Part shown: positions 1 through 64,000 of the stretch, one piece after another
How the letters are laid out: each line of letters opens with the position of its first letter
Position numbering within the stretch: the first letter of the stretch is position 1
NCBI GenBank assembly: GCA_902578305.1
Contig: CACHCK010000003.1
Span: 130,492 to 194,491, forward strand
DNA from: an uncultured Pelagibacteraceae bacterium
Lineage (GTDB): Bacteria; Pseudomonadota; Alphaproteobacteria; Pelagibacterales; AG-422-B15
DNA: 64,000 bases
Direction of reading: 5' to 3'
Notes under the pieces: model-generated
The model's input: only the letters and a program-made list of their open reading frames with translations
Told to the model about the DNA's origin: nothing
Database searches by the model: none
Translations under genes and position numbers: made by a program

Positions 1-897
1 ATTTAATAGTAAGCCAAATGCTGCATTTATACATACAGTATTATAAAAAGAATCTTTTTTTCCTCTAAAAATTTCAAGAATTCTTTCAGCATTATATTTT
101 GCATTTCCACCTGTTATCTCTTTATCAATTGATCTAGGCAGGTCAATTATTTTAGGATCAAATTTAAAAACTCCAGCATGTTTTACATAAACTTTATTTT
201 CGCCATCAAGTGATATTTCATCATTTCCATTATAGCCTAATACTAAGCAAACATTCTTTTGATCATCATTTTCAAATATATCTTTATAGATATCAAATAC
301 TTCATTTGAATAAACGCCGACAAGTTGATTTTGAACATTTGCAGGATTCATTAATGGTCCAAGCATATTAAATATCGTTCTTATTCCAAGCTGCTGCCTG
401 ACTGAGCCTACATATTTCATTGCAGGATGATGATTGGGCGCAAACATAAAACATATACCGATTTTTTGTAAACAATTTTCTATTTTAGAAACATCCATAT
501 CAATGTTTATACCTAATTCTCCTAGCACGTCTGCAGATCCACACTTAGATGTCAGCGCTCTGTTCCCATGTTTTGCTATTGGTATACCTTTGGCAGCTAA
601 AACGAACGCAGTTGCAGTTGATATATTAAGACTATTTTTTCCATCTCCTCCAGTTCCGCAAGTATCCATTGAATTAATTGGGGATTCAATTTTAATCATT
701 TTAGATTTCATAATTTCTAAAGCTCCAATAACGTGATGTGCTTTTATCCCAGATTTTTGAAGTAATGACAAAAATGAACTTATTTGTACTTCACTTATAT
801 TTCCTTCCATTATTAGTTTGAAAGCATTTTTTGACGAGTTAATATCTAAATTATCTTCGAAAACTAAATTTATATATTTTTTAAATTCATCATTCAT
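1..897 (-). CDS. trpD: Anthranilate phosphoribosyltransferase, partial (C-terminal end outside window)
   Basis: Transfers the phosphoribosyl group of PRPP to anthranilate, second step of tryptophan synthesis, in the cytoplasm. The ATG at 897 overlaps the trpG stop as ATGA, and 299 codons stay open to base 1; the family has about 340 residues, so only the C-terminal tail is cut off. Visible on the minus strand are the PRPP-binding glycine motif CGTGGDG (about residues 80-86), the following NIST, and KHGNRALTSKCGSADVL further on, all typical of TrpD. It is third in a trpE-trpG-trpD operon translated with overlaps. Identity is certain; completeness cannot be judged. Confidence 0.95.
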   Translation of the reverse strand, partial: MNDEFKKYINLVFEDNLDINSSKNAFKLIMEGNISEVQISSFLSLLQKSGIKAHHVIGALEIMKSKMIKIESPINSMDTCGTGGDGKNSLNISTATAFVLAAKGIPIAKHGNRALTSKCGSADVLGELGINIDMDVSKIENCLQKIGICFMFAPNHHPAMKYVGSVRQQLGIRTIFNMLGPLMNPANVQNQLVGVYSNEVFDIYKDIFENDDQKNVCLVLGYNGNDEISLDGENKVYVKHAGVFKFDPKIIDLPRSIDKEITGGNAKYNAERILEIFRGKKDSFYNTVCINAAFGLLLN

Positions 898-1469
898 AGC
901 TTTAAAAAATTATTGATTATTTTTTTTCCATATGGAATGGAAGCGATACTTTCGGGATGAAACTGGACCCCATAACATGGATAAAATTTATGTTCAATAG
1001 CCATGATTACTCTATTTTTTCCGTCTAAAGTATCTGAAGTAATTTTAAAATTATCGCAGAGTGTGCCATTTTTAATTATTAAACTATGGTATCTTGTTGC
1101 TTGAAATTTTTCGGGAAGACCTCTAAAAATTTTTGATCCCAAGTTTCTCATAATAGAAGTTTTTCCATGCATAATTATTGAGGATTTTATTATCTTTGCA
1201 CCAAATGCTTGGCCAATCGATTGATGTCCAAGACATACTCCGAGTATAGGAATTTTTTTATAAAATTTTTTTATAAGTTCAATACAAATTCCTGCCTCGT
1301 TGGGTGTGCAAGGCCCAGGGGAGATAATAATTTTTTTTGGATTTAATCTTGCTATCTTATTTATGCTAATTTTATCATTCCGATAAACTTTAACTGACTG
1401 CCCAAGTTCTTCTACATAGTGTACAAGATTATAGGTAAAACTGTCATAGTTATCAATTAGCAATATCAT
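894..1469 (-). CDS. trpG: Anthranilate synthase glutamine amidotransferase subunit
   Basis: Releases ammonia from glutamine for TrpE to make anthranilate from chorismate. It is a class I glutamine amidotransferase of 191 residues, the normal length for an unfused TrpG. The nucleophile is Cys79 in GVCLGHQ, and the His171/Glu173 pair sits in GVQFHPES. The N-terminal LLIDNYDSFTYNL is the usual TrpG/PabA opening. The gene overlaps trpE upstream and trpD downstream by four bases each, so the three are translationally coupled. A role in p-aminobenzoate synthesis (PabA) as well is possible, since one subunit serves both enzymes in many bacteria; the operon position makes tryptophan the main role. 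Confidence 0.96.
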   Translation of the reverse strand: MILLIDNYDSFTYNLVHYVEELGQSVKVYRNDKISINKIARLNPKKIIISPGPCTPNEAGICIELIKKFYKKIPILGVCLGHQSIGQAFGAKIIKSSIIMHGKTSIMRNLGSKIFRGLPEKFQATRYHSLIIKNGTLCDNFKITSDTLDGKNRVIMAIEHKFYPCYGVQFHPESIASIPYGKKIINNFLKL

Positions 1470-2950
1470 AATTTATTTCCTAAAACGATAGATGCTGCAT
1501 TCAAAACAGCTTTAGCTTTGTTTATTGTTTCTTTATATTCTTTTTCTGGATTACTATCGAATACAATACCACCACCAGCTTGAACATAAAGCTTCTCTTT
1601 TGTAATTATACCTGTTCTCAAAACTATGCATGTATCCATATCTCCGTCAGGTGAAATATAGCCAATTCCTCCAGAATATATACCTCGGTAATCATTTTCT
1701 AGTTCATCAATAATTTGCATAGCTCTTATTTTAGGTGCGCCCGATACTGTACCTGCTGGAAATCCAGCCATTAGTGCTGTTATTGGAGATACATTCTTCT
1801 TAATTATTCCAGTTATATTTGAAACAATGTGCATAACATGAGAATATTTCTCAATTATAAATTGTGAAGTAACATTTACACTTGATTTTGTGGAAACTTT
1901 TCCAACATCATTTCTTCCAAGATCAAGTAACATTAAATGTTCAGACAATTCTTTTTTATCAGATAATAAGTCAAGTTCGTTCTTTTTATCTTGTTTTTTG
2001 TTGATACCTCTTGGTCTCGTTCCTGCTATTGGACGCACAGTAATGTTTTTTGACCTTAGTCTTACTAATATTTCTGGACTCGATCCAACAATTTTTAACC
2101 TTGGTAAATTAAAATAGTACATAAATGGTGATGGATTTGTTTTTCTTAGAACTCTATATAAAGAACTAGCTTTTGATTTAAAATCAATTTCAAATCTTTG
2201 GCTTGGGACTACTTGGAAAATATCTCCGTTTTGAATGTATTTTTTGGCCTTTATTATATTTTTTATAAATTTGTCTTTTTTTACATTTGATTTAATACTT
2301 AACTTAGTTTTTTTGTTTAGATTTATATTTATATCTTTATTTTTAATATTAATTTTTTTTTCAATTTCATTTACTTCATATTTAATTCTATCAAAATTTA
2401 TTTTTTCAAAATTTTCTTTTAAAATATGTCTAACAACATAAATAGACCCATTTACATTATCAAAAATAATTAATATTTTTGGTAAAAACAGTAGAATTTC
2501 AGGAGTTTTTAATACGTTTCTCTTTTTAAATTTTTTTATTTCTTCAATATTATAAATATTTTCATAAGAAAGATATCCAAAAAAGGACCCTGCCATAGGT
2601 GGGAGTATTTTATTTTTATGAAATTTATTTCTTTTTATAACTTCATCAACTTTTACTAGAGGATTTCCTATATTTTTAAAAATCCTTTTTTTTCTTAAAT
2701 TTTTTATTTCTAATATTTTTTTTTTTAGTATTATGGTTTTTATTTTTTCAAACCCGCAAATAGAATATCTTCCTTTATCATTTTGCTTTTCAACGGACTC
2801 GTATAGAAAGCTGAATTTATTATTTTCAACTATGTCAATAAAGCTTGGAATTGGATTAAAGTTAAAATTATTTATTTTTTTAAAGAAAATAAAATTTTTT
2901 TTACTTTTTATCAGATAATCAAATTGCTTTTTACTGTGCGATAGCGACAT
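1466..2950 (-). CDS. trpE: Anthranilate synthase component I
   Basis: Converts chorismate to anthranilate using ammonia from TrpG; first committed step of the tryptophan pathway. At 494 residues it has the usual length. Chorismate-binding enzyme signatures are clear: IAGTRPRG (308-315), LDLGRNDVGK (342-351) and PAGTVSGAPK (398-407). The tryptophan feedback pocket, LLES in enteric TrpE, appears here as FLYES (48-52), so the key Glu-Ser is kept and allosteric inhibition is plausible. The ATG overlaps the ppiD stop by one base, so ppiD, trpE, trpG and trpD form one transcription unit. Residues 170-230 are extremely rich in Lys, Asn and Ile, reflecting the low GC content. I saw no tryptophan leader peptide. 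Confidence 0.96.
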   Translation of the reverse strand: MSLSHSKKQFDYLIKSKKNFIFFKKINNFNFNPIPSFIDIVENNKFSFLYESVEKQNDKGRYSICGFEKIKTIILKKKILEIKNLRKKRIFKNIGNPLVKVDEVIKRNKFHKNKILPPMAGSFFGYLSYENIYNIEEIKKFKKRNVLKTPEILLFLPKILIIFDNVNGSIYVVRHILKENFEKINFDRIKYEVNEIEKKINIKNKDININLNKKTKLSIKSNVKKDKFIKNIIKAKKYIQNGDIFQVVPSQRFEIDFKSKASSLYRVLRKTNPSPFMYYFNLPRLKIVGSSPEILVRLRSKNITVRPIAGTRPRGINKKQDKKNELDLLSDKKELSEHLMLLDLGRNDVGKVSTKSSVNVTSQFIIEKYSHVMHIVSNITGIIKKNVSPITALMAGFPAGTVSGAPKIRAMQIIDELENDYRGIYSGGIGYISPDGDMDTCIVLRTGIITKEKLYVQAGGGIVFDSNPEKEYKETINKAKAVLNAASIVLGNKL

Positions 2951-4797
2951 TATAAGAATAATTTGTCTATATTCTGACTATAGATTTCATAAGATGTATT
3001 TTTGATAATCTCATTGCCTATAATGCTTTGCAATGATGCATTAAAGTTATCTTTGATATTGCTTGAAACTGAGTCATAAAAATTTTGAGAAATTAGGTCA
3101 TCTGGTTTCGTAATTTTATACACGTATCCAATGCCAATTTTGCCATTATTAAATTCTATTTTAAATTTGTTGCCTTGTTTATTCTCAAATACATCTTTGA
3201 TTGATTTTGTTGATAGTTCGACATTGCTCCTCTCTAAATTTTCAATATTTTCAATTTTTAAATTATTTTTGTTTGCATATTTATTGAATTTATCATTATT
3301 TAAAGATTGTAATAATTCTAAAATTTTATCTGCTTTTGAATTTATTTCTTTTTTAACAATGTAATTTATATAATCTTCAGTAACCTGATTAATTACTTCA
3401 CTTAGTTCTGGCACATAAGCTTCTGTTTTATCTATAATTTTAAATATAAATGCCTTATTATTATCGCTCATTATAATTTCAGATGTATATCCTATTGGCA
3501 GATTTTTATAATCAACATCATTTTCTAATTTAATTTTAGATTGTAATTCTTCTATAAATACTGCTTTTCTAATTTTATTTTTTTGAAGATTGATTAATAT
3601 TTCATCAAAGCTGTAATCATTTATTTGTAATTCATCAACAATATTTATAGTATCATCAAAATCTATAAATGCTTCCTGTAAAGCTAAATAATCTTTTATT
3701 TCATCAGTCACTTCCTCAATAGGCTGAGTTTTAGACTCGTTTATATTTAGGATTTTGAATACATAGTATCCCAAATCATCATATTTAATAGGAAGACTGA
3801 TCTCTTTATTTTTAAGATCAAATATTGTTTTTGTGATATTTTCCGGAAATGTAACACCCATATAGCCGTTAATTCGGCTTTTAGAAATTTTATTATCTTC
3901 AATATAACTTTCTATTGCTTCATCATTTGTTTTCTTTGATAAATTGTAGAACTCTAGCGCATCTGACTCATTGTTAAATCTAATAAATTCAATATCTCGA
4001 TTTTCTCTAACTGAGTATTGATCAATATTATTTTCATAATAATTAATTACTTGAGTATCACTTATAGATTTTAAGTTTTTAAAATCACTTAAATCAATTT
4101 CAACATAATCGATAATAGTTTTTTTCTCAACTTTGTAATTATTACTGTTAATTTTAAAATATTCTGTTATCGCAGAATTACTTTTATCAAATGTTAGAGA
4201 ATTTTCTGGTATTAAGAAATAATTTACCGATCTCTTTTCACCTTCAAAGTTATATAAAAAATCAATGATTGATTTATTTAAATAATTATTTGTTCTAAAA
4301 TTTTCAAAAATTAATCCTTGATAAACTGTGTTTTCAAGATTTTTTAGAAATAACTCTTCACTGTCAAAATTATTAAATATGTAATTCTTATATTTTACCT
4401 CTGAAAATTTATTTACATCATTTTTAAATTGATCAAGGTTTTTAATTATTGTTTTTAGTGATTCATCATTAAAAAAAATATTTTTATTTTTTGCAAAGTT
4501 ATTTATCATTTTAGAGAATATTAAATCACTTAATAAGGAATTATGAAGATCAATCTCATATGCTTCTTTTAAATTCAAATTAGAGTCTGTTGCTAAATTA
4601 TAATTATAAACAGTTTTTTGAAATTCATTGTAGAATTCATCTAATGTTATTTTTTCTTTACCTACTTTTGCAGCTAACTGACTATTTCCTGATGACAATA
4701 TGTCACCGACACCCCATAGAGCAAAACTTAAAACCATAATCGCAAGAAGTATTTTCCCAAAAATTGACGATACTAAATTTCTAACAATTTCTAACAT
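2950..4797 (-). CDS. ppiD: Membrane-anchored peptidyl-prolyl isomerase of the PpiD/SurA type
   Basis: Periplasmic folding helper attached to the inner membrane, where PpiD proteins act near the Sec translocon. The N-terminus has one membrane segment (about residues 13-33, ending LWGVGD) with no cleavage site, followed by a long helical SurA-like chaperone region; a parvulin-like segment lies roughly at 260-370. Length 615 is normal for PpiD. Apart from the N-terminus the sequence is weakly conserved, so the call leans on architecture and on position: ppiD directly before trpE is a common alphaproteobacterial arrangement. Divergent from tpiA across 48 bases. Whether the parvulin domain is catalytically active cannot be told. 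Confidence 0.85.
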   Translation of the reverse strand: MLEIVRNLVSSIFGKILLAIMVLSFALWGVGDILSSGNSQLAAKVGKEKITLDEFYNEFQKTVYNYNLATDSNLNLKEAYEIDLHNSLLSDLIFSKMINNFAKNKNIFFNDESLKTIIKNLDQFKNDVNKFSEVKYKNYIFNNFDSEELFLKNLENTVYQGLIFENFRTNNYLNKSIIDFLYNFEGEKRSVNYFLIPENSLTFDKSNSAITEYFKINSNNYKVEKKTIIDYVEIDLSDFKNLKSISDTQVINYYENNIDQYSVRENRDIEFIRFNNESDALEFYNLSKKTNDEAIESYIEDNKISKSRINGYMGVTFPENITKTIFDLKNKEISLPIKYDDLGYYVFKILNINESKTQPIEEVTDEIKDYLALQEAFIDFDDTINIVDELQINDYSFDEILINLQKNKIRKAVFIEELQSKIKLENDVDYKNLPIGYTSEIIMSDNNKAFIFKIIDKTEAYVPELSEVINQVTEDYINYIVKKEINSKADKILELLQSLNNDKFNKYANKNNLKIENIENLERSNVELSTKSIKDVFENKQGNKFKIEFNNGKIGIGYVYKITKPDDLISQNFYDSVSSNIKDNFNASLQSIIGNEIIKNTSYEIYSQNIDKLFL

Positions 4798-4845
4798 TTT
4801 AATTAAAGTTGGTATAAAGTTGACTTTATAAAGGAATAAGATTGA

Positions 4846-5586
4846 ATGAAAAGAACTAAATACACTGTTGCAAATTGGAAAATGAATGGATTAACTGGCT
4901 CAATAAATATTGTTAAATCTATCTCCAGACATATCAAAAGAAGCAAACACATTAAATCACGTATAGTGATCTGTCCTCCTTTTACTCTGTTATCTTACTT
5001 TGCTCAAAACGATAATACTATCAGTTTCGGGGGGCAAAATTGTCACTTTTTGGAGAATGGTGCATTTACAGGCTCAATAAGTGCACCAATGTTAAAATCA
5101 GTTGGTTGTAAATTTGTTATTATTGGACATTCAGAGAGACGTCAATATCAAAAAGAAACATCTAAAGAAATTAATTTAAAGATTAAGGCAGCAATAAGTG
5201 CAAATTTGAAAGTTATATATTGCATTGGTGAAAAACTTAATCAAATAAAAAATAGAAATGTTATTTTAAAAAGACAGATAAACTCACTTCCTATTAATTT
5301 TAATAATAAAAATATAATTATTGCTTATGAGCCCGTGTGGGCAATAGGCACTGGCAAAACCCCAACTGCAGATGAAATTAATAATATTCATTTAAAAATC
5401 AGGAAACTTCTTGCAATAAAAATAGGTGCAAGTAAGAGTAATGGCATTTCAATACTTTATGGAGGTTCTGTAAATGCTAATAATGCGTATGAAATATTAA
5501 ATTTACCTGAGGTTGACGGTGCTTTAGTGGGAGGAGCGTCATTAAAAGCCAAAGAATTTAGTAAAATAATTGATTCTTATAAATAA
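4846..5586 (+). CDS. tpiA: Triosephosphate isomerase
   Basis: Interconverts dihydroxyacetone phosphate and glyceraldehyde 3-phosphate. All active-site elements are present in its 246 residues: Lys12 in NWKMNG, His95 in IGHSERR, Glu162 in AYEPVWAIGTG, and the phosphate-binding GGSV near the C-terminus. The ATG is chosen because an AAGGA lies 10 bases upstream and no earlier in-frame start fits. First gene of a plus-strand run with secG, pyrG, kdsA and eno. The short gap to the divergent ppiD must hold both promoters; a TTGACT lies in it at about 4819. Confidence 0.97.
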   Translation: MKRTKYTVANWKMNGLTGSINIVKSISRHIKRSKHIKSRIVICPPFTLLSYFAQNDNTISFGGQNCHFLENGAFTGSISAPMLKSVGCKFVIIGHSERRQYQKETSKEINLKIKAAISANLKVIYCIGEKLNQIKNRNVILKRQINSLPINFNNKNIIIAYEPVWAIGTGKTPTADEINNIHLKIRKLLAIKIGASKSNGISILYGGSVNANNAYEILNLPEVDGALVGGASLKAKEFSKIIDSYK

Positions 5587-5604
5587 TTAGATATACAGGC
5601 CTAT

Positions 5605-5916
5605 ATGGAGACTACACTATTAATTATTCATGCTATATTAGCTGTAATCCTTATTATTGTTGTCCTTATCCAAAGAGCTGAAGGTGGAGCATTGGGGATC
5701 GGAGGAGGTAGTGACGGTATGTCTCCTAGAGGAAGTGCCGATATATTAACGAGAACAACTTCAATAATTGCTGTCTTATTTGTGATTACAAGTATTAGCC
5801 TTACCATTTTAAGTCTAAAATCTAACGAAAGATCACTTTCTTTCGATGAAGTAGAAGATTCATCTGCAGATGAAATTCTACCAGATGATTTGCTAGAATT
5901 ACCTCTATTAGATTAA
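5605..5916 (+). CDS. secG: Protein translocase subunit SecG
   Basis: Small accessory subunit of the SecYEG channel in the inner membrane. The 103 residues contain two membrane segments (about 4-22 and 50-71) separated by the SecG loop RAEGGALGIGGG, which is diagnostic. The tail after the second segment is acidic (many Asp and Glu), as in many alphaproteobacterial SecG proteins. Position between tpiA and pyrG is the standard order in alphaproteobacteria. It starts 18 bases after the tpiA stop and is probably cotranscribed with it. Confidence 0.94.
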   Translation: METTLLIIHAILAVILIIVVLIQRAEGGALGIGGGSDGMSPRGSADILTRTTSIIAVLFVITSISLTILSLKSNERSLSFDEVEDSSADEILPDDLLELPLLD

Positions 5917-5955
5917 TCTTTGAATAATGTTTTTTTTGTAGTATAAGATACTTCC

Positions 5956-7581
5956 ATGGCGCGATTTATTTTTGTCACTGGCGGCGTGGTTTCATCTTTA
6001 GGTAAAGGTCTTGCATCAGCATCTCTTGCTTCACTATTGCAACATCATGGCTACAAAGTAAGAATCCGCAAATTAGACCCATATTTAAATGTTGATCCTG
6101 GAACTATGAGTCCTTATCAGCATGGTGAGGTATATGTTACCGATGACGGGGCTGAAACAGATTTAGATTTAGGCCACTACGAAAGATTTACCGGTGTAAC
6201 TTCAAAGAAGTCAGATAATATTACATCGGGAAGAGTTTACCAAAAAATTATTAGCAAAGAAAGAAAAGGAGAATATCTTGGCGCAACTGTTCAAGTTATA
6301 CCTCACGTAACTAACGAAATTAAAAAATTTATTTCAAATGATCTTATTAATGAAGATTTTGTTATCTGTGAAATAGGAGGAACAATTGGAGATATTGAAA
6401 GCTTGCCTTTTATAGAAGCTATAAGACAATTTCATAATGATAATGGGCATGCGAATTCATTGTTTATTCATGTTACTTTGGTACCATACATTGCAAGTTC
6501 AGGTGAATTAAAAACAAAACCTACTCAACATTCAGTAAAAGAATTGAGGAGTTTGGGTATACAACCAAATATTTTATTGTGCAGATCTGACAGAATAATA
6601 CCTGAAGGCGAAAGAAAAAAAATTGGCTTATTTTGCAATGTTCAACATAACTGTGTAATACAAGCGATAAATGCAAATTCAATATACGAAGTTCCAATTA
6701 ATTTTTATAATGAAGAATTAGATAAGAGAGTCTTAGAATATTTCAATTTAGATGCAAATAAATCTATAGACCTTAAAATGTGGTCTCAAGTTTCTAAACA
6801 TGTTCTTGAACCTGAAGGAAAGGTCGTAATTGGAATAGTAGGTAAATATACAGGACTTGCTGACGCTTATAAATCACTGAATGAAGCATTATCTCATGGT
6901 GGAATTTTTAATAATGTAAAAGTTGAATTAAAATGGTTTGAATCTGAAGAATTAAATAGTTCCAATACGTCAAGCTTATTAGCAAATTGTCATGGTATTT
7001 TAGTTCCAGGAGGATTTGGTGAACGAGGTTCAGAAGGAAAAATTGCAGCAATTAAGCATGCAAGAGAGAACAAAATACCATATTTTGGAATATGTTTTGG
7101 AATGCAACTTGCAGTTATAGAGATGGCAAGGAATATATTGGGCATGCAAGATGCAAATTCGAGTGAATTCTCTAATTGCACTAATTCAATTGTCGGCCTA
7201 ATGACAGAGTGGACAACTTCAGATAATACGACTGAAAAGAGATCTAAAAATGACAACCTTGGCGGAACGATGAGACTTGGAGCATATGAAGCAAAATTAA
7301 GAAAAGGCAGTAAAATATATAATATATATAAAGACGAAATTATTAACGAAAGACATCGTCACAGATATGAAGTTAACAATAAATACGCTGAAGAATTTGA
7401 GAACAATGGTGTTATCTTTTCTGGTTATTCACCTGATGGATTATTACCTGAAACTGTTGAATTGACAGATCATCCATGGTTTATTGGAGTGCAATATCAC
7501 CCTGAATTAAAATCAAAACCATTTGAACCACATCCTTTATTTAAGTCATTTATAGAAGCAGCAAAAAAGATACAAAGATGA
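5956..7581 (+). CDS. pyrG: CTP synthase
   Basis: Makes CTP from UTP, ATP and glutamine. The amidoligase half (about 1-267) begins with the P-loop region [13 protein letters not shown] and contains GGTIGDIES (141-149). The glutamine amidotransferase half carries the nucleophile Cys380 in FGICFG and the catalytic His-Glu in GVQYHPE near the C-terminus. Length 541 is normal. It overlaps kdsA by four bases (ATGA), so the two are coupled, as in other alphaproteobacteria. No oddities seen. Confidence 0.98.
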
Positions 7582-8405
7582 ATAAAGTAGTAAAATTGAA
7601 TAATCTTGAATTTTCTAATTATGATAAATTAAATCTAATAGCTGGACCATGTGTACTTGAATCTCATAGTCATGCTAAAAAAATGGTTGAGGCGCTCTTA
7701 GAAATTACTACAAAATTAAAAATCAATTTTGTTTATAAGACTTCTTTTGATAAGGCCAACCGTACAAGTTTACATTCTGAGAGAGGCATAGGAATTGATG
7801 CTTCATTAGAAATATTTAAATCTCTTAAAGACGAATATAAAATAAACATTTTAACAGATGTACATAATGTGTCTGACTGTGAGAAAGTAAAAGATTATGT
7901 TGATATATTGCAAATTCCAGCTTTTTTATGTAGACAGACAGATTTATTAATTGCAGCAGCAAAAACTGATTTAATAGTAAATATTAAAAAAGGTCAGTTT
8001 TTAGCTCCAATGGACATGATTAATGTCTCTAAAAAAATTGAAGAGAGCGGCAATAAAAAAATACTTTTGACTGAAAGAGGGGCTTCATTTGGTTATAATA
8101 ACTTAATTTCTGATATGAGGTCACTCGAAATTATGAAAAGTGAGATAGGCTACCCTGTAATTTTTGATGCTACTCACTCCGTGCAATCACCTGGAGGAAT
8201 GGGTGACAAAAGTGGGGGAGATAGAAAGTATGTGCCGGCTCTATCAAAAGCAGCTGTGGCAGTTGGTGTCTCAGGGGTATTTATGGAAACTCATAATGAT
8301 CCAGACAATGCTCCTTCCGATGGACCAAACATGGTCAAATTAGATGATATGAATGATTTGATAAAAAAACTCATTGAAATTGACAATTTAGTCAAAGAAA
8401 AATAA
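7578..8405 (+). CDS. kdsA: 3-deoxy-8-phosphooctulonate synthase (KDO-8-P synthase)
   Basis: Condenses arabinose 5-phosphate with phosphoenolpyruvate to give KDO 8-phosphate, precursor of the inner core of lipopolysaccharide. The 275-residue chain has the family landmarks: [11 protein letters not shown] at the N-terminus, [28 protein letters not shown], and [11 protein letters not shown]. It shows that the organism makes a KDO-containing outer membrane, in keeping with the heptosyltransferase-like gene in this window. It lies between pyrG (4-base overlap) and eno (25-base gap). Confidence 0.97.
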
Positions 8406-8430
8406 GTAACTTAAGAGAACAAAGATATTT

Positions 8431-9699
8431 ATGCATTTTATAAAAAATATTGTTTCCAGACAAATATTCGACAGCAGAGGCAACCCTACTGTTGAGACAG
8501 ACGTTTTTCTGTCAAACGGTGTTTTTGGTAGAGCTTCTGTTCCATCTGGTGCATCAACCGGTAAAAATGAAGCTTTTGAATTAAGAGATAACAAAAAAGC
8601 ATATCATGGAAAGTCTGTTTTAAAAGCAGTAGACAATGTCAACACCGTAATTTTTGATACACTTTCTGGTTATGATGTTCTTGAACAGGAAGAAATTGAT
8701 GAAACTTTAATTGAATTAGATGGAACGCCAAATAAAAAAAGGTTAGGGGCTAATGCAATATTAAGTGTTTCTCTTGCTTGCGCTGACGCAGCCTCAAAAT
8801 ATTTGGGAATACCTCTTTACAAATATTTAGGAGGCTCCAAAGCACTAAGAATACCAACACCTATGCTTAATATAATAAATGGAGGAGCCCACGCGAATAA
8901 TAATTTATCATTTCAGGAATTCATGATTATACCTGTAAAATGCAGAACATTTACAGAGTCTATTAGAAAATCATCTGAAGTTTTTCACACACTTAAACAA
9001 ATTTTAGAGAAAAAAAATATATCAACTGCAGTTGGTGATGAAGGTGGTTTCGCGCCAAATTTAAAAAATGAAGACCATGCCTGCGCACTAATAAAAGAAG
9101 CAATTACAAAAACAGGATATAAATTAGGAAAAGATTTCCTATTGTCATTGGATGTTGCAGCATCTGAATTTTACACTAATAACAAATATAAAATCTTATC
9201 AGAGAAAAAATCATTCTCTAGTGATCAATTTTCTGATTATTTAATCAAATTGTGCAAAAAATATTCTATTATTTCTCTTGAAGATCCATTTGCAGAAGAT
9301 GACTGGAAAGCGTGGCAAAAATTTAATCAAAATTATGGATCTGAAATACAAATTGTTGGGGACGATATATTTACTACAAATATAGATTTAATATCAAAAG
9401 GTATAAAAATGAAAGCTGCAAATGCTGTCTTAATAAAGGTAAATCAAATTGGAACGTTAACTGAAACCATGAAGGCAATAGAACTTGCTCAAATGAATGG
9501 TTTAGAAACTGTTATTTCTCACCGTTCTGGAGAAACAGAAAACACATTTATTGCCGATCTATCAGTAGCAACAAATTCTGGTCAAATTAAAACAGGGTCA
9601 ATGTCTAGGTCGGATAGAACTGCTAAATTCAACCAATTAATAAGAATTGAGGAATTTTTTAATTCTAAAAAATCTATAAAAATCAATAAGTTTTACTAA
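8431..9699 (+). CDS. eno: Enolase
   Basis: Dehydrates 2-phosphoglycerate to phosphoenolpyruvate and, elsewhere, is a degradosome partner. The 422 residues include SVPSGASTG, the GDEGGFAPN motif with the general acid Glu205, the metal-binding SLEDPFAEDDW, the base lysine in LIKVNQIGT, and SHRSGETE near the end. All catalytic residues are intact. It closes the tpiA-secG-pyrG-kdsA-eno run. In the canonical alphaproteobacterial order it is followed by an ftsB/divIC-like gene, as here. Confidence 0.98.
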   Translation: MHFIKNIVSRQIFDSRGNPTVETDVFLSNGVFGRASVPSGASTGKNEAFELRDNKKAYHGKSVLKAVDNVNTVIFDTLSGYDVLEQEEIDETLIELDGTPNKKRLGANAILSVSLACADAASKYLGIPLYKYLGGSKALRIPTPMLNIINGGAHANNNLSFQEFMIIPVKCRTFTESIRKSSEVFHTLKQILEKKNISTAVGDEGGFAPNLKNEDHACALIKEAITKTGYKLGKDFLLSLDVAASEFYTNNKYKILSEKKSFSSDQFSDYLIKLCKKYSIISLEDPFAEDDWKAWQKFNQNYGSEIQIVGDDIFTTNIDLISKGIKMKAANAVLIKVNQIGTLTETMKAIELAQMNGLETVISHRSGETENTFIADLSVATNSGQIKTGSMSRSDRTAKFNQLIRIEEFFNSKKSIKINKFY

Positions 9700-9816
9700 T
9701 TAATTACTAATTAAATAGAACAAAAAGAGTCCAAATAGCACTTTATCTATTTTTTTCTGCCCTTTTTTATTAATTGAAATTGTACTGATTCTTCAAATAT
9801 GATTCTGTAACTTAAT

Positions 9817-10131
9817 ATGAACAAAATTGTTACACTAATGATGGCCATTAAGAATTATTATTCTTATTTTTTTCTTCCTTTAATTATAATATATTTGTTT
9901 TTTAATATTTTTGATGGAAATAATGGTCTCTTATCTCATTCAAGGCTTAACGCAGAAATTGCTAATCTTGAAACAAAGGTAAAAAATATTAAAAGTAGCA
10001 ATAGTTTATACGAGGTTAAAATCTCCTCTTTGCAAAAAAATGATAAGAACACCGACCTGGTTGATGAACAGATAAGAAATGTTCTAGGCTACGGAAAAAA
10101 TAACGAATTCATTATATTTTTTGATAATTAG
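9817..10131 (+). CDS. FtsB/DivIC-family septum formation protein
   Basis: Small bitopic protein of 104 residues: short cytoplasmic N-terminus, one membrane segment (about 15-33), then a coiled-coil-like stretch (about 42-75) and a short C-terminal domain. This layout, plus its place just after eno, matches the FtsB/DivIC septum-formation family that helps assemble the FtsQBL complex. Sequence conservation is weak, so the family call depends largely on topology and context. Internal Met codons at residues 8 and 9 are alternative starts. The 117-base upstream gap carries two GATTC (GANTC) sites. Confidence 0.75.
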   Translation: MNKIVTLMMAIKNYYSYFFLPLIIIYLFFNIFDGNNGLLSHSRLNAEIANLETKVKNIKSSNSLYEVKISSLQKNDKNTDLVDEQIRNVLGYGKNNEFIIFFDN

Positions 10132-10180
10132 TATCCACTTGAAATTACGTTGATTTACCTTTAATTATGTTAAAGTATCA

Positions 10181-11104
10181 ATGCAAAACAACATATCTAA
10201 AGCCCTTTTAAGAAAGAAATTTGCTACAATTGAAAGCCCAGTCAAGCCTGAATGGATAAAGGTTAAAATCCAAACAGATAAGATTAATCAAATAAAGAAA
10301 ACTTTAAAGTCCAATAAAATAGTAACTGTATGTGAAGAAGCGATGTGCCCCAATATGTCTGATTGCTGGGCAAAATCTCATGCTACCTTTATGATACTTG
10401 GTGATATTTGTACAAGGGCATGCAGTTTCTGCAATATCAGTACCGGTAAACCCGATCATGTCGATTTCACAGAACCTCTAAGAGTTGCAAATTCTGTAAA
10501 AAAATTAAATTTATCTCATGTAGTAATTACATCTGTTGATAGAGATGATCTTAAAGATGGTGGGGCTCAGCATTTTTCAAATACAATTAATGAAATAAAA
10601 TTAAAATGTCCTAACACAACTATTGAAATATTAACTCCAGACTTTAGAAATAAAAAAAATTCAATTGAATTGCTTTCTAAATGTCAAATAGATGTTTTTA
10701 ATCATAACTTAGAAACTGTTAAATCTTTATATAAAAGTGTGAGACCAGGCGCTGATTATAAACACTCACTATCAATTCTGAGCAATATTAAACGACTTAA
10801 CACTAAGCTGTTTACTAAATCAGGAATTATGATTGGTCTAGGTGAGAAATTTTCTGAAATTATGCAGTTAATGGATGACTTGAGGCATAGCGATGTGGAT
10901 TTTATTACCATTGGTCAATATCTAAGACCTACAAAAAACCATCATCCAGTAATTAAATATCATAGCGAGGATTATTTTCGCAAACTCTATGATGAAGCTA
11001 TGAGTAGGGGATTCAAGATAGCATCTTCATCACCTTTTACGAGATCATCATTTCATGCTGAAGATGACTTTAAGAAACTAAAAAATATAAAATTTAATGC
11101 CTAA
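10181..11104 (+). CDS. lipA: Lipoyl synthase
   Basis: Radical SAM enzyme that inserts two sulfur atoms into protein-bound octanoyl groups to form lipoate, needed by 2-oxoacid dehydrogenases and the glycine cleavage system. Both iron-sulfur cluster motifs are present: the auxiliary cluster cysteines 51, 56 and 62 in CEEAMCPNMSDCW and the radical SAM CX3CX2C at 77, 81 and 84 in CTRACSFC. Length 307 is normal. In rhizobia the pyruvate dehydrogenase genes stand between the ftsB-like gene and lipA; here only 49 bases separate them. Overlaps ratA by eight bases. Confidence 0.97.
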   Translation: MQNNISKALLRKKFATIESPVKPEWIKVKIQTDKINQIKKTLKSNKIVTVCEEAMCPNMSDCWAKSHATFMILGDICTRACSFCNISTGKPDHVDFTEPLRVANSVKKLNLSHVVITSVDRDDLKDGGAQHFSNTINEIKLKCPNTTIEILTPDFRNKKNSIELLSKCQIDVFNHNLETVKSLYKSVRPGADYKHSLSILSNIKRLNTKLFTKSGIMIGLGEKFSEIMQLMDDLRHSDVDFITIGQYLRPTKNHHPVIKYHSEDYFRKLYDEAMSRGFKIASSSPFTRSSFHAEDDFKKLKNIKFNA

Positions 11105-11540
11105 ACAAGAAGAAAGTAAAACAGTTAGTTACACTAAAGATCAAATGTTTGATTTAGTTGCTGATATTGATCGTTACGATGAATTTCTTCCTTGGTGTAA
11201 TAATTCTAAGATAATTAGCACAAAAAAAGAAGGTGATAAAAAGATTGTTATTGCTGATCTAGAAATTGGTTATGATCAATTTGTTTATACTTATCGTAGT
11301 GAAGTTAAGCTTCATAAAGACAAGAGTGAAATAAATGTTAGCAACTTAGATGGACCATTTAAATATTTAGAAAATAATTGGAAATTTATCACTGTTAATG
11401 AAAATGAATGCGAAATTCAATTTAATATTGACTTTGAATTAAATATTTCACTTCTTGACATTTTAATGAAAAAATTTTTCGATCTTGCTTTTCAAAAAAT
11501 GGCAGATGCATTCATAAGTCGTGCAAAAGAAATATATTAA
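11097..11540 (+). CDS. RatA/Coq10-type START-domain protein
   Basis: A 147-residue single-domain protein of the polyketide cyclase/START superfamily. Typical features are YTKDQMFDLVADIDRYDEFLPWC at the N-terminus (quoted here across its conserved positions: aromatic-Asp-Val-x-x-Tyr-xx-Phe-xx-Trp-Cys) and the DGPFKYLENNW segment. Related proteins bind ubiquinone-like lipids (Coq10) or were described in E. coli as RatA. Its steady place after lipA in alphaproteobacteria supports a respiratory, quinone-related role; this is inference. Its 3' end overlaps the convergent cinA gene by four bases. Confidence 0.85.
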   Translation: MPKQEESKTVSYTKDQMFDLVADIDRYDEFLPWCNNSKIISTKKEGDKKIVIADLEIGYDQFVYTYRSEVKLHKDKSEINVSNLDGPFKYLENNWKFITVNENECEIQFNIDFELNISLLDILMKKFFDLAFQKMADAFISRAKEIY

Positions 11541-12031
11541 ATTCTTCGTAAGTTTTTTATAATTTCTTTTAAAACAAATTCAGTACTTTTCTCTTGAATA
11601 TTTTTTCTAGATCTTTCCCTGAAATTTTTTTTAATTGTTGTAAAATGATATTTATTTTTTATTTTTATTCCTAAGCCAAAATAAACGCAGCCAACTGGTG
11701 TTTTTGCGCTTCCACCGTTCGGACCTGCAACTCCTGTGACAGACACTAATATTTCGCTTTTGCTAATTTTTTTTAAACCCTTCACCATTGACATTGCAGT
11801 TTGGTGACTAACTGCTCCATATTTATCTATTATTGAATTAGGTACTTTTAAAATACGATTTTTTATATGGTTTGAATACGAAACTACAGAGCCTTCAAAA
11901 AAGTCAGATGAGCCACTTAGACTTGTTAATTTAGAACTTATCATGCCGCCTGTACAAGACTCAGCAAGAAAAATATGAAACATTTTACTCTCCCTTATTT
12001 TCTTAATTTTTTTAATGTAATTTTGCATCAA
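11537..12031 (-). CDS. CinA C-terminal-domain protein (nicotinamide-nucleotide amidase type)
   Basis: The 164 residues correspond to the stand-alone CinA C-terminal domain (PncC type), which deamidates nicotinamide mononucleotide in the pyridine nucleotide salvage cycle. Signatures seen are AESCTGGMIS near residue 24 and VTGVAGPNGG around 102. The N-terminal molybdopterin-binding-like domain of full CinA is absent, as is common in alphaproteobacteria. Overlaps pgpA upstream by four bases; pgpA in turn overlaps ispDF by four, so the three form a minus-strand operon. Confidence 0.9.
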   Translation of the reverse strand: MMQNYIKKIKKIRESKMFHIFLAESCTGGMISSKLTSLSGSSDFFEGSVVSYSNHIKNRILKVPNSIIDKYGAVSHQTAMSMVKGLKKISKSEILVSVTGVAGPNGGSAKTPVGCVYFGLGIKIKNKYHFTTIKKNFRERSRKNIQEKSTEFVLKEIIKNLRRI

Positions 12032-12489
12032 AAGGATAAAACAATTTTATAGAACATAATAATAATCAACGAATAAATACCTGCAATAATATCATCCATA
12101 ATTACGCCTTTTGCTCCGCTAAGCTTTTCCGCATTATTAATTGGATATATTTTAGTTATATCGAAAAATCTAAATGCACAGAACGCCAATAACACTTCAT
12201 ATACATTATAATCTATTAAAAAAAGTAGAGGTATTGATTGTCCAATAAATTCATCAATAATTACTTCTGAAGGGTCATCTTTTTTACATTCATTGTTTAG
12301 GTACATTTCAACCGATTTAAAAGCGATTAAAAAAACTAAAATAAATACTAAATAAAAAAAATAAATATTTAAAAGTGAAATTGATAAATACCATACAAAA
12401 ATAGCAAAAATAGAGCCTAATGTTCCAGGGGCCGCAGGAAAGAAACCAATACCAAAGATAGTGACAAAATATTTAACTACGGTACTCAT
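12028..12489 (-). CDS. pgpA: Phosphatidylglycerophosphatase A
   Basis: Inner-membrane phosphatase that makes phosphatidylglycerol from phosphatidylglycerophosphate. The 153 residues carry the signature GFFPAAPGTLGS near the N-terminus, the acidic cluster DPSEVIIDEFIGQ in the middle, several membrane segments, and KGVIMDDIIAG near the C-terminus. It lies between ispDF and cinA in a three-gene operon with four-base overlaps on both sides. Confidence 0.93.
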   Translation of the reverse strand: MSTVVKYFVTIFGIGFFPAAPGTLGSIFAIFVWYLSISLLNIYFFYLVFILVFLIAFKSVEMYLNNECKKDDPSEVIIDEFIGQSIPLLFLIDYNVYEVLLAFCAFRFFDITKIYPINNAEKLSGAKGVIMDDIIAGIYSLIIIMFYKIVLSF

Positions 12490-13628
12490 AAGCTTATTAA
12501 CTTTAAAGTTGTCCAGCAGGCAATAGCCTTTGATCTTCCAATTGTACCTACATTATCAGCTGTTTTAGCCTTAACATTAATGTTACTTATGTTGCATTTA
12601 AGAAGTTTAGAGATATTTTTTTCAATTTCTTTTTTGTATTTTTCAAGTCTTATTTTCTGGCAGATAATTGTGCAGTCGACATTGCTTACAATAGAATTCT
12701 CGAAATTAATCTTATGTTTAATTTCATCCAGTAGAATTAATGATGAAATATTTTTATATTTTTGAATAGCAGGAAAATACTTTCCTATATCTCCTTTGCA
12801 ATTTGCACCAAGCAATGCATCTATAATTGAATGTATTACAACATCTCCATCAGAGTGACCAATAGCCCGATAATTACACTTAATTTTTAAACCTGCTAAT
12901 GATAAATGGCTTCCTCTAATCAATTTATGAATATCAAAGCCATTTGAAAATTTAATTTTATAATCAAGTATATTCTTCAATATATGAACATCATCTTTCT
13001 TAGTAATTTTTAAATTTTTCTTACTAGATTCAATATACTTAATTTTCAAATCCTTGTTACCTTCTAAAACACCAAAGTCGTCTGTTGGTGAAAATTTTAT
13101 TTTTTTTAAATTCTTATTGAAGTAATTCAGATTAAATAATTGAGGAGTTTGATACGTCATGTATTCATTTCTATTAAGAGTTGCATTTTTTTTTCTAAGA
13201 GTGTCTTCAACAACTGAGGCAGGAACTGCACAATTATATTTATTTTTACTTATACTCATTAATAAATCCATCATAACATTTTTGGGAACAATAGGTCTTG
13301 CAGCATCATGTACCATTAAAATTTCAAATTTTTTGGAGTCTATTTTTTTTAACGCGTTTTTAAGACTATCAAACCTAGTTTTTCCGCCTGAAATCAAACT
13401 ATTTTTAGTGTATTTAGATATTAAATTACTTTCACTTTTAGTTATTTTTTTTGGTATAGTGATATATATACTCTCTTTATTGAGGTATTTTGATAAATTT
13501 TTTAGTGTAATTTCTATAATTGGAGTGCCATGCACCTTATAAAAAAGTTTTGATTTTGTATTACCAAATCGTTGACTATTTCCTGAAGCCAAAATTACAC
13601 ATGCAATCTTTAATTTTTTATAAGACAT
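12486..13628 (-). CDS. ispDF: Bifunctional IspD/IspF (MEP cytidylyltransferase and MECDP synthase)
   Basis: Catalyses two non-consecutive steps of the methylerythritol phosphate route to isoprenoids. The IspD half (about 1-220) begins with CVILASGNSQRFG and contains VHDAARPIVP. The IspF half (about 225-380) begins NGFDIHKL, with metal-binding residues in IGHSDGDVVIHSI and the GDIGKYFP loop. The fusion is typical of alphaproteobacteria and supports that assignment. In rhizobia the downstream neighbours are dusB, ntrB and ntrC; here ntrY begins divergently 35 bases away and those three genes are missing. Confidence 0.96.
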   Translation of the reverse strand: MSYKKLKIACVILASGNSQRFGNTKSKLFYKVHGTPIIEITLKNLSKYLNKESIYITIPKKITKSESNLISKYTKNSLISGGKTRFDSLKNALKKIDSKKFEILMVHDAARPIVPKNVMMDLLMSISKNKYNCAVPASVVEDTLRKKNATLNRNEYMTYQTPQLFNLNYFNKNLKKIKFSPTDDFGVLEGNKDLKIKYIESSKKNLKITKKDDVHILKNILDYKIKFSNGFDIHKLIRGSHLSLAGLKIKCNYRAIGHSDGDVVIHSIIDALLGANCKGDIGKYFPAIQKYKNISSLILLDEIKHKINFENSIVSNVDCTIICQKIRLEKYKKEIEKNISKLLKCNISNINVKAKTADNVGTIGRSKAIACWTTLKLISL

Positions 13629-13663
13629 TATAATTTTTATATATAAATGAATAACTGCTTAGA

Positions 13664-15448
13664 ATGAATAATAAATACAAAAATATTTCAATTTTAAATA
13701 TACGTATAATTTCATTAATTGTCGGATCAATTTTATTTCTAGGATTGTCTTTTATATTACTTTTTAATCAGAGATCCAATGTAATTGAATCATTCAATTA
13801 TTCATATATTTTTATTTTGTTTTCATCATTTTTAATAGCTATCTTAATATTTTCTTTAGTTTATTTATTATTACCAATATTTTTAAGAGTAAGAAGAAAA
13901 AAAATAAGTACTTTAAATAGTAAATTCTCATTATATTTTATTTTGATAGCACTTACACCTTCAGTACTTCTAGGAATAATAGGCTTAGTTTTAATAAATT
14001 TTGGAATTAATGATTGGTTTAATTCAAAGATTAACAATGTAATAAATAATTCAGTATTTGTTGCTGAGAGTTATTTAGAAGAACATAAAGAGACAATAAA
14101 AGGGGATGTTTATGCTATGTACAATGACTTGAATTCATCTAGTGATGTATTTTCAAGAGATTTAAATAAACTTACACTTGCATTGCGTACACAATCACTA
14201 ATTAGATCGTTACCTGAGGCCTATGTAATCAACAGAGAAGGCTCTATTATTACAAAAGCATTCGAAACAAACAAATTGATCTATAGTCCTCCTGAGAACT
14301 CATTCAATAGGGCCGACAATGGAGAAATGACAATTATGTCATCAACACAAGTTAATAAAGTCTATGCATTAGTTAAACTTAAAAATTATAATGACTCATA
14401 CTTATTTGCTGGAAGATCTATGGATGCAAATGTTATAAGCGCATTAAATGATACAATTTCTGCCAAGAATGAGTATACTTTTTTAGAGTCTAACAGAGAT
14501 CAAATTAGTCTAATATTTGTATTAATTTATATTGTAATTTCACTAATATTGATTCTTCTATCTACTTTTGTAGGCCTAAAATTTGCTGAGAGAATTGTAT
14601 CGCCTTTATCAAGTGTAATAAAAGCAACTAATAATATAAGTAAAGGATCATACGATGATAAGATAAAAAAAACCAATGATTATGTTGAGTTAAATAGATT
14701 GGTCGACTCATTTAATAAAATGAGTAGTGATATTATGAAGCAAAGAAAGCAAATACTTATTTCAAAAAAATATGAAACTTGGTCGGATATAGCTAGACGA
14801 ATAGCTCACGAAATTAAAAACCCTTTAACACCTATCCAACTATCTTCTGAAAGGTTAGAAAAAAAAATTAAAATAGCTAATATAGATAATGAAGAAATAC
14901 ATGAATGTTTGAAGACTATAAGACGTCAAGTAAATGAAATTGGGTTTTTAGTAGACGAATTTTCTAATTTTGCTAGATTGCCTGAACCTAAATTAACAAA
15001 TACAAATATTATTTTAATCATAAATGATGTTGTAAATGATTATAAAAATAATTATAAAAAAATAGATTTTAAAACTGATTTTTGTAGTAATTCTTTTGAT
15101 TTAAATATCGATGCCTCACAAATCTCTAGAGTTTTTCAAAATTTGATAATTAACTCAATTCACTCTATAGAAGAAAAAGATTCTTCAAAAGGCACAATAT
15201 TGATTAAGTCGCATGTAATTAATAATCATTTAAATATTTTAATTATAGATAATGGAATGGGATTAAAATTTGAAAAAGATGAAATAATTAAACCATACTT
15301 TACGACAAAAAAAAGAAAAGGTGGATCTGGACTTGGACTTGCAATAGTTGAGAAAATATTATTTGATCACAATGCTGATTTTTCAATAGAAAATCGAAAT
15401 GATGGAAATGAAGGGGCACAAGTTGAAATTAGATTTGATTTGAAATAA
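13664..15448 (+). CDS. ntrY: Sensor histidine kinase NtrY (no PAS domain visible)
   Basis: Membrane sensor of the NtrYX pair. Membrane segments lie at about 11-34, 47-75 and 88-113, then an extracytoplasmic domain (about 114-280), a further segment (281-304) and a HAMP domain (about 305-358). The phosphoacceptor His382 is in RRIAHEIKNPLTP. The ATP-binding domain shows NLIINSIHSI, DNGMGL and GGSGLGLAIV. At 594 residues it is shorter than the roughly 750 of many NtrY proteins, because the kinase domain follows HAMP after only about ten residues; the PAS domain usually found between them is not there. Ends with a one-base overlap into ntrX. Confidence 0.9.
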   Translation: MNNKYKNISILNIRIISLIVGSILFLGLSFILLFNQRSNVIESFNYSYIFILFSSFLIAILIFSLVYLLLPIFLRVRRKKISTLNSKFSLYFILIALTPSVLLGIIGLVLINFGINDWFNSKINNVINNSVFVAESYLEEHKETIKGDVYAMYNDLNSSSDVFSRDLNKLTLALRTQSLIRSLPEAYVINREGSIITKAFETNKLIYSPPENSFNRADNGEMTIMSSTQVNKVYALVKLKNYNDSYLFAGRSMDANVISALNDTISAKNEYTFLESNRDQISLIFVLIYIVISLILILLSTFVGLKFAERIVSPLSSVIKATNNISKGSYDDKIKKTNDYVELNRLVDSFNKMSSDIMKQRKQILISKKYETWSDIARRIAHEIKNPLTPIQLSSERLEKKIKIANIDNEEIHECLKTIRRQVNEIGFLVDEFSNFARLPEPKLTNTNIILIINDVVNDYKNNYKKIDFKTDFCSNSFDLNIDASQISRVFQNLIINSIHSIEEKDSSKGTILIKSHVINNHLNILIIDNGMGLKFEKDEIIKPYFTTKKRKGGSGLGLAIVEKILFDHNADFSIENRNDGNEGAQVEIRFDLK

Positions 15449-16782
15449 TGAACAAAAAAAAAATACTTATAATAGATGATGAAATAGATATTGCTAATAA
15501 CATAAAAGCAATATTAGAAGACGAGAGTTATGAAACTTCTATCGCTTACAATTCAACTGAAGCATTAAGTTATATTTCTATAAATAATTATGATCTTATA
15601 ATATTAGATGTATGGTTGGATAATTCTGAATTAGATGGAATTGGAATATTAAAAAAATTAAGAGAAAATAATACAACGCCAGTAATTATAATTTCTGGTC
15701 ATGGGAATATTGAAATGGCAGTAAAAGCTATAAAAGAGGGTGCAAATGAATTTATTGAAAAGCCATTTTCTACTGAACGACTGTTACTATCTGTAAGTAG
15801 ATCAATTGAGCTTTATGAGATTAAATCTGAAAATGTTAGTTTAAAGCAAAAAAGAATTTATAACTATAAGTTCATTGGAAAATCAATTGCAATAAATAAA
15901 GTTAAAAGCTTAATTAAAAAGGTAGCTCCTACGACAAGTCGTGTAATGATTTATGGTGAGTCCGGTACAGGAAAAGACCTAGTAGCTCGTGAAATACACA
16001 GACTTTCTAATTATAGTGAAGGTCCATTTATTGCAATAAATGCTGCATTGATGGAACCAGAAAATATTGAAAAAGAATTTTTTGGCTCTTATGAAAATAA
16101 TATAAGTAAAATTGGCTACTTAGAAGCTGCATCAAATGGTACAATTTTTATTGATGAGGTTGGTGAAATGCCTCTTCAAACACAAGCTAAAATACTAAGA
16201 GTCTTAACTGATAAAAGTTTTACAAAATTGGGTGATAATGAAGCTATAGATCTTAATTGTAGAATTATATGCTCCTCAATACAAAATCTTCAATCTTTAA
16301 TTGATGAGGGCTCCTTTAGAAAAGATTTGTTCCATCGTCTAAATGTTGTTTCAATAAAACTCCCTAAACTAATTGATAGATTGGATGACCTTAATGATCT
16401 TATTCTATATTTTATTAATTTATTTTCAGGTGAAAATGCTAATAATGAAAATTTAGTTCATATTATTAAATCAAAATATATCAATTATGATTGGCCTGGA
16501 AATATAAGAGAATTGAGGAATATTATTGAAAGACATATTATTTTAGGAGAAAAATATGATGATGAAAATAGTGAAGACATTGGTAATAAATTTACAAATC
16601 AAAATGTTATTTCACTTCCACTTAAAAACGCTCGAAAAGTATTTGAAAAGCACTATCTTCAATCTCAAATAAATAGATTTGATGGAAATATATCAAAAAC
16701 AGCTTTATTTATAGGAATGGAAAGATCTGCTTTACACAGAAAATTAAAACAATTAGGGCTTACTGAAGAAATTAAAAAATGA
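15448..16782 (+). CDS. ntrX: NtrX response regulator (AAA+ type without GAFTGA loop)
   Basis: Receiver domain with phosphoacceptor Asp54 (ILDVW), AAA+ domain with Walker A GESGTGKD (170-177) and Walker B FIDEVGE (234-240), and a Fis-type helix-turn-helix at the C-terminus (GNISKTALFIGMERSALHRKL, of which the core is ALHRKL). The sigma-54 contact motif GAFTGA, expected near 215-220, is replaced by SYENNISKIG, so classical sigma-54 activation is unlikely; alphaproteobacterial NtrX proteins commonly lack it. Length 444. Translation is coupled to ntrY and to trkA (four-base overlap). NtrYX has been linked to nitrogen metabolism, redox and envelope control in other species. Confidence 0.92.
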   Translation: MNKKKILIIDDEIDIANNIKAILEDESYETSIAYNSTEALSYISINNYDLIILDVWLDNSELDGIGILKKLRENNTTPVIIISGHGNIEMAVKAIKEGANEFIEKPFSTERLLLSVSRSIELYEIKSENVSLKQKRIYNYKFIGKSIAINKVKSLIKKVAPTTSRVMIYGESGTGKDLVAREIHRLSNYSEGPFIAINAALMEPENIEKEFFGSYENNISKIGYLEAASNGTIFIDEVGEMPLQTQAKILRVLTDKSFTKLGDNEAIDLNCRIICSSIQNLQSLIDEGSFRKDLFHRLNVVSIKLPKLIDRLDDLNDLILYFINLFSGENANNENLVHIIKSKYINYDWPGNIRELRNIIERHIILGEKYDDENSEDIGNKFTNQNVISLPLKNARKVFEKHYLQSQINRFDGNISKTALFIGMERSALHRKLKQLGLTEEIKK

Positions 16783-18170
16783 AAGTAATTATTTGTGGTG
16801 CAGGTAAAGTTGGAGCAAGTATTGCTAAGCATCTTGTTCATCAAAAAAATGATGTCACAGTTATTGACCAATCTTCTAATTTGATAAATGACATAAGAGA
16901 GAAATTAGATTTAAAAACTATCAATGGCTCTGCTTCTAATCCATCGGTACTTAAAAATGCAGGAGCGGATGAGGCTGACATGATTATTGCTGTTACTCTG
17001 CATGATGAAATTAATATGGTTGCTTGTCAAATGGCACATACATTTTTTAAGATTCCTAGAAAAATTGCACGATTAAGATCTGAGGATTTTTTAAATCCAA
17101 TCTGGAGAGATCTTTATAATGCGGATAACATGCCTATTGACTTAATTATAAGTCCTGAACTTGAGGTAGCTAGATCAATAGAAAGACAGCTTAAAGCTCC
17201 TGGTGCACATGATGTTGTTCCATTCTTAAACGATGAAATTGAATTGTTAAGTCTGCCTATAAAAGAAACATGTCCATTGGTAGATACAAACCTAATTAGT
17301 ATCCATGAACTATTTCAAGAAAACACAGACAAAAATAAAGATTTAAGGGCCTCTATATTAGGTATCAATAGGGGAGATGGATTATTTATACCAAAAAAAA
17401 ATGATTCATTAATGACCGGTGATTTAATATACGTAATAGTTGATAAAAATCACGTTAAAAGAACAATGAGTGCATTTGGTTTAAATGAAAAACCAATAAA
17501 AAAAATAATCATTGTCGGTGGAGGGAATATTGGATTTAATTTGGCAAAAGATCTAGAGAATATTAATTCTGACATTTCGGTAAGCATAATTGAAAAAAAT
17601 GATGAAAGGGCAAAGTTCATTGCAGATCAGTTAAACAGCTCTCTTGTATTGAAAGGTGACGGTTTAGATCAGGCAATATTAGACGAGGCAAATATAAAAG
17701 ATGCAGATATGATGCTTGCACTTACTAATGACGATGAGACTAATATAATAATATCTGCTGTCGCAAGAAAAAATAATTGTGAGTCATTGATATTGGTAAA
17801 TAACTCAGAGTATAACAAATTAAAAGATGTACTCGGAATTACCAAGGTAATTGATCCTAGAAAGATTACTGTATCAAAAATACTTAAACATGTCCATAAA
17901 GGCAGAATTGAATCAGTGTACTCTATAGGAAATAATCAAGCTGAATTAATACATGCACAGATATTAAAATCCTCGAAACTACTTAATAAAAATATTAAAG
18001 ACTCTGATTTGCCAGACGGTATGAAAATTGGTTTAATGAAAAAATCAAACCAAATCATAATTCCAGATAAAAATACTGTGATAGAAGAAAATGATGAAGT
18101 ACTCTTTCTTTGTATGACTGAGGATTTAAATAATGCTGAAGAACTTTTTAAAATAAGAGAGGCTTACTAA
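16779..18170 (+). CDS. trkA: Trk potassium system NAD-binding component TrkA
   Basis: Peripheral regulatory subunit of a TrkH/TrkG-type potassium transporter. The 463 residues hold two RCK repeats, each a Rossmann fold (IICGAGKVGASIA at 3-15; IIVGGGNIGFNLA at about 244-256) followed by a TrkA-C domain. This two-repeat length is standard. TrkA after ntrX is the usual alphaproteobacterial order. The membrane subunit is not in this window. The four-base overlap with ntrX indicates cotranscription. Confidence 0.94.
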   Translation: MKVIICGAGKVGASIAKHLVHQKNDVTVIDQSSNLINDIREKLDLKTINGSASNPSVLKNAGADEADMIIAVTLHDEINMVACQMAHTFFKIPRKIARLRSEDFLNPIWRDLYNADNMPIDLIISPELEVARSIERQLKAPGAHDVVPFLNDEIELLSLPIKETCPLVDTNLISIHELFQENTDKNKDLRASILGINRGDGLFIPKKNDSLMTGDLIYVIVDKNHVKRTMSAFGLNEKPIKKIIIVGGGNIGFNLAKDLENINSDISVSIIEKNDERAKFIADQLNSSLVLKGDGLDQAILDEANIKDADMMLALTNDDETNIIISAVARKNNCESLILVNNSEYNKLKDVLGITKVIDPRKITVSKILKHVHKGRIESVYSIGNNQAELIHAQILKSSKLLNKNIKDSDLPDGMKIGLMKKSNQIIIPDKNTVIEENDEVLFLCMTEDLNNAEELFKIREAY

Positions 18171-18175
18171 TTACA

Positions 18176-19021
18176 ATGTTTTCATATGTAAATGGGTCAT
18201 ATATAGACTATAAAGATGCCAAAGTTCATATCGAAGACAGGGGATATCAATTTGCCGATGGAGTTTATGAGGTATTTGCTGTTATAAATAAAAAGATTGT
18301 CGACTATGATGGTCACTTAAACAGATTATATAGATCATTAAATGAAATATCTTTAAAATCACCAATTGTAAAAGATGCTTATTTATTTCATTGTAGAAAT
18401 TTAATTCGAAAAAATAAAATAAAAGATGGATTAATTTATTTGCAAATATCAAGAGGAGTAGCTCAAAGAGATTTTAAGTTTCCAATAAATATTAAACCCT
18501 CACTAGTAATTACTGCCAAGAATGTATCAATGGAAAGTTACAATTCAAAGTTTAATACTGGAATTAAAGTTAAAACTACTGAAGATTTAAGATGGAAGAG
18601 AGTCGATATTAAAACCCTTAACCTTTTACCACCAGTCTTAGCAAAACAAAAAGCAGTTAATAATGGTTGCGATGAAGCATGGATGGTTGATGATGATGGG
18701 TATATAACTGAAGGTAGTTCTAGTAATGCATGGATATTAATAAATGATAAATTAATAACCACTCCAGCCACTACATCAATTTTAAAAGGAATAACAAGAA
18801 CATCCCTTATTAAGGCTTTGAAGAAAAAGAAAATTAAATTAATTGAAAAAAAATTTGGTAAAAAAGATATTAAAAATGCAAATGAGGCATATATAACAAG
18901 TGCTACACAGTTCGTTATGCCTGTTGTAAAAGTAGACAATATAAAAATAGGTAATGGTAAAGTCGGTAAATATGCTTATATTTTTAAAGATGCTTATATG
19001 GAGGCAATACAATTAAAATAA
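18176..19021 (+). CDS. dat: D-amino-acid transaminase-like class IV aminotransferase
   Basis: PLP fold type IV aminotransferase of 281 residues; the branch next to trkA and hfq in rhizobia is annotated D-alanine aminotransferase. Seen: VHIEDRGYQFADGVYEV at the start, the lysine-containing segment DIKTLNLLPPVLAKQKA (about 146-162, PLP lysine in the middle), and EGSSSNAW. It would move amino groups between D-alanine and D-glutamate, feeding peptidoglycan; branched-chain or aminodeoxychorismate activity cannot be excluded from sequence alone. Its 3' end carries the ribosome-binding site of hflX, and the two genes overlap by ten bases. Confidence 0.85.
   Translation: MFSYVNGSYIDYKDAKVHIEDRGYQFADGVYEVFAVINKKIVDYDGHLNRLYRSLNEISLKSPIVKDAYLFHCRNLIRKNKIKDGLIYLQISRGVAQRDFKFPINIKPSLVITAKNVSMESYNSKFNTGIKVKTTEDLRWKRVDIKTLNLLPPVLAKQKAVNNGCDEAWMVDDDGYITEGSSSNAWILINDKLITTPATTSILKGITRTSLIKALKKKKIKLIEKKFGKKDIKNANEAYITSATQFVMPVVKVDNIKIGNGKVGKYAYIFKDAYMEAIQLK
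19000..19004 (+). promoter_or_regulatory. Shine-Dalgarno that sets an AUU start for hflX
   Basis: GGAGG inside the last codons of dat, seven bases before an in-frame ATT at 19012. No ATG, GTG or TTG lies in this frame between the upstream stop at 18985 and the conserved N-terminal region of HflX, so the strong site at ideal spacing points to ATT as the initiation codon. Confidence 0.65.
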
Positions 19022-20085
19022 GAAATAAAGATAATTGTTTTATAGTTCACCCATCATTAAATGATGAACCATTATACAAATCGAAGGAACTAATTAACGA
19101 AATTCAAAATTTAGCTAATAACCTTGATATAATTATATCCGCTAAACGTATTACCAAAATTAGAAAAGTTAATTCGGCAACAATGCTTGGGAAAGGTGTC
19201 TTAGCTGAAATACTTGAAACTATAATTTATAAAAAAATAAATCTCTTAATTGTAAATTCTACTTTATCACCAAGGCAACAAAAAAATCTTGAAGACAATT
19301 TAAGGGTAAAGGTTATTGATAGAACAGGTATTATACTAGAAATATTTTCTAAGAGAGCCAAATCAAAAGAAGGTAAATTGCAAGTTGAGCTTGCTGACCT
19401 TATATATAGAAAATCAAGATTAGTAAGAGCATGGACTCACCTTGAAAGACAAAGGGGAGGGACAACCTTTATTGGCGGGCCTGGAGAGCTTCAAATAGAA
19501 TTAGACAGAAGATTAATTCAGGAAAAGATAACGAGGATAAAGAACAGTTTAAAAAAAGTAAGAAATAGAAGAAATCAGCAGAGAAAGTTAAGAAAAAAAT
19601 CAAATTTCAAAACATTTGCATTAGTTGGTTATACAAACGCTGGAAAGTCTAAATTATTTAATCGCCTTACAAAGAAAAATCAGTCAAGTAAAAATGTTAT
19701 GTTTGAAACATTAGATACTAAAACAGGCAGGGTACATTTGGGAAAAAATATCTATGTTGGAGTTATTGATACTGTCGGCTTTATTAATAATATTCCGACA
19801 CAATTAATAGAGTCATTTAAAGCAACACTCGAAGAATTAACTTATGCTGACGTTTTAATAAATGTTATTGATGTATCAGATATTGATTATAAAAATAAGG
19901 AAAAGATTACAATTGAAACTTTAAAAATGGCTAATGTTTGTGAGTCTAAAATTAATAAAATGATTACTGTTTATAACAAAGTTGATCTTAGCCCTTACTC
20001 TCATGATTCAAAAAAGCTAAATTTTATAAGTGCATATACTGGTGATGGGATTGAAGAGTTTAAGTCAAGCTTAATTAATTATTGA
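19012..20085 (+). CDS. hflX: Ribosome-associated GTPase HflX, probable AUU start
   Basis: GTPase that splits or rescues stalled ribosomes. G-domain motifs are clear: Walker A GYTNAGKSKLFN, DTVGFI and NKVD; the N-terminal glycine-rich region has LVRAWTHLERQRGG and GGPGELQIELDRR. The first in-frame ATG (19183) falls inside the conserved ATMLGKG motif, so starting there would cut the N-terminal domain. The frame is open upstream and encodes matching sequence (FIVHPSLND) back to ATT 19012, which has GGAGG seven bases before it. That gives 357 residues, a normal bacterial length. Convergent with the next gene by seven bases. In rhizobia hfq stands between dat and hflX; here there is no room for it. 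Confidence 0.92.
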   Translation: MKIRNKDNCFIVHPSLNDEPLYKSKELINEIQNLANNLDIIISAKRITKIRKVNSATMLGKGVLAEILETIIYKKINLLIVNSTLSPRQQKNLEDNLRVKVIDRTGIILEIFSKRAKSKEGKLQVELADLIYRKSRLVRAWTHLERQRGGTTFIGGPGELQIELDRRLIQEKITRIKNSLKKVRNRRNQQRKLRKKSNFKTFALVGYTNAGKSKLFNRLTKKNQSSKNVMFETLDTKTGRVHLGKNIYVGVIDTVGFINNIPTQLIESFKATLEELTYADVLINVIDVSDIDYKNKEKITIETLKMANVCESKINKMITVYNKVDLSPYSHDSKKLNFISAYTGDGIEEFKSSLINY

Positions 20086-20828
20086 CTATTTTTTCTAATT
20101 ATTAATTCTGTGTTATTATTTCTAAGAGACACTTCATTAAATTCATATAACTGATTATTGTTCTTTATAAATATAAGATCAGAAACATAAAGTTTATTTT
20201 CAGCAATTTTTTCAGGTTTATAACCAGCTATTTTTTGATGTGTGAGTGTACAAGCATAACTAAAATTATTTTCAATTGGTTCTGATAAAAGTAAATCATA
20301 CCTACGTTTACCATCGTATACTTTAATAGTTTTATTGCAGTCTTTTATATACTCGAAATCAGTAATCAGATAAAACATAGATACTGGATCAATTGATTCT
20401 TGAATCATAACATCTGATACATTGCTTATCTTTGAACTATCGTATCTCGGCTCTATATTTACTTCTTCTATCAATCCATCCAAATATTGAAATTGAATCT
20501 CTCTTTTAAAATCTTCTTTCTCAGTTCTAAAAAAGTATTCTTCAGTTATTATGTTGTTATTGTCTAATTTCCCCAAAATAAAGCCACTGCTTATTTTGTC
20601 GTCAAAAAAATTGACTATTTTAGTTGGACTTACATAATAGGAGTATCTTACCCTATCATCTACTAGAGTAAAATTTGTTTTGATCTTTTGAACTTCTACT
20701 TCACCTAATAATGGCAATTTAGCAAAAACTGAGTAGTTTTCTTGCATACTTAATGAAAATTTAGTTAAAGCAAAGAAAAGGATAATAGTAAGAGAGATTA
20801 ACGAAATATTATAATTACTATGATTCAT
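20079..20828 (-). CDS. DUF3108-family exported protein
   Basis: A 249-residue protein with an N-terminal hydrophobic segment (about 9-27) that looks like a signal peptide, followed by a beta-rich domain of the DUF3108 type. The opening YSVFAKLPLLGEVEVQK and the alternating hydrophobic pattern fit that family, whose members are predicted periplasmic proteins of unknown function. It stands alone between the convergent hflX and the divergent sugar cassette. No function is proposed. Confidence 0.7.
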   Translation of the reverse strand: MNHSNYNISLISLTIILFFALTKFSLSMQENYSVFAKLPLLGEVEVQKIKTNFTLVDDRVRYSYYVSPTKIVNFFDDKISSGFILGKLDNNNIITEEYFFRTEKEDFKREIQFQYLDGLIEEVNIEPRYDSSKISNVSDVMIQESIDPVSMFYLITDFEYIKDCNKTIKVYDGKRRYDLLLSEPIENNFSYACTLTHQKIAGYKPEKIAENKLYVSDLIFIKNNNQLYEFNEVSLRNNNTELIIRKNSQ

Positions 20829-20906
20829 ATTGAGTGATAATATAATAGTAACTTTGTAATAAAAAACATAATTTATAATAGATAATCTAAAATCATTAAT
20901 TGAAAA

Positions 20907-21917
20907 ATGCTAAATATAGGAATCATAGGGTTAGGTTATTGGGGCCCAAACTTATTAAGAAATTTTTCAAATAATAAAGATTGTCAAGTTAGCGCCTTAT
21001 GCGACACAAACAAATCCTTGTTAAAAAAATATAAAAAGACTCACCCCAATTTAAATATCTATTCAGATTATAAAAAATTAATAAGTAATCATGAAATAGA
21101 TGCTTGTGTAATCGCAACGCCAGTGATGACACATTTTAAAATTGCATCTTTTGCACTCAAGAATTTTAAACACGTTTTTGTTGAGAAACCATTAGCAGAT
21201 TCATCAATAAACTGTAAAAAATTAATATCAAGTGCTAAGAAGCGCAATCTGACATTGTTTATAGATCACACATTTCTTTATACTGATGCGGTTAAAGCTT
21301 TAAAAAAATATTCTTCAAAAGAAAATTTTGGCGATAAATTGTATTATGACTCAACTAGAATAAATCTTGGTCTTGTTCAAAATGATATAAATGTACTTTG
21401 GGACCTCGCAGTTCATGACTTATCTATTTTAAATTATTTATATAAGGATAGTCCAATTTCAGTCTCAGCAACAGGCCACAAGCATTTTTCATCTAAACCA
21501 ATTACTTCTGCATTTATGACACTGAAATATAGTACAAATTTTATTGCACATATAAATGTTAATTGGTTATCTCCTGTAAAGATTAGGCAAACAATTCTAG
21601 CAGGTTCAAAAAAAATGATTTTATATAATGATCTTGAGGTAAAAAATAAAATTATAATTCATAACAAAGGTGTAAATGTTATCAAAAATGAGAATAGCAG
21701 TAAAAATCTTGTTAAATATAAAATAGGCGGTACTAATATGCCAAAACTCAAAAATAAAGAGGCTTTACAAATGGCCGTTAAAGATTTTGTTTTATCTATT
21801 AATAAAAAAAAGCAGCCTATATCAAATGGACATATCGCATTAAAGATAGTGAAAATATTAGAAAGTGCCGATCGTTCTATGGAGCAGGGTGGAAAATCAA
21901 TTAAGGTGAATTTATGA
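20907..21917 (+). CDS. Gfo/Idh/MocA-family sugar-nucleotide oxidoreductase
   Basis: NAD(P)-dependent dehydrogenase of 336 residues. The Rossmann motif GIIGLGYWGPNLLRNF opens the protein, and the catalytic-domain EKPLA (about 92-96) is the family signature. Overlaps by four bases the acyltransferase that follows. The trio oxidoreductase, hexapeptide acyltransferase and DegT aminotransferase is the arrangement of WbpB-WbpD-WbpE and WlbA-WlbB-WlbE, which convert UDP-GlcNAcA into its 2,3-diacetamido uronic acid for O-antigen. On that basis this enzyme would oxidise C3 of the sugar; the substrate is inferred, not seen. Confidence 0.85.
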   Translation: MLNIGIIGLGYWGPNLLRNFSNNKDCQVSALCDTNKSLLKKYKKTHPNLNIYSDYKKLISNHEIDACVIATPVMTHFKIASFALKNFKHVFVEKPLADSSINCKKLISSAKKRNLTLFIDHTFLYTDAVKALKKYSSKENFGDKLYYDSTRINLGLVQNDINVLWDLAVHDLSILNYLYKDSPISVSATGHKHFSSKPITSAFMTLKYSTNFIAHINVNWLSPVKIRQTILAGSKKMILYNDLEVKNKIIIHNKGVNVIKNENSSKNLVKYKIGGTNMPKLKNKEALQMAVKDFVLSINKKKQPISNGHIALKIVKILESADRSMEQGGKSIKVNL

Positions 21918-22558
21918 AAAATTACATAGCTTCATCAGCAATTATAGGTAGAGTAAAATTGGGTAAAAATATCTATATTGGTAATAATTCTGTTATCGGA
22001 ACTCAGCCTCAATATGTTGGCTTTAATAAAAACAAAATTTTATCTACTAAATTTAAAGATTTAACAATCTCTGATAATGTGGTGATTATGGATTTATGCC
22101 ATATTCATGCAGGCATAAAAAGAAATACTAGAATAGGTAAAGATACCATGATTATGTCAGGTACCCACATAGGACATGATGTACAAATGGGAGAAGGATG
22201 TAACGTATCTCCAAATGTTGCATTTGCAGGTGAGGTAACGTTAAAAAATAATGTTACTATTGGAATGGGGGCAACGATTCACCAAGGAATTACCATAGGA
22301 TCGTTTGCAATGATTGGAATGGGTGCTGCAGTGATAGGAGATATTCCACCTTTTACTACATACGCGGGTGTACCTGCAAAAAAAATTAAAATTAATGAAA
22401 TAAAATTAAAAAGATTGGGTGTTAGTTTGAAGCTAATTAAATTAATTAAAGATGTAATGATTAAAGATATTCCTATAAAAAAAATAAAATTAAGCACTAA
22501 AGATAGAAAATATTTCAAAATATTGGAAGATTGGGTTAATAAAAATAATATTTTATAA
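21914..22558 (+). CDS. Left-handed beta-helix (hexapeptide) acyltransferase
   Basis: A 214-residue protein built of hexapeptide repeats of the (I/V)-G-x-x-x-x type (for example IGKDTM, MGEGCN, IGMGAT, IGSFAM, IGMGAA), ending in AGVPAKKI, a common finish of sugar acetyltransferases. By its place between an oxidoreductase and a DegT aminotransferase it probably N-acetylates the new 3-amino group of a UDP-linked sugar, like WbpD or WlbB. Translation is coupled to both neighbours (overlaps of four and one bases). Confidence 0.85.
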   Translation: MKNYIASSAIIGRVKLGKNIYIGNNSVIGTQPQYVGFNKNKILSTKFKDLTISDNVVIMDLCHIHAGIKRNTRIGKDTMIMSGTHIGHDVQMGEGCNVSPNVAFAGEVTLKNNVTIGMGATIHQGITIGSFAMIGMGAAVIGDIPPFTTYAGVPAKKIKINEIKLKRLGVSLKLIKLIKDVMIKDIPIKKIKLSTKDRKYFKILEDWVNKNNIL

Positions 22559-23664
22559 TGAAAGTTCCATTTTTAGATTTAAAAACTCAATACCTTTCTA
22601 TTAAAAAAGATATTGATAGAGAAGTTTTACAAACATTAAAATCTTCAAATTATTCATTGGGTCCAAAAGTTGAGCTTTTTGAGGATAATTTTAAAAAATA
22701 TTGCAATGCAAAATTTGCCATTGGAGCGAATTCAGGTACTAGCGCTCTGCATCTAGCTTTAGATGCCCTAGATATTGGAAAAGGTGACGAAGTAATCGTT
22801 CCTGCAATGACTTTTGTAGCTACGCCAATGTCTGTTTCCTATACAGGGGCTAAGCCAGTTTTTGTTGATACTATTTATCCCTCTGGGTTAATCGATTTTA
22901 ATAAAATTGAAAAAAAAATCACATCAAGAACAAAAGCAATAATTCCTGTTCATTTATACGGTCAGTGCGCCAATCTCATTGAAATAAAAAGGATAGCTAA
23001 AAAATATAAATTAAAAATTATTGAAGACGCCTCTCAGGCACATGGATCTTCTTATAATAATATAAAAGTTGGTCAAATTAGTGATGTTGCAACATTTAGT
23101 TTTTATCCTGGTAAAAATCTTGGGGCATATGGTGAATCAGGTTGTGCAATTACAAACATTAAGAAACTAAATGATAAAATAATAAAGCTGCGAAATTGGG
23201 GACAAAGTAAAAAACATTATCATGATGAGATTTCTTATAACTATCGAATGGATGGAATACAAGGTGCTATTTTGAATGTTAAATTAAAAAAAATGAATGA
23301 ATGGATTTCAAGAAGACGCATGGTTGCAGAAATGTATAATAAACTAATTGATAAGAGTTTACTCAAATCTAGTGAGGACGAAGGTAATTATCACGTTTAC
23401 CATATTTACAGTATTTTTTTAAAAGAAAGAGATAAACTACAGAAGTATTTACATAGTAAAAATATAAATACAGGAAATCATTATCCTGTACCTTGCCATT
23501 TACAAAAACCTTATCGAAGTTTTGGTTACAAGAAAAATGATTTCCCACAATCTGAGAAAATAGCAAATAGGCAGATTTCTTTGCCTATATATCCAGAAAT
23601 AAAAGTAAAAATGATTAAATATGTTGCCGCGCAAATAAATAAATGGATTAGTGATACTTCATGA
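22558..23664 (+). CDS. DegT/DnrJ/EryC1 sugar aminotransferase
   Basis: PLP-dependent aminotransferase acting on keto-sugar nucleotides, 368 residues. The N-terminal MKVPFLDLKTQY, the cofactor-binding GTSALHLAL (60-68), EDASQAHG (156-163) and the PLP lysine Lys186 in FYPGKNLGA are all present. With its two upstream partners it would place an amino group at C3, as WbpE does. It overlaps the next glycosyltransferase gene by four bases. Confidence 0.92.
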   Translation: MKVPFLDLKTQYLSIKKDIDREVLQTLKSSNYSLGPKVELFEDNFKKYCNAKFAIGANSGTSALHLALDALDIGKGDEVIVPAMTFVATPMSVSYTGAKPVFVDTIYPSGLIDFNKIEKKITSRTKAIIPVHLYGQCANLIEIKRIAKKYKLKIIEDASQAHGSSYNNIKVGQISDVATFSFYPGKNLGAYGESGCAITNIKKLNDKIIKLRNWGQSKKHYHDEISYNYRMDGIQGAILNVKLKKMNEWISRRRMVAEMYNKLIDKSLLKSSEDEGNYHVYHIYSIFLKERDKLQKYLHSKNINTGNHYPVPCHLQKPYRSFGYKKNDFPQSEKIANRQISLPIYPEIKVKMIKYVAAQINKWISDTS

Positions 23665-24725
23665 AAATACTACACGTTTCAAACTTCGGCGACAAACATA
23701 ATGCTAGATTGTATTGGAATCAGTGTTTTAAAATAACCAATGGCTTTATAAGAAATGGTCACAATGTATACAATTTTAGCGACCGCGATCGTTCAAGATC
23801 ATCGATTTTAAATAAATTTAATAAAAATCAGAGCGTTCAAAAAGATCTCTTAAAAACTATTAAAAACTACGTACCTGATCTCATTGTATTAGGCCATGCT
23901 GACAGAATAAACCTTGATACACTTGATGAAATAAGAAAGGACTCTCAATCAAAAATAATTGAATGGAATGTAGATAACTTACATTTAGATGATACAAAAA
24001 ATAAATTATCTCAAAGATCGGTATTTTTAGATGGTATTTATTCAACTACTGCGGACGAACAAATTTCACAATGTATATCAGAAAATTTCATTAGTTTCAT
24101 GCCAAACATTGTTGACTCAACTGTTGAAAACTTGAAAATACACCAGCAAACCTCTCATTCAAAAGATGTTTTTTTTGCGCTTTCACACGGAGTAGGAACA
24201 GGTAAGTTAAGAAGGAAGAATACTGTAAAAGAAAAATATGATCCTAGGGTGAAATTTATGAATTCACTAAAAAAACAATTAACTAACGTTGATTTTAATT
24301 TTTTTGGAATGAATGGTATTCAACCAATATGGGCAAGAGAATTTGATAAAAATATCAAAAATTGTTACATGGGTATTTGTTTACAAAGAAAACCTCTTTT
24401 AAAATATGGATTATCAGACAGAATTGTTCAGTATCTTGGAAATGGATTAATGGTGTTTATAGAAAATGAAACTAAATACTATGATATTTTGAAACCTAAT
24501 GAAGAAGCAGTTTATTTTGATGGGGTAGAGGATTTATCGAAGAAAATCAAATATTATAAGCAAAATAAAGATAAGGCATTACAGATTGCGCACCATGGTC
24601 ACAAAAAAATACATAGCGATTTCAATGAAAGAGTTATAACAAATTATATGTTAGATTGCTTAAAGTACAAGGACGTTAGTAGATTACAAGATAAATATAA
24701 TTGGCCAATTCATTTTTATAAATAA
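23661..24725 (+). CDS. Glycosyltransferase, CgeB/DUF3880-like
   Basis: A 354-residue cytoplasmic protein starting with KILHVSNFGDKHNARLYWN. The C-terminal half has the GT-B pattern seen in CgeB-like proteins: GLSDRIVQYLGNGLM and a downstream YFDGVEDLSKKIKYY. It probably transfers a sugar during O-antigen or other surface glycan assembly, perhaps the sugar made by the three preceding enzymes. Donor and acceptor cannot be read from sequence. Last gene of a tightly overlapped four-gene operon. Confidence 0.7.
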   Translation: MKILHVSNFGDKHNARLYWNQCFKITNGFIRNGHNVYNFSDRDRSRSSILNKFNKNQSVQKDLLKTIKNYVPDLIVLGHADRINLDTLDEIRKDSQSKIIEWNVDNLHLDDTKNKLSQRSVFLDGIYSTTADEQISQCISENFISFMPNIVDSTVENLKIHQQTSHSKDVFFALSHGVGTGKLRRKNTVKEKYDPRVKFMNSLKKQLTNVDFNFFGMNGIQPIWAREFDKNIKNCYMGICLQRKPLLKYGLSDRIVQYLGNGLMVFIENETKYYDILKPNEEAVYFDGVEDLSKKIKYYKQNKDKALQIAHHGHKKIHSDFNERVITNYMLDCLKYKDVSRLQDKYNWPIHFYK

Positions 24726-24769
24726 AATACAAAGAAGCGGGAGAGTCTAATTGCATCTCCAATTTAAAT

Positions 24770-25153
24770 TTAATTCTTCTTAGTCCAAATAATAGCAAGT
24801 TGAAAAGCTAGAATAAATACTTGAAATATCGTTTGCACTGGCCCACCCAAAATTGTTGGCGAATTGGCATAAGCAGAGAGTCTTTCACCTGATGCAGAGC
24901 TCATATCCACTAAGATTGAGGTATAAGATTGTAATATACCTCCACCGATCATATTTGATTGAATAAAAAAGAATGCAACAAATAGACAAAAAATAGATGT
25001 AAACAACTTACCTACCATAGTAGCAGCTGAATCCTCATAAATATTTCTCGCCATTCTAAAACCAAGCCACGTAAATAGGATAAAGCCTAGTGTGTAGATG
25101 GCATTAAATGTAAAACCCAAATACATTAAATTTAATGCTTCGTATTCACTCAT
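24770..25153 (-). CDS. Small polytopic membrane protein, unknown
   Basis: I do not recognise this 127-residue protein. It has hydrophobic segments at about 10-30, 45-64 and 104-123 with a Gly/Ser-rich loop between the second and third, suggesting three membrane passes. A good ribosome-binding site (AGGAGAA) precedes the ATG by six bases, so it is probably translated. It stands alone on the minus strand between two plus-strand glycosyltransferase genes. The long AT-rich gap upstream (225 bases) probably holds its promoter and that of the divergent gene. Confidence 0.65.
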   Translation of the reverse strand: MSEYEALNLMYLGFTFNAIYTLGFILFTWLGFRMARNIYEDSAATMVGKLFTSIFCLFVAFFFIQSNMIGGGILQSYTSILVDMSSASGERLSAYANSPTILGGPVQTIFQVFILAFQLAIIWTKKN

Positions 25154-25378
25154 ATATGTTTTCTCCTATAATTTTATATGTTGTATATTTATAATGTCAC
25201 TGCAGGGAGGGTCTATAAAGCTTAATTTATATATATAATTATAATTTACTTAATTCGTATAATATATATTATGTCAAATAATTAAATAGTGTACAAATAC
25301 AGTTAATTATTAATATTATTTGAATTAAAATATGAGCTAAAGTTTTTATTTAATAAGATCGTATAAGTATATGAAATT

Positions 25379-26461
25379 ATGAGATTTTTAATTATAAGAA
25401 ATGATGGTATTGGCGATCTAATTTTATCAATACCATTTATTGAAAAACTAAAGAAAAAAAAAGGATCCTTATTGTATTTGTTATGCTCAAGTCGGAATAT
25501 TGAGCTTGCCAAGCATTTAAAAGAGATAGGTCTAATAGATTACTTAATATGCTTCAATGAAAGTACACAATCTAAATATTCTTTCTACAAATATGTCAAA
25601 AGAAAACTCCAGGGTATCCGATTTGAATACATATTTATACTTAAACCAAGTACAACTAATCTCTTAATTTCTATATCACTTATAAGAAAAAAAATTTATT
25701 CATTAGTAGCTCTAAATGAGTCGAGGTTTTTCAAGTTAAAAAAATACTCCCCTCCTTTTTTATTGTCTATGTTTTTAGAAAAATATGAATTAATTGACTG
25801 TAGAAACAATTATAAAAACTCCGTAAATACGCATATGTCAAAACATTATCTTAATCTTTATAATTTATCTTTTTCTATTCCCAAAAAAACAAAATTTATT
25901 TTGAATAAAACTAGCAAAATTAATTTTTTAAATAATAAATCTATTATTTATTTAGAAAAAATAAAAAAATTAATAAATTATAATAATAAGAATTTTATCA
26001 TAATGTTTCATTTTGATGAAAAATGGGATCAATCAATTTTAAGCAAAAAAGAATTTGAAATATTTTTTACAAGTTTGTTGAATCTAAGTAAAGCAAAAAT
26101 AATAGTTACTAGAGGACTTTCAGATAATAAATTTGAAAAATTATTTTATAATCTAAGTAAATTAAAAAAAATAAATACTAATTTGTATTCATCATATGTA
26201 ATAAAGAACTTATATTTTGTTAAAAGAAGCTTATATTCTGAATTATCTGCAATTCTTTCTCTTAGCGATATTGTTGTAACCCCTCATGGAGGTTTATCTC
26301 ATACATCTGTTTTATTTGGAAAAAAATTAATTGATCTCATCGATTCTGATAGAAAAGCATTCTTTAAAAAATGGTCACCAAATGGTAAAATAATGAAACA
26401 ACTAGATATTAACGATACTGAGCAGATATTGGAAACTCTAAAAGTCTTTTCAAAAAGATAA
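25379..26461 (+). CDS. Glycosyltransferase family 9 (heptosyltransferase-like)
   Basis: A 360-residue GT-B protein. RNDGIGDLILSIPFIEKL at the N-terminus is the family 9 opening (Asp-x-x-Gly-Asp), and the C-terminal SDIVVTPHGGLSHTSVLFGKK is the donor-binding region with the conserved Gly-Gly-Leu-Ser-His. Family members add heptose to KDO in the lipopolysaccharide inner core. The middle is very Lys/Asn/Ile rich. It overlaps the convergent gmd gene by twelve bases. The exact sugar is not certain. Confidence 0.82.
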   Translation: MRFLIIRNDGIGDLILSIPFIEKLKKKKGSLLYLLCSSRNIELAKHLKEIGLIDYLICFNESTQSKYSFYKYVKRKLQGIRFEYIFILKPSTTNLLISISLIRKKIYSLVALNESRFFKLKKYSPPFLLSMFLEKYELIDCRNNYKNSVNTHMSKHYLNLYNLSFSIPKKTKFILNKTSKINFLNNKSIIYLEKIKKLINYNNKNFIIMFHFDEKWDQSILSKKEFEIFFTSLLNLSKAKIIVTRGLSDNKFEKLFYNLSKLKKINTNLYSSYVIKNLYFVKRSLYSELSAILSLSDIVVTPHGGLSHTSVLFGKKLIDLIDSDRKAFFKKWSPNGKIMKQLDINDTEQILETLKVFSKR

Positions 26462-27481
26462 GTTTGGGTTATTAATCTCAAAGGCTATCATCTCTTCGAT
26501 TAAAGAGTCTAATGTATGCTTAGGTCTCCAATTAAGCTCTTTTTTAATTTTGCTCGGGTCACCCATCAAAATATCTACTTCAGCAGGCCTAAAAAACTTC
26601 TTATCTATTTTTACAATTGGCTTATTACTTTTTTTGTTAATGACAATTTTTTCAAGTCCCTCACCTTCCCATGCATAATCGAAATTTAGCGTTTTCAAGC
26701 ATTTATCAACAAAATCTTTTACCGTGCTTGTTGCTCCGGATGATACAACAAAATCATCTGGTTTATTATTATTCATAATCATATTCATAGCCTCTACATA
26801 ATCTGCAGCATGGCCCCAATCTCTTTTTGCATCCAAATTTCCTAGCAATATGCAGTCTTGTGATCCGTTTTTAATTTTGGTTAAACCTCTTGTGATTTTT
26901 TTTGTAACAAACTCATGTCCTCTTAATGGTGACTCATGATTGAACAATATACCTGAACAGGCAAATAAGTCATGGCTCTCACGATAATTAATCGTCATAT
27001 AATGTGAAAACACTTTTGAAACTCCATACGGACTTCTAGGATATAAACGTGTGGTTTCACTTTGTGGTGATTCAGTTACTTTACCAAACATTTCAGAAGT
27101 AGAAGCCTGGTAAAATTTAATATCCTTGTTGATATTGACGATAGAGTCTAACAATCTTACAACTCCTAATGAATTTATATCAGAGGTTAAAATTGGCAAT
27201 TCAAAGGATGTTGGAACAAAACTCTGCGCAGCTAAATTATATATTTCATCCGGTTCTATTTCTTTTATTATTTTTTGTATATTTGACAGTTCTAATAAAT
27301 CAAAATCAATAATATTGATTTTATTTTTAATATTTAGAAACTCTAATCTTGAAAATTTTTCTGAAGCACCTCTCCTAGCAGTTCCATAAACATTATAGCC
27401 TTTTTTAATTAGAAGTTTTGATAAATAAGCTCCATCTTGACCTGTAACACCTGTAATTAGTGCCACCTTAGTATTTTTCAT
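26450..27481 (-). CDS. gmd: GDP-mannose 4,6-dehydratase
   Basis: Short-chain dehydrogenase that turns GDP-mannose into GDP-4-keto-6-deoxymannose, precursor of GDP-fucose, GDP-rhamnose or GDP-perosamine. Length 343 is normal. Seen: TGVTGQDGAYL (10-20) for NADP binding, the catalytic Tyr-Lys in SPYGVSK, STSEMFG, FNHESPLRG, and RPAEVDILMGD near the C-terminus. No GDP-fucose synthase, reductase or perosamine synthase is next to it, so the end product is unknown. It overlaps the DUF6165 gene upstream by 14 bases. Confidence 0.96.
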   Translation of the reverse strand: MKNTKVALITGVTGQDGAYLSKLLIKKGYNVYGTARRGASEKFSRLEFLNIKNKINIIDFDLLELSNIQKIIKEIEPDEIYNLAAQSFVPTSFELPILTSDINSLGVVRLLDSIVNINKDIKFYQASTSEMFGKVTESPQSETTRLYPRSPYGVSKVFSHYMTINYRESHDLFACSGILFNHESPLRGHEFVTKKITRGLTKIKNGSQDCILLGNLDAKRDWGHAADYVEAMNMIMNNNKPDDFVVSSGATSTVKDFVDKCLKTLNFDYAWEGEGLEKIVINKKSNKPIVKIDKKFFRPAEVDILMGDPSKIKKELNWRPKHTLDSLIEEMIAFEINNPNLSF

Positions 27482-27854
27482 ATGACTTTACCTCTTTGAT
27501 TTTAGATCCAGATAAATGATTTATATTTAATTTTATAAGAGCCCTTTTATCATTAAGAAGATATACATTTCTTGCGAGATGAATAAATTTACTGTCGAAT
27601 TTTTGAAGTTTTTCGTATTTTCTCTTTTTGTCCTCAATATTCCAGAGTCTTAAATTAATCTTCTTTAATTTAATAAATTCTTTTTTAATTTGCCTAGATG
27701 ATAATTTTTTATTTTTTACTATCATATTTAATTTTCTAAGCTCATAATTAACAGTTCTAATATTATCTTTATTTTTTAATTTATATTTCTTTATTTCTAA
27801 AATCGATATTTTATCAAAAAGCTCACCTACTGATATTGGTACATTGATAATCAT
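27468..27854 (-). CDS. DUF6165-family protein
   Basis: A 128-residue, basic, largely helical cytoplasmic protein opening MIINVPISVGELFDKISILEIK, typical of the small DUF6165 family often found in polysaccharide gene clusters. Function unknown. It overlaps gmd by 14 bases and lies five bases from the tatD stop, so it is in the same orientation as both and may be cotranscribed with gmd. Confidence 0.7.
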   Translation of the reverse strand: MIINVPISVGELFDKISILEIKKYKLKNKDNIRTVNYELRKLNMIVKNKKLSSRQIKKEFIKLKKINLRLWNIEDKKRKYEKLQKFDSKFIHLARNVYLLNDKRALIKLNINHLSGSKIKEVKSYEKY

Positions 27855-27859
27855 ATGAA

Positions 27860-28651
27860 TTAAGTAATATTATTAGCTTTTACTCTCTTAAATAGATTAA
27901 AAAAATTACTAGAAGTAATACTTTCAACTTCCGCTTCTTCAATATTAAGAATATCACTAATTTGTTTAATTGTATGTACTATGAATGCTGGAATATTTGT
28001 TTTTCCACGATTAGGTGTTGGGGCCAAATATGGGGAATCTGTCTCTACTAAAATTTTATCTCTATCTACCAGAGAAACAATATTTCTTAAATATGAAGAG
28101 TTCTTAAATGTAATAATTCCACTAAAGGAAATATAGAAACCTATATTCATCATATCTCTTGCAAATGTTTCAGTGCCAGTAAAACAATGAATGACACCAG
28201 AAAGATTGGAATTGTTCTTATGTGAGTAAAGAATATCTTTTGTTTCTTTTTCTGCTTCCCTACTATGAACTACTAACGGTAAATCGTGCTCTAGGGCTAT
28301 GTTTATATGTTTTTCAAATGATGCTATTTGATCTTTCTTTTTGCTATGATTATAATAAAAATCTAAACCCGTCTCCCCCACTGCTATAGTTTTTTTATTA
28401 TTTTTTATAACATTGTTAATTTTATTAAAAATAACTGCATCTAAATTTTCTGTTTCATGAGGATGGATACCTACGCTATTATAAATTTGTTTATATTTAT
28501 TACTAAGATTTACAATTTCATCAAATTCTTGTTCTTTAGTAGCTATATTTAACAAAAGACCAATGTTGCTGGCCATACATGTATCAATTATTTCATGTAA
28601 GGGTTTTTTGTACCGATTTGATATTAAATGACAGTGACTATCAACAATCAT
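27860..28651 (-). CDS. tatD: TatD-family metal-dependent deoxyribonuclease
   Basis: TIM-barrel hydrolase of 263 residues. Metal ligands are visible in DSHCHL (4-9), GETGLDFYY, VVHSREAE, GVIHCFTG and ETDSPYLAPTP. TatD proteins are nucleases linked to DNA turnover and quality control; despite the name they are not part of twin-arginine transport. It overlaps metG by four bases, in the common order tatD-metG-holB-tmk. Confidence 0.94.
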   Translation of the reverse strand: MIVDSHCHLISNRYKKPLHEIIDTCMASNIGLLLNIATKEQEFDEIVNLSNKYKQIYNSVGIHPHETENLDAVIFNKINNVIKNNKKTIAVGETGLDFYYNHSKKKDQIASFEKHINIALEHDLPLVVHSREAEKETKDILYSHKNNSNLSGVIHCFTGTETFARDMMNIGFYISFSGIITFKNSSYLRNIVSLVDRDKILVETDSPYLAPTPNRGKTNIPAFIVHTIKQISDILNIEEAEVESITSSNFFNLFKRVKANNIT

Positions 28652-30177
28652 GAGTGGATCCTATTAAATAAGTGATTTACTTTCGATAACTTTTTATCAT
28701 GTAAATCTATAGTATTCATTTTTTCAAAGAATAATTTAGTTTCAGAAATACTTAATATTTGAAATATTTTAGATGATGTATGAGGCATGATTGGATTGAT
28801 AAATATTGCTATATTTTTAATTTGATTTGCTGTCACAGCTAATACATTTAAGAATTTTTGATTGTCATTTTTTTCTAATTCCCATGGCTTATTGTCATTA
28901 AAATATTTATTTACTTTACCAATATGCTCCCAAACAAGCCTAATATAATCATGTATCTTAAATTCATTTATGAGATTTGATCCTTTTATCAATAATTCTT
29001 CGCATGATTTGTCTAAAATATCCTCTTCATTCCCTTTGTTTGAAATTTTAGGAATCACTGAATCGAGTCTTTTTTCGATCATAGAGAGTGATCTTTGGCA
29101 TAAGTTACCAAGGTCATTTACCAAATCACTATTGATTCTATTTATTAATGCATTCTTTGAAAAGTCCCCATCATTTCCAAAAGGAACTTCTCTTAGCAAA
29201 AAATATCTTAACTGATCAAGACCGTAATTCTTAATGATTTCAATTGGATCTATTACATTGCCTAGAGATTTTGATATTTTATTACCTTCATTTGTCCACC
29301 ATCCATGGGCAAATATTTTTTTTGGTAGGTCTAATTCTGCTGCTAATAAAAATGCCGGCCAATATACTGCATGGTGTCTTAATATATCTTTACCAACAAT
29401 GTGCACTACATTATTCCAGTATTCCTTCATATCATTCTCATATTCATTTAGATAATTAATTCCATTTGCGTAACATGTTAATGCATCTAGCCAAACGTAC
29501 ATAATATGAGTTTCATCTGTTGGTGTTTTTATTCCCCACTTAAAAGATGTTCTTGACACAGATAGATCATTTAAACCAGACTCTACAAATTTAATAACCT
29601 CATTTCTCTTTGAAGCTGGACTTATGAAATCTGGATTGCTCTTATACAAATCTAACAATTTATCAGACCATTCTGAAAGCTTAAAAAAATATGATTTTTC
29701 AGTAATCCACTCAACAGGACCACCAGTTATTGTTTTAAAAGTGCCATCATTCTGTTTTATCAAATCTTTTTCATTATAAAATGTTTCATCACTTATTGAA
29801 TACCATCCAGTGTATTCACCTAAATAAATTTGATCTCTTTCATAAAGTCGTTTCCATAAATATGAGGCGCCATTAATGTGTCTTTCTTCTGTAGTTCTTA
29901 TAAAATCATCATTTGATAAATTTAATGAGATAGTAAGATCTCTAAAGATTTGTGAGTTTTGATTACAAAGTTCTATGGGATTTATTTTTTTTGCTTCAGC
30001 TGCTTTTTGTATTTTAAGTCCATGCTCATCTGTTCCAGTTTGAAATCTAACATCATACCCTCTTAAACTCATAAATCTTGCAATAAAATCTGTTGCCACA
30101 GAAGTATATGCATGGCCTATATGAGGTTTGTCATTTACGTAATAAATTGGTGTTGTAATATAGTACTTGTTAGACAT
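28648..30177 (-). CDS. metG: Methionyl-tRNA synthetase
   Basis: Class I aminoacyl-tRNA synthetase of 509 residues. HIGH is at 19-22 (KPHIGHAYTS), and the KMSKS loop reads KISKS in GNKISKSLGN. It lacks the C-terminal tRNA-binding dimerisation domain of the long E. coli form, giving the short form usual in alphaproteobacteria. The WLDALTCY and WPAFLLAA segments are characteristic. Overlaps holB by eight bases and tatD by four. Confidence 0.97.
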   Translation of the reverse strand: MSNKYYITTPIYYVNDKPHIGHAYTSVATDFIARFMSLRGYDVRFQTGTDEHGLKIQKAAEAKKINPIELCNQNSQIFRDLTISLNLSNDDFIRTTEERHINGASYLWKRLYERDQIYLGEYTGWYSISDETFYNEKDLIKQNDGTFKTITGGPVEWITEKSYFFKLSEWSDKLLDLYKSNPDFISPASKRNEVIKFVESGLNDLSVSRTSFKWGIKTPTDETHIMYVWLDALTCYANGINYLNEYENDMKEYWNNVVHIVGKDILRHHAVYWPAFLLAAELDLPKKIFAHGWWTNEGNKISKSLGNVIDPIEIIKNYGLDQLRYFLLREVPFGNDGDFSKNALINRINSDLVNDLGNLCQRSLSMIEKRLDSVIPKISNKGNEEDILDKSCEELLIKGSNLINEFKIHDYIRLVWEHIGKVNKYFNDNKPWELEKNDNQKFLNVLAVTANQIKNIAIFINPIMPHTSSKIFQILSISETKLFFEKMNTIDLHDKKLSKVNHLFNRIHS

Positions 30178-31114
30178 TTTTTATTTTATAAAAAAGAGAA
30201 ACTATTAGAGTGGTATAATCTAGATTTAACCTTCTAAAATAATTTCGATAAGTTTTAATTATTTCAGATATCTTAAGCAATTTAAGAACTTCTTTTTCTT
30301 TTCCGTGTCTAGCCATGGATTTTGCTTCGTAAGATGTTAATAAGTAGATGTAATCAAAAAAAATAGAAATATCTTCATCTTTATTAAATTTTTTTGAAAT
30401 AAAGTTAGAATAATGCAAAGCAGTATTTGACTTTACTAACTTACGATCAATTAACAACTCCCTAAAATGACTCTGAATCTCATGTAATTCATAATTTATA
30501 ATATTTCTTGAAAGACTTAAAGAACCATTAGTTAGATTGAGTAAATCTTTATTAATGGGAGAATTACCGTTTAAGTTTTTAAAAAAAATTTCTTCGTTTA
30601 CTTTATTAAAATTTAATATATAGGATCTTGATCTAATCGTTTGCAAAACTTTTGATTTATTATGATTTATGATTATGAAATGAGAGTTTTTATGCGGCTC
30701 TTCTATTAATTTAAGTAGTGAATTACTGGCTTCTATCGATAGATCGTCTATTGTTTTAATTATACATACTCTCTTTTGACCAATATCGTCCTTTGTTTGA
30801 AAAAATGTATGAACATCTGATATGTCATCTCTATAAATTTGATTTTTAAATCTTTTTTTATCTTCTAAATAAATTTTCGATATTATGTATACAAACGGTG
30901 AATTTATATGATTATCATCTATGCAAGTATTAAGAAAATCTTCAAATGTTTGATCAGTTTTGTTTTTAACTATTAATTCTGAGAATGAGATAGCTATGTC
31001 TGATAACAGTTCGACTTCCCCTCCTGATAAAATTATAGATTGAGGTAAATTGTTTTGGTATAAACTAAATAATCTTTGCTTTTGGTTATAATAAATCTGA
31101 TCTAAAGTGCTCAT
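30170..31114 (-). CDS. holB: DNA polymerase III delta' subunit
   Basis: Clamp-loader subunit of 314 residues. Like other delta' proteins it lacks a functional Walker A motif (the expected site reads SGGEVELLSD), while the sensor region is kept: IKTIDDLSIEASNSLLKLIEEP, of which LLKLIEEP is diagnostic, followed by FIIINHN and TIRSR. Position between tmk and metG is standard. Overlaps both neighbours (four and eight bases). Confidence 0.92.
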   Translation of the reverse strand: MSTLDQIYYNQKQRLFSLYQNNLPQSIILSGGEVELLSDIAISFSELIVKNKTDQTFEDFLNTCIDDNHINSPFVYIISKIYLEDKKRFKNQIYRDDISDVHTFFQTKDDIGQKRVCIIKTIDDLSIEASNSLLKLIEEPHKNSHFIIINHNKSKVLQTIRSRSYILNFNKVNEEIFFKNLNGNSPINKDLLNLTNGSLSLSRNIINYELHEIQSHFRELLIDRKLVKSNTALHYSNFISKKFNKDEDISIFFDYIYLLTSYEAKSMARHGKEKEVLKLLKISEIIKTYRNYFRRLNLDYTTLIVSLFYKIKNV

Positions 31115-31737
31115 ATTCTTTTACTTCTTTCTAATATTTTCCATATCTTTTCTGAAACTTCAATTTTCTTCTGACTGGCATCAATAATCTTAATTCTTCT
31201 TTTGTTTATTTTTGCAATCTTCAAAAAAGAGTTTCTTACTTTTCTATGAAAATTTATATGCATATTTTCATATCTAAGTTCATTGTTACCTTTTCTTTTT
31301 GATCTAGCTAGGCCTGTCTTAGGGTCAATATCAAGCAAGAAAGTAATACTTGGTACTAAATTTTTAATTAAAATTTTATTCAATGAATTTATAAGTTTAA
31401 CATCAACTTTTTTACCATAACCCTGGTAAGCCATAGTTGAGTCAATATACCTGTCACATAATACCCAATATCCTTTTTTAAGATTAGGCATAATGACCTT
31501 ATCTATATGGTCTTTACGCGCTGTAAAAAGCAGCATCGTTTCAACAGTTCCAGACCATTTCTGATTTTTATCTTTTACAATTAAATTTCTTATTTTTTCA
31601 GCGTCTTTGGTTCCACCAGGTTCTCTAGTGATAACAACTTTTCTTTTTTTTGATAATTTTTTAGCAAGAAGTTTGATTTGAGTTGATTTGCCAGACCCTT
31701 CTCCGCCCTCAAAAGATATGAAACGTGAATTAATCAC
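31111..31737 (-). CDS. tmk: Thymidylate kinase (GTG start)
   Basis: Phosphorylates dTMP to dTDP. P-loop GGEGSGKS at 11-18, the DR motif in CDRYIDSTMAYQG, and TREPGGT are all present. Length 208 is normal. The start codon is GTG; the next codons give INSRFISFEGGEG, the usual N-terminus, so no better start exists. Overlaps holB by four bases and lies three bases downstream of the dac stop. Confidence 0.96.
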   Translation of the reverse strand: MINSRFISFEGGEGSGKSTQIKLLAKKLSKKRKVVITREPGGTKDAEKIRNLIVKDKNQKWSGTVETMLLFTARKDHIDKVIMPNLKKGYWVLCDRYIDSTMAYQGYGKKVDVKLINSLNKILIKNLVPSITFLLDIDPKTGLARSKRKGNNELRYENMHINFHRKVRNSFLKIAKINKRRIKIIDASQKKIEVSEKIWKILERSKRI

Positions 31738-31740
31738 TGA

Positions 31741-32877
31741 TTAGACAAATAAATTAATAATAGATTGATAAATGTAGCTAAAAAATCTTGAAAAAATATT
31801 TGTTCTTTTTAGTTCATTTGTAGAATAGATGTCAAAATATTCAGGTGACTCATTAGGTATGTTTACTTTTAATTGTCCAATTTTTGTTCCAGCGGCAACT
31901 GGAAAGCTAATTTGACTGTCCAACTCAATACTAAAATCTAAACTCTTATTTTTAGTTTTAGGGACTGTTAAAATTATATCTGACGAAGCACTAACTGATG
32001 ACAATGATTCATTTGAACCAGGAACCTTGATTAAATCAATCTCTTGAGACTTTTTAAAAAGCTCAATATTTTCATATTCTCTAAATGCCCAAGTAATAAG
32101 CCTTGATGAGCCTTGAGACCTTTTTTGCTGTGAACTAAAGCCGTTTGTTACAGAAATTACTCTTCGATTTCCTTCAACGGCAGATGCCGCAAGTCCGTAA
32201 CCTGAAATTGATAAATGACCTGTTTTAAGGCCATCCACACCCATTTTTTTATATAACAATGGATTTCTATTTTTTTGTTTTATTCCAGACCATTCAAATT
32301 CAGTTTCTGCAAATAAATGATAGTACTCTGGAAACTCATTGATTAAATATTGAGATAAAATTGCTATATCGTATGCAGTCGAATAATTATCGTTACTGTG
32401 CATACCAGTTGAGTTAGTAAAATTTGTATTCAACATACCAATTTCTTTAGCCTTGGATGTCATAATGATAGCAAATGCTTCTTCGGATCCAGCGATATTT
32501 TCAGCAATAACTATGCAAGCATCATTTCCAGATTGAACAATAATTCCTCTTAATAAGTCTTCAACTCTAATTTCTTTATCTACTTCGACAAACATAGACG
32601 ACCCTTCTCGCTCTCTCCAAGCTTTCTCTGAAACAAGAAATTTATCATCCAAAGAGAGAGTTCCGTTTGATAATTTTTCAAATACTATTAGAGTTGTCAT
32701 GATTTTTGTCATTGAGGCTGGGTATGTTTTTTTATTCATTTCTTTTTCAAAAAGAACTTTCCCTGTAGTAGCATCAATAATTACTGCTGTTTCAGCTTCA
32801 GTATCTATAAATGACGCCTGTACAAAAGGAATTGGAATAAATATTAGGTAAAAAATTACTAGTCTAAGTAAATGCAT
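31741..32877 (-). CDS. D-alanyl-D-alanine carboxypeptidase (PBP5/6 type)
   Basis: Periplasmic peptidoglycan-trimming enzyme of the DacA/DacC/DacF family. A signal peptide covers about residues 1-21. The three penicillin-binding motifs are in order: Ser55-x-x-Lys58 in PASMTK, SGN at 116-118, and KTG at 218-220. A C-terminal PBP5-like domain ends in an amphipathic stretch (SRFFSYIYQSIINLFV) that would attach it to the membrane. Length 378 is typical. It is followed by tmk and preceded by rlpA. Confidence 0.94.
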   Translation of the reverse strand: MHLLRLVIFYLIFIPIPFVQASFIDTEAETAVIIDATTGKVLFEKEMNKKTYPASMTKIMTTLIVFEKLSNGTLSLDDKFLVSEKAWREREGSSMFVEVDKEIRVEDLLRGIIVQSGNDACIVIAENIAGSEEAFAIIMTSKAKEIGMLNTNFTNSTGMHSNDNYSTAYDIAILSQYLINEFPEYYHLFAETEFEWSGIKQKNRNPLLYKKMGVDGLKTGHLSISGYGLAASAVEGNRRVISVTNGFSSQQKRSQGSSRLITWAFREYENIELFKKSQEIDLIKVPGSNESLSSVSASSDIILTVPKTKNKSLDFSIELDSQISFPVAAGTKIGQLKVNIPNESPEYFDIYSTNELKRTNIFSRFFSYIYQSIINLFV

Positions 32878-32886
32878 ATTATCTTT

Positions 32887-33738
32887 TTATATTAAAAATA
32901 TTGATAAATCTTCATATTTTTTAAATGTGTCATCTTTGAGATCATTCATTAAATTATTTACGTCTTCATATGGCCCAATAAGTACTCTGAATATTTGAGT
33001 ACCTCCATTAGTTGTCATGTTATAGACTTTAGCTTTGAATTTTGATAACTCATCTAAAACAATTTTCGCGTTTTCTAAAAATGAAAATGTTGCGATATTT
33101 AGATATATTTCATTATATTGTCGTTTTTCTATAGTCTTAATATCAGACACATTAGTAACTATTTCTGTATTAGGAATTTCAGCACCTATCACAACAACAT
33201 CTGAAATAGGTGCTTCTACCACCTTCTTCTCCTCTTCAAAAGTTTGTGTTTCAGAGAGAATGAAGCTTTCGTTTGTATTAATTAGCTCTATCTTCACTAA
33301 CCCACCTCCGCTATTCAAATTTAATTCTTTAAATACTCCTGATGATAAATTAATTATATGCGTAGATGAATATGCTCCTCTATTGTTGACTCTAACTTTA
33401 GTTGTTCTGCCGTTTTCTAAGTTTGTAACCTCAAGTATTGATGGCAATGGAAGTGATCTATGAGATCCAGAATGCACATCATTATGAAAAAATTCCTTAT
33501 TTGTTGTCATGTCACCATTGTTTAATTCTATCTCGATTTCAGCAATTCCTACTTCTGTATATGATTTATAATCTCTTGGATAAAACCATTTACCATCAAC
33601 TTGGTAAGGTCCTTCAATATATTTTTCTATTAATGAAATATTTTTGTTTTTATTGCTATCTTCAATTACTAATGGAACAATATTAACAGCAGCGCATTGT
33701 GACAACAAAAGAATTAATAATAAATAAATATATTTCAT
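32887..33738 (-). CDS. rlpA: RlpA-like septal ring lytic transglycosylase, lipoprotein with SPOR domain
   Basis: The ATG at 33738 is preferred to an upstream TTG because it overlaps the mltB stop (TGATG) and starts directly at the signal sequence. The lipobox LLSQC ends near residue 15, giving a lipoprotein. A double-psi beta-barrel domain follows, with GIAEIE, THIINLS and VRVNNRGAY in RlpA-like positions, and a C-terminal SPOR domain (about 210-283) that binds denuded glycan at division sites. The barrel sequence is diverged from E. coli RlpA. Context between mltB and dac supports a cell-wall role. Confidence 0.88.
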   Translation of the reverse strand: MKYIYLLLILLLSQCAAVNIVPLVIEDSNKNKNISLIEKYIEGPYQVDGKWFYPRDYKSYTEVGIAEIEIELNNGDMTTNKEFFHNDVHSGSHRSLPLPSILEVTNLENGRTTKVRVNNRGAYSSTHIINLSSGVFKELNLNSGGGLVKIELINTNESFILSETQTFEEEKKVVEAPISDVVVIGAEIPNTEIVTNVSDIKTIEKRQYNEIYLNIATFSFLENAKIVLDELSKFKAKVYNMTTNGGTQIFRVLIGPYEDVNNLMNDLKDDTFKKYEDLSIFLI

Positions 33739-34769
33739 CAATGATATTCTATCATATCAGAAAGAGTGCCAACTGATATTCCAAAAAACAGCGATCTATT
33801 CCACTTCATGATGACCTTGAAATTTTCATATACTAAGAATTTTTTTCCATCTTCGCCTTCAGGAAACACTAAATATGCATCTAAGTTTTTATTTGGAAGT
33901 TTTTCTCCATTTACTTTTAAAACTCCTAATTCTGACCATTCAGATAATTTTCTTGAAACTTCTATTTTTTTTGCAGAAGTAGTAATAAGGTCCTTATTTA
34001 TTGGTTTAGTAGTAATAACTTCCCTGCCCCATGTAAGATTATTATCCCATCCTGAGCTGCTTAAATAATTAGCGGAAGATGCAAATACATCATTTAGGGT
34101 GGTCCATATATCTTTTCTTTCATCTTCATTGTAATCAATTGCATAACTTAGAAAACTTGAAGGCATAAATTGGTTTTGACCCATTGCACCTGCCCAAGAA
34201 CCCATCATATTCTCTGCATCAATGTGTCCTTCATTAATAATTTTAAGTGCATTAATTAGCTCCTCAGTAAAAAAGTCTCTTCTACGAAGATCGTGAGATA
34301 ATGTTGAGAGTGAACGTATTACATTAAACGATCCAGTAAATTTACCAAAACTTGTTTCTATGCCCCATAGAGCTAAAAGGAAGCGTGGTTGAACACCAAA
34401 TTCATTTGAAACTTTTTCTAGAATATCTTTATTTTCTTTATAGAGCCTTTTCCCTGTTTTTACTCTACTTGCGGGAGTAGTATTCGATAAATATTTCTCA
34501 AGTGTAAGAGTAAATTCAGGCTGTGATCTATCAAGTTCTAATACTCTTTCATTCTGTGTAATATTCTTGATGCTATTATTTAGTGTTTCTTTTGAGATCC
34601 CCTCTTTGAGTGCGAGATTTTCAATATAAATAAGCCAATCTTCAAAAGATCCTTGTTCATCTGCTTGCAATGAAGATAAATTAATTATAGTAAATACTGT
34701 TATTACGGAGAATAAACTAACTAATTTAGAAATATAAATAATTAAATTTGATGAAGAAAATAAAGTCAT
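33738..34769 (-). CDS. Lytic murein transglycosylase MltB family
   Basis: Cleaves peptidoglycan glycan strands. An N-terminal hydrophobic segment (about 12-36) ends before DEQGSFEDW and is probably a signal peptide. The catalytic glutamate lies in LALWGIETSFGKFTG, and GSWAGAMGQNQFMPSSFL is the substrate-binding motif of the family. Length 343 is normal. Its ATG sits inside the first codons of the divergent downstream-oriented PLP gene, so the two genes overlap at their 5' ends by 19 bases. No alternative ATG, GTG or TTG precedes the end of the signal sequence. Confidence 0.93.
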   Translation of the reverse strand: MTLFSSSNLIIYISKLVSLFSVITVFTIINLSSLQADEQGSFEDWLIYIENLALKEGISKETLNNSIKNITQNERVLELDRSQPEFTLTLEKYLSNTTPASRVKTGKRLYKENKDILEKVSNEFGVQPRFLLALWGIETSFGKFTGSFNVIRSLSTLSHDLRRRDFFTEELINALKIINEGHIDAENMMGSWAGAMGQNQFMPSSFLSYAIDYNEDERKDIWTTLNDVFASSANYLSSSGWDNNLTWGREVITTKPINKDLITTSAKKIEVSRKLSEWSELGVLKVNGEKLPNKNLDAYLVFPEGEDGKKFLVYENFKVIMKWNRSLFFGISVGTLSDMIEYH

Positions 34770-35722
34770 TGGTTGATTTAATTGGTAATACTCCTATTGT
34801 TCAAGCTAAAAATTTAGACACCGGAAAATGTAATCTTTTTCTTAAAATGGAAAGCCTTAATCCAGGCTCTTCCATAAAAGATAGAGTGGCTCTAAGAATC
34901 ATTGAGGATGCTGAAGCTCAAGGAAAGTTAAAGAAAGGATCAACAGTTGTTGAAGCTACAGCTGGTAACACCGGCCTTGGTCTAGCATTGATTGCACTTT
35001 TAAAAGGATATAAGTCAAAAGTTGTAATTCTTGATAAGATGAACCATAACAAAATACTTCATCTTAAATCCCTCGGCGCAGAAGTTATTTTGGCAAGAAG
35101 TGATGTGGGACCTGATAGTCCTGAGCATTATGTAAATGTAGCTAAAGAAGTTGCAAATAATACTCCTGATTCATTTATGGCCAACCAGTTTACAAATATG
35201 TCAAATCCCCAGGCTCATGAATATTCAACTGGTCCAGAAATTCTGGATCAAATGAGTAATGATGTTGATGCTGTTGTTTGTGGGGTTGGTACAGGAGGGA
35301 CAATTTCAGGCTTAGGTAAATTTTTTTCAGAGCATAGTCCAAAAACCGAAATGGTTCTTGCAGATCCAAAAGGTTCAATAGTTAAAGATGCTGTTGAAAA
35401 CAAACCATTAAAAAAAGCAGACTATTCATGGCTTGTTGAGGGTATAGGTGAAGATTTCATTCCTGATACTTTGGAATTAAAATATATAAAAAAAGCTTAT
35501 GAAGTTACAAACGAAGAAGCTTTTAGCATGATTAGAGAATTGGCTTTGAAGGAGGGAATTTTGGGAGGCTCATCAAGTGGAACTCTTATTTCAGCGGCAA
35601 TTAAATATTGCAAGGACCAAGATAAAGAAAAAAATGTAGTTACATTTGTTTGTGATAATGGTGAAAAATATTTAAATACAGCGTATAATGAAGAATGGTT
35701 AAAAGAAAAAAATCTTATATAA
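34751..35722 (+). CDS. Cystathionine beta-synthase-like PLP enzyme (no CBS regulatory domain)
   Basis: Fold type II PLP enzyme of 323 residues. PLP lysine is Lys43 in GSSIKDRVA; the phosphate loop is CGVGTGGTISG; TAGNTGLGLA and GILGGSSSG are also family motifs. The segment LDKMNHNKILHLKSLGAEV and PEHYVNVA resemble cystathionine beta-synthase more than CysK, and the next gene encodes a gamma-lyase/synthase, so homocysteine plus serine to cystathionine is the better guess; cysteine synthase remains possible. No haem-binding N-terminus or CBS pair is present. The ATG at 34751 is chosen over TTG three bases earlier. Confidence 0.85.
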   Translation: MKKIKSLVDLIGNTPIVQAKNLDTGKCNLFLKMESLNPGSSIKDRVALRIIEDAEAQGKLKKGSTVVEATAGNTGLGLALIALLKGYKSKVVILDKMNHNKILHLKSLGAEVILARSDVGPDSPEHYVNVAKEVANNTPDSFMANQFTNMSNPQAHEYSTGPEILDQMSNDVDAVVCGVGTGGTISGLGKFFSEHSPKTEMVLADPKGSIVKDAVENKPLKKADYSWLVEGIGEDFIPDTLELKYIKKAYEVTNEEAFSMIRELALKEGILGGSSSGTLISAAIKYCKDQDKEKNVVTFVCDNGEKYLNTAYNEEWLKEKNLI

Positions 35723-36861
35723 AGAAAATAAATCAGCTTGATACTTTATCAGTGCATGCTGGGGTCAAAACAGATCCATTAACCGGAGCCGTAATGACTC
35801 CTATTTATGCAACATCCACTTATGCTCATGATAGACCTGGGGAGCATAAAGGATATGAATATTCAAGAAGTCAAAATCCCACAAGAGAAGTTTTAGAAAA
35901 TTCAATTGCTGAATTAGAAAGCGGACATAAAGCATTTGCATTTGCTTCAGGGGTTGCTGCTCAAACAGCGGTTTTAGATCTTTTAAAGCCTGGAGATCAT
36001 GTAATTGCTTTTGATGACCTATATGGTGGTACTTTTAGGTTGTTTAATGAAATTAAGAGCAAGTCATCAAATATTGAATTCACATTCGTTGATTTAAATA
36101 CAAATTTTTCAAAAGAAATTAAAAAGAATACAAAAATGATTTGGATTGAAACTCCAACAAATCCACTACTTAAAATTACGGACTTAAAAAGAATAGCCCG
36201 TATTGCAAGAAAAAATAAGCTTATAACTGTATGTGATAATACATTTGCCACACCTTACAATCAAAGACCGCTTGAACATGGAATTGATATTGTTAATCAC
36301 TCGACAACAAAATATATCAACGGTCACTCTGATGTTATTGGTGGAGCCTTGGTAATTGGAAAGAATAAAAAACTTGAGAAAAAATTAGCCCTAATACAAA
36401 ATTCTACGGGCGCCGTTCCAAGTCCTTTTGATTGTTTTCTTACCTTGAGAGGAATTAAAACACTAGCTATTAGAATGAAAAAACATAATGAAAATGGAAT
36501 TAAAGTTGCTCGCTTTTTAAGATCACATAAAAAAGCATTAAACGTAACGTATCCTGGGTTACCTAATCATAAACAGAAAGATATTGCGCTTAAACAAATG
36601 AACGGGTTTGGTGGAATGATCACCTTTATCTATGATGGGAATATGTCAGAAATATCCAAGTTTATGCGTAAATTAAGAATTTTTACTATAGCTGAGAGTT
36701 TGGGGGGAGTTGAGTCTTTAATTGAGTCCCCTGCTTTAATGACACATGCATATTTAGACGATAAATCCTTTAATCAAGTGCCCAAAAAGCTAGTCAGATT
36801 ATCTGTTGGCATAGAAGACAGTGATGATCTTATAGAGGACTTAAATCAAGCTTTTAAATAA
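35695..36861 (+). CDS. Cystathionine gamma-lyase/gamma-synthase family enzyme
   Basis: Cys/Met metabolism PLP enzyme of 388 residues. Key segments are SVHAGV, YEYSRSQNPTR, FASGVAAQ, and the PLP lysine Lys206 in NHSTTKYINGHSD; the C-terminal ESLGGVESL is typical. It overlaps the preceding PLP gene by 28 bases, so the two act together. With a beta-synthase partner the likely role is splitting cystathionine to cysteine (reverse transsulfuration); gamma-synthase (MetB) cannot be excluded. Ends exactly where the convergent phosphotransacylase gene ends. Confidence 0.88.
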   Translation: MVKRKKSYIKKINQLDTLSVHAGVKTDPLTGAVMTPIYATSTYAHDRPGEHKGYEYSRSQNPTREVLENSIAELESGHKAFAFASGVAAQTAVLDLLKPGDHVIAFDDLYGGTFRLFNEIKSKSSNIEFTFVDLNTNFSKEIKKNTKMIWIETPTNPLLKITDLKRIARIARKNKLITVCDNTFATPYNQRPLEHGIDIVNHSTTKYINGHSDVIGGALVIGKNKKLEKKLALIQNSTGAVPSPFDCFLTLRGIKTLAIRMKKHNENGIKVARFLRSHKKALNVTYPGLPNHKQKDIALKQMNGFGGMITFIYDGNMSEISKFMRKLRIFTIAESLGGVESLIESPALMTHAYLDDKSFNQVPKKLVRLSVGIEDSDDLIEDLNQAFK

Positions 36862-37761
36862 TTAATAGGTGCAAATTACAGCATTTATTATAGATGCCAT
36901 TCTAGATTTTTCATCATCTGATCTACTTGTTATAACAACAGGACTTTTACCGCCAATTACAAATCCTCCAGCAGTAGCGTTCGCAAAATGTACAAGAGAT
37001 TTTACGAGTGCATTTCCTGTTTCTATATTTGGAACAATAATAACATTGGCATTACCTGGAACTTTCCCTAGTGTTCCTTTTATTTTTGCGGATTCTTGTG
37101 AAATAGCATTATCCAAAGCAAAAGGTCCCTCAACAGGAGTATCTGAGTGATTAATTTTTGCCCATTCAACGAGATCATGTGCTTCAATAGAGCTTGGCAT
37201 TTGCTTTAGTTTCTCTTCGGTTGCTGATAAAACGGCAACATATGGATTGAAAGAAGAAATTTTTTTAATGTAATCGAGTACATTCGATAAAATATGTTTT
37301 TTTGTCTCCAAACTTGGGGATATATTCAAAGCACCATCAGTAATAATAATTGGATTACGTGAATCATTTGGAAAAGTCATAAACCAAATGTGGCTTAAGC
37401 GCTTCCCCCTTATTCTTAAATTATATTCTTTTTTTATATACTCACCCATCAAAACATCTGTATGAAGATGACCTTTTATGATTATATTTTTTTCTAAACC
37501 GGTGTCCCTACTCGCTACCTCACAGGCAATTTTTGATGACTCTTCTTCTGAAGAACTCTCAATTAATTTATCTTTTGATAATGACCACTTATGCTTATCA
37601 ATGAAGGCTGTCATAAATTCAATATTTCCTATGAGTACTGGATTTATTAATTTTTGACTTTCTGCATCCATAATTGTCTTCAGAATCAAATCATTATTAG
37701 CATTTGCAACTATACCTCTAGTAATTCTATTTTTGTCAATATAATCAATATTTTGTATCAT
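36862..37761 (-). CDS. Phosphate acetyl/butyryltransferase family enzyme
   Basis: Transfers acyl groups between CoA and phosphate. The 299-residue chain fits the short Pta/Ptb family: VEGPFALDNAIS, GNANVIIVPNIETGNALVKS and GGFVIGGKSPVVITSRSD are the conserved C-terminal features (quoted in short pieces: PNIETGN, SPVVITSRSD). Substrate preference (acetyl, butyryl or other) cannot be assigned. No acetate or butyrate kinase gene is beside it. Upstream lie two tiny membrane-peptide frames in the same direction. Confidence 0.85.
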   Translation of the reverse strand: MIQNIDYIDKNRITRGIVANANNDLILKTIMDAESQKLINPVLIGNIEFMTAFIDKHKWSLSKDKLIESSSEEESSKIACEVASRDTGLEKNIIIKGHLHTDVLMGEYIKKEYNLRIRGKRLSHIWFMTFPNDSRNPIIITDGALNISPSLETKKHILSNVLDYIKKISSFNPYVAVLSATEEKLKQMPSSIEAHDLVEWAKINHSDTPVEGPFALDNAISQESAKIKGTLGKVPGNANVIIVPNIETGNALVKSLVHFANATAGGFVIGGKSPVVITSRSDDEKSRMASIINAVICTY

Positions 37762-37834
37762 TTTAATAAAGTAAATTTTTAATAAAAATTGATATTAAAG
37801 TATTATTTTAATATAATATTATAATATACTGATT

Positions 37835-37957
37835 TTACTTAATATTTTTAAAAAAATTAAATAAATACGCTCCCACTATCAAAATCAAAATAATGAATGA
37901 AAATGCATAAAATATAAGTGAAAGGTCTTGAAATAATGAAATTAAAAACTCAATCAC
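37835..37957 (-). CDS. Possible 40-residue single-pass membrane peptide (GTG start)
   Basis: Small frame starting at GTG and ending at TAA, 40 residues, opening VIEFLISLFQDLS, with a hydrophobic core at about 12-33 and a basic end KNIK, the signature of a small inner-membrane peptide. It begins two bases after the stop of another tiny membrane frame. No Shine-Dalgarno is visible, so translation would depend on coupling. The surrounding stretch between the phosphotransacylase and the dehydrogenase genes (320 bases) otherwise contains only very AT-rich sequence. Function unknown; could be chance. Confidence 0.35.
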   Translation of the reverse strand: MIEFLISLFQDLSLIFYAFSFIILILIVGAYLFNFFKNIK

Positions 37958-37958
37958 T

Positions 37959-38042
37959 TTATGCAAAAATCAGTGTCAATGCCCAATAAAGTAGATATAA
38001 GAATGAGATCGTTACTAGGCCACCTATTATCCAGTCTAACAT
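37959..38042 (-). CDS. Possible 27-residue single-pass membrane peptide
   Basis: ATG-to-TAA frame of 27 residues, starting MLDWIIGGLVTISF and ending in ALTLIFA. It is one membrane span with an Asp-Trp near the N-terminus and a Tyr-Leu-Leu-Tyr-Trp patch, in general shape like KdpF and other small subunits of membrane complexes; no kdp genes are nearby, so I do not name it. Codons are less AT-biased than the non-coding DNA around it. There is no Shine-Dalgarno. Its partner frame starts two bases after its stop. Confidence 0.4.
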   Translation of the reverse strand: MLDWIIGGLVTISFLYLLYWALTLIFA

Positions 38043-38081
38043 ACGATAATTTTAACATAATTTTGCAAATATTACATAAAT

Positions 38082-39272
38082 ATGAATAGAGAATACGATT
38101 TAATAATCTATGGGGCATCTGGTTTTACCGGAAGATTAGCTGTTGAGTACTTAGATGAAAACTATAGCGACCTAAATTGGGCTATAGCGGGACGTAATGA
38201 GGATAAATTAGTCAACATATCCAAAAATAGTAAGTGTAAACCTGATTATTTTATTGCAGACAGTAATGATAATGAAAATCTGCTGAGAATTGCTTCCAAA
38301 ACTCGTGTTATTGCATCTTTAGCTGGTCCATTTAACAAGTATAGTAATAATTTAGTTACACAATGCGTTGAAGCTGGAACTCATTATTTAGACATTACTG
38401 GGGAAAATATATGGGTACGTGATCTTATTGATAAACATCACGAGGCAGCAGAAAAAAAGCAAATAAAAATTATTCCATCATGTGGTTATGACTCTATTCC
38501 ATCAGATATGGGGTGCTTTTACTTGCAAAGAAGTCTCAATCAAGAGTTACAGAGAATTGATGGTTATCATCGAGGTAATGGAGGTGTAAGTGGCGGCACG
38601 ATTGAAAGTGCATTTTCCATGCGTAACTACAAAAGCAAATATTCAATGGGACATCCATTTTTACTCAATTCAAAGGAATATATAAAAACTCAAAATATTT
38701 CTGAAAATAAGGATAATTTCAAAATAAAATACATCGATGATATTAAATTATGGTCAGCGCCCTTTGTTATGGCAATTGCAAACACTAGAGTTGTCAGAAG
38801 AAGCTCTGAAATCCATGATAAAAATCAGGCAAGTTATGGAAGTGAGTTTAAATATCAAGAATATATGATGTTAAAAAAATATAGTTCTGCATTTCTTGTA
38901 ACAGCCGGGCTTGCTGTTTTTGGGCTGATGTTAATAAGTCCAATAAGTGGTCTCTTTAGAAAATTATTTACTAAAGCTGGTAATGGACCTGATAAAAAAA
39001 CAAGAGAAAATGGTTGGTTTGAGAGTATTTTTATTGGAAAAAATAAGAATAACGAAAAATATAAATTGAGGATGTTTTGCAAAGGTGATCCCGGTTATAA
39101 ATCAACTGCTAAATTAATATGCGAGTCCGCTCTATGTCTTGCATTAAATAGTGAAAATCTCCCCAATACCAACGCTGGTGGTGTCTTAACCACTTCAACT
39201 GGCCTAGGGTCAACATTAATTGATAGATTAAAAAAAGCTGACGTTTTATTTGAAGGTCCAAGTAAAATATAG
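38082..39272 (+). CDS. Saccharopine dehydrogenase-like NAD(P)-binding oxidoreductase
   Basis: A 396-residue protein opening YDLIIYGASGFTGRLAVEYL, the Rossmann fold of the saccharopine dehydrogenase/trans-acting enoyl reductase family. AGPFNKYSNNLVTQCVEAGTHYLD in the first third is typical (conserved AGPF and GTHYLD). A hydrophobic stretch at about 268-288 could be a membrane or lipid-facing helix, as in related proteins. In mycobacteria relatives act in lipid synthesis; the substrate here is unknown. It is a lone gene with a short AT-rich promoter region. Confidence 0.8.
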   Translation: MNREYDLIIYGASGFTGRLAVEYLDENYSDLNWAIAGRNEDKLVNISKNSKCKPDYFIADSNDNENLLRIASKTRVIASLAGPFNKYSNNLVTQCVEAGTHYLDITGENIWVRDLIDKHHEAAEKKQIKIIPSCGYDSIPSDMGCFYLQRSLNQELQRIDGYHRGNGGVSGGTIESAFSMRNYKSKYSMGHPFLLNSKEYIKTQNISENKDNFKIKYIDDIKLWSAPFVMAIANTRVVRRSSEIHDKNQASYGSEFKYQEYMMLKKYSSAFLVTAGLAVFGLMLISPISGLFRKLFTKAGNGPDKKTRENGWFESIFIGKNKNNEKYKLRMFCKGDPGYKSTAKLICESALCLALNSENLPNTNAGGVLTTSTGLGSTLIDRLKKADVLFEGPSKI

Positions 39273-39351
39273 ATTGTTAAGATAACCCAAAATGGGTATT
39301 TATAAGCTTTAATTTTAAACCATATTATTAGATAATTAACTTAAAGCCCAA

Positions 39352-39378
39352 TGTAGGTGCGGTTTTTCTGCACCTACA
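39352..39378 (+). promoter_or_regulatory. Perfect 9-bp inverted repeat before the HTH gene
   Basis: TGTAGGTGC, a nine-base loop GGTTTTTCT, then GCACCTACA: an uninterrupted 9-bp stem, 26 bases before the ATG of the small HTH protein and just ahead of its GGAG. There is no T-run after it, so it is not an ordinary terminator. It could be an operator bound as a dimer site or a 5' leader hairpin. Confidence 0.5.
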
Positions 39379-39404
39379 AATTAATACTTGGAGAAATCAC
39401 TTAT

Positions 39405-39689
39405 ATGGTACAAAATGAAACTGGAATGTTTGTCATGCCATATAAAAAACTTGATAACAGCAAAACTGATATGGACGAAGAGCTAGTAAATAAAATTAAG
39501 GAAATTTCAAAATTAAGAAAATCTATCTCAATAGATTTAAAAACCATCGCTTCAAAAACAAAAATCTCTACAAATCAACTAAAGAACATTGAATCGTTTA
39601 AATTCGATCGCTTGCCTCCAAATCCAATGAGATCAGCTTTTATTGATCAGTATTGCACTGAAGTAAAAAAGCTTAATAAAATCTCTTAG
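39405..39689 (+). CDS. Small RodZ-type helix-turn-helix protein
   Basis: A 94-residue protein whose part from about residue 28 to 88 matches the HTH_25 domain at the N-terminus of RodZ (SIDLKTIASKTKISTNQL, then FDRLPPNPMRSAFIDQYC). Unlike RodZ it has no membrane segment or periplasmic domain. The ATG at 39405 with GGAG upstream is preferred to a GTG at 39357 inside the inverted repeat. It could bind DNA, perhaps its own leader, or act with cytoskeletal proteins like RodZ's head; neither is shown. Overlaps the convergent HPP gene by four bases. Confidence 0.65.
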   Translation: MVQNETGMFVMPYKKLDNSKTDMDEELVNKIKEISKLRKSISIDLKTIASKTKISTNQLKNIESFKFDRLPPNPMRSAFIDQYCTEVKKLNKIS

Positions 39690-40141
39690 ATATAATTTCT
39701 CTTAAGAAGCCTGTTATACAAATAAGCAAAAACAACGATTATAAAAGCCCCAACAGCAACAGGTAAGAAAACAAAGCTTATACTCTGGCCAGTTAATATC
39801 ACAATTATTGGGTTTGCTCCTGCTGGAGGATGTACGGTGTTAGTCATCATCATTACAAAAACAGCTAAAGCCACTCCTAAGCCTAATGAGATAAACGTAT
39901 TACCGAGAAGATAAAAAATAATTACCCCAGAAAGTGCTGATAGTATATGGCCAAGTATTAAATTTTTAGGTTTTGCTAGTGGGCTATCATAAACAGCCAT
40001 GACTAAAACCATTGATGCGCCAAAGGGCGGTATGAGCCATATCGCACCTTCAATTGAAGAATTCAAATAAGCTAAAAATCCTATACACACAAAAGCTCCT
40101 AATGAACTAAATAATGCATTGATCAAAGCTTGTTTATTCAT
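39686..40141 (-). CDS. HPP-family integral membrane protein
   Basis: A 151-residue protein with four to five membrane segments. GASMVLVMAVYDSPLAKPKN and LILGHILSALSGV are the conserved HPP features, and TNTVHPPAGANPII gives the family its name (His-Pro-Pro). HPP proteins are found in bacteria, algae and plants; some plant members move nitrite, but the bacterial substrate is unproven. Single gene, divergent from the DUF2177 gene with 14 bases between. Confidence 0.85.
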   Translation of the reverse strand: MNKQALINALFSSLGAFVCIGFLAYLNSSIEGAIWLIPPFGASMVLVMAVYDSPLAKPKNLILGHILSALSGVIIFYLLGNTFISLGLGVALAVFVMMMTNTVHPPAGANPIIVILTGQSISFVFLPVAVGAFIIVVFAYLYNRLLKRNYI

Positions 40142-40155
40142 TAATTTAATTGTCT

Positions 40156-40554
40156 ATGATAAAACTCTATTTGACTACCCTATTTTACTTTTTGATAATC
40201 GATACAATCGGTATTCAAACATTTGTTGTACGTATTTATAATAAAAATCTTCCAGATAATCTAAAAATTAATCTCGATATAACTTCCGCTGTAATTTTTT
40301 ATCTAATATTTGTATTCGGGCTAGTTTATTTTGTAGTGGCTCCATTTAAGAATGCTTCTTTGACAAGTGTAATAGTGCCAGCTGCTATGTATGGACTTGC
40401 TACTTACGCAACATATGCACTAACTGTAAAAGCGGTGTTTAATGTATTTAACTGGACTATTGTTATTTCAGATATTGCATGGGGTATGGCACTTTGTACT
40501 GCAATTTCACTACTGACTGTATATACAATCAGCAAAGTTGGATTTCTAAATTAA
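40156..40554 (+). CDS. DUF2177-family membrane protein
   Basis: A 132-residue protein with four predicted membrane segments and the family pattern near the N-terminus, where an Asp (Ile-Asp-Thr) lies inside the first segment. Later GMALCTAISLLTVYTI is also characteristic. Function unknown. The ATG at 40156 is preferred to a TTG two codons earlier. Its promoter must lie in or near the 5' end of the divergent HPP gene. Confidence 0.75.
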   Translation: MIKLYLTTLFYFLIIDTIGIQTFVVRIYNKNLPDNLKINLDITSAVIFYLIFVFGLVYFVVAPFKNASLTSVIVPAAMYGLATYATYALTVKAVFNVFNWTIVISDIAWGMALCTAISLLTVYTISKVGFLN

Positions 40555-40597
40555 TTATTGTTTTAAATAATAAATTCAATAAATTAATTTCTTCAAG

Positions 40598-40689
<92 letters not shown>

Positions 40690-40699
40690 AGAATTTCAA

Positions 40700-41008
40700 T
40701 TAACCTGCTCTATCAGACCTTTTTTGACCAAGACTAGCATCAACCCATGTTTCATCCATTACGCAAGATGCGGCATCACCTAAATCAAAAAATGCCTTCA
40801 TTGCCTCACCCGTAGGCTCAGCTCCAATTCCCCATGAGCCTGTTTCAGCTTCAACTACGAATGCAACCATATTTGGATTTGGCCAATAGAACTTTGCTGA
40901 ATGAACTCCATCAGTACTTTTTGCAACCTTACACAAATTCAATGCAGCTGTTCCCAGTTTATCTCTGCTTGCATTTTCTTGTCTTTCCCATTTGCTTATG
41001 TGTAACAT
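40700..41008 (-). CDS. Small soluble protein, unknown
   Basis: I do not recognise this 102-residue protein. It opens MLHISKWERQENASRDKLG, has a central FYWPNPNMVAFVVEAETGSWG and ends in a charged tail; the layout resembles small alpha/beta ferredoxin-like dimeric proteins. An AGGAG lies eight bases before the ATG, so it is probably translated. Base composition is richer in G and C than most genes here. It ends 12 bases from the tRNA-Ser gene and its upstream region carries one copy of a 47-base repeat. Confidence 0.6.
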   Translation of the reverse strand: MLHISKWERQENASRDKLGTAALNLCKVAKSTDGVHSAKFYWPNPNMVAFVVEAETGSWGIGAEPTGEAMKAFFDLGDAASCVMDETWVDASLGQKRSDRAG

Positions 41009-41066
41009 AAGATCTCCTTTGTAAAAAAATTATTGATTGACTTTATGTTAGGTATGAAATTTGAGT

Positions 41067-41113
41067 GAGTAATTAGTATATTTTAACACTAATACTTATG
41101 TATTAATATTTTA
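41067..41113. repeat. 47-base imperfect direct repeat, copy A
   Basis: Matches 42865-42911 at 42 of 47 positions in the same orientation; the two copies flank the GMC oxidoreductase gene. Inside it TAATAC and GTATTA form a perfect inverted repeat around TTAT, which looks like an operator. The copy lies upstream of the small unknown gene and just downstream of the GMC stop. Confidence 0.7.
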
Positions 41114-41125
41114 CGATCTAAATAC

Positions 41126-42796
41126 TTACCTTTGATACATCTGATAGTTAGGACTTTGCCAAGTTTTTAATTCTATTCGAGGCAGAGGCTTACCACCTAA
41201 TATATTGTCACTTATTTTTTCAGCAATCATAATTGTTGGTGCATTTGTATTTCCATTTGTCGCAAAAGGCATAATTGAAGCATCAACAACTCGCAAACTA
41301 TTGAAACCATGAACTCTGCCTTGATTATCAACAACTGCATATTTATCTGTTTTTAGTCCCATGCGTGCCGTGCAGCACAAGTGCCATTGACTCGTAATGT
41401 TGGAATTTAATTTTGCATCAAGTTCGTCATCTGATTTGTAGTTTTCACCAGGAAAGATTTCATCACCTTTTATGTTTGAAAAAGCAGGTTGGTTAAGTAG
41501 TTCGCGCGCCAAATGAATGCCCTTTCGTAACAATTCTCTATCACGTTTGTCTTTGAGATAATTAACAAGAATGCGAGGCGGATCAGCAGGATTTTTTGAT
41601 CGTAATTCGATCTTACCACGACTGTGAGTTCGCATCAAACCGACATGAACTTGAAATGCATGTTCTTGAAGCAGTTCCCAACTGTTGTCTTTCATGGCAA
41701 TTGGTGAAATACATAATTGCAAGTCAGGGTACTCAACACCAGGAGCTGATCTAACACATGCAACAGTATCGAAATGATTAGATGCACACATACCCTCTTT
41801 AGTTAATAGCCATTGGATGCCAGATCCTATACTACTTAATCTCTTTGTTTTTGGCCAAAGTGAAACAGGTTTTAAGCATTTATATTTCATAATAAAATCA
41901 GGATGATCTTGAAGATTTTGTCCAACACCCTGTAAATCAGCTAATGTATTAACTCCTATTGAGTCTAAATGCTCTTTCGGCCCAATCCCTGAAAGCATAA
42001 GTATGTGTGGTGATCCAACTGCACCAGCACTCAGAATTACTTCTTTTTTTGCCTTTACATTTACTATTTCATTATTTTTATTTTTAAAACATATGCCTTC
42101 TGCTGTGTTATCTTTAAAATTTAAATTGCGAACAAGCGTATTTGTTAAAATTGTTAAATTTTTTCTATTACGTATCGGATCAAGGTAACCCTTTGATGCG
42201 CTCCATCGCTCACCGTTGAATACTGTCCGATCAAATATACCAAAACCTTCTTGACAAAATCCGCTTATATCATCTGTTTCTTTATATCCTGCTTCTTTTC
42301 CTGCTTTAATAAAAGCCAGTGAAAGTGGGTCTTTGGGAATGCTTCTATGTACCTTTAATGGACCTGACTCACCTCGAAAATCGTCGCCTCCTCCACTGTA
42401 ACATTCCATTTTCTTAAAATATGGCAAGACATCTGCGTATCCCCATCCATCGCATCCCATTTGTCTCCACCCCTCATAATCAAGAGTGTTTCCTCTTATA
42501 TAGACCATTCCATTTATTGATGATGAGCCACCAAGAGTTTTACCGCGGTCATGTTGAAGTTGACGACCATTTAGCTCGGGTTCTGGCTCACCTTTAAATG
42601 CCCAATTGTGTTTAGTACTTTTAAGATTCGATAAAACGGCAGCAGGCATTTTTAAAGTTAAGGATTTGTCTTCCCCACCCGCTTCAAGAAGAAGGACATT
42701 ATTTTTTGAATTTGAGGTCAATCTATTCGCTAATACACAGCCAGCAGATCCAGCGCCAACAATGATATAGTCGTATTCAGTATCAATTTTTACCAT
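41126..42796 (-). CDS. GMC-family FAD oxidoreductase (choline dehydrogenase-like)
   Basis: Flavoprotein of 556 residues oxidising an alcohol. The FAD-binding GAGSAGCVLANRL opens the protein (14-26), followed by GKTLGGSSSINGMVYIRG and ILSAGAVGSPHILMLSGIGP (GMC signatures), and the C-terminal catalytic region has QWHLCCTARMG and DASIMPFATNGNTNAPTIMIAEK (core NTNAPT). It resembles BetA and other alcohol dehydrogenases; the substrate is open. Two 60-base lines I counted had 38% and 47% GC, clearly more than the flanks. Near-identical 47-base repeats on both sides suggest insertion or a shared operator. Confidence 0.92.
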   Translation of the reverse strand: MVKIDTEYDYIIVGAGSAGCVLANRLTSNSKNNVLLLEAGGEDKSLTLKMPAAVLSNLKSTKHNWAFKGEPEPELNGRQLQHDRGKTLGGSSSINGMVYIRGNTLDYEGWRQMGCDGWGYADVLPYFKKMECYSGGGDDFRGESGPLKVHRSIPKDPLSLAFIKAGKEAGYKETDDISGFCQEGFGIFDRTVFNGERWSASKGYLDPIRNRKNLTILTNTLVRNLNFKDNTAEGICFKNKNNEIVNVKAKKEVILSAGAVGSPHILMLSGIGPKEHLDSIGVNTLADLQGVGQNLQDHPDFIMKYKCLKPVSLWPKTKRLSSIGSGIQWLLTKEGMCASNHFDTVACVRSAPGVEYPDLQLCISPIAMKDNSWELLQEHAFQVHVGLMRTHSRGKIELRSKNPADPPRILVNYLKDKRDRELLRKGIHLARELLNQPAFSNIKGDEIFPGENYKSDDELDAKLNSNITSQWHLCCTARMGLKTDKYAVVDNQGRVHGFNSLRVVDASIMPFATNGNTNAPTIMIAEKISDNILGGKPLPRIELKTWQSPNYQMYQR

Positions 42797-42864
42797 AATA
42801 AATTACTTTTTTTATACTGCACAATATTTTTTGACTAGCAGATTATTTAATATCAAATCTTATA

Positions 42865-42911
42865 GAGCAATTAATATATTTTATTACTAAAACTTATGTA
42901 TTAATATTTTA
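42865..42911. repeat. 47-base imperfect direct repeat, copy B
   Basis: Second copy of the repeat at 41067-41113 (42 of 47 bases equal). It ends three bases before the ATG of the EamA transporter, so it covers that gene's start region and probably its promoter. The inner inverted repeat is TAAAAC/GTATTA here, with one mismatch. Confidence 0.7.
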
Positions 42912-42914
42912 TTA

Positions 42915-43862
42915 ATGGCAAAAGAGAATAATTTTTTAGCAATAGCATATATTTTAATGGGCATGACTGCTTTTGCATTTCAAGATACTGCAGTAAGGTT
43001 ATTAGCCGTTGACATATCAATACTTCAGGTCATGTTTGCAAGAAGCGTAATTGCTATTGTTCTTCTTGTACTATTTTTTTATTTTACAGGCCAAAAACTA
43101 ATTTGGACAACTCATTATCCAAAATTAACAATCTTTAGAACAATAATGTTTATATTTGCGTTCGTATTTTATTATATTGGTCTTGCGTACTTGTCTTTTG
43201 CAGTTACAACCGCTCTTTTTTTTACGGCACCATTTTTTATAACTATATTTACATCTATTTTTCTGAAAGAAAAAGTTGGTATCATTAGATGGCTAACAAT
43301 TGTTTATGGTTTTGCAGGTGTAATGCTCATTGTTTCACCAGATTTCGAGACCATTAATATATTTATGATATTTCCAATACTATGTGCTGCAGGATATTCA
43401 GGAAGTATGATTATAATAAAATATACCTCAAATGAGGATAATGTTTACACACAAACACTTCATGTTTACATCGCTACTATAATTTTATGTCCCATAATTA
43501 CCTATTCTGGTTTCTATTTAGATATGGATAATTCTGGAAATGAAATTTTAGAATTTTTATTTAGATACTGGTCATTCAATGACACAACAACTCTCTTGAT
43601 GTTATTTTTAGTTGGTGTTTGTGTAATTTTTGGTTTTGTATTTATTTTCAACGCATATCGATACGGTAAACCTTATATTGTTGCACCGTTTGAGTATGTA
43701 TTTTTAATTTGGGCCGTACTATTGGGATGGTTTATTTGGAGTGAAACTGTTTCATTGAGAACAATAATAGGAATATTAATTATTGTTTCAGCAGGAATTT
43801 TTATTCTGTACAGAGAGAAAATTAAAGAACAAGAAATAACAACAGACCAACCGTTAAGATAA
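42915..43862 (+). CDS. EamA-family (DMT) transporter
   Basis: Inner-membrane transporter of 315 residues with about ten membrane segments in two EamA halves. Family features are FAFQDTAVRLL near the N-terminus, the end of the first half with GVMLIVSP, and APFEYVFLIWAVLLGWFIW in the second half. Members export or import small metabolites; the substrate is unknown. It is divergent from the GMC oxidoreductase and preceded by repeat copy B, so the two may share control. Confidence 0.88.
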   Translation: MAKENNFLAIAYILMGMTAFAFQDTAVRLLAVDISILQVMFARSVIAIVLLVLFFYFTGQKLIWTTHYPKLTIFRTIMFIFAFVFYYIGLAYLSFAVTTALFFTAPFFITIFTSIFLKEKVGIIRWLTIVYGFAGVMLIVSPDFETINIFMIFPILCAAGYSGSMIIIKYTSNEDNVYTQTLHVYIATIILCPIITYSGFYLDMDNSGNEILEFLFRYWSFNDTTTLLMLFLVGVCVIFGFVFIFNAYRYGKPYIVAPFEYVFLIWAVLLGWFIWSETVSLRTIIGILIIVSAGIFILYREKIKEQEITTDQPLR

Positions 43863-43863
43863 C

Positions 43864-44349
43864 TCAGTCTCTAAAATTAATATATTGAAGAGGTAAGTCT
43901 AATTTTAGCTCTTTAATTTTCGATATGGCTTCTTGTAAATTGTCTTTTTTTGCGCCACTTATTCTCAGCTCATTTCCTTGAATTTTTGCTTGCACTTTCA
44001 ATTTTGACTCTTTGATTAATTTTGTAATTTTTTTACCTACCTCTTGATCAATACCCTCTAATAAATCGTAATTTTGTCTGATTGTATTGCCAGATGCACT
44101 TTCAGATGATTTTAGTTTTATTACCTTTGGGTCAACGTTACGTTTTATTAAATTTGAAATTAGAATATCTAATACCTGTTTAGCCTTCATTTCATCTTCA
44201 GATAATAAAATAATCCCTCCCTCAGTTCTCTCTAGCTTTGAAGCAGAACCTTTAAAGTCATATCTCTGTCCAATTTCCTTCATTGAATTAGATATAGCAT
44301 TATCAACCTCCTGCATTTCAACTCTACTAACAACATCGAAACTAGGCAC
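43864..44349 (-). CDS. YajQ-family nucleotide-binding protein (GTG start)
   Basis: A 161-residue protein beginning MPSFDVVSRVE with the conserved continuation QEVDNAISNSMKEIGQRYDFKG, in which QRYDFKG is the family marker; a second domain ends EAISKIKELKLDLPLQYINFRD (marker PLQYINFRD). YajQ relatives bind RNA, GTP or cyclic di-GMP in different species. The GTG start overlaps the stop of the CoA-transferase gene by one base (TAGTG). Function here is open. Confidence 0.93.
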   Translation of the reverse strand: MPSFDVVSRVEMQEVDNAISNSMKEIGQRYDFKGSASKLERTEGGIILLSEDEMKAKQVLDILISNLIKRNVDPKVIKLKSSESASGNTIRQNYDLLEGIDQEVGKKITKLIKESKLKVQAKIQGNELRISGAKKDNLQEAISKIKELKLDLPLQYINFRD

Positions 44350-45482
44350 TATAATAGAACTCCTTTATTTTCTAATTCTTTGATTTGTTCCTCAGAAAAA
44401 CCAATATCAAGCATTATGCTTTTGTTATCTTGACCAACTTCAGGTGCAGGAGATGGTTTTTCGGATGGCGTAACACTAAAACGTGGTGCTGGTGATGGTT
44501 GACGTACTTCGTTAATATTTACAAAATTATCACGCGCCTTCATGTGTTTATGATTAGCTGCCTCTTCGATAGAGAGAACTGGTGAATAACAAACATCAGA
44601 CCCTTCAAAGATTTCATCCCATTCATCCCTTGTTTTGGTTTTAAATATTTCAGCTAATTTACTTTTCATATTATCCCACTGATCTAATTGCATTTGATTT
44701 TTAAATTCATTACCAAGATTTAATTTATCAATTAAGAGTTGATAAAATTGAGGCTCTAAAGAACCTATTGAGACGTGCATGTTGTCTTTTGTCTCATAAA
44801 CTTGATAAAAGGGCGCGCCGCCATCAAATAAATTATTACCTCTGTTATTTACATTCCATACTCCTGACTGAGATAAACTATGAAATATTGATGTAAGAAC
44901 CGAAACTCCATCAATCATAGCGGCATCAACTACTTGTCCTTTACCCGTTCTATTTGCTGACAGTAAAGCTGCGCATACACCGAATGCAAGAAACATGGTG
45001 CCTCCTCCATAATCACCAATTAGATTAAGTGGTATTGATGGTTTATTTTCACCCCAAATTGAATATAGAGCGCCTGCTAATGCGATATAATTAATATCGT
45101 GACCAGCTGCCTGTGCAAGAGGACCATTTTGACCCCAACCAGTGATTCTTCCATAAACTAACTTTTCATTTTGTTTTAAACATTCTTCAGGTCCAATCCC
45201 TAGTTTTTCAGTTACCCCTGGTCGATAACCTTCTATTAGCGCGTCTGCATTTTTAATTAATTTAAATAAAACCTCTTTAGACTCGGGATCCTTTAAATTT
45301 AAACAAATAGATTTCTTACTTCTTCCAGTAATATCAAATTTTGGTTGTTGATTAGGCATAACGGTATTTTTTCTATCAACACGAATAACCTCAGCACCAA
45401 GATCGGCAAACAACATTCCACACAATGGCCCTGGCCCAATCCCTGATAATTCGATTATCTTATATCCAGATAAAACACCCAT
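44349..45482 (-). CDS. CaiB/BaiF (type III) CoA-transferase, AMACR-like
   Basis: A 377-residue family III CoA-transferase or alpha-methylacyl-CoA racemase. The N-terminal GYKIIELSGIGPGPLCGMLFADLGAEVIRVD pattern (Glu-Leu-x-Gly-x-Gly-Pro, then ADLGAEVI) and GITEKLGIG-like motif are typical, as is GHDINYIALAGAL, which holds the residues used by the racemase branch. The ATG at 45482 is chosen over a TTG eleven codons upstream that would run into mfd. Lies seven bases after the mfd stop. Acyl substrate unknown. Confidence 0.88.
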   Translation of the reverse strand: MGVLSGYKIIELSGIGPGPLCGMLFADLGAEVIRVDRKNTVMPNQQPKFDITGRSKKSICLNLKDPESKEVLFKLIKNADALIEGYRPGVTEKLGIGPEECLKQNEKLVYGRITGWGQNGPLAQAAGHDINYIALAGALYSIWGENKPSIPLNLIGDYGGGTMFLAFGVCAALLSANRTGKGQVVDAAMIDGVSVLTSIFHSLSQSGVWNVNNRGNNLFDGGAPFYQVYETKDNMHVSIGSLEPQFYQLLIDKLNLGNEFKNQMQLDQWDNMKSKLAEIFKTKTRDEWDEIFEGSDVCYSPVLSIEEAANHKHMKARDNFVNINEVRQPSPAPRFSVTPSEKPSPAPEVGQDNKSIMLDIGFSEEQIKELENKGVLL

Positions 45483-45489
45483 GTTTCTA

Positions 45490-47856
45490 CTATAATGCCT
45501 GCAATTCCTTTGCAAAAGAAAAAGCTTTATATATTCGATCTTTATTTGATGTTTTTTGGTAATTATACACCAATGTTTGATCTGATCTTAACTTTAAGTC
45601 ATACTTATATTTTGACATAAATTCAACCAGTTGGTCTGTTTTTTCGAAATGATTATTTTTAAATTTTATAGTTAAACCTTTATTTCCAATATCAAATTTT
45701 TCTATTTTCAACTGTTTACATATAATTCTAAGCTCAGTGATGTTATACAAATGTTCAACCTCTTTTGGAGCTTTGCCAAATCGCTCACTCATTTCTTCCT
45801 TAATTTTTCTTAATTCCTCACTCGAACTTAAGTAGGCAAGCTGCCGGTAATAGAACAGTCTAGTGTTTAAATTTGGCATATACTTTTCAGGTATTAAGAC
45901 GCTTAAACCAAGATTTATTTGTGGAGACCACTCATTATCAACTGTCGATGTATCTGATTTTAATTCCAATATCTTATCTTTTAGCAATTTATGGTAAAGT
46001 TCGAGACCAACTTCTCTAATATGCCCAGATTGAGCATCGCCTATAATGTTTCCTGATCCTCTCATATCTAAATCATGACTCGAAAGATTAAAACTTGAGC
46101 CTCTAGAATTAAATTTTTTAAGAAGCATAAGTCTTTTGTAAGCATTTTCAGTTATTCCATTGATGTCTTTAACTGTATAAAAACAAAATGCTTCAATATT
46201 AGATCTGCCAATTCGTCCTCTTAACTGATAAAGTTGAGATAATCCAAATTTATCAGAATTATGAATAATCATTGTGTTAGTTTTCTGCAAATCCAGACCC
46301 GACTCGACAATTGTGGTACACAGTAATAATTGAAATTCATTATTGTAAAAATCAATCATCGTATTTTTAAGGTTTTTGGCTGGCATTTGACCGTGGGCAA
46401 TTTGATACTTTACATTTGGAAGTTTACTTTTTAAAAAATCCTCAACTTCTTTTAATTCGTTAATTCTTGGGCAGACATAATACACCTGGCCATTACGACT
46501 TAATTCATATTCAATTGCAGAGATTATTTTTTCATCATTAAAATCAATAACTTCAGTATTTATATTTTGCCTATTTAATGGTGCTGTAGAAATAATTGAC
46601 AAATCCCTGAGACCTACAAGTGACATTTGTAACGTGCGTGGTATTGGCGTAGCTGTTAAAGCAAGCACATGTACATTTGACCGCAATGACTTAATTTTTT
46701 CTTTTTGAGAAACTCCAAAGTGCTGCTCTTCATCAATAATCAGCATACCTAATTTTTTAAATTTAATTTTACTGTTAAGAAGTGCATGTGTCCCAACAAC
46801 TACATCACTTTCTCCACTATTAATTCTTTCAATAATTTTATTGTTTTCAGAAGTTGAGTTTAATCTTGAGATTTGGTCTACTTTCAATGGAAAGTTTTTG
46901 AATCTTTTTGTAAAATTTTCATAGTGTTGACTGCATAGTAGTGTTGTCGGAACAATAAATGCAACTTGAGCACCGCTCATGGCTACGTTGAATGCTCCTC
47001 TTAATGCAACTTCTGTCTTACCAAAGCCAACATCGCCACATATCAAACGGTCCATTGGAAGTCCACTGTTTAGATCAAACAGTAATTCTGATGTTACATT
47101 TGCTTGATCTTCGGTATCCTGAAATTCAAATTCATTTATAAAATTTGAATAATAAGGTTCTTGAACGGTATATTTTGTCGCTTCTTTTAGAGATCTTTCT
47201 GCCGCAACTTTTATTAAATCTTCGGCAATTTCATTTATTTTATTTTTTGCGCTAGCTTTTCTGAATTGCCAATTTGAACTTCCAAGTTTATCAATTTGTG
47301 CGAATTCACTATTCCCACCGTACTTTGACAAAAGTTCAATATTCTCAACAGGTACATAAAGTTTATCATTATTGAAATATGTTATCTCAATGCAATCATG
47401 ATCGTTTTCTAGGACAGTAACATTTTTTAATCCATTAAATTTTCCTATTCCATGATCAACATGAACAATTAGATCATCTTGTTCAAAAGTACTGAGATCA
47501 GTTAAAAAAGTATCTGCTTTAATTGTGCGTTTGCTTTGATTGAAAGAGAACTCATTAAAGGGTTTGATTATGAGTCTGAACAGACTTTGTATTGATTTTT
47601 GATTTTTAGGATTAAATTCCTCAAATTTTTCGATCTCATCACCAAATATGTTAATACGAACTGGATTCTTGAAGTCTGTTGGAAAAATATCAATAACATC
47701 TCCTTTTACAGAGAATTCACCATTTTCACGAATTGAACTTACGCGTGCATAACCATTGGCAGATAAATAGTTAATTGTTCTTTCATAATCAAATTTTTCA
47801 TCAATGTTGATATTTAAATTCTCATTAACTTGAGTCTTTAAGCGTGGTTTCGTCAT
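45490..47856 (-). CDS. mfd: Transcription-repair coupling factor Mfd, minimal form lacking domains 1a, 1b and 3
   Basis: DNA translocase that removes stalled RNA polymerase and recruits UvrA. At 788 residues it is about 360 shorter than E. coli Mfd (1148). Residues 20-105 match E. coli domain 2 (UvrA-binding), with ENGEFSVKGDVIDIFP; residue 110 onward (RTIKADTF, then VHVDHGIGKF) matches the RNA polymerase-interacting domain. So domain 1a before, and domains 1b and 3 between, are missing. The translocase is complete: Walker A GDVGFGKTE (274-282), DEEQHFG (375-381), TATPIPRT (401-408), and the C-terminal domain 7 follows. The start overlaps sdhE by four bases, leaving no room for a lost 5' part. 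Confidence 0.93.
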   Translation of the reverse strand: MTKPRLKTQVNENLNINIDEKFDYERTINYLSANGYARVSSIRENGEFSVKGDVIDIFPTDFKNPVRINIFGDEIEKFEEFNPKNQKSIQSLFRLIIKPFNEFSFNQSKRTIKADTFLTDLSTFEQDDLIVHVDHGIGKFNGLKNVTVLENDHDCIEITYFNNDKLYVPVENIELLSKYGGNSEFAQIDKLGSSNWQFRKASAKNKINEIAEDLIKVAAERSLKEATKYTVQEPYYSNFINEFEFQDTEDQANVTSELLFDLNSGLPMDRLICGDVGFGKTEVALRGAFNVAMSGAQVAFIVPTTLLCSQHYENFTKRFKNFPLKVDQISRLNSTSENNKIIERINSGESDVVVGTHALLNSKIKFKKLGMLIIDEEQHFGVSQKEKIKSLRSNVHVLALTATPIPRTLQMSLVGLRDLSIISTAPLNRQNINTEVIDFNDEKIISAIEYELSRNGQVYYVCPRINELKEVEDFLKSKLPNVKYQIAHGQMPAKNLKNTMIDFYNNEFQLLLCTTIVESGLDLQKTNTMIIHNSDKFGLSQLYQLRGRIGRSNIEAFCFYTVKDINGITENAYKRLMLLKKFNSRGSSFNLSSHDLDMRGSGNIIGDAQSGHIREVGLELYHKLLKDKILELKSDTSTVDNEWSPQINLGLSVLIPEKYMPNLNTRLFYYRQLAYLSSSEELRKIKEEMSERFGKAPKEVEHLYNITELRIICKQLKIEKFDIGNKGLTIKFKNNHFEKTDQLVEFMSKYKYDLKLRSDQTLVYNYQKTSNKDRIYKAFSFAKELQAL

Positions 47857-48116
47857 TTTTTAAGCATCGTAAAATCTTTGAGTAAATGCATGACGCGATT
47901 GTCAATTTCTTTTGGAATTGTCACCTTATCTAGCGCATATCGATATATGTCATTATCATCAAGTTCTAATATACCCTCTAACATTTGAAGCTCACCTTCA
48001 TTAAACAATTTGATGTATTTCTCAACAAAAGATCCCAAGAGAATATCCATTTCCTTTGACCCCCGATGGGAGGATTTGAACTGAAGCTTTTTTTGAAGTG
48101 TATGTAAATCGTTCAT
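47853..48116 (-). CDS. sdhE: Succinate dehydrogenase assembly factor SdhE
   Basis: Small (87 residues) all-helical protein that helps attach FAD to the SdhA flavoprotein. The conserved RGxxE motif is RGSKE at 18-22 (in HRGSKEMD), followed by the expected ILLGSFVEKY and DIYRYA. Position between recG and mfd is the standard alphaproteobacterial arrangement. It overlaps mfd by four bases. Confidence 0.9.
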   Translation of the reverse strand: MNDLHTLQKKLQFKSSHRGSKEMDILLGSFVEKYIKLFNEGELQMLEGILELDDNDIYRYALDKVTIPKEIDNRVMHLLKDFTMLKK

Positions 48117-48149
48117 ATTTTTTTTATCGATCTTTGATACAATACATAT

Positions 48150-50207
48150 ATGAGGCCAAAGATCTTATACAAGCTTTTTTCAAATATAATGACGATTAAA
48201 GGGATTGGACCAAAGAACGCTAAAATAATTGAGAGATTATGCGGTAAATACATTGTTGATTTATTATTCCATAAACCAGCCGCATACATAGACAGAAGAA
48301 ACAGTCCTAAGATTGTTGATTTGGAAGAAGGAAGTATTGCAACTGTCGTTGTTAAAATTGATAGTCACACACCGGCTTTTAATAGAAGAATGCCATATCG
48401 AGTAAATGTCTCGGATGACAGCGGACAAATGTCGGTCGTTTATTTTAATCTACGAGGTCCATACATAAAAAAAATCTTACCGATAGGAAGCACTAGGGTT
48501 ATTAGTGGTAAAATTGAAAAATTTAACGATTTGTATCAAATTACACACCCACATCATGTAGTTGATATTAAAAACTTAGATTCTGTTAAAAAGATTGAGT
48601 GTGTTTACCCCTTAACGGCAGGAATGACATCTAAAATTATCCAAAAATCAATTAATTCTGCACTAAGTATGGTTGATGAATTGCCTGAATGGATACCTGA
48701 GAAAGTTTTAGAAAGAAACAAATGGCCATCATGGAAAGACTCTATTTATCAAATGCATAACCCAAAAGATGTGAAAGAAAATGATGATAATAAATATATA
48801 GAACGGCTTGTTTTTGATGAGTTGTTCTCTCAACAGTTAACAATTAGATTAATTAAAAACAAAATTAGTCATAAAAATGGAATTTCACTTCCTAGAAAAA
48901 ATAAATTATCAAAACAATTAAGAGATCAATTGAAATTTCAACTCACTGGTGATCAAGAAACAACTATTGAAGAAATTTCAAAAGATCAAGAAGGTTCAAG
49001 TAAAATGTTAAGACTTCTACAAGGAGATGTAGGTAGCGGGAAAACCATTGTTGCATTATTTGCTATGATGCAATGCATTGAAAATAATAAAAGATCAGTT
49101 TTAATGGCACCAACAGAAATACTTGCTGAGCAGCATTTTAATACAATCAAAGAATTTATTAGTGATTTAAACCTAACATGTTCACTAATTACATCCTCTA
49201 ATAAAAATAATCATAATTTTGAAGCAGACATTATTATTGGAACACATGCATTATTTCAGCAAAAAGTAAACTTTGAAAATATAGGCTTGGTTGTCATTGA
49301 TGAACAACATAAGTTTGGAGTGCACCAAAGGATTTTATTAAATGAAAAAGCAGGAAATAGTTGTGACATCTTATTGATGACTGCTACTCCTATACCTCGA
49401 ACGATGGAATTGGCAGCGTATGGAGATATGGATATATCCAAAATTTCTGAAAAACCTAAAAACAGAAAGGAAATAATTACCAAATCAATCAATATCAATA
49501 AAATTGACCAACTAAAAGAAAGCCTTACAAAAATATTAAATAAGAAACAAAAGATTTACTGGGTCTGCCCTTTAATTGATGAGTCTGAAAAGCTTCAGTT
49601 GCAATCAGTCAATTCAAGGGTCAATGACTTAAAAAAATATTACTCATCAAACATTGTTGGTTTAGTTCACGGTCAAATGTCTCAAGATGAAAAAAATGAT
49701 GTCATGTCAAAGTTTAAAGATAATAAAATAGATATTTTAGTCGCAACTTCAGTAATAGAAGTAGGAATAGACGACCCTGATGCAACTGTAATGATTATTG
49801 AGAATTCTGAGAGGTATGGCCTATCACAACTTCATCAACTTCGAGGAAGAGTTGGCAGAGGAAATGCACAGTCAACATGCATATTACTTTTTGAAGGGCC
49901 ACTCACCGATAATGCTAAACGAAGATTAAAAGTGATGAAGGAGACAAACGATGGTTTCTTAATCGCCGAAGAAGACCTTGATATTCGAGGTGCTGGGGAA
50001 ATATTAGGCTCAAAACAAAGTGGTATTCCAAATTTTAGATTATCAAATCTAGATAAGCATAAGCATATACTCGAGGAAGCGAGAGGTGTTGCCATGGATA
50101 TCGTTATAGAAGATCCGGATTTAAAAAAATCTGCAGGCAAAGCACAAAGGACACTTTTGCATCTATTTAGAAATCAAGTTGCAATCGATTATTTGAAAAC
50201 TGGCTAA
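48150..50207 (+). CDS. recG: ATP-dependent DNA helicase RecG
   Basis: Branch-migrating helicase that remodels stalled forks, 685 residues, normal length. The N-terminal wedge domain (OB fold, about 60-160) is followed by superfamily 2 motifs: Walker A GDVGSGKT, DEQHKFG, TATPIPRTMEL, and the C-terminal QLRGRVGRG and EEDLDIRGAGEILGSKQSG. Divergent from sdhE-mfd across a 33-base gap, so promoters of both units are very close. The stop is directly followed by the convergent DUF502 gene. Confidence 0.97.
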   Translation: MRPKILYKLFSNIMTIKGIGPKNAKIIERLCGKYIVDLLFHKPAAYIDRRNSPKIVDLEEGSIATVVVKIDSHTPAFNRRMPYRVNVSDDSGQMSVVYFNLRGPYIKKILPIGSTRVISGKIEKFNDLYQITHPHHVVDIKNLDSVKKIECVYPLTAGMTSKIIQKSINSALSMVDELPEWIPEKVLERNKWPSWKDSIYQMHNPKDVKENDDNKYIERLVFDELFSQQLTIRLIKNKISHKNGISLPRKNKLSKQLRDQLKFQLTGDQETTIEEISKDQEGSSKMLRLLQGDVGSGKTIVALFAMMQCIENNKRSVLMAPTEILAEQHFNTIKEFISDLNLTCSLITSSNKNNHNFEADIIIGTHALFQQKVNFENIGLVVIDEQHKFGVHQRILLNEKAGNSCDILLMTATPIPRTMELAAYGDMDISKISEKPKNRKEIITKSININKIDQLKESLTKILNKKQKIYWVCPLIDESEKLQLQSVNSRVNDLKKYYSSNIVGLVHGQMSQDEKNDVMSKFKDNKIDILVATSVIEVGIDDPDATVMIIENSERYGLSQLHQLRGRVGRGNAQSTCILLFEGPLTDNAKRRLKVMKETNDGFLIAEEDLDIRGAGEILGSKQSGIPNFRLSNLDKHKHILEEARGVAMDIVIEDPDLKKSAGKAQRTLLHLFRNQVAIDYLKTG

Positions 50208-50846
50208 CTACTTCCTTGGTGGAACCACCATACCGGCTGATACAACCAATTTAATCGCATCTTCAACAGACATATCGAGTTCAACGATATCATCTTTAGG
50301 TATGAAGAGTAAAAACCCTGAGGTAGGATTTGGTGTGGTTGGAACAAATACATTGACCATTTCTATTTTTTGTCTTTCCTTAATCTCACCTTTTGTCTCA
50401 CCAGTCATAAAGCCAATTGCATATATATCTTTTCTTGGATACTCGATGAGAACAACTTTTTGATATGCTGAATCAGTATTTGAGAATGTCTCAGTGATCT
50501 GTTTGATAGCTTTATAGACATTACCAGCTAATGGAATACGTGTAATAAGATTGTCAAAATAACCAAGAATGGCTTTTCCAAATAAGGTTGAAAATATTAG
50601 ACCAATTAAGATAAAAGATAGAAATGCTATAATTAATTCTAGGCCAGGAATTTTATAGCCAATGATCTCAGGTAGCAGCCCATTTGGGTTAAATCTGTCT
50701 GGAACCAGACCAGCAATAAATTCGACAATAAATATTGTAATGTAAATCGTCGCTCCTATTGGAGCCGATATTAAAAGACCTGTAAAAAAGTACCTTTTAA
50801 TAAAATTAATGACTGGGTTTCCTTTTTTCTTATTTGCATCTGTCAT
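50208..50846 (-). CDS. DUF502-family membrane protein
   Basis: A 212-residue protein with two membrane segments (about 16-36 and 66-90) and a soluble C-terminal domain, the layout of DUF502. Markers are RYFFTGLLISAPIGATIYIT, of which PIGATIYIT is conserved, PLAGNVYKAIKQ and VFVPTTPNPTSGFLLF. Bacterial relatives are widespread and unassigned. It converges with recG with no gap. Confidence 0.9.
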   Translation of the reverse strand: MTDANKKKGNPVINFIKRYFFTGLLISAPIGATIYITIFIVEFIAGLVPDRFNPNGLLPEIIGYKIPGLELIIAFLSFILIGLIFSTLFGKAILGYFDNLITRIPLAGNVYKAIKQITETFSNTDSAYQKVVLIEYPRKDIYAIGFMTGETKGEIKERQKIEMVNVFVPTTPNPTSGFLLFIPKDDIVELDMSVEDAIKLVVSAGMVVPPRK

Positions 50847-50920
50847 AGGTTTTAAATAGACTGAATCATTAAAAAAATTTTAAAGAGATTATCATATTTT
50901 TGGGGTTAATATAATCAATA

Positions 50921-52423
50921 ATGGCTATTTTCAAAGAATATACAAATTATGATGGTTTGGGCATAGCCGAATTAATTAGAAATAAAGAAATATCCCCTAT
51001 TGATCCTCTTGATAGTGCCATTGATCTAATTGAAAAACTGAACCCTAAATTAAATGCAGTGCATCGTACAATGTATCACTATGCATTCGAGTCAATAAAC
51101 AGAAACAAAGAGTTAAATGGAACTTTTATTGGAGTTCCATTTCTTATGAAAGATATGGATAGTTCTTTAGCTAACTATCACATGATGCAAGGCAGTAAGT
51201 ATTTAAAAAACACTAAAATGCCTTACGACAATCACCTCACAAGACAATTTAGAGAAACTGGTGCTGTTATATGTGGAAAATCTGCAACACCTGAATACGG
51301 TCTCATGGTTACAACTGAGCCAACTGAATTTGGCCCAACAAGAAATCCTTGGGATACCGATAGAACGACAGGTGGCTCAAGTGGTGGTGCAGCTTCAGCT
51401 GTTTCAAGTCGCATAGTTCCTATTGCACATGCAAGTGATGGTGGTGGATCAATTCGAATTCCTGCTGCATCATGCGGTCTGGTTGGATTAAAGCCTAATA
51501 GAGCAAGAACATCATTCGCACCTTCTCACGGTGATAAATGGGGAGGTCTTACCCACTCCGGTATTGTCTCTCGAACAGTCAGAGATACGGCTCATATGTA
51601 TGATTGTTTGTTCGGAAACGTTGTGGGTGATCCTTATGGAATTCCATACAAAAAAGGTTCTCTTGTTGAAGCATTGAGTAAAAAAAATAAACTTAAGATT
51701 GGGTTTAATCTTAAAAGTCCTGTTGGAATTGAACCCTCCTCTGATGCAATTGAAGCAATTAAATTCAATGCCAAATTATGCGAAGACTTAGGTCATGATG
51801 TTGAAGAAATGAATTTCAGTTATGACGGACTGCTCGCGGCAAGAGCATTTACAATAACTATATCGTCTCATGTAACCCAGATGTTTAATGAATTGAAAGA
51901 TGTTGTTGGAAGAGGCTTTAAGAAAAATGAAGTTGAAACGGCAACTAGACTATTTAATTACTTGGGAAAAAGTTTCAGAGCGAGTGATTACACTTGGGCA
52001 CGCTATACTATGCAAAAGATTGCTCGATCAGTAATGGAAGAAACTGATAAGTATGATGTAGTCTTGACTCCTATCATATCTCAGAAACCTCCTCTCATTG
52101 GCGAAATTAGACCAAACAAACAAGCGAGTATTTTAAGTGAAATCATTATGACTTTAAAATTGGGTTGGGTATTTCGTATTCATTCAATTAGAGACTCCAT
52201 TCTTAATAACTTAGCACCTGAGAGTTTATGGTACTCGCCTGATGCAATGCTTCAGAACATCACCGGGCAGCCATCAATTTCATTACCAACATATTGGACT
52301 AGTGACAATCTACCTTTGGGCGTACAATTTGCATCAAGATATGCAGACGAAGAAACATTAATTTCTCTAGCTGCTCAATTAGAAGAAGCATCGCCGTGGA
52401 TAGATAAAATACCTAACGTATAA
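50921..52423 (+). CDS. Amidase signature family enzyme
   Basis: Hydrolyses amide bonds with a Ser-Ser-Lys triad. The catalytic lysine is in PFLMKDMD (about residue 76-83), and the glycine/serine-rich signature GGSSGGAASAV carries the cis-serine and the nucleophile region with GGGSIRIPA after it. Length 500 is normal for the family. The substrate (aryl amide, 6-aminohexanoate-like, other) cannot be told; it is not GatA by context, as gatB/gatC are not adjacent. Converges with the next membrane protein gene. Confidence 0.92.
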   Translation: MAIFKEYTNYDGLGIAELIRNKEISPIDPLDSAIDLIEKLNPKLNAVHRTMYHYAFESINRNKELNGTFIGVPFLMKDMDSSLANYHMMQGSKYLKNTKMPYDNHLTRQFRETGAVICGKSATPEYGLMVTTEPTEFGPTRNPWDTDRTTGGSSGGAASAVSSRIVPIAHASDGGGSIRIPAASCGLVGLKPNRARTSFAPSHGDKWGGLTHSGIVSRTVRDTAHMYDCLFGNVVGDPYGIPYKKGSLVEALSKKNKLKIGFNLKSPVGIEPSSDAIEAIKFNAKLCEDLGHDVEEMNFSYDGLLAARAFTITISSHVTQMFNELKDVVGRGFKKNEVETATRLFNYLGKSFRASDYTWARYTMQKIARSVMEETDKYDVVLTPIISQKPPLIGEIRPNKQASILSEIIMTLKLGWVFRIHSIRDSILNNLAPESLWYSPDAMLQNITGQPSISLPTYWTSDNLPLGVQFASRYADEETLISLAAQLEEASPWIDKIPNV

Positions 52424-52424
52424 T

Positions 52425-53129
52425 TTAGCTCAGCTGCTTTAGTTTTTGAAATCCAAATGTAAACATAAACATTGAGACGAGCATTGCGATCACAATAAGT
52501 TTTTGCAAGATTACATTAAGCATGAGTACGTCCATTGAAACAAATCTAACAAAGTTCTCTCGATCATTTATAGGATCAATTTGAGGCATATCTCCCATGA
52601 AAATGATATAAGCAACAACACTAGCGAGAAGCAAAAAAGCGCCAATTGTGTATATGTTGCTAGCTTTACTGAAATAAAAGGCCAACATTAGAAATAATAC
52701 GCCCGGCAAAGTCAGTCGAAATGCAGTGAAAACAGCAAATACGTGTGCATTAAAATATAAATCGCCAGGAGTTAAACCGACCATTGCATAAAAAATAGTT
52801 GATAGAAATATACAAATCGCACCTAACCAAGCAAAAATATAAGCTTTTTTATTTTCTTTAAAAAAGAATGGCATAAAAAGAAAGCCAAAACCTTGGGCAA
52901 CAAATAAAAACATTGCACTATTAAAGAAAAAAGCAGATAGAAAATTAATATCGTCAGAAAAAGTTTTATAGAAACCTAATTCACTGAAAAAATTTCGCGT
53001 AAAATCGTAACCGACTTGCGTGCTATCAAGATGATTTCCACCAGGAAAGAGTATTATCGCCACAAGATTCGCTAGTATAAAATATACAATTACAAATCGA
53101 GGAATATGAACTGCCCAAAAAGTATTCAT
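52425..53129 (-). CDS. DUF998-like integral membrane protein
   Basis: A 234-residue protein with six to seven membrane segments. SELGFYKTF and the loop GLTPGDLYFNAHVFAV are similar to DUF998-type proteins, where a conserved Pro-Gly and His are seen; the assignment is tentative. Function unknown. A 26-codon single-span frame ends three bases before its start on the same strand. Confidence 0.6.
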   Translation of the reverse strand: MNTFWAVHIPRFVIVYFILANLVAIILFPGGNHLDSTQVGYDFTRNFFSELGFYKTFSDDINFLSAFFFNSAMFLFVAQGFGFLFMPFFFKENKKAYIFAWLGAICIFLSTIFYAMVGLTPGDLYFNAHVFAVFTAFRLTLPGVLFLMLAFYFSKASNIYTIGAFLLLASVVAYIIFMGDMPQIDPINDRENFVRFVSMDVLMLNVILQKLIVIAMLVSMFMFTFGFQKLKQLS

Positions 53130-53132
53130 GAT

Positions 53133-53213
53133 TTATGCTGAAAAACTGGAGTATAATATAAAAACAACGAACGCAGCCACCATCACGTACATTATTTTAT
53201 TGTCAAGATTCAT
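53133..53213 (-). CDS. Possible 26-residue single-pass membrane peptide
   Basis: Frame from ATG 53213 to the stop three bases before the DUF998-like gene: MNLDNKIMYVMVAAFV, then VFILYSSFSA. It is one clean membrane span with a charged N-terminal end. No good Shine-Dalgarno is seen. The start is 24 bases from the divergent ATG of the DUF962 gene. Could be a real small membrane protein cotranscribed with its neighbour, or chance. Confidence 0.3.
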   Translation of the reverse strand: MNLDNKIMYVMVAAFVVFILYSSFSA

Positions 53214-53236
53214 GAGTGAAATATAATATCGAACAT

Positions 53237-53578
53237 ATGGAAAATCCACAAAGATATACAAATTATAATGATTTTTTTCCTTTTTATCTAAGAGAGCATA
53301 GTAAGAAAAGTACGAGAGTAATGCATTATTTTGGAACAATTGGCTATCAAGTATTGTTCTGGTCACTTTTGCTAACTCAAAACTACTTGTTTTTACCACT
53401 AATCTTACTCGCCGGTTATGGGCCAGCTTGGATTGGACATTTCTTTATAGAGAAAAATAAACCGGCTACATTTAAATACCCTTTATGGTCACTCATTGGT
53501 GATCACCATATGGCTTATTTGATGCTTACAGGTAAACTTAAGAAAAGATTATCTGAAGCTGGTGTATCAGGCACTTAA
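53237..53578 (+). CDS. DUF962/Mpo1-like membrane protein
   Basis: A 113-residue protein with FYLREHSKKSTRVMHYFGT near the N-terminus, the defining segment of the DUF962 (Mpo1-like) family, two or three membrane segments, and GYGPAWIGHFFIEKNKPATF with the conserved His. Yeast Mpo1 is a dioxygenase in fatty acid alpha-oxidation; that bacterial members do the same is inference. ATG 53237 fits the family start better than a GTG 21 bases earlier. Overlaps the convergent MAPEG gene by twelve bases. Confidence 0.85.
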   Translation: MENPQRYTNYNDFFPFYLREHSKKSTRVMHYFGTIGYQVLFWSLLLTQNYLFLPLILLAGYGPAWIGHFFIEKNKPATFKYPLWSLIGDHHMAYLMLTGKLKKRLSEAGVSGT

Positions 53579-53989
53579 AACATAATACGCTGTTCCAAGA
53601 AATAATAACAGCAAAGCTGTTTGTGAAAAAATCCAGATAGAACCTCTTGCTGCAGTGTTATTGAAACAGATATGTACAATGGAATGGATCACTCTAAATA
53701 TTAAATATAACCATGCACAAATTAGCAAAAATGTGCTTTCAACTTCAATAAAAACGATAACTCCGATTAGAAAATAAAAAATAACTGAAAACTCAAATAT
53801 ATTTGAAATATTATTTTTTATAATTTTTAAATGTAGCGGTGCATCTTTATAAGGCTCAATAGGAATTCCACTTTCCTCCCAGTCCTTGCCTTTACCCATT
53901 AGATTAACTGATGCGATTGTATGAATTAATCCAATAACAAAAGTTAATAAAATAAGCCCAAGCGCTGGAACTAAAATATTAGTTAACAT
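53567..53989 (-). CDS. MAPEG-family membrane protein (copy 1)
   Basis: A 140-residue protein with four membrane segments. The NNISNIFEFSVIFYF segment and RVIHSIVHICFNN are the MAPEG pattern (Asn-x-x-Glu, then Arg-x-x-His-Ser-x-x-His). The ATG at 53989 overlaps the stop of the upstream paralogue (TGATG). MAPEG proteins in eukaryotes include glutathione transferases and eicosanoid enzymes; these bacterial members are of unknown function. It is one of two adjacent diverged copies. Confidence 0.8.
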   Translation of the reverse strand: MLTNILVPALGLILLTFVIGLIHTIASVNLMGKGKDWEESGIPIEPYKDAPLHLKIIKNNISNIFEFSVIFYFLIGVIVFIEVESTFLLICAWLYLIFRVIHSIVHICFNNTAARGSIWIFSQTALLLLFLGTAYYVLSA

Positions 53990-54426
53990 CAGATCATTAA
54001 AGAGCAAGCTCGATAAGCCATCCATGCCATGATGATCGTAGACGGTAACCAAAATAGCGTTCTAACTGGTAATGCAACACCAGGTATGATTTTATTATAA
54101 AATATGTGAACAATTGAGTGTAAAACTCTTAACCAAAAGAACCATGTTGCTAACAACATAAAATACTCATCAACTGTTCCCGTTACATAAATCATAATGC
54201 AAACAGCGTAAAAGAAGATTGGAAATTCGAACAAATTTGTCAAATTTCGCTGACTATTTTGAATTAATTCGCTGCCGTTTTCAAATGTGGGTATTTTAAA
54301 ATCATCTTCTGTATTCTTCTTATCGATGACAATGGCCTTTAGTCTAAGCACTGTCCCAAAGGCAAAAACAGCCAAAGAAAGCCACAGCATATTGATGACT
54401 GGCTCAAAAATTAATTCGGGTTGCAT
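53989..54426 (-). CDS. MAPEG-family membrane protein (copy 2)
   Basis: A 145-residue paralogue of the next gene, with four membrane segments and the same landmarks: NSQRNLTNLFEFPIFFY and RVLHSIVHIFYNK. The ATG at 54426 is chosen because AAGGAG lies just upstream; an ATG 63 bases earlier would add an N-terminal stretch without a ribosome-binding site. Upstream lies the small structured transcript unit on the other strand, within a shared AT-rich promoter region. Confidence 0.8.
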   Translation of the reverse strand: MQPELIFEPVINMLWLSLAVFAFGTVLRLKAIVIDKKNTEDDFKIPTFENGSELIQNSQRNLTNLFEFPIFFYAVCIMIYVTGTVDEYFMLLATWFFWLRVLHSIVHIFYNKIIPGVALPVRTLFWLPSTIIMAWMAYRACSLMI

Positions 54427-54440
54427 AATAAACTCCTTGA

Positions 54441-54468
54441 TTGAAATAAGAATCCAGTAAATTATATA
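54441..54468 (+). promoter_or_regulatory. Candidate sigma-70 promoter of the small transcript
   Basis: TTGAAA (54441-54446), a 16-base spacer and TATATA (54463-54468), about 30 bases upstream of the ribosome-binding site of the 32-codon frame. Good but common-looking in AT-rich DNA; its value comes from standing directly before a structured unit that ends in a clear terminator. Confidence 0.5.
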
Positions 54469-54511
54469 TACTAATACAGTTTTAACCATATTTAATGAAA
54501 GGAGGTGGTCT

Positions 54512-54610
54512 ATGTCTATAGGTAGTATAGAGGAGCTTTGCTCGAGTAGTGAAATTCCATGTGATTGTAGATGTGGAAACCTCCACTTTTTGAGTGGAGC
54601 TCCGTTTTAA
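54512..54610 (+). CDS. 32-residue cysteine-rich small protein candidate
   Basis: ATG-to-TAA frame inside the structured transcript. AAAGGAGGTGG ends four bases before the ATG; it is the strongest Shine-Dalgarno I noticed in the window. The peptide starts MSIGSIEELCSSS and has PCDCRCG in the middle, with cysteines at 10, 17, 19 and 21, which could bind a metal or be modified. It has no membrane segment. No modifying enzyme gene is adjacent. Unknown family; the strong start site and the terminator argue for real translation. Confidence 0.5.
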   Translation: MSIGSIEELCSSSEIPCDCRCGNLHFLSGAPF

Positions 54611-54617
54611 CTACATT

Positions 54618-54646
54618 AAGCCCCCATTAATTTGGGGGCTTTTTTT
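54618..54646 (+). terminator. Rho-independent terminator
   Basis: AAGCCCCC, loop ATTAATTT, GGGGGCTT and a run of seven T (54640-54646): an eight-pair stem, the clearest intrinsic terminator in the window. It serves the plus-strand small transcript; its T-run overlaps the stop codon of the convergent thioesterase gene. Confidence 0.92.
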
Positions 54647-55013
54647 AGATCTTTAAATTTGGTTTAAATTTTCTTGTTTTATTTTTGTCATTGATAGCAA
54701 CGTAGGAAAACTCCCCCACTGCCACTTCAACTTCCTTTTGATTCATTTCAGAACGCATCGCGGTAATTTTAAATATCATTTTGGATTGCTTTACAGATAC
54801 AATTGATCCGTAAACATTGATGAATTTACCAACATGCATTGGATTTTTATATTTAACTTTAGATTCCACTAATACGGCATTTCCTTTTGAAACAAGCTGA
54901 GTCATATAAATACCTCCATGAGCCATTTGCTTCACAATCCAGGCTCCATGAGCCGTGCCGTAAGGATTGCTATCCGGTGGTTGACATATATTTCTAATTA
55001 AAAGTTTACTCAT
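54645..55013 (-). CDS. Hotdog-fold acyl-CoA thioesterase (YciA-like)
   Basis: A 122-residue single hotdog domain. The N-terminal NICQPPDSNPYGTAHGAWIVKQMAHGG (with Asn-Pro-x-Gly-xx-His-Gly and the helix after it) is the YciA/acyl-CoA thioesterase pattern; the Asp that often follows the helix glycine is not obvious here. VESKVKYKNPMHVGKFINVYG is the usual central strand. It hydrolyses acyl-CoA esters; chain preference is not known. Overlaps the VanZ-like gene by eight bases. Confidence 0.82.
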   Translation of the reverse strand: MSKLLIRNICQPPDSNPYGTAHGAWIVKQMAHGGIYMTQLVSKGNAVLVESKVKYKNPMHVGKFINVYGSIVSVKQSKMIFKITAMRSEMNQKEVEVAVGEFSYVAINDKNKTRKFKPNLKI

Positions 55014-55368
55014 TTTTTTTTCTTAAATAACTTATTAGATAAATAGCTGATACACAACCAACTATATTTGCAAAACCTTCCATTATTACAAAATCACGAA
55101 ACGGTATAAAAAAATGTATAAACTCAATAAAAACACTTGTGATCAGGGCTAAGCTGATACCAAATACAAAGTCGTTGTTTTTATTGTTTGCCAATTGAGC
55201 TAAGGCGCCGAGTATGAAAAATGAGATAAAGTGTATACCATAATCAGTAATTAAATTTGCTACTTCTCTTACTGTAGAGTCAGTAGGCACAGGTCGCACA
55301 TATGAGTAATAAAGATAAAATAAATAAAAAAAGAAGATTAGTCGAAGAGGATTTGCTAAAATGCTCAT
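55006..55368 (-). CDS. VanZ-like family membrane protein
   Basis: A 120-residue protein with four membrane segments and the VanZ-like pattern: a His in DYGIHFISFFILGALAQLA, then EFIHFFIPFRDFVIMEGFANIVG, where Glu, Phe-x-Pro-x-Arg and Asn-x-x-Gly are the conserved positions. VanZ itself gives mild teicoplanin resistance, but most relatives have no known role. Overlaps the thioesterase gene downstream; divergent from the SDR gene by 26 bases. Confidence 0.82.
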   Translation of the reverse strand: MSILANPLRLIFFFYLFYLYYSYVRPVPTDSTVREVANLITDYGIHFISFFILGALAQLANNKNNDFVFGISLALITSVFIEFIHFFIPFRDFVIMEGFANIVGCVSAIYLISYLRKKNE

Positions 55369-55394
55369 GAACGTACTATAAGTTTATATATAGA

Positions 55395-56072
55395 ATGAGC
55401 AATATATTAATCATAGGAGCCAATCGAGGTCTTGGGCTTGAGTTTGTAAAGCAATACAGCAATACAAACCATAATATCATTGCAACCACTCGAAATAAAG
55501 ATAGCTCAAAAGAGTTGAGTGAAATTAGTAACATCGATATAGCCGAACTTGACTTAACTTCTGATGCAAGCGTGAATAGTTTTGTAACTAGTATCGAATC
55601 TCAAAAAATTGACATACTCATTCACAACGCAGGTATTTTTAGTGACGAGCAATTAAAAGAAGATCTTGATACAGATGCCTGGATGAATGAAATGAGAATT
55701 AATGCTGTGATACCCATAATTCTTGCACAAAAATTAAAAAATAACTTAAAAATGGGATCTGATAAGAAAGTCGTTTTTATATCCAGTCAAATGGGAAGTA
55801 TTGATGACAATTACTCTGGTAGATTTTATTTTTATCGCTCATCAAAATCAGCTCTTAATTCTGCAGCAAGAAGCTTATCAATAGATTGGAAAGAAGATGG
55901 TATATCTGTTCTTATTTTGCACCCAGGATGGGTAAAAACCGATATGGGTGGCACAAGCGCCAAATTAGAGATACCTGAGAGCATTACCCAGATGATCAAT
56001 GTTATAAATGAACTAAATCTTGATAGCTCTGGCTCATTTTTAAACTATGAAGGAAAAAAGCTCGAATGGTAA
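55395..56072 (+). CDS. Short-chain dehydrogenase/reductase (C-factor-like)
   Basis: A 225-residue SDR. NAD(P)-binding GANRGLGLEFV (8-18), NAG in IHNAGIF, catalytic Ser in FISSQMGS and Tyr-x-x-x-Lys in YRSSKSALN are present; LHPGWVKTDMGG after them is typical of the C-factor/sniffer branch. Substrate unknown. Overlaps the flavin oxidase-like gene by seven bases, so the pair is translated together. Confidence 0.9.
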   Translation: MSNILIIGANRGLGLEFVKQYSNTNHNIIATTRNKDSSKELSEISNIDIAELDLTSDASVNSFVTSIESQKIDILIHNAGIFSDEQLKEDLDTDAWMNEMRINAVIPIILAQKLKNNLKMGSDKKVVFISSQMGSIDDNYSGRFYFYRSSKSALNSAARSLSIDWKEDGISVLILHPGWVKTDMGGTSAKLEIPESITQMINVINELNLDSSGSFLNYEGKKLEW

Positions 56073-56692
56073 AAGATCAAGCGCACGATAAACCTGATTT
56101 CTATGATGATCTTGAAAAGACTTATGAAAATATTTGGGATCAACTCATAATTGGTAAATCAAAGTCAAAATCTGAATTACATCAAGGGTATATTTCAACA
56201 TTCAATGATTCATTTCCATCGGTTAGAACAGTTGTCCTCAGGCATGTTGATAAGAAAAATAATACCATAAGCTTTCATACAGATATCCGATCTAGTAAAA
56301 TTGATGAAATCAAAAAAAATAACGCTGTGACCATGCTGTTTTACGATCATGGCAAAAAGATACAAATTAAAGTGTCAGGAAAAGCTGAAATCAATCATAA
56401 AAATGATAAAGCAAAAATGGCATGGGATAACTCAAGGTCATTTAGCAAGAAATGTTATGTTGTTGAAAAGGCACCTGGAACTCCATCGGATGAACCAACT
56501 TCAGGGTACTTACCAGAGCATGAAAACGAACTGCCAGACGAAGATCTTTTACAAAATGGTTATAACAACTTTACTTTAGTGGAAATTCAAATTCACTCAA
56601 TTGAGTGGCTTTATTTGCATCGTCAAGGTCATCGCCGAGCATTGTTTACATCCACAAATGGCAGTTTAAAAAAAGAATGGCTTACTCCGTAA
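56066..56692 (+). CDS. Pyridoxamine 5'-phosphate oxidase-like FMN protein
   Basis: A 208-residue split-barrel flavoprotein. SFPSVRTVVLRHVD and FHTDIRSSKIDEI in the N-terminal half are the FMN-binding pattern shared with PdxH-like proteins, and the C-terminal IEWLYLHRQGHRRALF corresponds to the PNPOx dimerisation/C-terminal region. True PdxH usually ends with a more conserved Arg-Leu motif, so I call it PNPOx-like rather than pdxH. Overlaps the SDR gene and lies one base before the transporter gene. Confidence 0.82.
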   Translation: MVKDQAHDKPDFYDDLEKTYENIWDQLIIGKSKSKSELHQGYISTFNDSFPSVRTVVLRHVDKKNNTISFHTDIRSSKIDEIKKNNAVTMLFYDHGKKIQIKVSGKAEINHKNDKAKMAWDNSRSFSKKCYVVEKAPGTPSDEPTSGYLPEHENELPDEDLLQNGYNNFTLVEIQIHSIEWLYLHRQGHRRALFTSTNGSLKKEWLTP

Positions 56693-56693
56693 T

Positions 56694-57527
56694 ATGTCAA
56701 TTTTAAGCGTCATATTATTTTCAGCAATATTGCATGCGTCTTGGAATGCTTTCATAAAAAATAAAGGTAATGGATTTGCGAAGATGGTTATCTTAGCAAC
56801 GATTATTGCTCTATTTATGGTGCCTTTATTATTTTACGTTGGCCTGCCCTCTTCTACTGCAGCAATATATTTATTTTTTGGAGTCATTGCCCATACAATG
56901 TACATGCACTCATTAACAAGAGCATATGCTATAGAGGATTTTTCGGTCGCTTATCCATTTGCAAGGGGTCTTGCACCCTTACTAACAATTTTGATTTTAA
57001 TATTTATCTTAAACAAAACAATTTCATTAAATGAAATCATAGCAATTGGAATAATTATATCAGGTATTTTTGTGCTTTTTATCGGTAAAAGTTTCAGCTT
57101 AGATTATAAAAACGTATTGGCCTTATTATATTTTCCAGTATCTATAACGTTTTATACTTTAGTTGACTCATACGCAGTGAAAACTGTCGAAAGTTCAATG
57201 CAGTATATTGTATGGCTATTTTTTTTGATGCCTATTCCAATTCTGCTTTATTCTATAAGCAATCAGCGTAATTTATTGGTAACAACATTCACAGAAAACA
57301 AGTTTCCACTGATTATTGCTGCAATTGGCTCTGTAACCTCGTACTCACTTGTTCTTTGGGCATATACACAAGCACCAATTCACTATGTCGCTTCAATAAG
57401 AGAGAGCAGTATAATATTTGCCTCACTAATCGGATTATTATTTTTTAAAGAACAAGGGTTAAAGAGAAGGCTTGCTGCGGCTGTTATTTTGTTTATAGGA
57501 GTTTTCTTATTAGAATACGTATCATAA
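56694..57527 (+). CDS. EamA-family (DMT) transporter
   Basis: A 277-residue membrane protein with ten predicted segments in two EamA halves. HASWNAFIKNKGNG at the N-terminus and EDFSVAYPFARGLAPLLT in the first half are markers of this branch. Likely exporter of small metabolites; no substrate can be given. It starts one base after the stop of the PNPOx-like gene, forming an operon SDR-PNPOx-EamA. Converges with the aquaglyceroporin gene with a ten-base gap. Confidence 0.88.
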   Translation: MSILSVILFSAILHASWNAFIKNKGNGFAKMVILATIIALFMVPLLFYVGLPSSTAAIYLFFGVIAHTMYMHSLTRAYAIEDFSVAYPFARGLAPLLTILILIFILNKTISLNEIIAIGIIISGIFVLFIGKSFSLDYKNVLALLYFPVSITFYTLVDSYAVKTVESSMQYIVWLFFLMPIPILLYSISNQRNLLVTTFTENKFPLIIAAIGSVTSYSLVLWAYTQAPIHYVASIRESSIIFASLIGLLFFKEQGLKRRLAAAVILFIGVFLLEYVS

Positions 57528-57537
57528 TTCAGTTTTT

Positions 57538-58179
57538 TTACTCGTTAAATAAACGCAATATTAAAAAAGCAATAATTAAGCCAATAATCTGAGATACAAT
57601 AAATCCTAATATATGAGCAGGATCAATGCCAGTAAATGTATTTGTGAGTGATCTGCTTATGGTCACTGCTGGATTTGCAAACGATGTAGAGGACGTAAAC
57701 CAATAAGCACCTGTAATATATAGTGCAACTGCAATTGCTGGATCTCGTTTTGCTCTAAGTGATAATACAATTGTCAAAAGAAGTCCTACCGAGGCTATAA
57801 TTTCTGAAATATGAATATTTAAACCAGTCCTTTGTTTATCAGATAATTCAATAAATAAATCATTAAAAATATAATTAGCGATAATAACTCCTGATATACC
57901 ACCAATGATTTGTAAAATAATAAATAATGACATCTCAATCGAAGTAATTTTGGATTTTAATCTAAAATATAAACTTACAATCGGGTTAAAATGAGCTCCA
58001 GATATGGGGCTGAATATTGATATTATCACGTAAAGCATTGCTCCTGTTGCTATTGCATTAGCTAGCAATACAACGCCTTCATTTGTTGGCGATAGGTTTT
58101 CAGCCATTATCCCTGATCCGACTACCGAGAAAACAAGTAAGAGTGTACCCAGATATTCAGAAAGTAGTTTTTGAAGCAT
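57538..58179 (-). CDS. MIP-family channel, likely arsenite-permeable aquaglyceroporin
   Basis: A 213-residue channel of six membrane segments. The two half-helix motifs read HFNPIV (an NPA variant) and FANPAV. It lies one base after arsC, which fits the AqpS situation of Sinorhizobium, where a MIP channel replaces ArsB and lets arsenite leave. The variant first box also fits divergent AqpS-type channels. Direct evidence for arsenite transport is lacking; glycerol or other solutes are possible. Last gene of the pst-pho operon. Confidence 0.82.
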   Translation of the reverse strand: MLQKLLSEYLGTLLLVFSVVGSGIMAENLSPTNEGVVLLANAIATGAMLYVIISIFSPISGAHFNPIVSLYFRLKSKITSIEMSLFIILQIIGGISGVIIANYIFNDLFIELSDKQRTGLNIHISEIIASVGLLLTIVLSLRAKRDPAIAVALYITGAYWFTSSTSFANPAVTISRSLTNTFTGIDPAHILGFIVSQIIGLIIAFLILRLFNE

Positions 58180-58180
58180 A

Positions 58181-58609
58181 TTATTTCAGCAAGTTTTCTT
58201 TTATTAATTGATCAATATAATCAAATGTAGATCTAAAAAACTTTTTGTGTTCTTCTTCGTTTAAATTCTGTTTAACAGGATCTTCAATATTAAAATGAAA
58301 TGTTTTTGGAGCACCCGGCCAGATCGGACATGTTTCTTTAGCGGCATTCCCACATACAGTAACTACATAATCCATAGAGGGAGAGTTGGATTCACCAAAT
58401 ACGTCCCAACTTTTACTATAGAGTTTCTCTGTTGGTATTTTCATTTCGTCTAATAAATCGAGAGTTTTAGAATTTATTATTCCTGAGGGCGTGCTTCCAG
58501 CACTGAAACCTTTCAGACTTTCGCTATATTTATAATTGGTAATTGCTTCAGCTATAATGCTTCTAGCTGAATTTTGAGTACATAAATATAAAACATTTTT
58601 AATGTTCAT
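58181..58609 (-). CDS. arsC: Arsenate reductase, thioredoxin-coupled LMW-phosphatase type
   Basis: Reduces arsenate to arsenite. The 142 residues have the low-molecular-weight tyrosine phosphatase loop Cys10-x5-Arg16-Ser (CTQNSARS) and a redox pair Cys86 and Cys94 in TVCGNAAKETCP, in the positions of Cys82/Cys89 of the S. aureus pI258 enzyme, so this is the thioredoxin-linked class. WPGAPKTFHFNIEDP is also typical. It overlaps phoB by four bases, tying arsenate detoxification to phosphate control. Confidence 0.92.
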   Translation of the reverse strand: MNIKNVLYLCTQNSARSIIAEAITNYKYSESLKGFSAGSTPSGIINSKTLDLLDEMKIPTEKLYSKSWDVFGESNSPSMDYVVTVCGNAAKETCPIWPGAPKTFHFNIEDPVKQNLNEEEHKKFFRSTFDYIDQLIKENLLK

Positions 58610-59292
58610 ATACCAAGAGAATATCCAGCCGATCTTATTGTTCTAATTGGGTCGTACTCAAATCCTTCATTTAGTGCTTTTCTTAATCTTCTGATATGAA
58701 CATCGACTGTTCTGGGTTCGACATATGGACTTGTAGTCCATACATAATCAAGCAATTGTTGTCTTGAAAATACTTTACCTTGGTTTTCCATTAAAAAACG
58801 TAAAAGGTTAAATTCCGTAGGTCCAAGATTTATTTCTGTTTCATCTCTTGTGACACGATGCGTTGAAACATCTAATTGAATCCCCTTATATGTAAGAACT
58901 TCATTATAAAAAATAGGTCTTAGGCGTTTAAGTACTGCTTTAATTCTAGCTACTAACTCATTGACTGAAAATGGTTTTGTTATGTAGTCATCAATTTCAG
59001 TTTCAAATGCTCTTAATTTATCTTCTTCTTCTCCTTTGGCTGTGAGCATAATTAATGGAATGTTTTTTGTAGTCTTATCTTTACGAACTCTTCTACATAA
59101 TTCTAACCCAGAAATGTTTGGGAGCATCCAATCCACGATTATAAGATCGTATTTAATATCACCAAATATATTATCCAACGCACTATCGCCATCAAAGCAT
59201 ACGTCTACATCAAATCCACTAGCTGTTAGATTGTATTTTAATAGTTCAACTATTGAAACTTCATCTTCAATTACAAGGATTTTAGGCTTCAT
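58606..59292 (-). CDS. phoB: Phosphate regulon response regulator PhoB
   Basis: OmpR-family regulator of 228 residues. Receiver domain with phosphoacceptor Asp54 (VDWMLPN) and the conserved MLTAKGEE; winged-helix domain with GPTEFNLLRFLMENQGKVF-type pattern (short core GPTEFNLL) and VDVHIRRLRKAL. The start MKPKILVIED at 59292, overlapping the phoU stop (TAATG), is preferred to an ATG five codons earlier. No phoR gene follows; it may lie upstream of pstS, outside the window. Confidence 0.95.
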   Translation of the reverse strand: MKPKILVIEDEVSIVELLKYNLTASGFDVDVCFDGDSALDNIFGDIKYDLIIVDWMLPNISGLELCRRVRKDKTTKNIPLIMLTAKGEEEDKLRAFETEIDDYITKPFSVNELVARIKAVLKRLRPIFYNEVLTYKGIQLDVSTHRVTRDETEINLGPTEFNLLRFLMENQGKVFSRQQLLDYVWTTSPYVEPRTVDVHIRRLRKALNEGFEYDPIRTIRSAGYSLGI

Positions 59293-59984
59293 TACACCTT
59301 TTCCCATTTAATTCTTTTTTCCGACTTACGTTCTAAGGCGTCACCAGTTGTAATGAAGTGAATGTCTTCAGCGATATTTTGAACATAATCTCCTATTCTC
59401 TCTATATTTTTAGCAATCGACAATAAGTGTGAACAGCCTGTAATTGTATCCGGGTCTTCTGCCATCGTCTTAAGAAGATCTCTGTAAATTGATAAATATA
59501 ACTCATCAATATTTACATCTAAATCCCATGCAGTAATTGCTAGTTTATCCGATTTTTGAACGAAGGCATCCAAAACATTTTTTATCATACTTTGAACATT
59601 CTCACCCATATTGACAATTTCTGAAACTGGAGTGTCGGGCATGTTAATTTTTACATTCGCAACTCTCTTTGCAATATTAGTAGCGTGATCACCCATTCTC
59701 TCGAGATCGTTTGCAATACTAAGAGCTGATAAAACAGTTCTTAAATCATTAGCAAGCGGTTGCCTCATTGCAATTACTTTGTATGTTAAAGCATCAATTT
59801 CCTTTTCTAAGGCATCAATTTTATTGTCATCTCTAATAATTTCTTCTGCAAAAGCAGTGTCTTTATCGCCCAAAGCAACAAGAGAATTATGAAGTTGTGT
59901 TTCTACCAACCCTCCCATTTTAATTAATGTACTATTTATTAAATCTAATTGTTCATCATAAGATGAAACTATATGCTCACTCAT
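59292..59984 (-). CDS. phoU: Phosphate signalling protein PhoU
   Basis: Two three-helix PhoU domains in 230 residues; markers are MGGLVETQLHNSL (first repeat), NDLERMGDHATNIAKR (with the metal-binding Glu-x-x-x-Asp-His) and the second repeat's KNIERIGDYVQNIAED. PhoU transmits the transport state of PstSCAB to PhoR and restrains uptake. It overlaps pstB and phoB by one base each. Confidence 0.97.
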   Translation of the reverse strand: MSEHIVSSYDEQLDLINSTLIKMGGLVETQLHNSLVALGDKDTAFAEEIIRDDNKIDALEKEIDALTYKVIAMRQPLANDLRTVLSALSIANDLERMGDHATNIAKRVANVKINMPDTPVSEIVNMGENVQSMIKNVLDAFVQKSDKLAITAWDLDVNIDELYLSIYRDLLKTMAEDPDTITGCSHLLSIAKNIERIGDYVQNIAEDIHFITTGDALERKSEKRIKWEKV

Positions 59985-60745
59985 TAGCCAAACCTTCCTG
60001 TTATATAATCTTGAGTTCTCTGATCTGATGGATTTGAAAAAATTGCTTCAGTCTTATCAACTTCAACTAATTTACCTAAATGAAAGAAACCTGTTCTTGA
60101 TGAAACCCTGGCTGCCTGTTGCATCGAGTGTGTAACAATAATTATTGTATATTCTGTTTTAAGATCTCCCATTAATTCTTCAATTCTAGCTGTAGCAATT
60201 GGGTCTAAAGCTGAACAAGGTTCATCCATTAGAATAATATCTGGATTTACGGATATAGCTCTTGCAATACATAGTCTTTGCTGCTGCCCTCCTGACAGGC
60301 TTGTTCCTGAGTCGCTTAATCTATCTTTAACCTCATCAAAGAGAGCTGCTTTTTTTAGACTGGTAACAACAATTTCTTCTAAATCAGATTTATGTTCTGC
60401 AATTCCATGTATTCTTGGGCCATAAGCTACATTTTCAAAAATAGATTTTGGAAAGGGGTTCGGCTTTTGAAAAACCATGCCCACGCGTTCTCTTAGTTGT
60501 TCAACTTGCATGTCTGGTGCATAAATATCGTTGCCATCGATTTCTATTTTTCCTTGTACTTTGCATATATCAATAACATCGTTCATTCTATTTAAGCATC
60601 TAATAAAGGTTGATTTACCACAACCTGATGGACCTATTAAAGCAGTGACTTGTTTTTCTTCCATGTACATGGAAACATCGAAGAGTGCCTGTTTCTCTCC
60701 ATAATAAACATTCAAGTTATCTGCTTTTATTTTTATACTTTTCAT
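59984..60745 (-). CDS. pstB: Phosphate ABC transporter ATP-binding protein
   Basis: ATPase of the high-affinity phosphate importer, 253 residues. Walker [10 protein letters not shown], signature [14 protein letters not shown], Walker [13 protein letters not shown] and the switch histidine in VTHSM are all intact; [20 protein letters not shown] is the PstB-specific Q-loop region (quoted core QKPNPFP). It is eight bases after the pstA stop. Confidence 0.98.
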
Positions 60746-60753
60746 ATTCTATT

Positions 60754-62037
60754 TTACCATTTTGTTTCAAATTTTCTTCTAATTAATACTGCAGCTAAAT
60801 TCATTAAAATTAAAAATCCAAGTAACATCATAATTGTAGCTGAAGTTTTTTCAACATAACCTCTTTCTGCGCTTTCTGACCATAAATAAACCTGAACTGG
60901 CAAAGAGGCAGAAGCATCCAGCGGTGTTTGTGGAACATCTACAACAAATGCCACCATACCAATTAATAATAATGGCGCAGTTTCTCCAAGTGCTTGAGCA
61001 AGGCCTATAATTGTACCTGTTAATGCACCAGGCATTGCTACAGGAACTACATGATGCATTACTGCTTGCATTTTGGTTGCTCCGACTGCTAATGCTCCTT
61101 CTCTTATTGATGGTGGCACCGCCCTTAATGAGGCTCTAGTTGCAATAATTATTGTTGGTAGGGTCATTAAAGATAAGACTATGCCTCCAACCAGTGGTGT
61201 TGACCTTGGCAATCCAAATGTATTTAAAATAATACCAAGCCCCAATAAGCCAAATACAATAGAAGGTACCGCTGCTAAATTATTAATATTAATTTCAATA
61301 AAATCGGTAACTCTATTTTTTGGTGCAAATTCCTCAAGATAAATAGCTGCAAAAATTCCAATAGGAAAAGACAAAATCAAAACTACCAAAATTGTGAATA
61401 AAGAACCTACTATTGAACCTCCTACTCCTGCCAGTTCAGGTTCTCGGCTGTCACCCCTCATTAAAAATGGTAGATTGAATTCATAGCTGACAAGTCCCCT
61501 ATCTACAAGGTCATCAAAAAATAAAAGTTGAATATCTTTAATTCTTCTTTTGTCTTCATCTAAGTCCCTTGGGTAGTTTCCTTTATTAACCTGATCTACA
61601 TCGTCGGAGGCAGTTAAATATATTGTTTCTGTTTCATTTATATTTGACTTATTCGATTTTAAAAATTCTCTTATTTCTTGCTCAAATTCAATACTGAATA
61701 ATCGTATCAACATTTTCTTATCTTTTTTCTCTTCAATATCTGGGAAAAGTCCATAAATAGCCTTTTTGGAAAAAGAATACATTGACAGGTTGTTAATATC
61801 CTCTGAACTCATTTCAGAAAATTGTGTCGTGTCTTCAATAAGATTTAAAAAAGGTACATCTACCTGGATAACAGTTCTATAAAATGCTGAATAGCCAGAT
61901 GAAAATATATTTAGAAATAAAATAAGCACCCATGCAAGCGCAAAGCTCATTGCACCAATACAATAAATCCTAAATCTTTTCTCTGAATTTAGCCTTTTAT
62001 TTAAACTATTTATTCTTTGTTCTATTCTATCAGTCAT
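60754..62037 (-). CDS. pstA: Phosphate ABC transporter permease PstA (long N-terminal form)
   Basis: Permease subunit of 427 residues. The C-terminal half holds the six-segment ABC permease core, with GEGALAVGATKMQAVMHHVVP-type EAA loop (core EGALAVGATK) and GETAPLLLIG. The first 200 residues contain one membrane segment (about 24-45) and a periplasmic region, an extension also found in other alphaproteobacterial PstA proteins; E. coli PstA is about 296 residues. Overlaps pstC by eight bases. Confidence 0.95.
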   Translation of the reverse strand: MTDRIEQRINSLNKRLNSEKRFRIYCIGAMSFALAWVLILFLNIFSSGYSAFYRTVIQVDVPFLNLIEDTTQFSEMSSEDINNLSMYSFSKKAIYGLFPDIEEKKDKKMLIRLFSIEFEQEIREFLKSNKSNINETETIYLTASDDVDQVNKGNYPRDLDEDKRRIKDIQLLFFDDLVDRGLVSYEFNLPFLMRGDSREPELAGVGGSIVGSLFTILVVLILSFPIGIFAAIYLEEFAPKNRVTDFIEININNLAAVPSIVFGLLGLGIILNTFGLPRSTPLVGGIVLSLMTLPTIIIATRASLRAVPPSIREGALAVGATKMQAVMHHVVPVAMPGALTGTIIGLAQALGETAPLLLIGMVAFVVDVPQTPLDASASLPVQVYLWSESAERGYVEKTSATIMMLLGFLILMNLAAVLIRRKFETKW

Positions 62038-63421
62038 ATCTCTCCGTATATTTTTTTACGACCTGTAAAGCTATAAAATTTAGAGCCAATGTAACAACGA
62101 ACAAGGTTAAACCCAAAGCAAAAGCTGACTGTGTTTTTGGGCTATCAAATTCTTGATCACCGATTAAAATAACAACAATCTGAGTAGTAATTGTAGTTGC
62201 CGCATCAAGCGGATTAGCTGTTAATTTTGCATTTAATCCTGCAGCCATAACAACAATCATTGTCTCCCCAATCGCTCTTGAGACAGCTAATAAAAAAGAA
62301 CCTACAATACCTGGCAACGCAGCTGGCAATAATACTTTAACAATTGTTTCCCTTTTGGTTGCTCCCATGGCATAAGAGCCTTCCCTTAAACTCTGAGGTA
62401 CAGATTTTATTACATCATCAGAAAGTGATGAAATAAATGGTATTATCATTATTCCCATAACAAATCCCGCAGCTAGAGCGCTTTCAGAAGAAACAGTTAG
62501 TCCAGCACCCTGACCGATATCTCTCACTAAAGGTGCAACAGTTAACGCTGCAAAAAATCCGTATACAACCGTTGGGATACCAGCAAGAATTTCAATAATT
62601 GGCTTAGCCCAATCTCTGACTTTTGGAGAAGCGTATTCAGACATATAAATGGCTGTGAGTAAACCAACTGGGACTGAGACACACATTGCAATTAATGCAA
62701 TAAGAAATGTTCCAGCAAATAATGGAACAGCGCCAAATGCATTGGCCAAGTCTCTTGTATCAAGATCTCCAGCTTCTCTTACAAAAACTCTTTGAGGACT
62801 CCAATTTAATCCAAATAAAAAATCGGTTATTGGAACTTGAGAAAAAAAACGCAACGTTTCATATAATAAAGAAAAAATTATTCCAACAGTGGTCATTATA
62901 GCGACAAGTGAGCATGTAAAATACAAGACTAGTAAAAATTTCTCGACAATCTTTCTAGAATTAAGTTTGTTATTAATATTGAATAATGAGTAAAGAACCA
63001 GTAAACCTGACAACCCAAGAACTGTAACATAAGTTAAGTTTTCACTAGTCTTATTAATATAATTTAATTTATTTACGGCACCATCTATAAGAATAGTATT
63101 TTCATCAAAAAGTTTTATGCCCAATGCAGTGTTTTCGATTTGGGTAAATAATAAACTTAGTTCTGTTTCTGTATAACTGCCAAGTGCTATGAAATCACTT
63201 AATACATATTGCTCAATAAAAAATGATTTAAACGAAGTAATCATCAACAGTATCAATAACGCTGGCACAACAGCCCATAGAGCTACGTAGTACCCATAAT
63301 AATGACTAAGTGATTTAAGATTTTTTTGATTTGAAGTCCTAAGATTTTTTGCTCTTAAATTTCCTAGAAAATAGCTGGCGATACCAATTAGAATAATTAA
63401 AGAAATTAATATAAATCCCAT
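62030..63421 (-). CDS. pstC: Phosphate ABC transporter permease PstC (long N-terminal form)
   Basis: Permease subunit of 463 residues, longer than the 319 of E. coli PstC because of about 160 extra N-terminal residues with two or three membrane segments. The permease core has VREAGDLDTRDLANAFGAVPLFAGT at its start (short core AVPLFAGT), AIYMSEYA, PTVVYGFFA, the EAA loop EGSYAMGATKRE and AIGETMIVVMAAG. It starts 72 bases after pstS, past a strong stem-loop. Confidence 0.95.
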   Translation of the reverse strand: MGFILISLIILIGIASYFLGNLRAKNLRTSNQKNLKSLSHYYGYYVALWAVVPALLILLMITSFKSFFIEQYVLSDFIALGSYTETELSLLFTQIENTALGIKLFDENTILIDGAVNKLNYINKTSENLTYVTVLGLSGLLVLYSLFNINNKLNSRKIVEKFLLVLYFTCSLVAIMTTVGIIFSLLYETLRFFSQVPITDFLFGLNWSPQRVFVREAGDLDTRDLANAFGAVPLFAGTFLIALIAMCVSVPVGLLTAIYMSEYASPKVRDWAKPIIEILAGIPTVVYGFFAALTVAPLVRDIGQGAGLTVSSESALAAGFVMGIMIIPFISSLSDDVIKSVPQSLREGSYAMGATKRETIVKVLLPAALPGIVGSFLLAVSRAIGETMIVVMAAGLNAKLTANPLDAATTITTQIVVILIGDQEFDSPKTQSAFALGLTLFVVTLALNFIALQVVKKYTERYD

Positions 63422-63444
63422 GCTTCACCATAATGCTTATTCAA

Positions 63445-63475
63445 CAACTGAGACAAGCATAACTTGCCTCAGTTG
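63445..63475 (-). promoter_or_regulatory. Intercistronic stem-loop between pstS and pstC
   Basis: On the transcribed minus strand CAACTGAGGCAAG and CTTGTCTCAGTTG form a 13-pair stem (one G-U) around TTATG, 18 bases after the pstS stop. No T-run follows, so it is more likely to protect the upstream pstS message from 3' decay, or to let only some transcripts pass, than to be a full terminator. Either effect would give more PstS than permease, as expected for a binding protein. Confidence 0.75.
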
Positions 63476-63492
63476 TGGATTAATCAAGTCTT

Positions 63493-64000
63493 TTAGTCCA
63501 GATCGAGTGTTTCTAAGTTAGCAACTCTTGATCTTATATCAGATGCATCACCATCAGATAATGCAACTAAACCGATATCAGTTAGATATCCATCTTCACC
63601 CATTGCATCAGGACTTGTGAAAGCTTCAAGAAACTCTTCAATTCCTGGCACAACACCTACGTGAGCTTTTTTCACATAGAACTGTAATGGTCGTGCAATT
63701 GGGTAAGAATAATCCTGGATACCAGCAAGCGTTGGCTGAATTCCAGTGATCGAAGCAGATTTAATTTTATCTTCGTTAGCTAGAAGGTAGCTGTAACCAA
63801 AGTAACCAAATCTTTCTGGATCCTCAGATAATTTTTGAACTATTAAAGTATCGTTTTCACCAGCTTCAATAACTCTTCCATCTTCTCGCACTACTGCACA
63901 TTTTTTCTTTGCTTTTTCACCAGCATTTTCCCATAATTTATATGCACCTGCTGCTTTACAGCCTTTTTTCATAATAAGTGAATTCCAAGCATCTCTTGTA
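63493..64000 (-). CDS. pstS: Phosphate-binding protein PstS, partial (N-terminal part outside window)
   Basis: C-terminal 168 codons of the periplasmic phosphate-binding protein; the frame continues past base 64000 (TRDAWNSLIM precedes the first internal ATG at 63972, so that ATG is not the start). ERFGYFGYSYLLAN, ITGIQPTLAGIQDYSYPIARPL (core YPIARPL) and VKKAHVG are the usual C-terminal features of PstS-type proteins. First gene visible of the pstS-C-A-B-phoU-phoB-arsC-channel operon. The signal peptide and the operon promoter with any Pho box lie outside the window. Confidence 0.93.
   Translation of the reverse strand, partial: TRDAWNSLIMKKGCKAAGAYKLWENAGEKAKKKCAVVREDGRVIEAGENDTLIVQKLSEDPERFGYFGYSYLLANEDKIKSASITGIQPTLAGIQDYSYPIARPLQFYVKKAHVGVVPGIEEFLEAFTSPDAMGEDGYLTDIGLVALSDGDASDIRSRVANLETLDLD

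Follow-up and report, generated by a model that had tools for sequence, protein, structure and literature searches.

The gene encoding HflX in this Pelagibacterales genome, which belongs to a family of tiny SAR11-related bacteria of the ocean, raises the question of where its translation begins. In the window (the whole stretch of 64,000 nucleotides that was analysed, contig 3 positions 130492-194491 in a genome of 1.24 Mb) the hflX frame stays open between 18988 and a TGA at 20083-20085 and holds no ATG, GTG or TTG between 18988 and 19183, where the first ATG falls within the ..NSATMLGKG.. stretch of the protein. The original prediction had described this frame correctly, had claimed that conserved coding sequence precedes 19183 and had proposed as the start codon an ATT at 19012 with GGAGG exactly 7 nt upstream, coordinates that were confirmed here (Table 1). 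AUU has been recognised as the start codon of only a few genes. The proposal is supported by the present analysis: judged from the sequence of the gene and of its relatives, hflX of this lineage very likely initiates at AUU 19012, because no canonical start is available, the codons ahead of 19183 are under coding constraint, the signal is frozen in relatives, the Shine-Dalgarno sequence is strong and a survey of the genome points to the same gene. A point absent from the prediction is that the start site lies inside dat (18176-19021).

Table 1. Features of the dat-hflX region (window coordinates)
Feature	Position	Strand	Remarks
hflX coding sequence from the proposed AUU	19012..20085	+	357 codons plus TGA (20083-20085); TIGR03156 and Pfam
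Proposed AUU start codon (ATT)	19012..19014	+	ATT in 24/24 genomes with GGAG(G); no in-frame NTG before 19183
Shine-Dalgarno GGAGG	19000..19004	+	7 nt before AUU; -9.3 kcal/mol; Glu codon GAG in 24/24
dat-like D-amino-acid transaminase gene (PRK06680)	18176..19021	+	NF005209; hflX initiation signal in 3' end
dat/hflX overlap, 10 nt	19012..19021	+	From sequence; some overlap retained in ATT relatives
First in-frame ATG of hflX, internal to conserved domain	19183..19185	+	Not the start

Results

The product read from 19012 exceeds the curated cut-off of TIGR03156 (GTP_HflX) over its full length (366 bits against a cut-off of 217, residues 10-354 matching profile positions 3-347 of 351), and contains the Pfam domains GTP-bdg_N, GTP-bdg_M and MMR_HSR1. 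The gene upstream scored 368 bits against NF005209 (cut-off 320). Its product ends in YMEAIQLK, encoded by the final codons ATG GAG GCA ATA CAA TTA AAA TAA with the stop at 19019-19021, and both the GGAGG and the ATT of hflX are found inside this 3' end. Translational coupling across the overlap is likely. As hflX is in the -1 frame relative to dat and open across the overlap, a Dat-HflX fusion produced by -1 frameshifting can also be imagined. However, inspection of the overlaps revealed no slippery heptamer of the X XXY YYZ type that is kept, and what is kept instead is a Shine-Dalgarno sequence with the spacing of a start, so that a fusion is highly improbable.

The ATG at 19183 is the first canonical start of the frame and the one that gene finders would pick; in the window species they are expected to shorten HflX by 57 residues. 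Nevertheless, a short HflX from this codon is very hard to sustain, since it would cut into the N-terminal domain (GTP-bdg_N, residues 27-112), the codons upstream evolve as protein, and no Shine-Dalgarno sequence precedes 19183 (pairing of -1.7 kcal/mol). The coding constraint was measured in 8 genomes from the HflX group nearest to the window (82-100% identical to it), the hflX of G018 being left out on account of a two-codon deletion. Codons 5-57, which lie past the dat stop and ahead of ATG 19183, gave a dN/dS of 0.10 in frame versus 0.97 and 2.27 when the frame was shifted, and codons 58-350 gave 0.06 in the same genomes. By this comparison codons 5-57 are under purifying selection, which agrees with the conserved coding sequence that had been claimed ahead of 19183.

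The relatives compared were single-cell and metagenome genomes labelled Pelagibacteraceae or Pelagibacterales. A clear HflX (E < 1e-100) was found in 34 of the 97 genomes searched, every one of them in family f1. ATT stands exactly four codons past the GGA codon in 24 genomes, the window's included, which span the genera g1, g3 and g4 with HflX identity down to 56-58%. The Shine-Dalgarno sequence in these genomes is GGAGG (20), GGAGAG (3) or GGAGTC (1), placed 7-8 nt before the ATT. None of the 24 has a canonical start at the ATT or upstream of it, and the canonical codons found deeper in hflX vary in place, none being aligned with the start or common to all. The comparison with relatives that the prediction had called for therefore bears it out. 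A wrong base or a faulty assembly at 19012-19014, for which the prediction had asked that reads be checked, could be carried by one genome alone but is excluded because the same codon recurs in independent assemblies from separate cells and bins; its probability is negligible.

The same comparison bears on whether hflX starts at another nearby codon, for instance ATA 19018, or by spread re-initiation, in either case through termination-reinitiation from dat. The dat stop is only a few nucleotides past the ATT and coupling is common among overlapping genes. However, the one codon retained in 24/24 genomes is the ATT lying 7-8 nt past GGAG(G), and the codon at 19018 is ATA, GTA, ATC, AGA and others in the relatives, which makes this explanation unlikely.

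A g1 clade of 8 genomes has neither GGAGG nor ATT and shares a TTG that overlaps the TGA of dat, the overlap being TTGA. Close to the aligned N-terminus of HflX, ATG or TTG is present in two g2 genomes, and a further g2-like record (L043) has a GTG start candidate. A maximum-likelihood tree of HflX was built with the start region excluded from the alignment, and in it the TTG clade forms one nested group (support 100/99) and g2 is the sister. Because of this topology, the simplest history would be that ATT is ancestral to g1, g3 and g4, having been gained once and replaced once by TTG, in a clade from which the GGAGG was lost as well.

Some observations on genome content were made alongside. 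In the sister family f2 (G053-G096) none of the 44 near-complete genomes gave a match of HflX quality; hflX seems to be absent from f2 while retained in f1. Window positions 1-32000 share approximately 67-95% identity with contig 2 of G026 and most of the remaining window 92-99%, which suggests that the region including hflX is mosaic or fast-recombining. At approximately 56700-57400 G026 carries about 16 kb extra (C2 77946-94062), an apparent variable island.

The C-terminal residues of Dat (Y-M/L-E-A/S-x-x-L) are themselves conserved at the protein level. This accounts for some of the DNA conservation at the hflX start and therefore had to be separated from conservation of the start signal. 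Among the 6 Glu residues of Dat that are invariant in the 24 ATT genomes, only the one in the Shine-Dalgarno sequence is encoded by GAG in all 24; the other 5 are mixed or mostly GAA, although 26% of Glu codons are GAG. Similarly, of the 10 invariant Leu residues only the one from which ATT takes its TT is encoded by TTA in 24/24, although 42% of Leu codons are TTA. In 9 divergent representatives 11 of 98 columns are codon-invariant, two of them being the signal Glu and Leu and the remaining 9 being rich in A and T, for example TTT, AAT and GAA. This comparison of sequences shows selection acting on the GGAG(G) and ATT nucleotides.

The genome sequence was taken in stretches totalling 0.79 Mb. 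The 3' end of its 16S rRNA carries GGATCACCTCCTT. The pairing of the hflX Shine-Dalgarno with the anti-Shine-Dalgarno (-9.3 kcal/mol) ranks among the strongest 1.1% for 522 genes, whose starts were taken, approximately, as the first canonical codon. For these genes the median pairing over the upstream 15 nt is -1.1 kcal/mol and GGAGG is found upstream in 1%; infC reaches -8.8 kcal/mol. A simple fold of the hflX start region gave weak structure (-6.0 kcal/mol). The pattern GGAGG-N7-ATT by itself does not discriminate, with 40 copies in the genome; the hflX instance goes beyond chance because of its fixed in-frame N-terminal place in 24 species, the frozen dat codons and the strength of its Shine-Dalgarno. 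A pseudogene was also considered for hflX, and was rejected on the starts of the relatives, the frozen dat codons, dN/dS, the HflX tree and Shine-Dalgarno strength.

When the 597 genes common with G026 were ranked by the number of aligned codons before the first canonical start, hflX came first with 65 codons, the count beginning at the upstream stop, and infC second with 53. By these alignments the two are the largest real cases among the 597 genes. The other candidates inspected were rejected, being open frames ahead of an ordinary ATG, frames of antisense appearance or sequence too nearly identical to be informative. In family f1 infC has the arrangement AAGGAG-ATTAAA-ATA or a close variant, with no ATG, GTG or TTG near the start; the ATA pattern, at a spacing of about six nt, was found at loci L121 (G000:C5), L116, L118-L120, L122 and L123. 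From this arrangement the infC of the family appears to start at AUA, which points to autocontrol by IF3.

Discussion

The proposed mechanism is that the GGAGG inside the 3' end of dat would place 30S subunits on AUU 19012, probably assisted by ribosomes terminating on dat a few nucleotides downstream. The fMet-tRNA would then decode AUU, giving a 357-residue HflX with the N-terminus fMet-Lys-Ile-Arg. The output of hflX is expected to be low, about one tenth of that from AUG in comparable reporters. As IF3 would discriminate against AUU, HflX could be expected to rise as free IF3 drops. Non-canonical starts are subject to repression by IF3 (PMC5472188), and in E. coli re-initiation becomes less frequent when more IF3 is supplied (PMC2268962); for these reasons both termination-reinitiation and AUU initiation should be sensitive to IF3. 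Moreover, a link to IF3 would be physiologically sensible because HflX acts under stress to split 70S ribosomes, whose subunits IF3 keeps apart (PMC9067457). The link, which the prediction had also suggested, is plausible in that it fits the published biology of IF3 and the apparent AUA start of infC in this clade, and the chance that it is used biologically is put at slightly under even.

The AUU could also be a start with no regulatory meaning, the overlap with dat forbidding NTG at the right spacing and the strong Shine-Dalgarno compensating for it. NTG at 19012-19014 followed by A would create TGA in the dat frame, since a T to G change at 19014 turns TTA into TGA. In addition, the Dat Leu is conserved as protein in the ATT and TTG clades alike, and the clade with a different overlap (TTGA) uses TTG. 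However, in the window's clade an A to G change at 19020 would convert the ATA of 19018-19020 to ATG, providing an AUG together with a TGA stop for dat, and it occurs in none of the relatives. This absence weakly favours selection for AUU, but the 13 nt spacing would be poor. The non-canonical start of infC in the same genomes, together with the control of infC by IF3 known elsewhere, also speaks against an AUU devoid of regulatory meaning, an explanation that nevertheless has a substantial chance, if less than half, of being correct. Overlapping genes can, in any case, lock in rare start codons.

If regulation by IF3 is favoured, hflX and infC might together form a minimal IF3 regulon with near-cognate AUU and AUA starts and Shine-Dalgarno sequences of the strongest class, in a genome that makes hardly any use of Shine-Dalgarno sites; the regulon is tentative, and rather less than an even bet. 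Were it real, a shortage of free IF3 would raise IF3 itself as well as the ribosome splitter HflX, and the fidelity control exerted by IF3 would extend from autoregulation to ribosome recycling in highly streamlined ocean bacteria.

Literature searches, with most subscription journals outside their scope, found nothing on an AUU start in hflX, and nothing was found on non-AUG starts in Pelagibacter. Rare start codons may be a recurrent feature of hflX in Alphaproteobacteria. Several Rhodobacteraceae hflX genes were seen with no convincing canonical start, having CTG (L078, L092, L093, L098 and L103) or ATA in its place (L074 and L104); these codons overlap the stop codon of the preceding gene, which appears to be hfq, and mostly lie behind a GAGG-like sequence.

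Comparison with known systems

AUU starts are already known (infC, pcnB, Borrelia pncA and, presumably, lepA) and hflX would be an addition to them, notable for the depth of its conservation and for its pairing with infC. According to papers cited in PMC1780047 and PMC5472188, infC and pcnB of E. coli start at AUU and IF3 represses the AUU of infC. They share the start codon with hflX, and infC is likewise related to translation, as is HflX, whose E. coli homologue has ribosome splitting activity (PMC9067457). However, the gene is a different one, its start overlaps an upstream gene and the dependence on IF3 is here a proposal. In Streptomyces the GTC start of sigR is repressed by IF3 (PMC5472188); this is also a stress gene with a conserved non-canonical start and a conserved strong ribosome-binding site, although the codon is GTC and not ATT, the gene is another and the effect was shown experimentally. 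In S. aureus cvfC1 (AUU), ccpN and infC (AUA) have extended Shine-Dalgarno sequences and about 10% of the output of AUG (PMC13009471). An exceptional conserved Shine-Dalgarno directs the non-canonical start there as is proposed for hflX, whereas those cases, in other genes and another phylum, have ribosome profiling and reporters behind them. Finally, pncA of Borrelia starts at AUU and its annotation had been shortened at a later start (PMC13398362), and lepA, encoding a ribosome GTPase, regains its full length only if AUU is taken as the start; the lepA cases are isolated, whereas the AUU of hflX is kept in 24 genomes.

Follow-up and report, generated by a model that had tools for sequence, protein, structure and literature searches.

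The best described counterparts of the protein analysed here are full-length Mfds, such as that of E. coli (2EYQ) and those of alphaproteobacteria, which carry D2, the D3-D4 linker, the RNA polymerase-interacting domain (RID), the relay helix, the two translocase lobes (TD1 and TD2) and D7 in the same order. The D2 residues of E. coli Mfd that bind UvrA are R165, R181 and F185 (PMC3025350). D2 docks on D7 (E1045, D1048 and R1049), and this contact both covers the UvrA face and holds the motor back; deletion of D1-D3, or mutation of the D2 or D7 interface, derepresses the ATPase, while repair still needs D2 (PMC3025350). During loading, D1-D3 shifts far and D2 is finally exposed (PMC7864632). 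In E. coli, RNA polymerase removal is intact without the UvrB-homology module, and repair enhancement needs the D2 surface residues (PMC3025350).

The deltaBHM and domains 1-3 deletions of E. coli Mfd are N-terminally truncated proteins in which RID, motor and D7 are left, as in the short Mfd described here. The deltaBHM deletion abolishes repair enhancement because D2 is removed too (PMC3025350), while the natural short protein keeps D2. Work in E. coli mostly deletes the whole N-terminal module, and UvrA binding (D2) and scaffold (D1 and D3) are lost together. The Mfd of Buchnera, encoded in a reduced genome, is reportedly also naturally short (about 812 aa), and Buchnera is said to be without uvrABC; by contrast, UvrA, UvrB and UvrC are all present in the family studied here. 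The UvrA-UvrB interaction uses a homologous D2 with a common UvrA-binding surface, but the D2 of the short protein is Mfd-type and is not accompanied by the UvrB ATPase or damage-reading domains. Our literature search, to which subscription journals were mostly closed, found no account of a SAR11 Mfd or of a natural Mfd without D1 and D3, and an earlier report is possible.

A short mfd gene next to sdhE and recG

The window (the whole stretch of DNA analysed, 64,000 nucleotides from an uncultured Pelagibacteraceae bacterium) harbours a short mfd gene at 45490-47856 on the minus strand, an ORF of 788 aa recognised by TIGR00580 and by a two-part match to E. coli Mfd. The conserved neighbour sdhE (47853-48116, minus strand) overlaps the mfd start by 4 bases, and recG (48150-50207, plus strand) lies divergently from the sdhE-mfd pair. 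The mfd frame is 789 codons from stop to stop, with a stop one codon before the ATG; this ATG and the sdhE stop form an ATGA overlap that recurs in relatives. As the frame is closed one codon upstream and the start overlaps sdhE, no N-terminus has been missed. Separately assembled congeneric genomes have the same mfd frame (789-801 codons). A missed start or frameshift as the cause of the short N-terminus, already dismissed in a first-pass annotation made from the sequence alone, is ruled out, given the stop ahead of the ATG and the overlap with sdhE, and that judgement is further borne out by the same architecture in many separate assemblies.

Domain architecture of the short Mfd

The protein scored 893.9 bits against the NCBIfam mfd equivalog TIGR00580 (cut-off 800). 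Pfam domains were found in the order UvrB_inter (residues 14-103), CarD_TRCF_RID (124-179), DEAD (250-410), Helicase_C (448-552) and TRCF (650-742). The phmmer alignment with E. coli Mfd consisted of two stretches (query 30-108 with E. coli 144-222, and query 107-786 with E. coli 460-1143), and because the match falls in two pieces, E. coli residues ~1-127 and ~223-459 (D1a, D1b and D3) are absent. Three of the eight Mfd domains have gone, whereas RID, the two motor lobes and D7 are present in full; RID is followed by the RecG-like translocase and the TRCF D7 in an alignment that runs continuously over E. coli 460-1143. The full UvrB-homology module (D1a-D2-D1b) plus D3 is typical of Mfds but is not required by the curated models, and the protein does not have it; in everything else that was examined it is an Mfd. 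Its 788 aa compare with about 1120-1290 aa in full-length Mfds. The stretch before D2 is 13 aa long and that from D2 to the RID linker 0 aa, compared to 115-256 aa and 201-269 aa, respectively, in 22 full-length Mfds.

On the minus strand, the gene begins with a variable leader (residues 1-13; 47818-47856), whose ATG overlaps the sdhE stop and whose sequence differs between species. The UvrA-binding D2 follows (residues 14-103; 47548-47817), in which K51, R67 and F71 correspond to E. coli R165, R181 and F185. The junction, where D1b and D3 are missing and query residue 107 corresponds to E. coli 460, lies in residues 104-123 (47488-47547). This D2-to-RID linker is the former D3-D4 linker, and D2 is therefore tethered by ~20 residues beside RID. 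RID (D4; residues 124-179; 47320-47487; PF02559 and phmmer), whose partner is the RpoB motif described below, precedes translocase lobe 1 (TD1, D5; residues 250-410; 46627-47109; PF00270 and phmmer), translocase lobe 2 (TD2, D6; residues 448-552; 46201-46515; PF00271 and phmmer) and D7 (TRCF; residues 650-742; 45631-45909), where E688, E691 and R692 correspond to E. coli E1045, D1048 and R1049. The first-pass annotation had described an Mfd with D2, without D1a, D1b and D3, and with translocase and D7 complete; Pfam and phmmer agree with this description, and the domain limits that it had drawn by eye were correct to within a few residues. Its placement of the N-terminal part in D2 was also upheld by the UvrB_inter match to residues 14-103, which covers profile positions 1-91 of 91 (76 bits).

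Two AlphaFold2 models were obtained. Model 1 (pLDDT 52, pTM 0.29) was too weak for judging D2-D7 docking, and model 2, to which more distant rows were added, was still too weak for docking (pLDDT 71.6, pTM 0.49). The top PDB matches of model 2 were Mfd structures.

Search for the missing domains and origin of D2

Searches of 15 genomes from the window's family with profiles of D1b-D3 and D1a yielded no convincing match, while full-length Mfd controls matched these profiles at 1e-34 to 1e-86. The weak matches had E values of 0.003-0.004 (an 868-codon ORF and a 200-codon frame with a stop) and 0.07 (a 476-codon ORF). A separate gene for D1a, D1b or D3, named at the outset as a danger to the truncation reading, was accordingly not found in these genomes. 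The genome is a draft (94.6% complete), as would suit an assembly, annotation or split-gene artefact with the N-terminal domains encoded upstream or elsewhere, but the closed frame and sdhE overlap, the architecture shared by many separately assembled genomes and the profile search leave this explanation with next to no probability. Capture of D2 from UvrB, in place of Mfd's own domain, could be suspected from the UvrB models, which match residues 11-116 here and the corresponding region of full-length Mfds. On the D2 of the short proteins the Mfd-D2 model scored 85-97 bits and the UvrB-D2 model 35-49 bits; in all 11 proteins the Mfd model was ahead, with a lead of about 37-60 bits. In the D2 tree all UvrB D2s were set apart on a 100/100 branch, and the short D2s grouped with Mfd. 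By scores and tree the domain is nearer to Mfd than to UvrB; the bit-score gap and the 100/100 branch rule out borrowing, to which we give practically no credence. The window's genome has a separate uvrB gene (G000:C1:102689-104638).

Distribution and history of the short Mfd

The order was surveyed in 297 genomes. Mfd was carried by 38 of them, which represent four genera and all belong to the window's own family. Their mfd frames span 788-804 codons; the exceptions are a fragment (356 codons), a truncation at a contig edge (727) and an in-frame sdhE-mfd fusion (891). Mfd was absent from all 244 surveyed genomes of the order outside this family, and a whole-protein search in 15 relatives outside the family matched only RecG, UvrB and other helicases. 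Within the family, 15 genomes gave no Mfd match in the survey; for five of these, missing contigs are the explanation, because the adjoining recG is also absent. The same cut, which the earlier annotation had proposed to look for in related marine alphaproteobacteria, is clade-wide in the 38 genomes of the window's family. The short Mfd is thus a natural, heritable, clade-wide cut in one family of the SAR11 order.

Among the matches listed for 386 alphaproteobacterial and 399 Pseudomonadota genomes (overlapping samples, in which any contiguous junction match would head the list), only the window's genome matched the D2-RID junction from end to end. In the other matches the two halves of the junction profile aligned separately, and most of these matches lay in frames of ~1150-1250 codons. 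Across the class, Mfd was found in 364 of 387 genomes, and its loss in the sister family is therefore unusual. The window's family stands between full-length Mfd and complete loss. In the core tree, the short Mfds formed one clade (100/100) on a long stem within the alphaproteobacterial Mfds. In the relative that was checked in detail, whose Mfd is full-length (1133 aa), the neighbours are identical and the locus order is likewise recG-sdhE-mfd. The simplest history would be a full-length ancestor, one double deletion in the window's family and complete loss in the sister family. The sister family, closed genomes included, has no Mfd, yet recG-sdhE, with other genes alongside, and UvrABC are retained.

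Selection, the UvrA face and RNA polymerase docking

Pairwise dN/dS, estimated by the simple Nei-Gojobori method with several dS values saturated, was about 0.05-0.10 in D2 and 0.01-0.18 in RID, motor and D7 (motor 0.01-0.15). The 13-residue leader was far less constrained than the domains. Every domain is under strong purifying selection. The UvrA face of D2 is present in the short Mfds with lysine in place of R165 (K51, K in all), an invariant arginine at R181 (R67) and F or Y at F185 (F71).

The docking partner of RID was also found: the RpoB beta protrusion reads DIKEQ in six genomes of the family (L199-L202, L205 and L206), as in alphaproteobacteria with full-length Mfd. We take this motif to be the equivalent of the one on which RID docks in E. 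coli, I117-K118-E119 of the beta subunit, for which Smith and Savery in 2005 are said to be the source. Four Mfd-less genomes of the sister family (L203, L204, L207 and L208) have SAKEQ at this place (I to A). The retention of DIKEQ fits an RNA polymerase contact in use only where Mfd survives, in a sample that is small and phylogenetically clustered, such that a single change ancestral to the Mfd-less family would be enough to give the pattern. A change of the RpoB motif along with Mfd loss may be a cheap genomic marker of the Mfd-RNA polymerase contact.

The D2-D7 interface

The D7 triad was invariant in 21 full-length Mfds. In the short Mfds its first position is E or D, its second E, D, N or V, and its third R, T or Q. 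The change is strongest in g5, with T for R, and in g6, with N and Q for D and R. In the window's protein, E688, E691 and R692 stand opposite K51, R67 and F71 with the charges conserved, and the D2-D7 clamp could therefore still form. The triad positions are three of the six most changed among 25 conserved D7 positions (~0.009 by chance, post hoc). D7 as a whole was not enriched in changes (3/25 conserved positions lost vs. 41/239 overall). TD2 had lost 22/86 otherwise conserved positions, compared to 19/153 elsewhere (Fisher p = 0.012), possibly because packing against the N-terminal module has been lost. None of the nine relay-helix positions was lost. Judged by the triad, the clamp appears to have relaxed in some members of the family. 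On the constitutive UvrA recruitment suggested in the first-pass annotation the findings point both ways: the drift of the triad in g5 and g6 speaks for it, and the charges kept in the window's own protein speak against it. It is possible in the short Mfds.

Probable function of the short Mfd and alternative explanations

The short Mfd is probably a working, streamlined transcription-repair coupling factor. Its ancestor would have been an ordinary full-length alphaproteobacterial Mfd in a recG-sdhE-mfd locus, from which D1a and the D1b-D3 block would have been cleanly deleted in the ancestor of one family of the SAR11 order; since D2 sits within D1 as a self-contained insert, such a clean deletion is feasible. 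Besides D7, each contact would be left with one module: UvrA with D2, the RNA polymerase beta protrusion with RID and upstream DNA with the two-lobed motor. Most likely, RID binds stalled RNA polymerase, the motor translocates and displaces the polymerase as in E. coli, and D2, on its short flexible linker, passes the site on to UvrA. Compared with the E. coli enzyme, the short Mfd is probably under weaker control by the N-terminal clamp. By analogy with E. coli, the short Mfd would displace RNA polymerase and speed up template-strand repair.

Several observations run counter to a working Mfd: every short Mfd has lysine in place of the conserved D2 arginine R165, and D2 has a higher rate of evolution than the motor. 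Given the positions lost in TD2, the motor itself may also be altered. The loss of D1 and D3 could be costly, because E. coli Mfd without D1a-D2-D1b is deregulated (PMC3025350), and mfd could be on its way out, because the closest relatives dropped it entirely. A decaying remnant heading for loss, as in the sister lineages, would agree with the lack of Mfd in all other sampled genomes of the order, with the recG-sdhE pair that persists without mfd in relatives and with a one-base frameshift in the related contig L059. It is nevertheless improbable, since the frame is intact in four genera, dN/dS is far under 1 in every domain and genomes that have kept Mfd have also kept the RNA polymerase docking motif.

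Within the preferred reading of a working coupling factor, the alternatives concern the clamp. The short Mfd might be constitutively open: without D1 and D3 the clamp could not close, D2 would always be exposed and the motor would run without RNA polymerase. This refines the working-factor reading and is what the first-pass annotation suggested, and its chances fall just short of even. The derepressed ATPase of the E. coli domains 1-3 deletion and of the D2/D7 interface mutants (PMC3025350), the loss in g5 and g6 of a triad invariant in 21 full-length proteins and the rank of its three members among the most changed D7 positions argue for an open protein. However, the window's genus and g7 keep the acid-acid-Arg triad together with K, R and F or Y in D2, a contact that could persist; the ~20-residue linker may let D2 reach D7, and the AlphaFold2 models (pTM 0.29 and 0.49) are too weak for docking. 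That N-terminal autoinhibition was given up altogether, with D2 always exposed beside RID, the motor independent of RNA polymerase and this state fixed family-wide, is a tentative proposal of which we are somewhat doubtful. We lean slightly further against a simpler surviving clamp, in which D2, from its place beside RID, would dock on D7 and keep the UvrA face covered as long as RNA polymerase is not engaged; D1 and D3 would have served as mere scaffold. The charges conserved at the interface of the window's protein and the intact relay-helix positions suit such a clamp, but the interface is eroded in g5 and g6 despite the same architecture, and the E. coli mutants show that the clamp is easily broken.

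Two questions become addressable: can coupling proceed without D1 and D3, and can a living cell do without the autoinhibitory clamp? One natural protein can test both, because evolution kept D2 and dropped D1 and D3 with UvrABC still present.

Frame variants and the downstream gene

In L038:2692-5364 (G044:C6), the poly-A stretch where sdhE and mfd overlap has an extra A; the sdhE stop is thereby lost, and SdhE is fused in frame to the short Mfd (891 codons), either as a true variant or by a homopolymer error. In the L059 frameshift (L059:2195-4559), one additional A disrupts the frame of the short mfd, probably through an error in sequencing or assembly. Downstream of mfd in the window lies a gene (44349-45515, minus strand) whose product we take from its sequence to resemble a family III CoA-transferase; this gene overlaps the end of mfd by 26 bases if a TTG start is used.
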